Assembly: GCF_030694575.1 (NCBI RefSeq)
Contig: NZ_JAUYUS010000059.1
Location: 1-38,230 of the forward strand
DNA: 38,230 nt
From: Parvibaculum sp.
GTDB lineage: Bacteria; Pseudomonadota; Alphaproteobacteria; Parvibaculales; Parvibaculaceae
Direction of reading: 5' to 3'
Below are positions 1-38,230 of this stretch, piece after piece. The first letter of the stretch is position 1. Each line of letters opens with the position of its first letter. Below the pieces are notes generated by a model. That model had not been told where the DNA came from. It did not search any database and was given only the letters and a program-made list of their open reading frames with translations. The position numbers and the translations under genes were made by a program.

Positions 1-1
1 C

Positions 2-1675
2 ACCAACGACGATGACGGCAACGTCAATACCGAACGCTACGATCCGGTTTCGGTCGTCGCGAAAGCCGTCTCGGACATCGGCGTGACCTACGAAAATTAC
101 GGCGGCTTCATGCGCGTCAAGGCGTTCTACGATTACTGGAATGCCGAGCATCAGGGCGACGTGTCGACGCGCTTCGGCAATCGTCCGATGAACGATGCCT
201 ACAGGGGTTCGCGCCCGCGCGATGAGGCCGGCTCCGACATCGAAATTCTCGATGCCTTCGTCTACGGAAATTTCGATGCCAATGGCTCGCCATTGTCGGT
301 TCGCGTCGGACGCCAGGTCGTGAACTGGGGTGAAAGCGTTTTCATCCCCGGCGGCATCAACTCGTATCTGCCGGTCGACCTCCAGGCGTTGCGCACGCCC
401 GGATCGGAGATCAAGGAAGCGCTGCTGCCGGAAGGCTCCGCCTTCTTCTCGCTCGGTTTGCCGTATGAATTCTCGGTGGAAGGCTTCTACACCTTCGCCT
501 ATGAGCGGACGAAGCTCGATGCCTGCGGCACCTTCTTCAGCACCACGGATTCGGCCTGCGAAGGCGGTGCCTATGTGTTGAGTGGCGTCACGGCCGCCGG
601 TACCGACGATCCCGACGCCGCGCCGATCTACATTCCGCGCATCGCGGACGATGAAGCGGGAGATCAGGGCCAGTACGGCCTGGCCATGCGTTACTACGCG
701 GACTGGGTCAACCAGGGCACGGAGTTCGGTGTCTATTTCGTGAACTACCATTCGAAACTGCCCATCGGCACCTTCACCGCGGCCGATCTCAGCACGATCA
801 CGATCACGGGCAGCATCCCGGTCGATCTCGCGAACGCGTCGAACACGAAGGAGTATCAGAGCGTCTACGTGGAGGACATTCAGGAGCTCGGGTTCAGCTT
901 CAACACCTCGCTCGCCAATCTTCTCGGCGGTACGGCACTTCAGGGCGAACTCCTCTACACCTTCGAGATGCCCTTCCAGTTGTCGGATGTCGAAATCAAC
1001 GCGCACGACGTCGAGAATTATTTCAAGAACTACAACCCGGCTCTCGGCGCCGCTCTCTCGGGAATATACGGCGTTTCGCTCGACAGCATCTATTCGGGTT
1101 CGGACGTCTCCGAAGGCGATGCCATCCTGGGCTACTCCAAATATGACACCGTGACGGGCCAGTTCGGCACGACGAGCACGCTCGCGTCGTCGAACCCCTT
1201 CACGGGGGCAATCGGTTCGGATCTCGTCATCCTTATCGGCAATGCGGGCTTCCAGTGGATCCGGGACTACAACTCCGCCACCGGATATCTCGCGACGGCC
1301 CGTTCGGGCGAAGCGCATCCCAACGCCATCGCCAACCTCATCCTTGGCGATTCCTGCGGCTGCGGAACGGTGCAATATGCCGACAGCTTCTCCTGGGGCT
1401 ACAGGCTCGCCGCGCTCGCCGACTACAACAATGTCTTCGACAGCGCGTGGAAGCTGCAGCCCTTCGTGCAGTTCGGGCATGACGTGAAGGGCTATTCCGC
1501 GGGGCCCATCGGACCGGGCTTCGTGGAGGGTACCAAGGCCGTGACGGTCGGGACGAATGCCTCCTGGCAATCATGGTCGGCATCGGTCAGTTGGACCAAC
1601 CGTTTCGGCAACGAGTATTACAACTCCAGCTACGACAAGGACTTTGCGTCCTTCACGGTCTCCTACGCCTTCTGA
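2..1675 (+). CDS. DUF1302 family outer-membrane protein, 3' part
   Basis: The reading frame is open from the first bases of the window, so the gene starts upstream; 557 residues are visible. The GTG at 83 is an internal codon, not the start. The segment with VGRQVVNWGES and the following INSYLPVDLQALRTPG is typical of DUF1302 proteins, large predicted outer-membrane beta-barrels often found in hydrocarbon- and sterol-degrading proteobacteria, where they commonly sit near DUF1329 genes. The protein is rich in alternating aromatic/hydrophobic strands, and its last residues FTVSYAF end in phenylalanine, as expected for recognition by the BAM complex. Two Cys pairs (around residues 180 and 450 of the visible part) may form loop disulfides. 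A role in uptake of hydrophobic substrates is a family-level inference; the substrate cannot be read from the sequence. Confidence 0.85.
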   Translation, partial: TNDDDGNVNTERYDPVSVVAKAVSDIGVTYENYGGFMRVKAFYDYWNAEHQGDVSTRFGNRPMNDAYRGSRPRDEAGSDIEILDAFVYGNFDANGSPLSVRVGRQVVNWGESVFIPGGINSYLPVDLQALRTPGSEIKEALLPEGSAFFSLGLPYEFSVEGFYTFAYERTKLDACGTFFSTTDSACEGGAYVLSGVTAAGTDDPDAAPIYIPRIADDEAGDQGQYGLAMRYYADWVNQGTEFGVYFVNYHSKLPIGTFTAADLSTITITGSIPVDLANASNTKEYQSVYVEDIQELGFSFNTSLANLLGGTALQGELLYTFEMPFQLSDVEINAHDVENYFKNYNPALGAALSGIYGVSLDSIYSGSDVSEGDAILGYSKYDTVTGQFGTTSTLASSNPFTGAIGSDLVILIGNAGFQWIRDYNSATGYLATARSGEAHPNAIANLILGDSCGCGTVQYADSFSWGYRLAALADYNNVFDSAWKLQPFVQFGHDVKGYSAGPIGPGFVEGTKAVTVGTNASWQSWSASVSWTNRFGNEYYNSSYDKDFASFTVSYAF

Positions 1676-1697
1676 GTTCGGGCAGGCCGCACGGAAA

Positions 1698-1725
1698 ACG
1701 CGCCGTTCCTTCGGGGACGGCGCGT
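1698..1725 (+). terminator. Hairpin with UUCG tetraloop after the DUF1302 gene
   Basis: ACGCGCCGT pairs with ACGGCGCGT around a TTCG loop, 22 bases after the stop codon. No T tract follows, so by itself it is more likely an mRNA-stabilising hairpin than a full terminator. A second hairpin with a T run follows. Confidence 0.5.
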
Positions 1726-1751
1726 CCTCATGCGGCCGAAAGGAAAAAAAG

Positions 1752-1790
1752 AGCAGGCCGCCCCTTTCTGGAACGGCCTGCTGTCTTTTT
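1752..1790 (+). terminator. Rho-independent terminator of the DUF1302 gene
   Basis: AGCAGGCCG (1752-1760) pairs with CGGCCTGCT (1774-1782) and is followed by GTCTTTTT. It separates the DUF1302 transcript from the sigma-factor operon. Confidence 0.8.
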
Positions 1791-1886
1791 CGATCTGGAG
1801 AAGCCGAAGAGAAACCGAAAAAACTCCGGCGGTCCCAATTCCTGCATTTGAGGGATGCCCCTGCCTGACTGACCGGGAGGGAATAC

Positions 1887-2654
1887 ATGAACCGCCGGAG
1901 CAAGTGGTTCGGCGGCGAGGTGCGGGAGCGCCCCGTTGCCGAACCTGTAAATAGATACGCAGACGGCGGAAATACCGGGCTCGTTTTCGACGGAAATTTT
2001 ACCGCCGCACGTTTTTCTTCCATGCCAGGCGCGGCGGTCGGAACGGAAGCGGGGAGTTGGCCCCCCGGTCCGGTTGGGGAGGCTGTTTTGGGGGCGTCGT
2101 TTTCGGAGATGACCGACGAGGAGTTGGCTGCGTGCTCCGCGGCCGGGGATGGCGGTGCATTCCAGGTTCTCGTCGGCCGGCATGTAAACCATGTCTATGG
2201 TTATTGCGCCCGCGTTACCGGCAACCGCACGGATGCGGAAGATCTCGTGCAGGATGTCTTTCTTCGCGTCTGGCGCAACGGTCACAGGTGGGACGGAGAG
2301 CGTCTGCCTTTCGAGGCATGGCTTATGGTTCTCGCGCGCCGCATCTGCATCGATTACATGCGCCGCAGGAAGCCCGGCAGCCATGTTGCGATGGATGACG
2401 AGTTGTTTGTGGACCCGGAGCCCGGTCCCCATGAGCGGGCGCATGAACGCGGTATTGCGCGCAAGGTGCAGGCGGCACTCATGACGCTTCCGCTGACACA
2501 GCGCTCCGCGATCGTTCTGCGCTACTATCAGGGCTACTCGAACGAGGAGGCGGCCGCTATTCTGGAAGTGACCGTTTACGCGCTGGAGTCGTTGCTCAAG
2601 CGCGGTCGTGCCAATCTTCAGAGGGTTTTGGGGGACCTCGAAAAATGGCGATAG
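1887..2654 (+). CDS. ECF (sigma-70 family) RNA polymerase sigma factor
   Basis: This is an extracytoplasmic-function sigma factor of 255 residues. Region 2 lies at about residues 90-160, with the core-binding and -10 motif DAEDLVQDVFLRVW and the melting segment ending in DYMRRRK. Region 4 lies at about 195-250, with LPLTQRSAIVLRYYQGYSNEEAA and the helix-turn-helix ESLLKRGRANL. ECF factors are usually about 170-200 residues, so the first 70 residues are an extension. The start is supported by GGGAGG six bases before ATG 1887. The alternative ATG at 2109, just before region 2, has only CGGAG directly abutting it. The next gene overlaps its 3' end by 10 bases, which suggests translational coupling with a membrane regulator. 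Regulation by the two downstream membrane proteins is inferred from CnrH/CnrY/CnrX-type systems. Confidence 0.88.
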   Translation: MNRRSKWFGGEVRERPVAEPVNRYADGGNTGLVFDGNFTAARFSSMPGAAVGTEAGSWPPGPVGEAVLGASFSEMTDEELAACSAAGDGGAFQVLVGRHVNHVYGYCARVTGNRTDAEDLVQDVFLRVWRNGHRWDGERLPFEAWLMVLARRICIDYMRRRKPGSHVAMDDELFVDPEPGPHERAHERGIARKVQAALMTLPLTQRSAIVLRYYQGYSNEEAAAILEVTVYALESLLKRGRANLQRVLGDLEKWR

Positions 2655-3010
2655 GGTGGGAGGATATTGTGGGCTCTTGGACGCGGCGCTTTTCTCTCCG
2701 TCCGGCTCCGGGGGAGGGGGCCGTCGAGGCCTTGCTGCGGCGGGCGGCGGAAGAGGATGGCCTGTCGCGCGCGCCCGGCGGCCTTGCCGAACGGATCGCA
2801 GCCGCGGCGTTTGCCGGGCCGGCCACGCGTTCCGCGACCGTCGATCTTTCGGGTTTTCTGCTGCGGCCCCGCATCGTCGGTGCGTCGCTGGCCAGCTTTT
2901 CGGCGGGGGCAGTCCTTGCCGTCTGTCTCATCGACATTCAGGCAGGCGCGCTCGTCAGGACGCTCATGCTGGGTGTGATGCAGAGCGTCACAACCGGAGG
3001 TTATCTCTGA
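2645..3010 (+). CDS. Small membrane protein, probable anti-sigma factor
   Basis: I recognise no named family in these 121 residues. The first 80 or so are hydrophilic and Arg/Glu/Ala rich, with a helix around VEALLRRAAEEDG and LAERIAAAAFAG. They are followed by a hydrophobic segment at about 90-110 (SLASFSAGAVLAVCLIDIQ) that can span the membrane. The ATG overlaps the end of the sigma-factor gene (out of frame, 10 bases), and its TGA overlaps the next ATG (TGATG at 3008). An N-terminal cytoplasmic segment plus one membrane span, immediately downstream of an ECF sigma gene, is the usual layout of a short CnrY-like anti-sigma factor. The function is inferred from position and topology only. Confidence 0.6.
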   Translation: MAIGWEDIVGSWTRRFSLRPAPGEGAVEALLRRAAEEDGLSRAPGGLAERIAAAAFAGPATRSATVDLSGFLLRPRIVGASLASFSAGAVLAVCLIDIQAGALVRTLMLGVMQSVTTGGYL

Positions 3011-3567
3011 TGCGCAGGTTTCGGCTCGAGCATCTTCTCGTTGGCTCGCTCCTTGTGAATGCGGGGCTTCTCGGCTTCGTCGTCGCCTTGCTGCTGGTGC
3101 CGGGTCCGAGGCCCGCTTTCACGATGTCGTATCCGCTGCCCATGCCTACGGCGATGAAGATGCCGGAGTTCGGTCTGGAAGACCGGCTGCTTCTCGCGCG
3201 GCTCCTGGAGCGGGACGGCGAGGCGGCGGCGGAGCGTGCGCATCGCGCTTCCGCGGCGCGTGCGGCTTTCGCGGAAGCCCTCTCGAAGGAAAATCCGCAG
3301 GCGGAGGAAATCGCGGAAAAAGGAAAGGCACTCAACGCCGCGATGGAGGAGTTCGGGGCAGGCTTCATCAACCTGATCGTGACGGCGGCGCCGAAGCTCG
3401 ATCTGGCGCAGCGGCGCGCCCTCGCCGATCTCCTTCTCCATGCGCCGGAGCCCGGGGATTTCTTTTTGCAGAAGCGCGGCCCCGGCCCGACATTCTCCAT
3501 CGGCGGCGGCTCGCCTTTCCCGTCCGGAGAAGGCGCGTCCGGTGGGGGCACCCCCGGGGACAAGTGA
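3010..3567 (+). CDS. Membrane-anchored periplasmic sensor, CnrX/ZraP-like
   Basis: The protein has 185 residues. An N-terminal membrane anchor (about residues 9-30, LLVGSLLVNAGLLGFVVALLL) is followed by a Met/Pro-rich stretch (MSYPLPMPTAMKMPEF). Next comes an all-helical domain (about 55-150) of charged amphipathic helices, then a Gly/Pro-rich tail. This layout matches periplasmic heavy-metal sensor proteins of the CnrX/ZraP/CpxP type, which pair with ECF sigma and anti-sigma proteins. It overlaps the preceding gene by one base, so the three genes form one operon. The His-rich metal site of CnrX (HxxxH) is not visible. The only ligand-rich part is the Met cluster, so a copper/silver ligand or a non-metal folding signal are both possible. 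Function is an inference. Confidence 0.6.
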   Translation: MRRFRLEHLLVGSLLVNAGLLGFVVALLLVPGPRPAFTMSYPLPMPTAMKMPEFGLEDRLLLARLLERDGEAAAERAHRASAARAAFAEALSKENPQAEEIAEKGKALNAAMEEFGAGFINLIVTAAPKLDLAQRRALADLLLHAPEPGDFFLQKRGPGPTFSIGGGSPFPSGEGASGGGTPGDK

Positions 3568-3626
3568 GCGAGGGGACGGTCGCAAAAAATATATTTGCTG
3601 AAACTTATCCCCTCTTGCCTTTCTCC

Positions 3627-3679
3627 ACCCTCCCCCTGTGGGAGGGTCGAAATTTGCGCAGCGAATTTCGGGGAGGGGT
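3627..3679 (+). repeat. REP-like palindromic element, left copy
   Basis: ACCCTCCC-CCTGT-GGGAGGGT (3627-3647) is a stem-loop. It is followed by a second stem GAAATTTGC-GCA-GCGAATTTC (3649-3669) and the box GGGGAGGGGT (3670-3679). The same outer parts appear inverted at 3730-3780. The arrangement matches the intergenic REP/BIME repeats common in alphaproteobacterial genomes. Confidence 0.85.
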
Positions 3680-3729
3680 AGCGGCGGAAGACGAGTGGCG
3701 CGCGTGCGATTTATACCCGCATCTCCGCG

Positions 3730-3780
3730 ACCCCTCCCCAAACCGCTTGCAGCGGTTTGACCCTCCCACAGGGGGAGGGT
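3730..3780 (-). repeat. REP-like palindromic element, right inverted copy
   Basis: Read on the minus strand, this copy has the same layout as the left one: ACCCTCCC...GGGAGGGT (3760-3780), an inner stem AAACCGCT-TGC-AGCGGTTT (3740-3758) and the GGGGAGGGGT box (3730-3739). The outer stem and the box are identical between copies, but the inner stem sequence differs while still pairing, which points to selection on structure. Together the two copies make a large inverted repeat. Confidence 0.85.
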
Positions 3781-3914
3781 GGGAAGAAACGGCGTATCTT
3801 CAAAAGCGGGGATAAATTTTTTCAAATCCGCATATCGCTCCGTACACAGAGGAATAAAAACCCCTCTCCGTGACATTTTCATGACAGTTCGGTGACAGGC
3901 AAAACCGCAAACAA

Positions 3915-3940
3915 AAAAGGCGCGGTTTCCCGCGCCTTTT
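3915..3940 (-). terminator. Terminator of trcR
   Basis: The stem AAAAGGCGCGG / CCGCGCCTTTT has a TTTC loop. On the minus strand it is followed by a T run, 33 bases beyond the trcR stop. Confidence 0.85.
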
Positions 3941-3973
3941 GAATTGTGACAGTCGCCGCGAAAAGGGCGGGGA

Positions 3974-4702
3974 TTACTCCTCGTCGTCCTCTTCGATTTT
4001 CACGTCCTTCAGCTTCGCGAAGACGCTGTCGGCGTCGTAGGAGCGCTTTTCCTCGTCGACTTCCGGCTTCTTTTCCGGCGCGGCGATGGTCGCGTGCACG
4101 GGCGCCGTCGTTTCGCTCGCGGGCAGCAGCGTTTCCGGGGTGCCGGCGGCCTTGTTGGCCTTCTTGCGTTCGCGTTCGGCCTTGCGGGCGGCCTTCTGGA
4201 CCGCGGCGTCGAGCTCGATCTGCGTGCAAAGTCCGAGGGTTACGGGGTCGACCGGCTTGATGTTCGGCGAGTTCCAGTGGCTCCGGTCGCGCACGGACTG
4301 GATCGTCGGCTTGGTCGTGCCGACGAGTTTGGAGACCTGCGCATCCGTCAGTTCGGGGTGGTTGCGGAGCAGCCAGGCGATGGCGTCCGGGCGGTCCTGG
4401 CGGCGCGAGACGGGGGTGTAGCGGGGCCCCTTGCGTACCGGCATGGGCGGCAATTTGTATTTGCTTTCAGAGGCTTGCAGCCGCGTCGAGGGGTCGTTCT
4501 GGCAGCGTTCGATTTCCGCGCGGCTGAGCTGGCCGGAGGCCACCGGGTCCATGCCCTTGATGCCCTGCGCCACGTCGCCATCGGCGATCCCCTTCACTTC
4601 CAGCACGTGAAGACCGCAGAAATCCGCCACTTGATCGAAAGTGAGCGAAGTGTTCTCGACGAGCCAGACGGCCGTCGCCTTGGGCATAAGGGGTTGGGTC
4701 AT
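3974..4702 (-). CDS. trcR: Cell-cycle transcriptional regulator TrcR (DUF1013)
   Basis: The protein has 242 residues and opens MTQPLMPKATAVWLVENTSL, which is characteristic of the DUF1013 family, named TrcR. The family is nearly restricted to alphaproteobacteria and is linked to transcriptional control of cell-cycle genes. Two helix-turn-helix-like segments can be seen: LTFDQVADFCGLHVLEVKGI (about 20-39) and the later TDAQVSKLVGTTKPTIQSVR (about 118-137). A Lys/Arg-rich linker and an acidic C-terminus (KIEEDDEE) follow. It stands alone with its own terminator. A GATTC (GANTC) CcrM-type site lies at 4706-4710, four bases upstream of the start codon. Confidence 0.9.
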   Translation of the reverse strand: MTQPLMPKATAVWLVENTSLTFDQVADFCGLHVLEVKGIADGDVAQGIKGMDPVASGQLSRAEIERCQNDPSTRLQASESKYKLPPMPVRKGPRYTPVSRRQDRPDAIAWLLRNHPELTDAQVSKLVGTTKPTIQSVRDRSHWNSPNIKPVDPVTLGLCTQIELDAAVQKAARKAERERKKANKAAGTPETLLPASETTAPVHATIAAPEKKPEVDEEKRSYDADSVFAKLKDVKIEEDDEE

Positions 4703-4836
4703 GTCGATTCCTCTGATCCACCCGGGGCTTCCCGGATAAACCGCTTTTCATGTCCATCGATGAGTGGATTAGGCCGTTATATAAGGCGAAAAGCCGGTCA
4801 ATGAAAGCGGGAATGAGCGGGCGCAACGGAAATGTG

Positions 4837-4870
4837 AAAAGGCCGGAACCCTCGCGGATTCCGGCCTTTT
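4837..4870 (-). terminator. Terminator of the SYLF-domain gene
   Basis: AAAAGGCCGGAA (4837-4848) pairs with TTCCGGCCTTTT (4859-4870). The stem lies 18 bases beyond the minus-strand stop codon at 4888 and ends in Ts on that strand. Confidence 0.85.
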
Positions 4871-4887
4871 CGTGCGGTGTCAGAGGG

Positions 4888-5448
4888 TTAGCGGTTGATC
4901 TCGGTGATCTTCGTGCCCTCGATGCTGATGCCGGCCATCAGGCCGGACTGGTCGAAGATGAACGCATAGGCGTCCTCCTTCAGCGTCGAGGTCGAGAGGT
5001 TCTTGGCGACGCCCTCGTCGACCACGACGACCGTCGGGCCAACGCCGACTTCCCAGCCATGCGTCTCCTTCAGGTAGTCCACGGCCTTGTCGTTCATCAG
5101 GAAAACCGCATAGCCGTAGGACTGGGCGCCCGCCTGCAGGCCCCACGATCCGGTCACGGAATTGTAGTAGCGGTTCACGTTGCCGCCTTCCATCAGCACG
5201 CCTTCGCCATAGGCGCCGCCGAAGACGAGGCCGGCCTTCACGATGCTCGGGAAGACGAGGATGGCTTTCGCCTGCCCGGAAATGTCCTTGGCGACCGAGT
5301 TGGTCTTGTAGAGCTTGTCGAGTGCGTGCTGGGCCTCGGTGTTGAGATCTTCCGCCGTTGCGGCCTTCGCGCTCTCCAGGGTTCCGAATGAAACCAGCGC
5401 CGCGAATGCGACGAGAAATGCCATTAGGCTGCGCCTTGTGGTGGCCAT
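4888..5448 (-). CDS. Secreted SYLF (Ysc84-type) lipid-binding domain protein
   Basis: The protein has 186 residues. The signal peptide covers about 1-29, cleaved after ESAKA. It is followed by a SYLF domain with the family hallmarks AKAILVFPSIVKAGLVFGG, the conserved GEGVLM and the WGLQAGAQSYGYAVFLM core. In eukaryotic members this domain binds phosphoinositides. Bacterial members are periplasmic or lipid-associated proteins of unknown role that fill the whole mature chain, as here. The gene is monocistronic between its terminator and the oxidoreductase gene's 3' end, in the same orientation. A specific function cannot be given. Confidence 0.85.
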   Translation of the reverse strand: MATTRRSLMAFLVAFAALVSFGTLESAKAATAEDLNTEAQHALDKLYKTNSVAKDISGQAKAILVFPSIVKAGLVFGGAYGEGVLMEGGNVNRYYNSVTGSWGLQAGAQSYGYAVFLMNDKAVDYLKETHGWEVGVGPTVVVVDEGVAKNLSTSTLKEDAYAFIFDQSGLMAGISIEGTKITEINR

Positions 5449-5594
5449 GTTGTGTTGTCCCTGTGTAGTGGAAAATCGTTGAACCGGGCGTGCTCCTTGT
5501 GCTGAGCATTTGCCATGCTTCGCGTCGGAGCGTCCTGCCGCCCGCCATAACTACGAACCAGGGAAAGGAAGGTTCCGTAAGACGGGAAATAGAT

Positions 5595-6593
5595 TCAGAC
5601 CGTCAGCACGATCTTGCCGATATGGCTGCTTTTTTCCATAAGCGAATGAGCTTTCGCCGCTTCCGCCAGCGGGAAAACCGTGTCGATCTGCGGCTTTACG
5701 CGGCCGGCATCGAGCAGCGGCCACACTTTCGCCTTGAGCGCCGATGCCAGCGCCGCCTTCTCCTCGATGCTGCGCGGCCGCAAGGTCGACCCCGTCAGCG
5801 TCAGCCGTTTCAGCATCACGGGCATGAAGTTCACTTCCGCGACGGAGCCGTTCAGGAAGGCGATGGAAACGATCCGTCCGTCCGTTGCGGAGGCTTGAAT
5901 GTTGCGGGCGATGTAGTCGCCGCCGACCATGTCGAGGATCACGTCGACGCCGCGTCCCTCCGTCAGCCGCTTCGCTTCCTCGGCGAAATCCTTTTCACGG
6001 TAGTTGATCGCGGCATGCGCGCCGAGTTTTTCGCAGGCCGCGCATTTCTCTGCGGAGCCCGCCGTCGCGATCACGGTCGCGCCGAAAAGGTTCGCGAGCT
6101 GGATCGCCGTCGTGCCGATGCCGCTCGAACCGCCATGCACGAGAAACGTCTCGCCGGCCTTCAGCGCGCCGCGTTCGAACACGTTGGTCCAGACGGTGAA
6201 GAACGTTTCCGGCAGCGCCGCCGCTTCCGTCATCGTGAAACCGTGCGGAACGGGCAGGGCATGCGCCTCATGTGCGAGGCAGTATTCGGCATAGCCGCCA
6301 CCGCCGACGAGCGCGCAAACCTTGTCGCCGGTTTTCCACAGCGTTACGCCCGGTCCCGTCGCGACCACCTCGCCGGCGACCTCGAGGCCCGGCGTTTCGG
6401 GCGAGCCCGGCGGGGCCGGATAGAGGCCCATGCGCTGGATAGTGTCCGGCCGGTTCACGCCCGCCGCCGCGACCTTTATGAGGATTTCGCCATGGCCCGG
6501 TTCCGGCGTCGCGATCTCGCGCAATTCCAGCACGTCGGGGCCGCCCGGCTCGCGGATCGCAATCGCTTTCATGGTTCTGGGGAGCGTCGGCAT
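5595..6593 (-). CDS. NAD(P)H quinone oxidoreductase, PIG3 family (zinc-independent MDR)
   Basis: The protein has 332 residues and is a medium-chain dehydrogenase/reductase of the quinone-oxidoreductase type. The N-terminal GroES-like domain opens MKAIAIREPGGPDVLEL and contains the AAGVNRPDTIQRMGLYP signature. The Rossmann domain carries VHGGSSGIGTTAIQLA (about 145-160) for NAD(P)H. No catalytic zinc Cys/His set is visible, as expected for this subfamily. The start at 6593 is preferred because GAGG lies just upstream; ATG 6572, seven codons later, is the only other likely start. The longer frame extending to 6671 has no family similarity in its added part. It is divergent from the DUF1192 gene, with a 108-base shared upstream region. 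Role: reduction of quinones or enones, inferred from family. Confidence 0.9.
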   Translation of the reverse strand: MPTLPRTMKAIAIREPGGPDVLELREIATPEPGHGEILIKVAAAGVNRPDTIQRMGLYPAPPGSPETPGLEVAGEVVATGPGVTLWKTGDKVCALVGGGGYAEYCLAHEAHALPVPHGFTMTEAAALPETFFTVWTNVFERGALKAGETFLVHGGSSGIGTTAIQLANLFGATVIATAGSAEKCAACEKLGAHAAINYREKDFAEEAKRLTEGRGVDVILDMVGGDYIARNIQASATDGRIVSIAFLNGSVAEVNFMPVMLKRLTLTGSTLRPRSIEEKAALASALKAKVWPLLDAGRVKPQIDTVFPLAEAAKAHSLMEKSSHIGKIVLTV

Positions 6594-6701
6594 GTCGGCA
6601 CCTCGGAGCTTTGAAGGGGAGGCAGGCGCGGGCTGGATTGCAGGTCTAGCTTGCGGTCCCCAAACTGGCAACCGGGCGATACGACCGGAGGGAGAAGCAG
6701 G

Positions 6702-6902
6702 ATGGCCGACGACGATCTGGAACCGCGTAAGCGGCGGGGCGAGGCTCTCACGGCGCTGGCGAAAGAGGATCTGAGCCTTCTCGGCATCGAGGAGCTGGAA
6801 GACCGAATCACTTTGCTGGAGGCGGAGATTGACCGAATTCGGGACCAGCTCGCCCGCAAGCGCGGTTCACTTTCGGCCGCCGAGGCAGTGTTCAAAAAAT
6901 AG
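6702..6902 (+). CDS. DUF1192 family small coiled-coil protein
   Basis: The protein has 66 residues. MADDDLEPRKRR leads into an amphipathic coiled coil, LGIEELEDRITLLEAEIDRIRDQL, then a short tail ending VFKK. It matches the alphaproteobacterial DUF1192 family, whose role is unknown and which often lies next to rcdA, as here. ATG 6702 follows AGCAGG closely; a TTG 17 codons upstream has no support. Confidence 0.8.
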   Translation: MADDDLEPRKRRGEALTALAKEDLSLLGIEELEDRITLLEAEIDRIRDQLARKRGSLSAAEAVFKK

Positions 6903-6994
6903 TCAGACCGGCTAAGTCATTGGAAAATATTTTGTTTCTGTGACACCTGCCGGGTTCATCCGGAAAACATCTGCCGCGTCAAATTGCCACAAGA

Positions 6995-7009
6995 TTAACT
7001 TCCTGTTAG
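6995..7009 (+). promoter_or_regulatory. CtrA-like binding site before the small RNA and rcdA
   Basis: TTAA (6995-6998), seven bases, then TTAG (7006-7009) is one mismatch from the CtrA consensus TTAA-N7-TTAA. It lies just upstream of the structured, terminator-ended segment described next, and of rcdA, whose product helps degrade CtrA. Confidence 0.5.
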
Positions 7010-7029
7010 GAATGAAGGCGCTAGGGTGA

Positions 7030-7133
7030 CCTTGCGTAATCCAGTCTTCTGGATTTCTGAGTGGCTCCTATCCACTCTGTTTGACGCCTCCCTGTTAGAA
7101 CTTGAGCCGCGGGCATTCCCGCGGCTCTTTTTT
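7030..7133 (+). ncRNA. Probable trans-acting small RNA upstream of rcdA
   Basis: This non-coding stretch of about 104 bases holds three consecutive stems. They are AATCCAG-TCTT-CTGGATT (7038-7055), GAGTGG-CTCCTAT-CCACTC (7059-7077) and a strong terminator (7104-7133). The loop CUCCU and the open CCUCCC (7087-7092) resemble the anti-Shine-Dalgarno motifs exposed in alphaproteobacterial mmgR/alpha-r14 type small RNAs. The 5' end is set only approximately, from the CtrA-like box and the first stem. I cannot assign it to a named family with certainty. Confidence 0.55.
7104..7133 (+). terminator. Terminator of the small RNA
   Basis: GAGCCGCGGG-CATT-CCCGCGGCTC is followed by six Ts. No coding gene ends just upstream, since the DUF1192 gene stops 200 bases earlier. 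The terminator therefore implies an RNA gene or a very long 3' UTR. Confidence 0.9.
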
Positions 7134-7262
7134 GTTGTTCCTTACCCATCGTCCCGTGTCTGCCCGTTTTCGTGGCACGGATATTGATCCTCAGGACCCT
7201 GTATGTGCCGGTATGGGGCAGAAGCCCGCGGCAGGATCAAGATCGGGATGGGGATCGCGGGA

Positions 7263-7853
7263 ATGAGCGTTCACGAAATCGAGAATGGCGAAGAAGTCGC
7301 CTTCGCCGGCGCCGAGTGCGTCACCTTGTCGGAATTCATGGCGTCGGGGCTGTTTCAGCGCACCTACAACGAAGGCATGCGTCTGGTCGAGGAAACCTCG
7401 GCCTATCTGGACGGGCCGGGCCGGCAGGCCGCCCGTTCGCTGCCGCGCGACGCTTCGCTCGCCTATGCGGGCGAGAGCATGCGCCTTACCACCCGGTTGA
7501 TGCAGGTGGCCTCGTGGCTCCTGGTCCGCAAGGCGGTACACGAAGGCGAGATCACGCCGGAAGAGGCGAATTCGGAGAAGTATCGTCTCGCCACCAAGGA
7601 AATCGGCCGCCAGCCGCGCTTTGATGGTGTCGAGGCCCTGCCGTCCGAGTTGCAGGAGCTGATCCGGCGGTCCGAGCGGCTTTACGCCCGCGTCGAGCGT
7701 CTCGATGCCCGCCTGCGCGAAACGGCGGAGCCCGTGACGCAGAACCATCCGCTGGCCGAGCAGTTGCGCCGTGTGGAGGATTTCTTCCGCGAAAACCTTG
7801 CCATCGGTCTGCCGCGCCGCGAGTTCGGGCGCCGCAGGAACCGGCCCGATTGA
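7263..7853 (+). CDS. rcdA: RcdA-like protein (DUF1465), CtrA-proteolysis adaptor
   Basis: The protein has 196 residues and matches the DUF1465/RcdA family: SEFMASGLFQRTYNEGMRLVEETSAYLDG, then a long helix beginning RLTTRLMQVASWLLVRKAVHEG. In Caulobacter, RcdA works with CpdR and PopA to bring CtrA and other substrates to ClpXP. The protein is all-helical and cytoplasmic. The last third (SERLYARVERLDARLRETAEP and beyond) is charged and likely disordered, matching the substrate-binding tail of RcdA. ATG 7263 follows GGGG at a workable distance; ATG 7248, five codons earlier, is equally possible. The neighbourhood DUF1192 - rcdA - rpmE is recurrent in alphaproteobacteria. Confidence 0.85.
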   Translation: MSVHEIENGEEVAFAGAECVTLSEFMASGLFQRTYNEGMRLVEETSAYLDGPGRQAARSLPRDASLAYAGESMRLTTRLMQVASWLLVRKAVHEGEITPEEANSEKYRLATKEIGRQPRFDGVEALPSELQELIRRSERLYARVERLDARLRETAEPVTQNHPLAEQLRRVEDFFRENLAIGLPRREFGRRRNRPD

Positions 7854-7870
7854 AGCAGTCAGGACAACAA

Positions 7871-7896
7871 AAAAGCCCCGCGAAAGCGGGGCTTTT
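7871..7896. terminator. Bidirectional terminator between rcdA and rpmE
   Basis: AAAAGCCCCGC-GAAA-GCGGGGCTTTT is a perfect stem with an A run on one side and a T run on the other. It serves the convergent rcdA (plus) and rpmE (minus) genes. Confidence 0.92.
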
Positions 7897-7918
7897 CGTA
7901 TCTCGAGAGGCTTGCGGC

Positions 7919-8140
7919 CTAGCTGCCGATAAAGCCGAACTTCTTCTTGAAGCGGCTCACGCGGCCGCCGCGATCGAGGATCTGCTGGCCGCCGCCCGTC
8001 CACGCCGGATGCGTCGTCGGGTCGATGTCGAGCACCAGCGTGTCGCCTTCCGAGCCATAGGTCGAACGGGTCCTGTAGGTGGACCCATCGTTCATCTGAA
8101 CGGTGATGAAGTGGTAGTCCGGATGAATGTCTTTCTTCAT
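7919..8140 (-). CDS. rpmE: 50S ribosomal protein L31
   Basis: The protein has 73 residues and starts [20 protein letters not shown], the L31 signature. The zinc-binding CxxC pairs of the C+ form are absent, so this is a C-minus (zinc-independent) type A L31, common in alphaproteobacteria. It carries the usual basic C-terminal part, [11 protein letters not shown]. The gene is single and flanked by its own promoter and the shared terminator. Confidence 0.97.
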
Positions 8141-8222
8141 GGCTCGCGGCTTCCTGAAGCGGTGTCTCTAAATGGCGCGCGAAGGCCCCTTCGGTGAAGG
8201 TGCCGCGCTGCCGGAATGGGGG

Positions 8223-8251
8223 CTTATAGCGAAGCCGGGAGGCTGTTGCAA
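8223..8251 (-). promoter_or_regulatory. Probable sigma-70 promoter of rpmE
   Basis: On the minus strand, TTGCAA (8251-8246) and TATAAG (8228-8223) are separated by exactly 17 bases. They lie about 80 bases before the rpmE start codon. Confidence 0.6.
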
Positions 8252-8332
8252 GGCCAGTCTCGCCAGTCATTCCCTTTGCTCAAGCTGGCGCTTTTGTGCG
8301 GAGATGCCGCAGTTTTTCGCGGCTTCCCGGCG

Positions 8333-8362
8333 TTGCTCAGGCAAGGCGGGGATTGCTATACC
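8333..8362 (+). promoter_or_regulatory. Possible promoter of the ABC exporter gene
   Basis: TTGCTC (8333-8338) and TATACC (8357-8362) have an 18-base spacer, 80 bases before the chosen start codon. The 301-base divergent gap 8141-8441 holds this, the rpmE promoter and nothing else I can identify. Confidence 0.4.
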
Positions 8363-8441
8363 AGCCGCGCGCCGAAATTATGCCCGGGCGCCCTTAAAGG
8401 GATTAGGGTGCCCCTCCCGAAGCACGAACCGGCGAAAGCGC

Positions 8442-10295
8442 ATGAGCGACATATCCAATCCGGTCGTCGAGGCCATCGAGGAAGAAGCGCAACGGCGCAA
8501 GCCCGCCAAGGCGGTGCGGCCCATTCTGCGGCTCATGCCGTTCCTTGCCCGGTACCGGGTCATGGTCGGGCTCGCCTTCGTCTCGCTCGTCTTCGCGACG
8601 CTCGCGACGCTCGCCATACCGATGGCGGGCCGGCGTCTGATCGACAACGGATTCAGCCGCGAGAATGCGGTCTTCATCGACCAGTATTTCATCGCTCTCG
8701 TTCTCGTCGCTCTCATTCTCGGCGTCGCCAGCGCTTCGCGGTTTTTCTTCGTAAGCTGGATCGGCGAACGCGTCGTCGCCGACATCCGCCGAGCGGTCTA
8801 CGAGCATGTGCTGCAGCTCTCGCCGGCGTTTTTCGAGCTAACGCGAACGGGCGAAGTCCTGTCGCGCCTTACGGCAGACACGACGCTCATCAAGACGGTC
8901 GTCGGCTCCTCCGCCTCGATCGCGTTGCGCAATATCTTCCTTTTCTTCGGCGCGGCGGCGATGATGGCGGCGACGAGCCCCTATCTTTCCAGTCTCGTGC
9001 TTCTCGCCATTCCCGCCATTCTCCTGCCGCTCATCGTGTTCGGGCGCTGGGTGCGGCGCCTGTCGCGCTCCGCGCAGGACCGGCTCGCGGATACGAGCGC
9101 CTTCGGCACGGAGAGCCTCAACGCCATCCAGATCGTGCAGGCCTTCACGCATGAGCCGATCGACAACGAGCGCTTCGGCAGCACGGTCGAGCGCGCGTTC
9201 GAGACGGCGCGCTCGCGCATCATGGCGCGGGCGGTGCTGACGGCGCTGATATTCTTCTTCGGCCTCTCCAGCGTCGTCGGCGTCCTGTGGGTGGGCGCGA
9301 ACGCGGTTCTCTCCGACACGATGACGGGCGGTGAGCTTCTCGAATTTATCCTCTATGCGGTTTTCGCGGCATCGGCGCTCGCGGCATTGTCGGAAATCTG
9401 GGGTGATATCCAGATGGCGGCGGGCGCGACCGAACGGTTGATGGAGCTTCTCGACGTCGAACCTGAAATCGCCGCGCCGGCGAACCCCGTCATGTTGCCC
9501 GAACCGCAGGGCGAGATCGCCTTCGACAACGTCACTTTCGCCTATCCGACGCGGCCGCGCGTCTCGGCGCTGCATGGTTTTTCGCTTACTGTCGCGCCAG
9601 GCGAAACGGTCGCGCTTGTCGGACCTTCGGGCGCGGGCAAGAGCACCGTCTTTCAGCTTCTCCTCCGTTTCTACGATCCCCAGTCGGGCCATGTCCGGCT
9701 CGACGGTGTTGATGTGCGCCATGCGGACCCGCGCGATGTGCGCGGCCGTCTCGCCGTCGTGCCGCAGGAGACGGTCGTATTCGGTGCGAGCGTGGCGGAG
9801 AACATCCGCTATGGCCGGCCGGACGCCAGCGACGACGAAGTTCGCGCGGCGGCGCGGGCGGCGCGGATCGACGATTTCATCATGCAATTGCCGCAAGGTT
9901 ACGAAACCCAGGTGGGCGAGCGGGGCGTCACGCTCTCCGGCGGTCAGCGGCAGCGCATCGCCATCGCCCGCGCCATCCTCCGCAATTCGCCGGTGCTGCT
10001 TCTCGACGAGGCGACCAGTGCGCTCGATGCCGAGAGCGAAACGCTGGTGCAGCAGGCGCTCGAAGGCCTCATGGAAGGCCGGACCACGCTCGTCATCGCG
10101 CACAGGCTCGCCACGGTTCTGAAGGCCGACCGCATCGTCGTGATGGAGGAGGGGCGTGTCGTCGCCTCCGGCACACATGACGAACTTGTGAGGCAGGGGG
10201 GCCTCTATGCGCGTCTCGCGCGGCTGCAATTCGCGGCCAACCGCGATATTGTCGAGGCGGCGGATGCGCGCACCAATGCCGGTATCGGCAGCTAA
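8442..10295 (+). CDS. ABC exporter, fused permease and ATPase (MsbA/LmrA-like half transporter)
   Basis: The protein has 617 residues. The transmembrane domain (about 30-340) has six predicted spans, starting [21 protein letters not shown]. The nucleotide-binding domain carries Walker [10 protein letters not shown] at residue 394, signature [14 protein letters not shown] at 498 and Walker [13 protein letters not shown] with Asp522 and catalytic Glu523. A downstream IAHRL contains the switch His. It is a type IV half exporter that should act as a homodimer. The substrate is unknown; lipid or drug export is typical. The start at ATG 8442 ([10 protein letters not shown]) is chosen because the longer frame back to 8172 runs over the promoter region and lacks family similarity. 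Confidence 0.9.
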
Positions 10296-10316
10296 CGGAA
10301 TATTCAGGGGGAGACG

Positions 10317-11408
10317 ATGTCCAGACATTGGCAGATCGCGGGCTATGTGGTGCTCGCGCTTATCGTGGCGGGCAGCGTTCTCACCTGGCGCTTCTTGTCG
10401 GCGTCGGGATATTTCACCGGCATCCGGCAGGAAATCGCCGCCGATTGCCGTGCCATCGAAGCGGTACCGGGGCCTGAGGATCTCGCCATCGATCACGAGC
10501 GTGGCCTCGCCTATGTCTCGGCATACGATCGCCGCGCGGTGCGGTCCGGTGCGCCGGGCGGCGGGGGCGTGCGCGGCGGCATCTATGTCATCGACCTCAA
10601 GCAGCCGGATGCGGAATGGGCCCTCTATCCGGTGACGCCCTCAGCGCCGGAGGATTTCCGGCCGCATGGCATCAGCCTTTACGTGGGCGAGGGCGGTGCG
10701 CGGCGGCTCTTTGCGGTCAACCATCCGGCAGGCGGCGGCGAAGCCGTCGAGATATTCGATATTGCGGAGGACGGTACCCTCTCCCACGCGAGAAGCGTCT
10801 CCGATCCGCTCTTCGTGTCGCTGAACGACGTTGTGGGTGTCGGGCCGGAAAGCTTTTATGCCACGAACGATCACGGCTCCGGCGGCATCGGCCGGATGAT
10901 CGACGACGCGCTGCTGCTTCGCAACGCCAATGCGGTCTATTTCGACGGCGTGGCGGCGCGGGTCGCGGCGGATACGCTCAGCTACCCGAACGGAATCAAT
11001 GTGAGCCCCGAGGGCACGACGCTTTATGTCGCCTCGACTTTGGGCATGAGCCTCTATGTTTACGAGCGCAATGTGGAGACGGGTGAACTTACGCCTTTCG
11101 ATCATGTTCGCCTCGGCACAGGTGTCGACAATATCGACGTACAGCCGGACGGCACGCTCCTCATCGCCGCGCATCCGAAGCTTCTCGATTTCGTCGCTCA
11201 CGCCTCCGATCCGGCAGAGCTTTCGCCGAGCCAGGTGGTGAGGATCGAGCCCGGCGAGAAGAAGGCGGGCACGATCTATCTCAATTTCGGCGAGGAAATC
11301 TCGGGTATCAGCACCGCCGCCGGCTATGGCGACAAGATGCTGCTCGGACAGGTCTTCGAGCCACGCGTGCTCGTCTGCACGCAGTCGAAGGAAATGCGCG
11401 CCTACTAG
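10317..11408 (+). CDS. Paraoxonase/arylesterase (PON) family beta-propeller, membrane-anchored
   Basis: The protein has 363 residues. An N-terminal hydrophobic helix (about 6-25) is retained as an uncleaved anchor, as in animal paraoxonases. The six-bladed propeller keeps the PON calcium and catalytic signatures. These are GPEDLAID (calcium Glu), PHGISLY (the catalytic-pocket His of PON1), LNDVVGVGPESFYATNDHG (Asn and the second His/Asp motif), YPNGINVSPEGTTLYVA (Asn) and GVDNIDVQPDG (Asp-Asn). Family members are calcium-dependent lactonases and arylesterases, so lactone hydrolysis, possibly of acyl-homoserine lactones, is plausible but inferred. GGGGAG lies just before ATG 10317 and the gene starts 21 bases after the ABC exporter, so the two are probably co-transcribed. 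Its stop lies one base from the stop of the convergent MotB-like gene. Confidence 0.87.
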   Translation: MSRHWQIAGYVVLALIVAGSVLTWRFLSASGYFTGIRQEIAADCRAIEAVPGPEDLAIDHERGLAYVSAYDRRAVRSGAPGGGGVRGGIYVIDLKQPDAEWALYPVTPSAPEDFRPHGISLYVGEGGARRLFAVNHPAGGGEAVEIFDIAEDGTLSHARSVSDPLFVSLNDVVGVGPESFYATNDHGSGGIGRMIDDALLLRNANAVYFDGVAARVAADTLSYPNGINVSPEGTTLYVASTLGMSLYVYERNVETGELTPFDHVRLGTGVDNIDVQPDGTLLIAAHPKLLDFVAHASDPAELSPSQVVRIEPGEKKAGTIYLNFGEEISGISTAAGYGDKMLLGQVFEPRVLVCTQSKEMRAY

Positions 11409-11409
11409 G

Positions 11410-12426
11410 TCAGCGTTCCGTCAGCTTGAATTCGATGCGGCGGTTGCGCCGGTTTTCGGCCGGACCGCGCCCTTCGGCGAGCGGGTGATACTGGCCGAAG
11501 CCCGCCGCTACCAGCCTGCTCTGCGGCACGCCCCTCTCGATCAGGTAATTGACGACCGCGATGGCGCGGGCGCTGGAGAGATACCAGTTCGAGGGAAATT
11601 GCGGCGTCGCGATCGGGTTCGCGTCGGTGTGTCCGTCCACGCGCAAAACCCAAGGGATATCGTCCGGAATTTCTGCCGCGATTTCGCGCACGGCCGTCGC
11701 GATCTTGTCGAGTTGTTCCTGACCCGATGGGTTGATATCGGCCGAACCGGATTCGAAAAAGATTTCCGATTGCATGGCGAAGCGGTCACCGACGATTTCT
11801 ATGTCCTGACGGTCGCCGAGGATTGCCCGCAGCCGGCCAAAAAATTCCGAGCGATATTTCGCCAGTTCCTGCACCTTCTGGGCCAGTGCCGCGTTGAGCC
11901 GGCGGCCGAGATCGGCGATCTGCACCTGCTGCTCGCGATCCTTGACCTCGGCCGCTTCCAGCGCCGCTTCAAGTGTCGCAAGCTGACGGCGGAGCGCCGA
12001 TATCTGCTGGTTCAGCAGTTCGACCTGCGACAGCGCTTCGCTTGAAATCTTCTGCTCCTCGGACAGCTTGCTTTCAAGCTCGGCCACCCGCGCGCCGGAT
12101 GCGTCGTCGGCGAGGCTGGCAAGATGGTCCTTCTCGGCGGTCGCGGCGGCGAGCGAGTCCTGCAGCGAGAGAATTGTCGCCTGCAGATCGGCCTTTTCGC
12201 TCCGCTCCAGCGCCAGCTGGTTCACCAGTTCCGCGATCTGGCTGCGCAGATTCTCAAGCGCCGAGTCCTTGTTGCTCACAAGCTGGCTCAGGAAGAACTG
12301 CGTTATCATGAAGATCGTCAGCAGGAAGATCAGCACCAGCAGCAGGCTCGACATGGCGTCGACGAAGCCCGGCCAGTAATCCGCGCTGGGAGCTCTTCCG
12401 CGAATGCGTCTGCTTGAGAGCGCCAT
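11410..12426 (-). CDS. MotB-like protein: membrane span, long coiled coil, OmpA peptidoglycan domain
   Basis: The protein has 338 residues. After a short basic cytoplasmic tail comes a plug/span, YWPGFVDAMSSLLLVLIFLL, whose Asp23 occupies the place of the proton-carrying Asp of MotB, TolR and ExbD. Residues about 52-190 form a continuous coiled coil of Gln/Glu/Leu heptads. The C-terminal OmpA domain (about 215-338) has the peptidoglycan-binding elements FESGSADI, RVDGHTD and RNRRIEF. It is a stator-type partner of the MotA-like gene, which ends six bases upstream. The pair should use ion flow to do work between inner membrane and cell wall. It is not flagellar MotB (no flagellar genes nearby) and is longer than TolR or ExbD. 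The exact role is unknown. Confidence 0.85.
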   Translation of the reverse strand: MALSSRRIRGRAPSADYWPGFVDAMSSLLLVLIFLLTIFMITQFFLSQLVSNKDSALENLRSQIAELVNQLALERSEKADLQATILSLQDSLAAATAEKDHLASLADDASGARVAELESKLSEEQKISSEALSQVELLNQQISALRRQLATLEAALEAAEVKDREQQVQIADLGRRLNAALAQKVQELAKYRSEFFGRLRAILGDRQDIEIVGDRFAMQSEIFFESGSADINPSGQEQLDKIATAVREIAAEIPDDIPWVLRVDGHTDANPIATPQFPSNWYLSSARAIAVVNYLIERGVPQSRLVAAGFGQYHPLAEGRGPAENRRNRRIEFKLTER

Positions 12427-12432
12427 GATGCC

Positions 12433-13395
12433 TCAGCCCTCGCGCAGACGGCGGGCGATTTCCTCGAGAACCGGCTGCAGGCCCTGCTGGTTCTGCGCCA
12501 TCTGCCGGATCAGTTGTTGCTCCTGCCTCATCTGCTCCGTCAGAGCCGTGATCTGGCCCGTCAGCGCCACCAGTGAGGCGCTGGAGGGGCTTTCCGCGGA
12601 CGACAGGGACTGTTCGATGTTGCGGAGGCGGCGTGCCGTCTCGCTGAGCAGGGCGGGAGCCGACGGGTCGATCTCGCCGAGATTGGTCACCGTCGAGAGC
12701 CATTCCTCGAGCTCATTGTAGAAGCGGTTTTGTGCCTGACCGGCTTGCAGGTCGAGAAAGCCGAGCAACAGCGAACCGGCAAGCCCGAACAGCGACGATG
12801 AGAATGCCGTGCCCATGCCGCGCAGGGGCCCGTCGAGCCCGGATTTCAGATTGGCGAAGACGGTGGCGGGGTCGGCCCCTTCGACGCTCAAGCCCTGGAT
12901 CGTGCCTGCCACGGAGGTCACCGTCGTAAGCAGGCCCCAAAAGGTGCCCAGAAGGCCAAGGAAGATGAGGAGCCCGATGATGTAGCGCGATATCTCGCGC
13001 TGTTCGTCGAGCCGCGAGCCGAGCGAGTCGAGGATGGACCGCATCGACATGGCGTTGAGCTGCATGCGGCCCTTGCGGTCGCCGAGCATGGTCGCCATGG
13101 GCGCAAGCAGGCGGGGCGGCGGAGGCAGCGCGAGGCCCGGGTCGGCGCGGCGGAAATCGTTCACCCAGCGTACTTCCGGACCGATTGCCTGCACCTGCCG
13201 GTAGGCATAGAGAATGCCGATCACCAGCACGCCGAGGATAAGGCCGTTCAGTCCCGGATTGGCGAGAAATGCGATTTCGATCTGCTTGTAGAGGATTGCC
13301 ACGACGAAGCCCGCGAGAACGAGAAAGAGGAACATTCTCGTCAGGTAGGTTCGCGGCTGGGAAAGCCCGAAGCCGTCCTTGTAGTCCTTCGCCAT
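12433..13395 (-). CDS. MotA/TolQ/ExbB-like proton channel protein
   Basis: The protein has 320 residues. Four spans are visible: about 17-38, 48-67, 135-167 (IGLLIFLGLLGTFWGLLTTVTSV, the TolQ-like third span) and 190-215 (GTAFSSSLFGLAGSLLLGFLD). A cytoplasmic loop lies between spans two and three. The last 100 residues form a Gln/Glu-rich coiled coil (LTEQMRQEQQLIRQMAQNQQ) facing the cytoplasm. This tail is absent from TolQ and ExbB and echoes, in much shorter form, the tails of MotA/ZorA-like channels. It pairs with the MotB-like protein downstream and follows the small OmpA-like gene by 21 bases, so all are likely one operon. Motor or transducer function is inferred. Confidence 0.83.
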   Translation of the reverse strand: MAKDYKDGFGLSQPRTYLTRMFLFLVLAGFVVAILYKQIEIAFLANPGLNGLILGVLVIGILYAYRQVQAIGPEVRWVNDFRRADPGLALPPPPRLLAPMATMLGDRKGRMQLNAMSMRSILDSLGSRLDEQREISRYIIGLLIFLGLLGTFWGLLTTVTSVAGTIQGLSVEGADPATVFANLKSGLDGPLRGMGTAFSSSLFGLAGSLLLGFLDLQAGQAQNRFYNELEEWLSTVTNLGEIDPSAPALLSETARRLRNIEQSLSSAESPSSASLVALTGQITALTEQMRQEQQLIRQMAQNQQGLQPVLEEIARRLREG

Positions 13396-13416
13396 GCGTC
13401 TCTCTGCCCCTGTCTG

Positions 13417-13848
13417 TCAGCCGCCGAAAAGCTTGATGTCCACCCGGTCCTGCGGCCCGCTGTCGGAAGTGCCCCCGAGGGCGCGTACATAGATGCGTTC
13501 CACCACGATACCGCCGCCGACCAGTTCGCGGCGCACGGAAAGTGCGCGCCGCAAGGCCAGCCGCCGTGCGTTGGACGAAGTGTCGTGAGGCGGGCCGGCA
13601 TAGGCCTTGATTTCGAGCCTGCCGCTTCTCTTCGCGAAATCCGTTGCGAAGGCGTTCAGATTTTCGCGCGCGGTCTGATCGAGTGCCGATTCTTCGGGCT
13701 CGAAGACGACGCGAAGGAGTGCCTGTTCGGGCGGTGCGAGCGGCGCCTCGGCGGCGCCGGCGCGATTGTGGACCGCGAAGAGCAGCGCGAAAACCAGCAG
13801 CGCCGTGCCGAACCGGACTGCGGGCTTTCTCTTTGTGCTGTCGATCAT
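13417..13848 (-). CDS. Small periplasmic OmpA-like domain protein 1
   Basis: The protein has 143 residues. A signal peptide (about 1-33, ending AGA) is followed by a single OmpA-like domain: VVFEPEESALDQTARENLNAFA, then LALRRALSVRREL and a terminal QDRVDIKLFGG. The helix-containing core and the last-strand Arg (DRVDI) are kept. The GHTD-type motif, whose Asp binds diaminopimelate, reads AYAGPPHD here, so peptidoglycan binding may be altered or lost. The start at 13848 gives a clean signal peptide. ATG 13890 would add 14 residues without a ribosome-binding site. It lies immediately upstream of the MotA-like gene. Confidence 0.72.
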   Translation of the reverse strand: MIDSTKRKPAVRFGTALLVFALLFAVHNRAGAAEAPLAPPEQALLRVVFEPEESALDQTARENLNAFATDFAKRSGRLEIKAYAGPPHDTSSNARRLALRRALSVRRELVGGGIVVERIYVRALGGTSDSGPQDRVDIKLFGG

Positions 13849-13976
13849 CGGGTTATCCGTGGCGGCGAGCGTCGGCCTTAGTCTAGGCATGTTCGCCGAA
13901 CGGGAACAGGCCTCGGCTGTGAGGCGTGTAGGCGGCGAATCGGGCGGAATTCGGGCTGGAAAGAGAAGGTGGGCGT

Positions 13977-14696
13977 TCAGTATCCGTCGAAGAGAATGTC
14001 GACGCGGTCTTCGGCTGCATCCGCGACGTCGGTGTTGCCCATGCCGCTCGCCCGGACGCGGCCCGTTTCGACGCCCTGCCGGTGAAGCGCCTCCTTCACG
14101 GCCAGCGCGCGTCGCATGGCGAGATCGCTTGCGCGTGCATCGTCTCCGCTGGCGCGGTCGGCATAGCCTCTGATCTCGACATTGCCGACGCGGTTGCCGA
14201 AAGAATTAGCGAAGCCCGCAACCTGGTTCTGGGCGGAAGGATCGAGGGTCGATTCGCCAGGCTGGAAGTAAATGCGGGCAAGTGTTCCGCGAGGCAGGAT
14301 GCCGGGAGTGTAGGGCCGGAAAGCATCGTAAGAGCGGTACGGGTCCGGATTGGTGCGCGGAGCCGGTGCGGGTTCCGTGGATGAAGCAGGCGAGGAGGGG
14401 GCCGGTGCGGTCAAGACGCCCACGGGCCGCGTTATGTCCTGCCCGATCCCGCCGACGGAAGAGAGCGGCCGGTCGGCTTGCATTGCGTCTTCCCCCGGGG
14501 GCATGCGGACCGTGCCGGAAACCGCCTGCCCGGTTGTATTCGTCACCTTTTCAAGCGTGTCGTTGAGGAGTGGGTCGGCAGCCGCCGGGGGTGCGGAGGT
14601 GGCCAATCCCAGCAAGGCGCAGAGCAGGAATGGGCAGGAACGGCGAAGACCGGTGCCGCGCTTGCTATTGAAGGTATTTGTCGCGAAGCCCGTCAT
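13977..14696 (-). CDS. Periplasmic OmpA-like domain protein 2
   Basis: The protein has 239 residues. The signal peptide (about 1-41) ends around PAAA. It is followed by a Pro/Ala/Ser-rich linker (about 85-125) and an OmpA-like domain beginning ARIYFQPGESTLDPSAQNQV. It then has VEIRGYADRASGDD, LAMRRALAVKEAL and EDRVDILFDGY at the very end. Unlike the neighbouring small protein, the diaminopimelate-contacting Asp position (YAD) is kept, as is the Arg of DRVDI. The two share the same C-terminal design and are probably paralogues. The gene is 128 bases upstream of protein 1, in the same direction as the MotA/MotB-like pair. Confidence 0.72.
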   Translation of the reverse strand: MTGFATNTFNSKRGTGLRRSCPFLLCALLGLATSAPPAAADPLLNDTLEKVTNTTGQAVSGTVRMPPGEDAMQADRPLSSVGGIGQDITRPVGVLTAPAPSSPASSTEPAPAPRTNPDPYRSYDAFRPYTPGILPRGTLARIYFQPGESTLDPSAQNQVAGFANSFGNRVGNVEIRGYADRASGDDARASDLAMRRALAVKEALHRQGVETGRVRASGMGNTDVADAAEDRVDILFDGY

Positions 14697-14826
14697 GGTT
14701 CCGTCCCACGTGGTTTTTGGCTCGCAAGGGATGCAATCGGCATCCATCGGAAGCCTAACACGCGGGCCCGCCGGAACTAACGGTATGATTTTGGCCGTGT
14801 GCGCGAGACTGAAGTTTATCGACCCG

Positions 14827-15633
14827 TCAAACGGCGGGTTTATGCGCCTTTTTCAGCACGTCGCCGAGTTGGCGGTGCAGCGTTTCGTTGCCGGCCAGAA
14901 TGCCGCCGGTCTTCAGCATGTCTTCGCGCCCGCTAAGATCGCTGACGAAGCCGCCAGCCTCGCGCACGAGGATAATCCCCGCCGCGACGTCCCAGGGGGC
15001 GAGGTTCGCCTCCCAATAGGCATCGAAGCGGCCGGCGGCGACATAGGCAAGATCGAGCGCGGCGGAGCCCATGCGACGGACGCCTGCCACCTGAAGCATG
15101 ACCTGGCGAAGTTCGGTGAGGTAGCGCTCATGCTCCGGCCTGCCGAGATCCGGCGTGCCGCAGGCAACGACCGATTGCGCAAGTTCGCGCCGCGCGGCGA
15201 CGCGGATGCGGCGATCGTTCAGGAAGGCGCCCTGACCCTTTTCGGCGATGAACATTTCGTCCGAAATCGGGTTGTAGACGAGGCCCGCCACGATCTGCCC
15301 CTCGCGCTCCAGGCCGATGGAGATCGAGAACATCGGGATGCCGTGCAGGAAGTTCGTCGTGCCGTCGAGTGGATCGATGATCCAGCGATGCGACTTGTCC
15401 GCGCCCTCGACAACGCCGCCCTCCTCCATCAGGAAGCCGTAACCCGGACGGGCCTTCGACAGCTCCTGAAAAATTACTTTCTCCGCCTTCTTGTCGGCGG
15501 CGGTGACGAAATTCGCGGGCCCCTTCAGCGATACCTGGAGGTTCTCCACCTCGCCGAAGTCGCGCTGAAGACCGCGCGCTGCCTTGCGGGCGGCCGCGAC
15601 CATGACGCTCATCGAAGGTGTATGTCGGGACAT
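14827..15633 (-). CDS. suhB: Inositol-1-monophosphatase family protein (SuhB-like)
   Basis: The protein has 268 residues. Motif A RWIIDPLDGTTNFLHG (about 84-99) holds the metal-binding Asp residues. The upstream FLMEEGG supplies the metal-binding Glu, and motif B APWDVAAGIILVREAGG lies at about 214-230. Members dephosphorylate inositol phosphates, and E. coli SuhB also acts in rRNA transcription antitermination. Physiological substrate is not shown here. The start at 15633 (MSRHTPSMSV) lies 11 bases after the efp stop, so the gene follows efp in one transcript. ATG 15612 is an alternative. Confidence 0.92.
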   Translation of the reverse strand: MSRHTPSMSVMVAAARKAARGLQRDFGEVENLQVSLKGPANFVTAADKKAEKVIFQELSKARPGYGFLMEEGGVVEGADKSHRWIIDPLDGTTNFLHGIPMFSISIGLEREGQIVAGLVYNPISDEMFIAEKGQGAFLNDRRIRVAARRELAQSVVACGTPDLGRPEHERYLTELRQVMLQVAGVRRMGSAALDLAYVAAGRFDAYWEANLAPWDVAAGIILVREAGGFVSDLSGREDMLKTGGILAGNETLHRQLGDVLKKAHKPAV

Positions 15634-15644
15634 GCTTGCTCGGT

Positions 15645-16208
15645 TCAGTCGGCGCGGCGGAGATAGGTGACTTCGTTCGTGTCGACCACGATGCGCTCGC
15701 CGGTCGTGATGAACGGCGGCACCATCACGCGGACGCCGTTTTCCAGAAGCGCCGGCTTGTAGGAGCTGGTGGCTGTCTGGCCTTTTACGGTCGGTTCGGT
15801 TTCGGTGATTTCGAGCACCACCTGATCGGGAAGGGAAATGCCCAGCGCCTTGCCCTCGTGGCTTTCCACGGTCACCTTCATACCGTCCTGCAGGAAGGCG
15901 GCGCGGTCGCCGACCCATTCCTTCGACAGCTCGATCTGCTCGTAGGTCTCATTGTCCATGAAGGTCAGCATCCCGTCATTCTCGTAGAGATACTGATAGT
16001 CCTTCTGTTCGAGGCGCACGCGCTCGACGGTTTCCGCGGAGCGGAAGCGTTCGTTGAGCTTGCGGCCGTCGACCAGGTTTTTCAGCTCCACCTGCGCGAA
16101 GGCGCCGCCCTTTCCGGGCTTTACATGCTGCACCTTGACTGCCGCCCAGAGGCCGCCCTCATGCTCGATGACGTTGCCGGGGCGGATTTCGTTGCCGTTG
16201 ATCTTCAT
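15645..16208 (-). CDS. efp: Elongation factor P
   Basis: The protein has 187 residues and starts [19 protein letters not shown], the canonical EF-P opening. The KOW-like domain I tip [10 protein letters not shown] carries Lys33, the residue equivalent to the modified Lys34 of E. coli. Two OB domains follow, ending [19 protein letters not shown] enters the ribosomal E site and rescues ribosomes stalled on polyproline, such as the Pro-rich part of TolA encoded in this window. The longer frame reaching 16412 is unsupported upstream. No epmA/epmB-type modification gene is in view. Confidence 0.97.
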
Positions 16209-16347
16209 GGGACGCTCAGTTGTGGGAATGGAATGGAGCAAGGCGGCCTCACATGGAGGCCGTAACCGGCGCTCTGATAACATCATGCGCTGCCAATGCA
16301 CAGAGCAATTCCGTCCTGCGCGGCGCGTGGCCGCCTCCAGCGGCCGC

Positions 16348-17436
16348 TCAGTTTGCGGCGGCCGGGGCAGGACTTTCCCCGCCCGCCTCCCATTTTTTGA
16401 TATCCGCTTCAACCTTGGCGCGGATTTCCGGCGTTATTTCCGGCTCCATGGCGTTCCGCAGGGTGTCGTCCTCGAGGCCGCCCCGTTCCGCCAGCGAAAG
16501 CCAGAGGAAAGCCGCGGCAATGTCGCGCGCCACGCCCTGCCCAAGGAAATAGAGGCGGGCCAGCCGATCCTGGGCGAGGGGATCGCCGCGCATCGCCGCC
16601 TCGGCAAACCACTTCGCTGCCAGCGTATCGTTGCGTTCCACTCCCTCCCCGTTGAGATAGGCGAAAGCGAGCGATGTCTGGGCGCCGGGAACGCCCTTTT
16701 CCGCCGCGGCGGCGAAACGGCGGGCCGCCTTGGCGGCGTTCTTTTCCACCGCGATACCGTCCTGAAACATCAAACCGAGCTGATAGGCCGCCTGCGGCTG
16801 GCCCTGGTCGGCGGCGAGGGTAAAAAGCCGCGCTGCTTCGGCGAGGTCTTCACGCTTGCCCCGTCCGGCGGCATAGAGTGTGCCGAGATAGTACTGGGCG
16901 TTGGCGTTGCCGCTCCTGGCGGCGCTTTCGAACAGGCTTGCGGCCTTGTTAATGTCTTTCGGCCCGCCGTGCCCGGTCGTGTACATCATGCCGAGTTCAG
17001 CCTGGGCGGCCAGGTGACCCTGATCTGCTGCCGCGGCAAAATGCTTGCGGGCGGCCTCGGGGCTGGCGCTTTCGATTTGCCCGTATTCCATCAGCATGCC
17101 GAGCGCGTATTGGGCGCCGGCATCGCCTTGCGCAGCCGCTTTCCCGAACCATTTGGCCGCCTCTTCGGGATTGGCCGTTACGCCTTCGCCATTATTGTAG
17201 ATCGAGCCGAGCATAAGTTGCGCCGTGACGTTGCCCTTTTCGGCAAGCGGCGTCGCGGCGAGGCGGGCCGCTTCATATTTTCCTTCCCGGTAGGCGGCGA
17301 GCGCGGGCGCCATTGGGCCGTCGGCGGGCTTTTCTTGCTCCGCGCGGGGCGAAGGAGCGTTCTGCGCTACGACGGGCAGGGACGCGGCAAGCCCCGCCAC
17401 CGTGGCAAGCGAGAGCGCAAAAGCAATGTGCCTCAT
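16348..17436 (-). CDS. Secreted Sel1-repeat (TPR-like) protein
   Basis: The protein has 362 residues. After a signal peptide (about 1-24, ending VVA) there are seven Sel1-like repeats of about 36 residues (about 70-325). Each begins AQxxLGxxY and ends in AAxxG, for example [14 protein letters not shown]. The tail (SPAPAAAN) is Ala/Pro-rich. Sel1 proteins act as periplasmic scaffolds, for instance in envelope signalling. No partner can be named. The ATG overlaps the thiE stop (ATGA), so it is translationally coupled to thiE, though no functional link is obvious. Confidence 0.88.
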
Positions 17437-18107
17437 CTGTTTGCGCTTTCCTCGACCATGACCACGTTCAGCGCCCGTACTGCCGCCGCCGGTCCATCCG
17501 CATAGGCCCAGACGCCCGACGAGACCGCAAGAAAATCGGCTCCGGCGCGGACGAGGGGTGCGGCGTTGGCCACGGTGATACCTCCGATTGCGACGCAAGG
17601 CAGGATGAACAGGTTCGACCACCATGTCAGGATTTCAGGTTCGGCCTTACTTATAGGCGTTTTTGTGTCGGTTTCGTAAAAGGCCCCGAAAGCCACATAG
17701 TCAGCACCTGCTTCTCCCGCTTCCATCGCGAGGTGCCGCGATGCATGACAGGTGACGCCGACGACCCGGTCCGATCCCACAAGCTTGCGGGCTTCCTTGC
17801 AGGTCATGTCGCCTTGTCCGACATGGACGCCGTCCGCGCCGAGTTCGGCGGCGAGATCGGCGCGGTCGTTAATGATGAAGGCGACATCACGCTCTTGCGC
17901 GATCGGCATCAGGACTTCGGCCGCGCGGCGGACATCGTCGGCAGTGGGCGGTGTTTCATTGTCGCCCTTCAACCGCAGCTGCAGGGAGGCTACGTCGCCG
18001 GCATCGAGCGCGGCTTTCAAGGTATCGGCAAACGCCCGCGGCTCGATACGCGGCGGCGTTATGAGATAGAGGCGGCAGGCGGGGCGCTGATCTGATTGGT
18101 CTGACAT
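17433..18107 (-). CDS. thiE: Thiamine phosphate synthase
   Basis: The protein has 224 residues and is a TIM barrel. The ThiE motifs are in order: [38 protein letters not shown] (the usual GVSTH region), [17 protein letters not shown] (phosphate/thiazole binding) and VAIGGI. The enzyme condenses HMP pyrophosphate with thiazole phosphate. It is a slightly divergent alphaproteobacterial version. The gene begins beyond the fba terminator, and the other thi genes are not here. It overlaps the Sel1-repeat gene by four bases. Confidence 0.88.
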
Positions 18108-18142
18108 GGGCGTGTTTTAGCTTGATGCGGTCCAAAAACAAA

Positions 18143-18169
18143 ACGCCCCGCTCGAGGAGAGCGGGGCGT
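18143..18169 (-). terminator. Terminator after fba
   Basis: ACGCCCCGCTC-GAGGA-GAGCGGGGCGT is followed on the minus strand by TTTTGTTTTTGG. It ends the tkt-gap-pgk-fba run before thiE. Confidence 0.9.
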
Positions 18170-18192
18170 CTGCAAGATGTGAAATATCGGCT

Positions 18193-19212
18193 TCAGGCGG
18201 CCTTTTCCAGCGCGCTCTTCCAGTCGCCAAGCGCCGCCAGCCCGTTCATCTTCGCGCGATGCAGGAATGCCTTCTGGCCGGCCGGAACATTCTCGGGCTT
18301 GCCGCTCCATGCTTTCAGCGGGGCTGCCTGCAATGCGCGACCATAGGAGAAGGACATCTTCCAGGGGAAGCCGCCGATGGCATTCATCGCGTTCAGATGC
18401 GCTGTCGCGTCCTCGTCCGACTGGCCGCCGGAGAGGAAGACGATGCCCGGAATGGCGGCGGGAACGGTGCGCTTGAAGCAGGCGATCGTCTTTTCCGCCA
18501 CTTCTTCGACACCGGCCTGCTTGCCGCACTTCTTGCCGGAAATCACCATGTTCGGCTTCAGGATCGTGCCTTCGAGATTTACCCGGTGTGCGCCGAGCCG
18601 GTCGAAGAGGATGCGCAGCGTTTCCTCGGTTACATCGAAGCAGCGGTCGACATCGTGGCCGCCATCCATGAGGACTTCCGGTTCCACGATCGGGACGATC
18701 TTCGCCTGCTGGCAGAGCGCCGCATAGCGGGCGAGCGCTTCGGCATTGGCCTCGAGGCAGGTCCGCGTCGGGATGCCGCCGGCGATGTCGATTACCGCAC
18801 GCCACTTCGCGAAGCGTGCGCCGAGATCGTAATATTCCGCAAGCCGTTCGCCGAGGCCGTCTAGGCCTTCGGTGATTTTTTCGCCCGGAAAGCCCGGCAT
18901 GTCCTTCGCACCGGCATCGACCTTGATGCCCGGGATCGCACCGGCCTTTTTAATAAGGTCGACGAGCGGCGTACCGTCCTTCGCCTTCTGGCGGATCGTC
19001 TCGTCGTAGAGGATCACGCCGGAGATATATTTCTGCATCGCTTCGTCGGTGCGGAAAAGCATTTCGCGATAGTCGCGGCGGGTATCCGCCGTCGATTCCA
19101 CGTTGATGCCGTCGAAGCGCTTCTTGATCGTGCCGGAGCTTTCGTCGGCGGCCAGAATGCCTTTGCCCGGCGCAACCATCGCCTGTGCAATCGATTCAAG
19201 CGTCTCAGTCAT
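18193..19212 (-). CDS. Fructose-bisphosphate aldolase, class I (animal/plant-like type)
   Basis: The protein has 339 residues. GKGILAADESSGTIKKRF is the signature of the eukaryote-like class I aldolases. The Schiff-base lysine lies in NLEGTILKPNMV (about residue 218), and FLSGGQSDEDA near 270 binds phosphate. It needs no metal, unlike the class II enzyme usual in bacteria. It splits fructose 1,6-bisphosphate into triose phosphates or works in reverse in gluconeogenesis. It is last of the tkt-gap-pgk-fba cluster. Confidence 0.95.
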   Translation of the reverse strand: MTETLESIAQAMVAPGKGILAADESSGTIKKRFDGINVESTADTRRDYREMLFRTDEAMQKYISGVILYDETIRQKAKDGTPLVDLIKKAGAIPGIKVDAGAKDMPGFPGEKITEGLDGLGERLAEYYDLGARFAKWRAVIDIAGGIPTRTCLEANAEALARYAALCQQAKIVPIVEPEVLMDGGHDVDRCFDVTEETLRILFDRLGAHRVNLEGTILKPNMVISGKKCGKQAGVEEVAEKTIACFKRTVPAAIPGIVFLSGGQSDEDATAHLNAMNAIGGFPWKMSFSYGRALQAAPLKAWSGKPENVPAGQKAFLHRAKMNGLAALGDWKSALEKAA

Positions 19213-19245
19213 GTGTCTACCCTCTTGATCCCAGTCTTAATGCGG

Positions 19246-20454
19246 TTATCCGCGGCTCAACGCCGCGACACCCGGCAGTTCAACGCCTTCCAGCCATTCG
19301 AGAAATGCGCCGCCTGCGGCGGAAACATATGTGAAATCCTCGGCGGCCCCCGCTTCGTTGAGGGCGGCCACCGTATCGCCGCCGCCGCCGACGGAAATCA
19401 GTTCGCCCTGCTTGCTGCGCATTGCGACGATCCGCGCGGCGGCCACCGTACCCCGGTCGAATGGGGGGATTTCGAAGGCGCCGAGCGGTCCGTTCCAGAC
19501 CACGGTGCTTGCCGTTTCGAAGCGCGCCGCCAGATGCGCCAGCGTACCCTCGCCGACATCGAGGATCATTTCATCCTCCGGCACTTCGTCCACGGAGACG
19601 GTTCTTGCCGAAGCGCCTGCTTTCAGCTCCTTCGCAACCACGACATCCGTCGGCAAAACGATGTCGCAATGCGCGGCGCGGGCGTTGGCCATGATGTGGC
19701 GCGCGGTATCGAACAGATCCGGCTCGCAAAGCGACTTGCCGACCTTCTTGCCCTGAGCGGCAAGGAAGGTGTTCGCCATGCCGCCGCCGATGACCAGCGC
19801 GTCGACCTTTTTTACGAGGTTGCCGAGCAGCGAAATCTTGGTCGATATCTTCGCGCCGCCGACAATGGCGACCACCGGGCGCTTCGGGTTGCCCAAGGCC
19901 GCGTCGAGCGCGGCGAGTTCCGCTTCCATGGCTCGACCGGCATAGGAGGGCAGAAAATGCGTAATGCCTTCGGTCGAGCCGTGCGCCCTGTGGGCGCAGG
20001 AAAAAGCGTCGTTGACGTAAACATTGCCGTTTTTTGCCAACGTCTTGGCAAATTCGGGATCGTTGTTTTCTTCACCCGCATGAAAGCGCGTGTTTTCGAG
20101 AACAAGAATGGTCCCCGGCTGCATGGCGCCGACGGCTTTCGAGGCCACCTCTCCAACGCAATCTTCGGCGAAGCCGACCTTGCTGCCGACAACGCCGCTC
20201 AAGGCCTCGGCAATCGGCCTAAGAGAATATTTGGCTTCCGGCGCACCCTTGGGGCGTCCGAAATGAGAGAGCACGATTACGCGGGCTCCCTTGCCGGCCA
20301 GTTCCTTCAGGGTCGGTGCGACGCGCTCGAGGCGCGTCGCATCCGAAACCTTGCCGTCCTGCACGGGCACGTTGAGGTCTGCGCGGATGAGAATCCGGAG
20401 ACCGTCCAGGCCGACGGCGGCGAAGAGATCGTCTAGCGTCTTGTAGTCGGCCAT
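19246..20454 (-). CDS. pgk: Phosphoglycerate kinase
   Basis: The protein has 402 residues, the normal bacterial length. The N-domain motif [18 protein letters not shown], the basic-patch segment [12 protein letters not shown] and the C-domain [13 protein letters not shown] nucleotide-phosphate loop are all present. It catalyses ATP formation from 1,3-bisphosphoglycerate. It follows gap by 18 bases and precedes fba by 33 bases, so the genes are co-transcribed. Confidence 0.97.
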
Positions 20455-20472
20455 GAACGCACGCGGCTCCGG

Positions 20473-21480
20473 TCAGAGAAGCTTGCCCATGGCGACAGCG
20501 GTGTCGCCCATACGGTTCGAGAAGCCCCACTCATTGTCGTACCAGCTCAGCACGCGCACGAGCTTGCCGTCGATCACCTGGGTCTGCGTCAGATCGAAGG
20601 TGGAAGAGGCGGGGTTGTGGTTGAAGTCGATCGAGACATTCGGCTCGTTCGTCGTCGCGAGGATGCCTTTCAGCGGGCCCTTCGCTGCGGCGATGATGGC
20701 GGCGTTCACTTCTTCTGCCGTGGTCTTCTTCTTGGACGTGAAGACGAGGTCGATCACCGAGACGTTCGGGGTCGGCACGCGGATCGAGGTGCCGTCGAGC
20801 TTGCCCTGCAGTTCCGGCAGCACGAGGCCGACGGCCTTGGCGGCGCCTGTCGAGGTCGGGATCATGGAGACGGCGGCGGCGCGGGCGCGGCGCGGGTCCT
20901 TGTGGAGCGTGTCCACCGTGTTCTGGTCGCCGGTGTAGGCGTGGATCGTCGTCATGTAGCCCTGCTCGATGCCGCAGGCCTTGTGCAGCACCTGCGCAAC
21001 AGGCGCGAGGCAGTTCGTGGTGCAGGATGCGTTCGAGACCACCTTGTGGCTCTTCTTCAGGGACTGGTGGTTCACGCCGTAGACCACGGTCAGGTCCGCC
21101 TCTTCGCCGGGGGCGGAGATCAGTACTTTTTTGGCGCCCGCTGTCAGGTGTGCGGCTGCCTTTTCCCGGGCGGTGAAGAGACCCGTGCATTCGAGCGCGA
21201 TGTCGACACCGAGTTCCTTCCAGGGGAGCTTCGAGGGATCGCGTTCGGCCAGCACCTTGATGGGGCCGCGGCCAAGATCCATGGTCGCCTTCGTCGTCTT
21301 GATCTTGCCGGGGAAACGGCCGTGCACGCTGTCGTATTTCAGCAGGAGGGCGTTCGCATCTACAGAGCCGAGGTCGTTGATGGCGACGACTTCGATGTCC
21401 TTACGGCCGGACTCCGCGATAGCGCGGAGCACCAGGCGCCCGATCCGACCGAATCCGTTAATCGCAACGCGGACAGCCAT
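20473..21480 (-). CDS. gap: Glyceraldehyde-3-phosphate dehydrogenase
   Basis: The protein has 335 residues. The NAD-binding start [12 protein letters not shown], the catalytic Cys in [12 protein letters not shown] (about residue 154) and the C-terminal [13 protein letters not shown] are intact. AINDL after the second strand carries the Asp typical of NAD-preferring enzymes. The start is at 21480 (MAVRVAING), preceded by a GGAGAAAGA ribosome-binding site; the frame upstream to 21600 lies in the tkt coding region. It is 22 bases downstream of tkt. Confidence 0.97.
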
Positions 21481-21502
21481 TCTTCTTTCTCCTGAGCGTG
21501 AG

Positions 21503-23557
21503 TTAGGACTTTTCCTCGAGGCGCGCCTTTGCCGCAGCCACGGCTGCCTCGGGTGTAATGTTGAAGTGCTTGTAGAGTTCCGGGGCCGGTGCGGAGGCAC
21601 CGAAGCCGGTCATGCCGATAAAGTCGCCGTCGGCACCGATATATCGGTCCCAGCCGTAGCGGACTGCCGCTTCGATCGCGATTTTCACGGTGTCCTCGCC
21701 GAGTATCTCCTTTTGGAAATCCGACGATTGCCGGTCGAAAAGATCGAGGCAGGGCATGGAGACGACGCGGGCGGGAATGCCTTCCTTCTCCAGCATCTTC
21801 TGCGCGGCAACGGCAATTTCGACTTCGGAGCCGGTCGCCAGCAGAGAGACTTTCGCCTTCGAGGAAGCAGGTACCAGTTCATAGGCGCCACGGGCGCAGA
21901 GATTCTTTTCGGAATTCTCTGTGCGTACGGCAGGCAGGTTCTGGCGCGACAGAGCGAGGATCGACGGCGCATCCTTCGATTCCAGCGCAAGTTGCCAGCA
22001 TTCGAGCGTTTCCACGGCGTCCGCCGGGCGGAAAACGAGCAGGTTGGGCATGGCGCGCAGGCTTGCCAGATGTTCGACCGGCTGGTGCGTGGGGCCGTCC
22101 TCACCGAGACCGATGCTGTCATGCGTCATCACATAGATGACGCGCTGGCCCATCAGTGCCGAGAGGCGGATCGCGGGGCGGCAGTAGTCGGTGAAGACGA
22201 GGAAGGTGCCTGAATAGGGGATGAAGCCCTTGTGGAGCGCCAGTCCGTTCATGGCTGCCGCCATGCCGTGTTCGCGGATACCGTAATGAATGAACGAACC
22301 CGAGAAATCCTCGGCCGTTACCGCCTGCTGACCCTTCGAACGCGTGTTGTTGGAGCCAGTCAGGTCCGCCGAGCCGCCGATCGTGTCGGGCAGGACCGAA
22401 TTGATGATGTTGAGCGCTTCCTCGGAGGATTTGCGAGTCGCCCATTTCGGCTTTTCAGCGACGAGCTTTTCCTTGAAGGCGGCGATGGCCTTGCCGAGAT
22501 CGGCAGGCAGATCGCCCGCGATGCGGCGCTCGAAATCGATCCGCGTCTCTGCCGGAAGTGCAGCCAGCTGCTCTTCCCAGTTCTTGCGCGCCTTCACATT
22601 GCGAAGGCCCGCGATACGCCAGGCATCCAGCGTCTCGTTCGGAATGACGAAGGGTTCAGCGTTCCAGTGCAGCGTTTCGCGCGCGAGCACGATCTCGTCG
22701 TCGCCGAGAGGCGAGCCGTGGGACGAGGACTTGCCCCGCTTGTTCGGCGCGCCGTAACCGATAACGGTTCGGCAGGCGATCAGGCTCGGCCGGTCGGATT
22801 TTTGTGCCTTCTCAATGGCTGCCGCGATTTCCGCCGGATTGTGGCCGTCGATGCGAGTTGCGTTCCAGCCTGCCGCTTCGAAGCGCTTGAGAGCATCGCC
22901 CGACTCGGAAAGCGACAGCGCGCCGTCGATGGTGATCTCATTGTCATCGTAAAGGACGATGAGCCTGGAAAGCTTCAGGTGACCGGCAAGACCGATGGCC
23001 TCGTGGCTCACGCCTTCCATGAGGTCGCCATCCGAAGCGAGCACATAAGTAAAGTGATCGACGATTTTCTCGCCGAAGCGGGCGGCGAGCAGGCGCTCGG
23101 CCAGCGCCATGCCGACGGCGGTCGAAATGCCCTGGCCGAGAGGGCCGGTGGTCGTTTCCACACCCGCAGCGTGGCCATATTCCGGATGGCCGGCGGTAAT
23201 GGATCCGAGCTGGCGGAAATTCTTGATCTGCTCGATCGTCATGTCCTCGTAGCCGAGCAGATAGTTGACGGCGTAGAGCAGCATGGATCCGTGGCCGGCG
23301 GAGAGGACGAAGCGGTCACGGTCCGGCCAGTTCGGCTGGCGCGGATCGATCTTGAGGAATTTCGTGAAAAGAACGGTCGCGATGTCGGCCGCGCCCATCG
23401 GCATACCGGGATGCCCGGAATTGGCCTTCTGAACCGCGTCCATAGCTAGGGCGCGGATGGCGTTCGCCATGGCGTCATGGGATGCACCGGGCGCCTTGTC
23501 GGCGGTTGCGGCTGTTTTTGCCTTCTCGGCGAGGGCGGATTTGTCAGTTGGCGTCAT
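21503..23557 (-). CDS. tkt: Transketolase
   Basis: The protein has 684 residues. The thiamine-diphosphate motif [14 protein letters not shown] with a following DDNEITIDG lies at about 175-215. The central pyrimidine-binding domain ([13 protein letters not shown]) and the C-terminal domain with [10 protein letters not shown]-like [15 protein letters not shown] are complete. The first 25 residues are Ala/Lys-rich and outside the usual fold, so an internal ATG about 30 codons in ([13 protein letters not shown]) is possible. It interconverts pentose phosphates with glycolytic intermediates. It is first in the tkt-gap-pgk-fba cluster. Confidence 0.95.
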
Positions 23558-23668
23558 GTGTCACTCTATAGCCCAGACGGGCGCTGAGCGGGCAGGAGAT
23601 CGCGGGTCGTCCGCGCCGGGGCGAAAGCCGCTCTGTGGCTCAAATCGGGCCCTCCCGAGAGCGGCGCC

Positions 23669-23697
23669 ACAATGACCACGGGACCCCCGGGAGTCAA
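23669..23697 (-). promoter_or_regulatory. Weak candidate promoter for tkt
   Basis: On the minus strand, TTGACT (23697-23692) is 17 bases from CATTGT (23674-23669). The -10 match is poor (three of six), but it is the best pair in the divergent gap upstream of tkt. Confidence 0.3.
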
Positions 23698-23793
23698 TGC
23701 CGGAATAGCTGCCCGGAAGCCGTTTTCGCGCATCTCCGATTGCGGTTTCGCAAGTTCCGCGCCGGTTGGCGAAAAGGCCCACAACAGGCGGCG

Positions 23794-23823
23794 TTGACCT
23801 TATTTCATGCGCGCGCCTATCTT
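23794..23823 (+). promoter_or_regulatory. Probable sigma-70 promoter of the DUF4164-zapA operon
   Basis: TTGACC (23794-23799) and TATCTT (23818-23823) have an 18-base spacer, 70 bases before the DUF4164 start codon. The divergent gap 23558-23892 (335 bases) otherwise holds only the weak tkt candidate; I see no gene in it. Confidence 0.55.
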
Positions 23824-23892
23824 GGCGCAGAGAGGTCGCCCGGTCGCCGGGGCGGCGACGGGTGGCCGCGACAAAAGAGCGCCGGAAAAAGC

Positions 23893-24159
23893 ATGAGCAA
23901 ACTCGATTCGTCCATGGACCGCTTTTCGAGCGCGCTGGACAGGCTGGAAGCGACGATCAACCGGCAGGTTTTGCGGGCGCAGGCGGCCAAGCGGCTGCAG
24001 GAAGAAGTCGATACGCTGAAGGAGGACCGGGCGGAACTCGCCCAGGAACTCGATCAGTTGAAGTCGGAAGCGCGGCGGCTCAACGAACTCAATGAACGCG
24101 CGTCGGAGACGCTTGCAGACGCCATCGAGGGTATTCGCGAAGTCCTCGCCGAAGGCTGA
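23893..24159 (+). CDS. DUF4164-type coiled-coil protein
   Basis: The protein has 88 residues, nearly all one coiled coil: SMDRFSSALDRLEATINRQV, then LQEEVDTLKEDRAELAQELD and on to ASETLADAIEGIREVLAEG. It fits the DUF4164 family found directly before zapA in alphaproteobacteria. The start at 23893 follows GGAAAAAGC. A partner role with ZapA in Z-ring assembly is plausible from position (28-base spacing to zapA) and structure, not shown. Confidence 0.8.
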   Translation: MSKLDSSMDRFSSALDRLEATINRQVLRAQAAKRLQEEVDTLKEDRAELAQELDQLKSEARRLNELNERASETLADAIEGIREVLAEG

Positions 24160-24187
24160 AACAAGCCCGGCTGGAAAGGGTAAAGTC

Positions 24188-24547
24188 ATGGGACAGGTCA
24201 AGGTCTCGATTAACGATCGTTCCTACTCCGTTGCCTGCGGCGATGGCGAGGAAGGCCATGTGCGGGAACTTGCAGCCCATTTGAACAGGCACGTCACCAG
24301 CCTTGCCCAGGAAGTCGGACAGGTGGGCGATGCGCGGCTCCTGCTGATGGCGGGGCTCCTCATCGCCGATGAACTCTCCGATGCGCTTCAGAAAACGAAG
24401 CTTCTGGAGCAGGAGATCGAAACCATGTCGGGCACCAGGGCTTCGGCACAGGAGCGGACGCGGGAAGCCGAGGATTCGCTTGCCGAGGTACTCGATACCG
24501 CGGCGAGGCGCATCGAAGATCTGGCCAAACGCATAGAGGCCGCGTGA
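24188..24547 (+). CDS. zapA: Cell division protein ZapA
   Basis: The protein has 119 residues. The N-terminal globular head VKVSINDRSYSVACGDGEE is the ZapA signature. It is followed by the conserved LLMAGLLIADELSDAL helix and a long C-terminal coiled coil used for dimer and tetramer formation. ZapA bundles FtsZ filaments at midcell. It sits between the DUF4164 gene and the 6S RNA, the usual zapA - ssrS - 5-FCL order of proteobacteria. Confidence 0.92.
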   Translation: MGQVKVSINDRSYSVACGDGEEGHVRELAAHLNRHVTSLAQEVGQVGDARLLLMAGLLIADELSDALQKTKLLEQEIETMSGTRASAQERTREAEDSLAEVLDTAARRIEDLAKRIEAA

Positions 24548-24579
24548 TACCCGCCAATCGGTCTTCTGACGGGGCGGCC

Positions 24580-24611
24580 TTGACCTGCATGGGCATTGGA
24601 CCACATAGAAT
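24580..24611 (+). promoter_or_regulatory. Probable promoter of 6S RNA
   Basis: TTGACC (24580-24585) with an A/T-rich CATAGAAT (24604-24611) lies 18-20 bases downstream. It lies just before the 5' end of the 6S closing stem. Confidence 0.5.
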
Positions 24612-24615
24612 AGCT

Positions 24616-24772
24616 ACGGGTTCTGCCCGGCGCGTTAGGAACACATACTCTCGGGGCCTTACGGTCCTCAAGGGAGCTGTCCCTGAGGGAGACTGTGGTC
24701 TTCTTCATACGGCGCCCACCTACGTTAGTAGGTCTCCGGGGAACGAAGTTCCGACGGCCGTGGCGGACCCAC
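24616..24772 (+). ncRNA. ssrS: 6S RNA
   Basis: The gene lies between zapA and the 5-formyl-THF cyclo-ligase gene, the conserved 6S site. The ends pair: GGGTTC-T-GCC (24618-24627) with GGCGGACCC (24762-24770), extended by CGGC/GCCG. The distal arm ends in CCTCAAGGGA-GCTG-TCCCTGAGG (about 24669-24691), and an asymmetric open region lies between, as in 6S RNA. Small 3'-side hairpins CCTAC-GTTA-GTAGG and GAAC-GAA-GTTC are also present. 6S RNA mimics an open promoter and binds sigma-70 RNA polymerase in stationary phase. Ends are accurate to about five bases. Confidence 0.88.
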
Positions 24773-24803
24773 TTGTTCTTCCTCCCCTTTCCGGTTGTGC
24801 CGC

Positions 24804-25403
24804 ATGAATGCGGAAGCAAAGCAACTCGCGCGGCGGGCGGCGCTGGAGCGGCGGAACGTGGCGCAGGCAAGGTTGGGCACGGCGGCGCCTGCCCTTATAG
24901 CGAAGCATTTTCTCGGGGCTTTCCTGCTTCCGGGAGGGAGTTGCATTGCAGGCTATATCGCCATCTCAAGCGAGCCGGACCCCGCCGAACTGATACGGCG
25001 CCTTTCGGCCAACGGGCATGTGTGTGCCCTTCCGCGCGTCGCGTCACGGAATGCACCGCTCGTTTTCCACCGCTGGCGGCCAGGCAATGCGCTGTTGCCC
25101 GGTGCTCACGGCACGCGGGAGCCGCAGCCGGATGCGCCTCTGTGCCGCCCCGACATCGTGCTCGTGCCGCTTCTTGCTTTCGACAATGCTGGCCGCCGCC
25201 TCGGTTATGGTGGCGGTTACTACGACAGGACGCTGGCGGCGCTTCGTGCGGACGGCAAGGGTGTCATCGCCGTTGGGGTTGCCTTTTCCGCGCAGGAAGC
25301 TCAAGACCTCCCCGAAGAGGAATTCGATGAACGGCTCGACTGGGTCGTGACGGAAAAGGGTGCGCGCTCGTTCAACGCGGCACCGGCCGGAGGCTGGACA
25401 TGA
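24804..25403 (+). CDS. 5-formyltetrahydrofolate cyclo-ligase
   Basis: The protein has 199 residues. The N-terminal basic helices (KQLARRAALERRNVAQ), the substrate loop with GYIAISSEPDP and the nucleotide/phosphate motif RRLGYGGGYYDRTLAAL (about 132-148) identify the 5-FCL (YgfA/MTHFS) family. It converts 5-formyl-THF to 5,10-methenyl-THF with ATP. It lies 3' of 6S RNA and is probably on the same primary transcript, as in E. coli ssrS-ygfA. Its last codons overlap the next ATG (ATGA). Confidence 0.93.
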   Translation: MNAEAKQLARRAALERRNVAQARLGTAAPALIAKHFLGAFLLPGGSCIAGYIAISSEPDPAELIRRLSANGHVCALPRVASRNAPLVFHRWRPGNALLPGAHGTREPQPDAPLCRPDIVLVPLLAFDNAGRRLGYGGGYYDRTLAALRADGKGVIAVGVAFSAQEAQDLPEEEFDERLDWVVTEKGARSFNAAPAGGWT

Positions 25404-26212
25404 AGCTGCTGTTCATGGGCGATATCGTCGGGCGAAGCGGACGCGACGCGCTCGTCGCGGAGCTGCCGGTATTGCGGCGCGAGCTCGGTCTCGATTTCGT
25501 CGTCATCAACGGCGAAAACGCCGCCGGTGGTTTCGGCATTACGGCGGCGATCTGCGACGATATTTTCGATGCGGGTGCCGATGTCATCACGCTCGGCAAT
25601 CATTCATGGGATCAGCGCGAGGCGCTCGTCCATATCGAGCGGGAGCCGCGCCTCATCCGTCCGGTGAATTATCCGGCGGGGACGCCCGGGCGCGGCGCGA
25701 CCTTGGTGGAAGCGGCGTCCGGAGCGCGTGTGCTGGTGGTCAACGCGCTTGGCCGCGTGTTCATGGAGGCACTCGATTGTCCTTTCGATGCCGTAGAAAG
25801 GCAGATCGCTGCCTGTCCTCTCGGCGAAGGCGCGGATGCAATCATCATCGACATGCATGCCGAGGCGACTTCGGAGAAAATGGCGATGGGGCATTTTTGC
25901 GACGGGCGCGTCTCGCTTGTCGTCGGTACCCATAGCCACGTCCCGACCGCGGATGCGCAAGTGCTTCCGGGCGGCACCGCCTACCAAACGGATGCAGGCA
26001 TGTGCGGCGACTACAATTCCGTGATCGGAATGGAGAAAGACGAGCCGCTCAATCGTTTCATTACCCGCATTCCGAGCGGGCGGTTTCAGCCCGCGCTTGG
26101 CCCCGCAACGCTCTGCGGCGTCTTCGTCGAAACCGATGCAAAGGGGCTCGCGGTACGTATTGAGCCGGTGCGTATCGGCGGACGGCTCAAGCAGGTCCTG
26201 CCGGAGGTCTGA
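25400..26212 (+). CDS. YmdB-family metallophosphoesterase (TIGR00282)
   Basis: The protein has 270 residues. The opening MKLLFMGDIVGRSGRDAL, VINGENAAGGFGI, TLGNHSWDQ and the later VVGTHSHVPTADAQVLPGGTAY hold the dimetal ligands of the YmdB phosphodiesterase family. In Bacillus this family hydrolyses 2',3'-cyclic nucleotides and influences biofilm development; the role in alphaproteobacteria is unclear. It overlaps the 5-FCL gene by four bases, and the glycosyltransferase gene follows after five bases. Confidence 0.92.
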   Translation: MKLLFMGDIVGRSGRDALVAELPVLRRELGLDFVVINGENAAGGFGITAAICDDIFDAGADVITLGNHSWDQREALVHIEREPRLIRPVNYPAGTPGRGATLVEAASGARVLVVNALGRVFMEALDCPFDAVERQIAACPLGEGADAIIIDMHAEATSEKMAMGHFCDGRVSLVVGTHSHVPTADAQVLPGGTAYQTDAGMCGDYNSVIGMEKDEPLNRFITRIPSGRFQPALGPATLCGVFVETDAKGLAVRIEPVRIGGRLKQVLPEV

Positions 26213-26217
26213 CAGTC

Positions 26218-27243
26218 ATGCGGATTGTGCTTGCCGGAAATTATAACGAGAAGCGCGCGGGGACGAATTATTACGCGACCGTCCGCAAGCTCGGTAACGG
26301 TCTCGTGCGCAACGGCCATCACGTAATGACTTTCAGCGATCGCGATGTGTCGCGCGAGGTGCATCGCTGGGGCATCGGACGTGGCGGAGACCGTCATGCC
26401 AACAAGCGCCTTGTCGAACTCTGCGACAATTTTCAGCCCGAACTCCTTATACTTTTCCACGCGGACAAGGTGTCGAACGATACGGTGCGTGAAATACGGG
26501 GGATGCTACCGGGTCTGCGTGTCGCGGTCGTCAATCTCGATCCGATTTTTCTTCCCGAGAATCCGCCGCGCATCCGGCGTTTTGCCGAAGTGGCGGACGT
26601 CACCTTCATCACCACAGCCGGTGAGCGGCTGAAGGAATTCGCCACGCCCACTCACGGCATGGCGTTCATTCCGAATCCGGCCGATCCGTCCATCGAAACA
26701 CTGAAATGTTTTGAGCGGGACGATCAGCCGTTCGATTTTCTCTGCACCATCGGCACTGAGCTCACGACGCCCTGGCGGGGACGGATGATGCGCGACATCG
26801 AGGCCCGCGTGCCGGAGGCGCGTTACTCATTCCATGGACTTGAGGGCCGGCCTTATCTGCAGGGTCACGACTATATGGATGCAATCGCCTCCGCGCGGAT
26901 GGGGCTCAATCTCAGCCGGGCGGACGATCACTATCTCTATTCGTCGGACCGCTTCGCGCAATATGCGGGCAATGGGCTCCTCGTCTTCGTCGCGCGTTCG
27001 ACCGGCTATGACGAGATTTTTTCAGACGAGGAATTCGTTTTCTTCCGCGATCTCGATGATCTCGCGGAAAGGCTTCGGTATTTCCTCAAGAACGACGGCG
27101 AACGCCAGCGCGTCGCGCGAAACGGCTATGAGCGTTATCACGCGTTTTTCAGCGAGCGTCTTGTCGCCCGTTATGTCGAGGAGGTCGTCATGGGGCGGCC
27201 GCTCTCGGAAGATTACGCCTGGCCGACCGAAGTTCACGGCTGA
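26218..27243 (+). CDS. Glycosyltransferase, CgeB-like family
   Basis: The protein has 341 residues with a two-lobe GT-B layout. The N-lobe opens MRIVLAGNYNEKRAGTNYY. The C-lobe has the YMDAIASARMGLNLSRAD and FAQYAGNGLLVFV segments typical of the Glyco_trans_1_2 (CgeB-like) family. The last 40 residues (DGERQRVARNGYERYHAFFSERLVARYV) match the usual C-terminal helices. There is no signal peptide. Donor and acceptor are unknown; an envelope or surface glycan is likely. GGAGG lies ten bases before the ATG, inside the ymdB 3' end. Confidence 0.8.
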   Translation: MRIVLAGNYNEKRAGTNYYATVRKLGNGLVRNGHHVMTFSDRDVSREVHRWGIGRGGDRHANKRLVELCDNFQPELLILFHADKVSNDTVREIRGMLPGLRVAVVNLDPIFLPENPPRIRRFAEVADVTFITTAGERLKEFATPTHGMAFIPNPADPSIETLKCFERDDQPFDFLCTIGTELTTPWRGRMMRDIEARVPEARYSFHGLEGRPYLQGHDYMDAIASARMGLNLSRADDHYLYSSDRFAQYAGNGLLVFVARSTGYDEIFSDEEFVFFRDLDDLAERLRYFLKNDGERQRVARNGYERYHAFFSERLVARYVEEVVMGRPLSEDYAWPTEVHG

Positions 27244-27257
27244 AACCCAAAAAGCAT

Positions 27258-27307
27258 CGCCCCGTCCTTGCGCAGCCGAGGTGGGTGGAGGCGGCGGGGA
27301 CGGGGCG
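27258..27307 (+). terminator. Possible long-loop terminator after the glycosyltransferase gene
   Basis: CGCCCCGTCC (27258-27267) can pair with GGACGGGGCG (27298-27307) over a 30-base loop, followed by only a short GCTTT. It is weak, and a Rho-dependent end is equally possible. Confidence 0.3.
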
Positions 27308-27448
27308 GCTTTGCCTCCGCATGAGTAGCGTCGGCGGGCCGGTCGCGGACTGGGCAGGGCCGCGGGCCGGACTACTGCAAACGTCTCCGGTGTTGTGGGG
27401 GAGGTTGGGCGACCTCCGTTGTTCCGGCGACAGGCGCAGTTTGCGTAC

Positions 27449-27469
27449 GAATCATTAAACACACGTTAA
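27449..27469 (+). promoter_or_regulatory. CtrA box with adjoining CcrM (GANTC) site upstream of yebC-ruvCAB
   Basis: TTAA (27455-27458), seven bases, TTAA (27466-27469) is an exact match to the CtrA consensus. GAATC (27449-27453), a GANTC methylation site, is separated from it by one base. TATAAA at 27485-27490 sits where a -10 would if the -35 overlaps the box. The 361-base gap 27244-27604 also holds the weak terminator above and a small stem ACACG-TTATG-CGTGT near 27491-27506; no gene is visible. Confidence 0.6.
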
Positions 27470-27604
27470 ACGAGTATATGAAATTATAAAACACGTTATG
27501 CGTGTGTCCGGTTGTGTGGGCCGTGGCTCTGGATTTTGGCGGGGGCGGCTTCTATAAAGGCGCCGAATTTCAGCACGTTATCCGACAGGGCGTTTGGAGG
27601 CGGA

Positions 27605-28351
27605 ATGGCCGGCCACTCACAATTCAAGAACATCATGTACCGCAAAGGCGCTCAGGATAAGAAGCGCTCCAAGCTGTTCGCCAAGCTGGCCAAGGAAATC
27701 ACCGTCGCGGCCAAAATGGGCCTCCCCGACCCCGAGTACAATCCGAGGTTGCGGGCCGCGATCCAGGCCGCGCGCGTCGAGAACATGCCCAAAGACAATA
27801 TCGAGCGTGCGATCAAGAAAAGCACCGATCAGGGCGGCGAGAACTACGAGGAAGTGCGCTATGAGGGATTTGGGCCCGGCGGCATCGGCGTCATCGTCGA
27901 AACCCTGACCGACAACCGCAACCGGACCGCCGGCGAAGTGCGCTCCATCTTCACGAAAAACGGCGGCAATCTTGGCGAGACGGGTGCCGTATCCTTCATG
28001 TTCGACCGGCTCGGCCTGATCGAATATCCGGCGGAGGCGGCCAGCGCCGACGGGATGCTCGAAGCGGCAATCGACGCCGGTGCCGACGATTGCCAGTCGG
28101 GCGACGCTGGTCATGAGCTCTACTGCGCTCCGGATGCGTTGCATGAAGTGGCGCAGGCGCTTGAGACGAAATTCGGCGAACCGCGCGCCGCCCGCATCGT
28201 CTGGAAACCGCAGAACACCATCGCACTCGACGATGAAAAGGCAGAGACCGTCCTCAAGATGCTCGAAGCGCTGGACGACAACGACGATGTGCAGCAGGTT
28301 TATGCGAACTTCGAGATGTCCGATTCGCTCATGGAGAAGATGTCCGCCTGA
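27605..28351 (+). CDS. YebC/PmpR family protein
   Basis: The protein has 248 residues. [23 protein letters not shown] is the near-invariant YebC opening, and the three-domain fold continues through [13 protein letters not shown] and the [20 protein letters not shown] core. Members were annotated as transcription regulators; some are now known to help translation of difficult sequences. Which applies here is open. GGAGG lies close before the ATG. It heads the ruvCAB-tol stretch, about 100 bases before ruvC. Confidence 0.95.
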
Positions 28352-28455
28352 GGCACCGTCCGGACATTACGCTCCTTCAGCCGGACATGACTGAACCCGA
28401 CGGGCCGGTCCCTCTTGCGCAGGGGCAGGTGCCGGTCTGGAGGACCATCCCGCTC

Positions 28456-28983
28456 ATGCCGGTATCGCTCATATATCTCGGCATCGACCCCGGCCTCGTC
28501 GCGACTGGATGGGGGGTGATCGGGATTTCGGGCTCGACGCTCAGACACATCGCCAACGGCACGATTACCTCGAATGCGCGGCTGAGCCTTGCCGAACGCC
28601 TGGTTCAGATCGAAGCGGGGCTGATGCGGGTCATCGAAGATCATGCGCCGGACGCTGCAGCGGTCGAACAGGCTTTCGTCGCGCGGGACGCGGCGGCGGC
28701 GCTCAAGCTCGGGCAGGCGCGTGCCATTGCGCTTCTTGTGTCGGCGCGTGCCGGTCTCGCGGTTGCGGAGTATGCCCCCAATCATGTGAAGAAATCGGTG
28801 GTCGGCGCCGGTCATGCCGACAAGGGGCAAATTCGTCTCATGGTCGAGATGCTGCTGCCGGGTGCCAAGCCCGGGAGCGAACATGCGGCCGATGCGCTCG
28901 CGCTGGCAATCTGTCACGCCCATTCCGGTGCGGCCAACGAACGCATCGCGGCGGCGCTGCTTCGCGCCGGAGCTGCGCGATGA
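28456..28983 (+). CDS. ruvC: Holliday junction resolvase RuvC
   Basis: The protein has 175 residues from ATG 28456 ([13 protein letters not shown]), the standard length. The catalytic acids are Asp in GIDPG, Glu in AVEQAF and the two Asp in HAADALALA near 145. It cuts Holliday junctions symmetrically as a dimer. An in-frame ATG at 28387 would add 23 residues without family match or ribosome-binding site; GGAGG lies 11-12 bases before 28456. It overlaps ruvA by four bases. Confidence 0.95.
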
Positions 28984-29597
28984 TCGGAAAGCTGAAAGGC
29001 GTCGTCGATTCGACGGGAGAAGACTGGGTCGTCGTCGATGTCGGTGGCGTCGGATATCACGTCACCTGTTCGAGCCGCACATTGCGGAACCTTCCGGCTC
29101 CGGGCGGCGCCGTGACGCTTTCCATCGAAACCAAGGTGAGCGACGAGGCGATCCGGCTCATCGGATTCACGAGCGATGGCGAGCGCGAATGGTTTCGCCT
29201 CCTGCTCGCGGTTCAAGGTGTCGGTACTCGCGTGGCGCTTGGGGTGCTTGGCACACTGACGCCGGCCGACCTCGCCCGCGCCATTGCACTCGACGACAAG
29301 AAGGCCGTTTCCGCCGCGCCCGGTGTTGGGCCAAAGGTTGCTGCGCGCATCGTCACGGAACTCAAAGACAAGGTGCCAGAAGGGGCGGGGCTCGTTTCCG
29401 CACTCGACGGCCCGGCGGGCGATGCTTCCGCTTCGCCAGCACCCGAGCCGGTGCGCGACGCGGTCTCCGCTCTCGTCAACCTCGGTTATCCGCAGGCGCA
29501 GGCCATGGGTGCTGTGGCGTCGGCGGCGAAGCGACTCGATGAAGCGGCGAGCGCTGAGCAGTTGATCCGGCACGGACTGAAGGAGCTTGCCCGATGA
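28980..29597 (+). CDS. ruvA: Holliday junction DNA helicase subunit RuvA
   Basis: The protein has 205 residues. The OB-fold opening [23 protein letters not shown] is followed by two helix-hairpin-helix motifs ([16 protein letters not shown] and [16 protein letters not shown]). A flexible Ala/Pro linker and the C-terminal RuvB-binding three-helix domain ([12 protein letters not shown]) come last. It binds the four-way junction and loads RuvB. ATGA overlaps join it to ruvC and ruvB. Confidence 0.96.
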
Positions 29598-30652
29598 CGG
29601 ACCGTCTCGTCGGCGCGGCGAAGCGCGAGGAAGACGATCTGGAGCGGTCGCTCCGGCCGCAAGTTCTTTCCGATTTCGTAGGACAGGCGCGGGCGCGGGA
29701 AAATCTCGCTGTTTTCATTGAGGCTGCGCGGACGAGAGGTGAGGCGCTCGATCATGTGCTCTTTGCCGGTCCACCCGGGCTCGGCAAGACGACGTTGGCG
29801 CAGATCGTCGCGCGGGAGCTCGGTGTAAATTTCCGTGCGACCTCCGGCCCGGTGATTTCCCGGGCGGGAGACCTTGCCGCGCTGTTGACCAATCTTGAGC
29901 CACGAGACGTGCTGTTTATCGACGAGATTCACCGGCTCGCGCCCGCCGTCGAGGAAATTCTCTATCCGGCGATGGAAGACTTCCAACTCGATCTCATTAT
30001 CGGCGAAGGTCCCGGTGCACGCTCCGTCCGCATTGAGCTTGCGCCTTTCACGCTGATCGGCGCGACGACGCGAACCGGCCTCCTGACGACGCCCTTGCGG
30101 GATCGTTTCGGCATTCCCGTACGGCTCCATTTTTACGAAGTGGCCGAGCTGGAAAGCATTGTCAGCCGCGGTGCGCGGGTGCTCGGTGTTTCCATGACGT
30201 CGGATGGTGCACATGAAATTGCTCGCCGCGCGCGCGGTACGCCGCGCGTGGCCGGACGGCTTCTCCGCCGCGTGCGAGATTTCGCGTCTGTGGAGGGCGT
30301 GCGGTCTATCGATGCAAAGGCCGCAGACAAGGCGCTCCAGAGGCTGGAAGTCGATGAACTCGGTCTCGATGCCCTCGATCACCGTTACCTGCGCTGTATT
30401 GCGGTCAGCTTTGCAGGCGGGCCCGTGGGCGTCGAGACGATTGCCGCATCGCTCTCTGAGCCACGAGATGCGATCGAGGAGATTATCGAGCCCTATCTGA
30501 TCCAGCAGGGGCTGGTGAACCGCACGCCGCGCGGGCGCATGCTCACGCCGGCGGCCTTTGCCCATATCGGCGTGGCAATGCCGACCGGTCGAGCGGGCGA
30601 TACCGGCCAGACCCGTCTTTTCGAAGATGGCGAGGAGAACGACGCGGAATGA
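29594..30652 (+). CDS. ruvB: Holliday junction DNA helicase RuvB
   Basis: The protein has 352 residues and is an AAA+ ATPase. It has Walker [13 protein letters not shown] (about 59-70), Walker B FIDEIHRL, sensor motif [10 protein letters not shown], and a C-terminal winged helix ending [18 protein letters not shown]. It drives branch migration with RuvA. It is joined to ruvA and ybgC by four-base overlaps, so recombination and envelope genes share a transcript. Confidence 0.97.
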
Positions 30653-31131
30653 GCGATTGGCCCGATCTTGCAGGCCGGATCGAAGGGCAGGTGCACAAAC
30701 TGCCGATCCGCGTCTATTACGAGGATACAGACTTTTCGGGCATCGTTTACCACGCCAATTATCTCCGGTTTGCTGAACGGGGAAGGTCGGATTTCCTTCG
30801 TCTCGCCGGTGTTCATCACACCGACCTGTTCGAGGGCGAGGATCCGGTTGCATTCGCCATTCACCGGATGGAGATCGATTTCCTGAAGCCTGCCCGCATC
30901 GACGACCGCCTTGAGGTTCATACGCGCTATGTCCGGGCGAGTGGTGCGCGCATCGAAGCCGAACAGGAGATCATGCGGCTGGCCGGCGAGGATGTCCCGG
31001 AACCGATTTGGCGTGCCCGCGTCCTTGCGGCCGTTCTGGACGGGGCTGGCCGGCCGCGCCGCTTACCGGTGTCGGTTCGCGATGCCCTGGCACCCCTCGT
31101 GGTGCAACCCGATCGGCGGCCGGATGGCTAA
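30649..31131 (+). CDS. ybgC: Tol-Pal associated acyl-CoA thioesterase YbgC
   Basis: The protein has 160 residues with a hotdog fold. [21 protein letters not shown] carries the catalytic Asp of the 4-hydroxybenzoyl-CoA thioesterase/YbgC type, and [12 protein letters not shown] completes the active-site helix. Known members hydrolyse short-chain or ACP-linked acyl thioesters and sit at the head of tol-pal operons. It overlaps ruvB by four bases and is 238 bases before tolQ. Confidence 0.93.
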
Positions 31132-31369
31132 CGGATCGTCAGCATGCTGCTGTGCCCGGCCGGCAACACCGTCTCGCTAACCTCTTGAGCTGGCGTCACG
31201 AATCCCAAGCAGCGCCACGGTAATGACATAATTCGCAGACTAACTTCGGCCTCAATTTGGGGGCACACATGCAACAGTGGGGCGCAACGGGTAGGACCCC
31301 GGCTGCGGAAGCCGCGCCTGTCATGTGCCGCTCCCTGCATTGAGTTCGAGAGCACGGAGAGGCAACTAA
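31132..31369. other. Gap between ybgC and tolQ
   Basis: Nothing firm is visible in these 238 bases: no T-tract terminator, no good -35/-10 pair and no ORF of note. The last part gives tolQ a clear GGAGAGG ribosome-binding site. A promoter for tolQRAB could lie here. Confidence 0.4.
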
Positions 31370-32095
31370 ATGGATCCCGTCACCACCGCCCAGGTGATTA
31401 CCGAAACCACGGTCGATGCCGTCCCGCTGGATTTCTCCATCTGGGGCTTGTTCCTGCGCGCCGACATCGTTGTCAAGCTCGTGATGATGGGGCTGCTCTT
31501 CGCCTCCGTCTGGTCATGGGCCATCATTTTCGACAAGTGGTGGCGCTTCGCGCGTGTCGAACGCCGGGCCGACCAGTTCGAGCGTATCTTCTGGTCCGGC
31601 CGCTCGCTTGATGACCTCTACCAGGAAATGGGCCATCGCCCGCAACATCCGCTCTCGGCCCTCTTCATCGCGGCGATGCGGGAATGGCGCCGCTCGCAGG
31701 ACGTGGTCGCGAGTTCCTTCGTGGGCCTCAAGGAACGGGTCGACAAGGTGATGCAGGTCACCATCAGCCGAGAGATGATGAATCTCGAAAGCAGGCTCCT
31801 CTTTCTCGCGACCGTCGGATCGGTCGCTCCGTTCATCGGCCTGTTCGGAACGGTATGGGGCATCATGAATTCGTTCCAGTCGATTGCGATCAGCCGCGAC
31901 ACCAATCTCGCTGTGGTGGCGCCTGGCATCGCGGAAGCGCTGTTTGCGACGGCGCTCGGCCTCGTTGCCGCTATACCCGCTGTCGTCGCCTACAACCGTT
32001 TCTCCAACCAGACCTCCCGCATCGGCCAGCGGATGGAGAGTTTCGCGGATGAGTTTTCCGCAATCCTCTCGCGGCAGCTCGACGAGCGGAGCTGA
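31370..32095 (+). CDS. tolQ: Tol-Pal proton channel subunit TolQ
   Basis: The protein has 241 residues with three membrane spans: about 22-45, 140-162 (LFLATVGSVAPFIGLFGTVWGIM) and 175-197 (VVAPGIAEALFATALGLVAAIPAVVAYN). The last two are the conserved TolQ/ExbB/MotA channel helices. With TolR it converts proton flow into motion of TolA for outer-membrane constriction at division. Confidence 0.96.
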   Translation: MDPVTTAQVITETTVDAVPLDFSIWGLFLRADIVVKLVMMGLLFASVWSWAIIFDKWWRFARVERRADQFERIFWSGRSLDDLYQEMGHRPQHPLSALFIAAMREWRRSQDVVASSFVGLKERVDKVMQVTISREMMNLESRLLFLATVGSVAPFIGLFGTVWGIMNSFQSIAISRDTNLAVVAPGIAEALFATALGLVAAIPAVVAYNRFSNQTSRIGQRMESFADEFSAILSRQLDERS

Positions 32096-32098
32096 TCC

Positions 32099-32557
32099 AT
32101 GGCGATGTCCGTCGGAGGAAAGGGAACGGGCCGGGGGCGCTATACGCGTCAACCCATGGCCGAAATCAACGTGACGCCCGTCGTCGACGTGATGCTCGTG
32201 CTGCTTATCGTTTTCATGGTGGCGGCGCCTCTGCTCACGGTGGGCGTGCCGGTCGATCTGCCGAAAACGCAAGCGGCGCCCATCTCGGGCGACAACGAAC
32301 CGCTCACGATCACGATCAACGGCAAGGGCGAAATTTTTGTCCAGGAAACGCTGGTGGAAGCCGATGCCCTCGTGCAGCAGCTTTTGGCCATCGCCGAGAA
32401 TGGTTACGAGCAGCGCATCTTTGTGCGCGCGGACAGCTCGATCAGTTATGGGCAGGTCATGGACGTGATGGGTCGCATCAGCTCATCGGGTTTTTCGAAA
32501 GTCGGTCTCGTGACGGAGACGGACACCGCACCGGCAAAGAAGCCGGGCGCCAACTAA
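32099..32557 (+). CDS. tolR: Tol-Pal proton channel subunit TolR
   Basis: The protein has 152 residues. The single span begins INVTPVVDVMLVLLIVFMV, with the essential Asp at position 30. It is followed by a periplasmic ExbD/TolR domain (about 65-145). The start is three bases after the tolQ stop. A Gly/Arg-rich cytoplasmic N-terminus precedes the span. Confidence 0.96.
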   Translation: MAMSVGGKGTGRGRYTRQPMAEINVTPVVDVMLVLLIVFMVAAPLLTVGVPVDLPKTQAAPISGDNEPLTITINGKGEIFVQETLVEADALVQQLLAIAENGYEQRIFVRADSSISYGQVMDVMGRISSSGFSKVGLVTETDTAPAKKPGAN

Positions 32558-32566
32558 GCGGCGAGA

Positions 32567-33394
32567 ATGCGTAATTCGGTACTTCTCTCGGCCGCGGCAC
32601 ATGTTGTGATCGTGGCGCTTGCGCTTGTGGCGTTCCCCTCGCCTGAGGAACTGCCCTCGGTGCAGACGCGTGCGCTGCCGGTCGAGCTCGTGACGATCGA
32701 CGAAGTGACGAACCTGAAACGACTGAAGAAGGTGGAAAAGCCGAAACCGGTCGAGGAACCGGAACCGCCGAAGCCGGTGGAAAAGGAAAAGCCGAAGCCG
32801 GAGCCGAAACCGCAGCCGGCGCCCACGCCGCCTCCACCGCCTGAGGAAAAGGTCGAACCTATTCCGGACAAGGCGGTCGAGAAGAAAGAGCCGCCGAAGC
32901 CGGTGGAAAAGAAGGTCGAAAAGCCGAAGCCGCCCCAGAAGCAGCCGGAGCCGAAGAAGACTTTCGATCCGAATCAGATTGCCGCTTTGCTCGACAAGAC
33001 ACCCGATAGCTCGTCGAAACCGCAGCCCCAGCAACAATCCGAACAGGAATTCGATACTCCTGTTACGGATGACCCGGCGGCGAAGCTGACGATGAGCGAG
33101 ATCGATGCCTTCAAGGTGCAGATGCAGCGCTGTTGGAGCGTTCCTGCCGGCGCGCCGGAACCTATTGTTGTCATGATCCGCGTTTATCTTGCTCAGGACG
33201 GGTCGCTCGCGTCTCCGCCGGAGTTGATGGACAAGACGAAGCTGGTGACGGGCGGAAGCTATTACAGGGCTGCGGCGGATTCCGCGTTGCGCGCGATCCG
33301 GCTTTGCCAGCCTTTCAAGATGCCCGCGGACAAGTATACGAGTTGGCGCGAAATTGAATTGAAGTTCGATCCAAGGGAAATGATGGGCGGTTAG
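32567..33394 (+). CDS. tolA: Tol-Pal protein TolA
   Basis: The protein has 275 residues. One N-terminal span (about 5-24, [18 protein letters not shown]) is followed by a Pro/Lys/Glu repeat region with PKP, PEP and PPPP runs (about 48-140). A Gln/Ser linker and a C-terminal domain (about 175-275, [20 protein letters not shown]) follow; this resembles TolA/TonB C-terminal domains with one Cys pair (CW...LCQP). It is shorter than E. coli TolA because the long helical domain is replaced by the Pro-rich stretch. It links TolQR to Pal/TolB. Confidence 0.93.
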
Positions 33395-33416
33395 GCTCAC
33401 TCCGGGAGAAGAAGCA

Positions 33417-34769
33417 ATGATTGACATTCGTATAGTTCGAAGCGGAATGGCGGTTCGCAGCCTCATCGCAAAATTTCTTCTGCCTCTCGTAATGGCGGCG
33501 GCCTTCGCGGTGCCTGCGCGGGCGGCGCTGCAGATCGACATTACCCAGGGCAATGTCGATCCGCTTCCGATCGCGATTACCGACTTTCTCGGCGCGGAAG
33601 GGCAAGAGGGGAAGGTCGGTGCCGACATATCTTCGGTCATCAGCAACAATCTCGAGCGTTCGGGGCTCTTCCGTCCGCTGCCCAAGGCGTCCTTCATCGA
33701 GAAGATATCGGACATCAACGTGCAGCCGCGTTTCGGCGACTGGCGCGTGATCAATTCCCAGGCGCTCGTGACCGGGCAGACGCGGATGGAGGCGGATGGC
33801 CGTCTCCGGGTGGAGTTCAGGCTGTGGGACGTGCTCGGCGAGCAGCAGCTGACGGGTCTTCAGTTTTTCACCACGCCTGACAACTGGCGCCGCGTAGCGC
33901 ATCTCATTTCGGATGCGATCTACAAGCGCCTTACCGGTGAAGACGGTTATTTCGATACACGCATCGTCTATGTCTCCGAGACGGGCCCGAAGAATGCGCG
34001 CGTGAAGCGCCTCACGATCATGGATCAGGACGGGCATAACCCGCGCATGCTGACACGCGGCAACGAACTCGTGCTGACGCCGCGCTTCAGCCCGAACTCG
34101 CAGGAAATCACCTATCTTGCCTACCGGAACAACCAGCCCCGCGTCTACGTGCTGGACATCGAAACGGGGCAGCAGGAAGTGGTCGGCGAATTTCCCGGCA
34201 TGACCTTCGCCCCGCGCTTTTCCCCGGACGGGCAGCGGATCATCATGAGCCTGCAACGCGGCGGGAATTCCGACATCTACACAATGGACCTGCGCAGCCG
34301 GCAGGTGGTGCGTCTCACCAACACGGCGGCGATCGACACCGCGCCGAGCTATTCGCCGGACGGGCGGCAGGTGACGTTCGAATCCGACCGCGGCGGCTCG
34401 CAGCAGATCTACGTCATGGACGCCGGGGGCTCGAATCAGCGCCGCATCAGCTTCGGCCAGGGCAGTTATGCAACGCCGGTCTGGTCGCCGCGCGGCGACC
34501 TCATTGCCTTTACCAAGATAACCGGCGGCCGCTTCGTTATCGGTGTCATGCGGCCGGACGGGACGGGCGAACGCATCCTGACCGAGGGCTATCACAATGA
34601 AGGCCCCACTTGGGCCCCGAACGGCCGGGTCCTGATGTTCTTCCGCGAAACGCGGGGTGCGCAGGGCGGTCCGGGGCTCTGGTCGGTCGACGTCACCGGC
34701 TATAACGAGCGACCGGTGCCTGCGCCGACTTTCGCATCCGATCCGGCTTGGTCTCCCCGGATCCAGTAA
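33417..34769 (+). CDS. tolB: Tol-Pal protein TolB
   Basis: The protein has 450 residues. The signal peptide ends PARA (about residue 37). The mature N-terminal domain starts [18 protein letters not shown] and is followed by a six-bladed WD40-like propeller. The propeller carries repeated SPDGRQ/FSPDG and [11 protein letters not shown] motifs (about 200-450). GGGAGAAGC precedes ATG 33417; ATG 33447, ten codons in, is an alternative. It is a periplasmic partner of Pal and TolA. Confidence 0.97.
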
Positions 34770-34869
34770 CGGGGAAAATATTCGGGTTTCCCGATTGCCT
34801 GCCGCTTCGTCGGTTGATGTAAAAATGTCACGGAAGCTTGCCTGAAAAGGGCAACGATAGCGTTGCTAG

Positions 34870-34899
34870 TTGTCTATTACTCGGGGGTGTGACTAATAT
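34870..34899 (+). promoter_or_regulatory. Probable promoter of pal
   Basis: TTGTCT (34870-34875) and TAATAT (34894-34899) have an 18-base spacer, giving a leader of roughly 210 bases. The 345-base gap 34770-35114 contains this and some short inverted repeats (for example TTCC-GAGACC-GGAA) but no gene. A separate promoter fits the high level of Pal relative to TolB. Confidence 0.45.
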
Positions 34900-35114
34900 C
34901 GTGTTGCGGTACAGCAACCTCCAGCGTCGGCCAATTGCGGGCGACGTGTTCCGAGACCGGAACGATCCGGGTTCGGGAAAGTTTTATGCACGGCGACGCC
35001 TTCGGGGTAATCGGGAAGTGCCCGGTTTTACTGCGGAGGCCGCACGTGCGAGAGTGTCAAATCAATTGAGCGCTGAGGCGCCATGGCCGCTGAGATCAAA
35101 AGGAGATCACCCGA

Positions 35115-35615
35115 ATGAAGTCCCCGAATGCTGGCCTGCGGTTTGCCGCTGTGGCTGCTGCTTTTCTGATGTTGGCCGCGTGCAGCTCGACCGACGATTC
35201 TGCCAACGCCAATCCGTCTTCGTCTTCCTCTGGCCAGATCGCGCCGGGCTCGCAGGAAGACCTGGTTGCCAATGTCGGCGACCGCGTGTTCTTCGACACG
35301 GACAAGTCGTCGCTGAGCGACGAGGCCCGTGCGACCCTGCAGCGTCAGGCTGCGTGGATGCAGCTTTACCCGAACCTGACCTTCACGCTTGAAGGTCATG
35401 CCGACGAGCGCGGTACCCGCGAGTACAACCTTGCGCTGGGTGGCCGTCGTGCCAACTCCGCGAAGGATTACCTCGTGAGCCTCGGCGTCAACGGCGGCCG
35501 TCTCAACACCGTGTCCTACGGCAAAGAGCGTCCCGTCTGCCTCGACTCCAACGAGAATTGCTGGGCCCAGAACCGTCGCGCTGTGACGGTGGTTGCTTCC
35601 GGCGCCGCGAGCTAA
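35115..35615 (+). CDS. pal: Peptidoglycan-associated lipoprotein Pal
   Basis: The protein has 166 residues. The lipobox MLAACSS has Cys23 with Ser at +2, so it goes to the outer membrane. After a Ser/Asn-rich linker the OmpA domain (about 55-165) has RVFFDTDKSSLSDEA, LEGHADERGTREYN and the final NRRAVTVV with the peptidoglycan-binding Asp and Arg. AAAAGGAG before the ATG is a strong ribosome-binding site. Confidence 0.98.
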   Translation: MKSPNAGLRFAAVAAAFLMLAACSSTDDSANANPSSSSSGQIAPGSQEDLVANVGDRVFFDTDKSSLSDEARATLQRQAAWMQLYPNLTFTLEGHADERGTREYNLALGGRRANSAKDYLVSLGVNGGRLNTVSYGKERPVCLDSNENCWAQNRRAVTVVASGAAS

Positions 35616-35653
35616 AGCGGTTCTGACGAACTCGGTTCGTTTGACGACGAAAG

Positions 35654-35686
35654 CGCCCTTCCGCCGTTCGCGGAAGGGCGTTTTTT
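35654..35686 (+). terminator. Terminator of pal
   Basis: CGCCCTTCCG (35654-35663) pairs with CGGAAGGGCG (35671-35680) and is followed by six Ts. Confidence 0.93.
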
Positions 35687-35765
35687 GTGCCAAAAGGCGG
35701 CCCCAATTTGGTCGCACTTGCACTTAAGATAGCGTCTCGATTTGAAATTCGAACGGGAGGTTCGA

Positions 35766-36662
35766 TTGCGGCACGATCGTCGCCAACCCAAATTCGCCCT
35801 TGTCGTTGCTGCGCTCGGCCTGCCGCTTCTGGTCGCGGGCTCGGCTATCGCTCAGTCGGGTGATACCGACCTGCGGTCGATCGGCAACCGGCTTGATCGC
35901 ATCGAGCGGGAAATTTCGGACATCCAGCGCCAGACCTATAGCGGTGGCGGCGGTTCCGGCGCGCCGACCGCCCTTGGCAGCGGCGCCAATTCCGCCGACC
36001 TGCAGTCGCGGCTCGTGGAGCTGGAGGACCAGGTGCGCGCCCTGACGGGCCGTCTCGAAGAGGCGAACCACCGCGCCGAACAAGCGGCCCGGGAACTCCA
36101 GACATTCAAGGCGGACGTGGAATTGCGGTTCCAGGACCTGCAGGGCGGCGCTGCTTCCGCGCCGGCCGGTGGGGATAGCGTCGCGCCCGCGCCGGCCGGA
36201 GGCACTCTCGGTACCGCGCCTGCCGATCAAGCATCGGCCGGGGGCGGAGCGACGCCGGCGCAGTCGGTTCTGCCCAGCGGTACGCCGCAGACGCAGTATG
36301 ATTTCGCGATCGATCTGATGAAGCGCGGTCAATATCCGCAGGCGCGCAATGCCTTCCTCGAATTCCTGCAGCTTCACCCGAAGCATGAATTGGCTGGTAA
36401 TGCCCAATATTGGCTGGGCGAGACCTATTACGCCGAGAACAACTACAAACAGGCGGGCGATGCCTTTCTCACCGGCTATACGACTTATGCGTCGAGCAGC
36501 AAGGCACCGGACAGCCTTCTCAAGCTCGGCATGAGCCTCGCCGCTCTCGGCAACAGCGATGCGGCGTGCACGGTCTGGGGTGAACTCGGCTCGCGTTTTC
36601 CGCAGGCGTCGCCATCTATCGTCGCCCGCGCGAAGCTTGAGCGCCAAAAGGCGGGCTGCTGA
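35766..36662 (+). CDS. ybgF: Tol-Pal system protein YbgF/CpoB
   Basis: The protein has 298 residues from TTG 35766. GGGAGG lies exactly five bases before this TTG, while the TTG at 35742 has no ribosome-binding site. The signal peptide ends SAIA. It is followed by a coiled coil (about 25-105, LRSIGNRLDRIEREISDIQ and LVELEDQVRALTGRLEEA) and an Ala/Gly/Pro linker. The C-terminal tetratricopeptide repeats (about 180-295) begin TQYDFAIDLMKRGQYPQA. It coordinates peptidoglycan synthesis with Tol-driven constriction. Confidence 0.93.
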   Translation: MRHDRRQPKFALVVAALGLPLLVAGSAIAQSGDTDLRSIGNRLDRIEREISDIQRQTYSGGGGSGAPTALGSGANSADLQSRLVELEDQVRALTGRLEEANHRAEQAARELQTFKADVELRFQDLQGGAASAPAGGDSVAPAPAGGTLGTAPADQASAGGGATPAQSVLPSGTPQTQYDFAIDLMKRGQYPQARNAFLEFLQLHPKHELAGNAQYWLGETYYAENNYKQAGDAFLTGYTTYASSSKAPDSLLKLGMSLAALGNSDAACTVWGELGSRFPQASPSIVARAKLERQKAGC

Positions 36663-36695
36663 CCCGCGTGACGCCGCTATAGAAGGGAAGGGGAC

Positions 36696-38045
36696 ATGAC
36701 CGCGCAGGATGAAACCGCGCGCTCGGCGTCTCGTCCCGTCTCCGCGGCCGAATTCGCTACCCGTCTCGCGTCCTTCAAACCTTCCAGGACGATCGCCATC
36801 GCCTTCTCCGGCGGCCCGGACTCGCTTGCTTTGCTCGTTCTCGCCGCGCAGTGGGCGAAGAAGCGTAAGGGCACGAGGCTTGTTGCCCTCACCGTCGACC
36901 ACGGGCTTCGTGCCGCTTCGGCTAAAGAAGCGCGTGTCGCCGCGCGTCTTTCGCGCACGCTTGGTATCGCCCATCGCATTCTCCGGTGGCAGGGAGATAA
37001 ACCCGCCAGCGGCGTTCAGGCAGCGGCGCGGGAGGCGCGTTATGCGCTTCTCCTCGCTGCGTGCCGTGCATCCGAGGCGGGCGATCTTCTCGTGGCGCAT
37101 CATCTGGAAGATCAAGCGGAAACTTTTCTGTTGCGGCTTGCGCGAGGCAGCGGTGTCGATGGTCTTGCGGCCATGCCGCCGTCGCGCCCGCTCGCCGAAG
37201 ATGAGTCGCAGGTCCGGCTTCTCCGCCCGCTTCTCGATCTGCCCCGTTCGCGGCTTCTCGCGACTGTCGCGCAGGCAGGCCTGGTCCCGATCGAAGATCC
37301 GAGCAATGAAAACGAGCGCTTCGACCGGGTGAAAGCTCGCAAGATGCTCGGGCTTCTGGCACCCCTCGGCCTCGATGCGGCTCGCCTCGCCCGCACGGCG
37401 GCGCATATGGCGCGCGCCCGCGCGGCACTTGAGGAGCAGACTTCGGCCCTGCTTCAGGCGTATGCCAAGCTCTCGCCTTTCGGGCATGTGGAGATGGACA
37501 TGGCAGCGCTTGCCGGCGCGCCTGCCGAAATCGGCCTGCGCGTTCTCGCGGCCCTGGCGCGTATCGTCGGCGGCGGTGCGTATGGACCGCGCATGGAGGC
37601 GCTGGAGAGTGTCCATGCCGCTATCGCGGCCGGCGCGCTCGAGCGGGGGCGGACGCTCCACGGCGTGAAATTCGCGACCTTGCGCGGTTGTCTCGTGGTG
37701 ACGCGGGAATTCGCCGGCGCACAGAAGGCGCCGCCGCTTGTCCTGAAAGCAGGCGGCGGGGGGGTATGGGATGGCCGTTTCAATGTCCAGCTTCTGAAGG
37801 CGCGCCGGGGCATGCAATATGAGGTAGGTGCCCTTGGCCCTGCCGGGCTGGCGGCATTGAAGGAGGCTGGCATTGTGCTTCCGGAAGGGCAACGGACTGC
37901 TCTTTTGGCCCTGCCTGGCCTTTGGCGGGAGGGCAGGTTGGCGGGTGCGCCTCATTTGGGGACGCTCGACCCGATCGTCGTGGTGCAAGCGTCTTTTCGC
38001 CGCGTACCGTTCATCAACCCCCAAGATAAGCCGGATCGGGCCTGA
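36696..38045 (+). CDS. tilS: tRNA(Ile)-lysidine synthase
   Basis: The protein has 449 residues. The PP-loop IAFSGGPDSLALL (about 32-44), the VDHGLR motif, HHLEDQAETFLLRLARGSG and the DPSNEN motif identify TilS. The enzyme puts lysidine on C34 of tRNA-Ile(CAU) so that it reads AUA. The C-terminal third is a weakly conserved TilS substrate-binding region. The tilS-ftsH order is widely conserved. Confidence 0.95.
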   Translation: MTAQDETARSASRPVSAAEFATRLASFKPSRTIAIAFSGGPDSLALLVLAAQWAKKRKGTRLVALTVDHGLRAASAKEARVAARLSRTLGIAHRILRWQGDKPASGVQAAAREARYALLLAACRASEAGDLLVAHHLEDQAETFLLRLARGSGVDGLAAMPPSRPLAEDESQVRLLRPLLDLPRSRLLATVAQAGLVPIEDPSNENERFDRVKARKMLGLLAPLGLDAARLARTAAHMARARAALEEQTSALLQAYAKLSPFGHVEMDMAALAGAPAEIGLRVLAALARIVGGGAYGPRMEALESVHAAIAAGALERGRTLHGVKFATLRGCLVVTREFAGAQKAPPLVLKAGGGGVWDGRFNVQLLKARRGMQYEVGALGPAGLAALKEAGIVLPEGQRTALLALPGLWREGRLAGAPHLGTLDPIVVVQASFRRVPFINPQDKPDRA

Positions 38046-38073
38046 ATGCCGCCGCAAGACAGGCCATGGGCAC

Positions 38074-38102
38074 TTGGTAAACCTTTCTCTGCTCACTATG
38101 TT
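38074..38102 (+). promoter_or_regulatory. Probable promoter of ftsH
   Basis: TTGGTA (38074-38079) and TATGTT (38097-38102) have a 17-base spacer, about 90 bases before the ftsH start. The -35 part also reads CTTG, the start of the alphaproteobacterial RpoH consensus, so heat control is possible but not shown. Confidence 0.45.
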
Positions 38103-38193
38103 CTTCTAGATTAGAAACGGTCGAGAAGCGGGGGCAAGCTGGCACGCACCCTGCAAAGCGATACCTGTCCTCAGGTGAGAAAAGGTAAGAACC

Positions 38194-38230
38194 TTGTCCA
38201 ATTTCAAGAATTTTGCTGTGTGGGTGCTGG
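38194..38230 (+). CDS. ftsH: ATP-dependent zinc metalloprotease FtsH, first codons only
   Basis: Only 12 codons lie in the window. From TTG 38194 they read (M)SNFKNFAVWVL, matching the start of alphaproteobacterial FtsH and leading into its first membrane span. AAAGGTAAGA lies at the right distance upstream, supporting the TTG start. Position after tilS agrees with the usual order. Confidence 0.8.
   Translation, partial: MSNFKNFAVWVL

Follow-up and report, generated by a model that had tools for sequence, protein, structure and literature searches.

Described Small RNAs Closest to the Locus

The CtrA regulon is described mostly as protein genes. The closest described RNA, BjrC1505 (Rfam RF02356), is already catalogued as a family of alphaproteobacterial small RNAs. 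A literature search, mostly of papers outside subscription, found no functional study of BjrC1505 and no paper linking it to CtrA or rcdA. It is named in one paper found, and there in a table only. Neither CtrA control nor a link to rcdA appears in the Rfam description of RF02356 or in the passage that names BjrC1505.

Other described RNAs resemble BjrC1505 in part or act on the cell cycle. The families mmgR (RF00519), SorX (RF02784), and SorY (RF02651) have a 3' end composed of CUCCCUGUU and a terminator. CcnA of Caulobacter crescentus is a small RNA thought to be activated by CtrA, whose C-rich loop meets G-rich leaders; it acts via CCCC on GGGG, and its gene is at the replication origin (PMC8959179). 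EcpR1 and GspR of Sinorhizobium meliloti are trans-acting RNAs on cell-cycle mRNAs (PMC4414408, PMC5928217).

The DNA analyzed here is a stretch of 38,230 nucleotides from Parvibaculum sp. (contig NZ_JAUYUS010000059.1), which is called the window as a whole. Of 17 relatives identified through RcdA, most carry the name Parvibaculum. Positions 6988-7134 of the window match RF02356 over the full length of the model (1-140) at 79.2 bits, against a cut-off of 50 (E 1.9e-13). This match is not due to chance. The RNA in the window has the same order of stems, core, and terminator as BjrC1505. It shares the 3' end with mmgR, SorX, and SorY, but these cross-matches are weak and below the cut-offs (19 vs. 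46.6 bits for SorX and 22.6 vs. 111 bits for SorY). The sequence-only reading of this DNA had proposed a search against Rfam families such as mmgR and ar14; mmgR reached 22.2 bits against a cut-off of 41, and the family over its cut-off was BjrC1505.

The window RNA differs in location from the RNAs of the cell-cycle circuit. Unlike CcnA, it lies between a DUF1192 gene and rcdA. EcpR1 is encoded downstream of divK-pleD and uses the loop UCCGCCGCAUCU (PMC4414408); this loop is absent from 7034-7133, and the neighbors differ. GspR lies between SMc03844 and SMc03845 (PMC5928217) and is a different gene.

Organization of the Locus in Parvibaculum

Family membership, predicted structure, conservation, promoter architecture, and linkage to rcdA are established from the comparisons below. 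We read 6995-7133 as an autonomous gene for a trans-acting small RNA of the BjrC1505 family, which would be activated by CtrA and repress mRNAs through pairing with Shine-Dalgarno (SD) sequences; the probability of this reading is roughly 0.75. The features are as follows, all on the forward strand.

6702..6902 (+): DUF1192 gene (PF06698, Pfam E 6e-22), the upstream neighbor of the RNA
6995..7009 (+): CtrA-type box TTAACTTCCTGTTAG, with 7 of the 8 consensus letters of TTAA-N7-TTAA
7022..7027 (+): -10 element TAGGGT (TANNNT); over 7020-7039, the rounded identity of 21 genus sequences to the window is 1.0
7034..7133 (+): small RNA of the BjrC1505 family, ~100 nt; start placed from the -10 element, end from the terminator
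7038..7055 (+): stem-loop 1, variable in sequence, from fold prediction and alignment
7059..7077 (+): stem-loop 2, GAGUGG-CUCCUAU-CCACUC; 3 of its 6 pairs are changed on both sides across homologues
7080..7099 (+): core with CCUCCC (7087-7092) and near-invariant GACGCCUCCCUGUU; it folds weakly in the window (stem-loop 3) and is open in other lineages
7104..7133 (+): intrinsic terminator, with the hairpin at 7104-7127 and the T run at 7128-7133
7263..7853 (+): rcdA (DUF1465, PF07323, Pfam E 3.8e-58); the start codon is assumed at 7263, and 7203 is also possible

The covariance-model search found one BjrC1505 copy in the Parvibaculum genome. Another RNA gene in the window is 6S RNA (RF00013) at 24617-24773 (+), with 70.3 bits against a cut-off of 46.4.

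Predicted Structure and Covariation

The fold of 7031-7134 is predicted at -40.9 kcal/mol (z -6.35), and none of 200 shuffles was as good; for 6995-7133, the z score is -4.54. Eight terminator-like sites were observed in 5000-9500 vs. 4.7 in shuffles. Among the eight, the terminator hairpin of the RNA has the most pairs (10 pairs, 9 of them G-C). The sequence-only reading had described a terminator ending a segment with two further stems, with CUCCU in a loop and CCUCCC in an open stretch. The fold agrees with it: the stems are at 7038-7055 and 7059-7077, CUCCU sits in the 7-nt loop (7065-7071) of stem-loop 2, and CCUCCC is unpaired in the hexaloop of the weak third stem. Stem 3 is absent from the predicted folds of Sinorhizobium, Shinella, and two other loci (L040 and L050), and the CUCCC counterpart in Sinorhizobium and Shinella is predicted to be simply open.

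The alignment comprised 29 of 55 loci, of which 20 were kept for the model and 9 were omitted, being either near-duplicates or poorly aligned at stem 2. In the 20-sequence alignment, 92.5% of the cells pair, against 35-57% in slid controls, and double-change cells number 20 against a shuffled mean of 9.1. Both the paired cells and the double-change cells exceed the shuffles. Six pairs have double changes and 15 pair types occur; neither count goes beyond the shuffles (50/500 and 285/500, respectively). Stem 3 is nearly invariant, and thus the covariation neither supports nor rejects it. Of the two motifs that had been proposed as anti-Shine-Dalgarno motifs, CCUCCC is near-invariant, which keeps that role plausible, but the CUCCU loop is retained in some families only.

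The possibility of a coding RNA is ruled out. The lengths of the matches in the genus (143-147 nt) differ by non-multiples of three, and closed frames have at most 22 codons.

CtrA-Type Promoter across Families

The CtrA consensus is TTAA-N7-TTAA (PMC4287350), and the box of the window matches 7 of its 8 letters. Conservation of this box was analyzed with one representative per family in 21 families, 14 from the class-wide search with the Rfam model and 7 from matches to R1, our own covariance model of stem 2, core, and terminator. The latter (f126, f156, f155, f37, f27, f124, and f138) are matches upstream of rcdA that were picked before box inspection. In f37, f27, f124, and f138, the R1 score is only 35-38 bits, and the identity of the RNA thus rests on place and strand.

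TTAA-N7-TTAA scores 7-8 of 8 in 20 of the 21 families, and one family is without it. In 400 dinucleotide shuffles, the mean was 2.1 families and the maximum 6. Among other controls, a span further upstream gave 0/21, other half-site orders gave at most 7, and other spacers gave no more than 9. The distance from box start to core is 72-94 nt, and in 18 of the 21 families it is 82-94 nt. When all 55 loci are considered, 47 score 7-8 of 8, with the box mostly 80-92 nt ahead of the core. The best box of the remaining eight, all from the window's own family, scores 6 of 8, and two of these are off the usual place. Other members of f1 and f126 also score only 6 of 8.

The spacing to the -10 element is also kept. 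Counted from the box, 16 of the 21 families have TA at +12 and 14 have T at +17, which corresponds to TANNNT; the TA of the window is at +13. From this fixed spacing, the box would span about -38 to -24, the usual place of a -35 element. This architecture strongly suggests that the RNA is under the control of CtrA. The sequence-only reading had postulated a small RNA with a CtrA-type promoter, and the comparison of box, -10 element, and conservation supports it well. The span it gave to the RNA is to be shortened, since 6995 is the start of the box and the RNA probably starts near 7034.

Five families were first outside the box test. Two of them, f86 and f34, have the RNA core and a 7-of-8 box. 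The other three (f31, f39, and f68) look like false matches; they have no RNA core, and one is a tRNA-like stretch.

Distribution of the RNA

RF02356 matches 32 of the 37 genomes of the window's family at E <= 0.001, and 31 are over the cut-off; the five genomes without a match are 57-83% complete. The class sample of 385 genomes gives matches at E <= 0.001 in 40 and scores over the Rfam cut-off in 17. At least 4 of the 43 class matches look false (G066, G103, G373, and G414, 30.6-31.7 bits). That in G414 (f113) is a weak match without a box and looks like mmgR.

R1 matches 185 of the 385 class genomes at E <= 0.01. R1 matches around 30-38 bits are not trusted alone, because mmgR, SorX, and SorY share the 3' end. 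Some genomes have more than one copy. G410 has two tandem copies before rcdA (L050, 1301-1443 and 1501-1647), about 200 nt apart. G244 has extra copies on contigs C10 and C15. In G037, there are two unlinked copies (contigs C124 and C110), and no PF07323 gene was detected in this genome.

Among the named records, Methylobacterium bullatum is just over the Rfam cut-off (50.5 bits). The Sphingomonas record has no match to the RNA with either the Rfam model or R1.

Candidate Targets and Comparison with CcnA

The near-invariant CCUCCCUGUU and the terminator with a long U run would suit an RNA acting in trans by masking ribosome-binding sites. The complement of the 14-nt core, with up to 3 mismatches, was found in its own genome at 258 forward and 227 reverse sites, compared with 157 and 148 for the control. 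The sole perfect site is the RNA gene itself. In 8 of 30 sites read in context, the start codon of a frame of at least 60 codons is just downstream. The best site matches 13 of the 14 letters and spans the SD of a gene for an HlyD-type lipoprotein (L218; G000:C62:63863-63876, - strand), and 11-13 of the 14 letters are kept in 8 of 11 relatives compared. This site overlaps the end of the preceding coding gene, which may explain its conservation, and so the lipoprotein gene may be considered a weak candidate only.

The RNA might work as CcnA does, activated by CtrA and acting directly on the leaders of ctrA and gcrA. The two RNAs share their promoter logic and an unpaired C-rich stretch, which CcnA uses as CCCC on GGGG (PMC8959179), and there are G-rich SDs in the Parvibaculum ctrA and gcrA leaders. 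However, the duplex energies with the CCUCCC region are unremarkable: among 164 background starts, taken from the window and from loci of that genome, 51% pair as well as the ctrA leader and 50% as well as the gcrA leader. CcnA is, in addition, a different gene. Direct action of this kind is unlikely. Against the same 164 starts, the rcdA leader likewise shows no better duplex energy. The RNA had been proposed to form a compact feedback unit with the neighboring gene for a CtrA-degradation adaptor; position and promoter logic speak for this idea, but none of the three leaders (ctrA, gcrA, and rcdA) is predicted to pair better than background, and feedback of the RNA on CtrA or RcdA is not supported.

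Linkage to rcdA and Ownership of the CtrA Box

Adjacency of the RNA to rcdA is a real linkage, but it is not obligatory. In the window's family, rcdA is beside the RNA in 30 of 30 loci, and DUF1192 is found in 29; the remaining locus is truncated where its contig ends. In the other 25 loci, rcdA is within the fetched stretch in 13. Among the 43 Rfam-level matches, 21 have their end no more than 600 nt upstream of the rcdA match, always on the rcdA strand, and three more are within 5 kb on the same strand. Of the remaining 19, three (all in f41) are 42-46 kb away, 10 are on a different contig, and six come from genomes in which PF07323 has no match. The adjacency pointed out in the sequence-only reading is therefore common, but rcdA is not a necessary neighbor.

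The reverse view is given by 113 rcdA regions from 140 class genomes with PF07323. R1 at a threshold of 26.9 bits or above finds the RNA in 27 of them, always on the rcdA strand. A 28th match (L155) was dropped, as it is mmgR. This mmgR copy (245-318 in L155 of G130; 57 bits, cut-off 41), in a genome of another bacterial family, also precedes rcdA and has its orientation. R1 matches of 22.9 bits or less were left out; one of these, L103, is the truncated end of a copy found in the class-wide Rfam search. In the other 86 regions, no RNA was found by R1 or by a more permissive scan combining box, CUCCC, and terminator, whose sensitivity is limited: it recovers 3 of 4 named RNA-bearing records (Sinorhizobium twice and Shinella) and misses Methylobacterium. 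Among the 27 genomes outside the survey, the RNA adjoins rcdA in G148, G339, G244, and G410.

Published studies assign CtrA control to rcdA itself in many species (PMC2877005, PMC4287350). The terms "small RNA" and "non-coding" are absent from the text of the comparative CtrA study (PMC2877005). Caulobacter start sites with a CtrA motif include rcdA and six unnamed non-coding RNAs (PMC4287350). In Hyphomonas neptunium, rcdA is reported not to be regulated by CtrA (PMC7200025).

The published control would be accounted for if the box were the rcdA promoter and the RNA an attenuated rcdA leader, with transcription mostly ending at the terminator and read-through past it giving rcdA mRNA. Where the RNA precedes rcdA, 24 of 27 loci lack a further 7-of-8 box in the interval from the terminator to rcdA, and rcdA may depend there on the box of the RNA. 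It is also consistent with this explanation that rcdA can carry a box without the RNA, as 25 of the 86 regions do within 700 nt, part of these boxes lying in AT-rich stretches. However, box, RNA, and terminator are kept away from rcdA in three families: in f41 the distance is 42-46 kb, and in f67 and f80 rcdA is not within 1.5 kb and is on another contig. Among Rhizobiaceae, two Sinorhizobium records and Shinella have a perfect box for the RNA and another perfect one directly before rcdA (L281 2839-2853, L283 2918-2932, and L285 2839-2853), and Methylobacterium has a separate 7-of-8 box there. In Parvibaculum, rcdA is preceded by a separate conserved promoter-like block, unlike the CtrA box. 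An attenuated leader is thus quite improbable.

Limits of the Conserved Block

Conservation was analyzed in 21 of 22 loci of the genus; L028, at a contig end, was excluded. Averaged over these sequences, identity to the window amounts to 0.44 in 6903-6979, 0.864 in 6984-7027, 0.947 in 7034-7133, and 0.489 in 7140-7250. The conserved block thus extends from the CtrA box through the terminator. One of the 21 sequences, L030, has the -10 variant TAGGAT. Since the 5' end of the Rfam match is upstream of the box, the first part of the RF02356 model is probably promoter DNA (box and -10 element), and the RNA would begin later.

Within 7140-7250, there is a second conserved patch at 7170-7189, with identity of 0.76-0.84. 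It contains TGGCACG-GATA-TTGAT (7173-7188, +), located before rcdA and kept in most of the 21 sequences. This block resembles a sigma-54 promoter, with the usual GC at -12 missing.

The RNA could also be the processed 3' UTR of the DUF1192 mRNA, given the same strand, the conserved neighborhood, and a distance of about 90 nt from the DUF1192 stop to the box, but this is very improbable, as the stretch from the stop to the promoter is not conserved (0.44) whereas the box and -10 element are (0.864), and f41 and f67 have the RNA with no DUF1192 gene detected by tblastn within the fetched 1.5 kb.

The Locus in Sinorhizobium meliloti

In the record of S. meliloti Ak57, the order is DUF1192, a 362-nt gap, DUF1465, rpmE, and an ABC transporter, the same as in the window. 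The gap contains TTAACCGCAAATTAA, the CUCCCUGUU core, and a terminator, with 94 nt from the box start to the CUCCC match. The scores are low: 27.2 bits with the Rfam model (cut-off 50, E 0.23) and 21.8 bits with R1 (E 0.001). It is likely that the gap holds a diverged copy of the RNA, homology being indicated by its position, box, and core and not by the scores. The record, CP090106.1, is labeled pSymB (strain Ak57); it is 3.7 Mb long, carries rcdA, rpmE, and other chromosomal-type genes, and is possibly a mislabeled chromosome.

In S. meliloti, ChIP-Seq detected CtrA binding before rcdA, yet CtrA depletion leaves rcdA expression unchanged (PMC4433202). An RNA with a perfect box in this gap would explain the puzzle in part. 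The explanation is partial because a second perfect box lies nearer rcdA.

Proposed Action and Implications

In the proposed mechanism, phosphorylated CtrA would bind the box (about -38 to -24), which would substitute for a -35 element. Together with RNA polymerase at the TANNNT -10 element, it would switch on an RNA of about 100 nt, which would end at its own terminator, before rcdA. The unpaired CCUCCCUGUU, joined in the window's lineage by the CUCCUAU loop, would pair with G-rich ribosome-binding sites. The RNA would repress the translation of a set of mRNAs as long as CtrA is active, presumably by an Hfq-type action.

What is new here is the comparative result, namely the CtrA site before the RNA across families; the RNA family had been catalogued before. 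On balance, we favor the view that this RNA, shared by more than 20 alphaproteobacterial families and often encoded beside rcdA, is activated by CtrA and is an unrecognized conserved output of CtrA that represses mRNAs in the CtrA-active phase, and that at many rcdA loci the upstream CtrA site serves the RNA and not rcdA. S. meliloti makes the question of CtrA and the RNA directly testable, and the RNA bears on the rcdA puzzle published for that species (PMC4433202).

The pattern of a CtrA site plus the RNA suggests an overlooked part of the cell-cycle circuit. With a CtrA-type promoter before it in 20 of 21 families, the RNA would be a widely kept output of CtrA, and it would add a post-transcriptional arm to this circuit.
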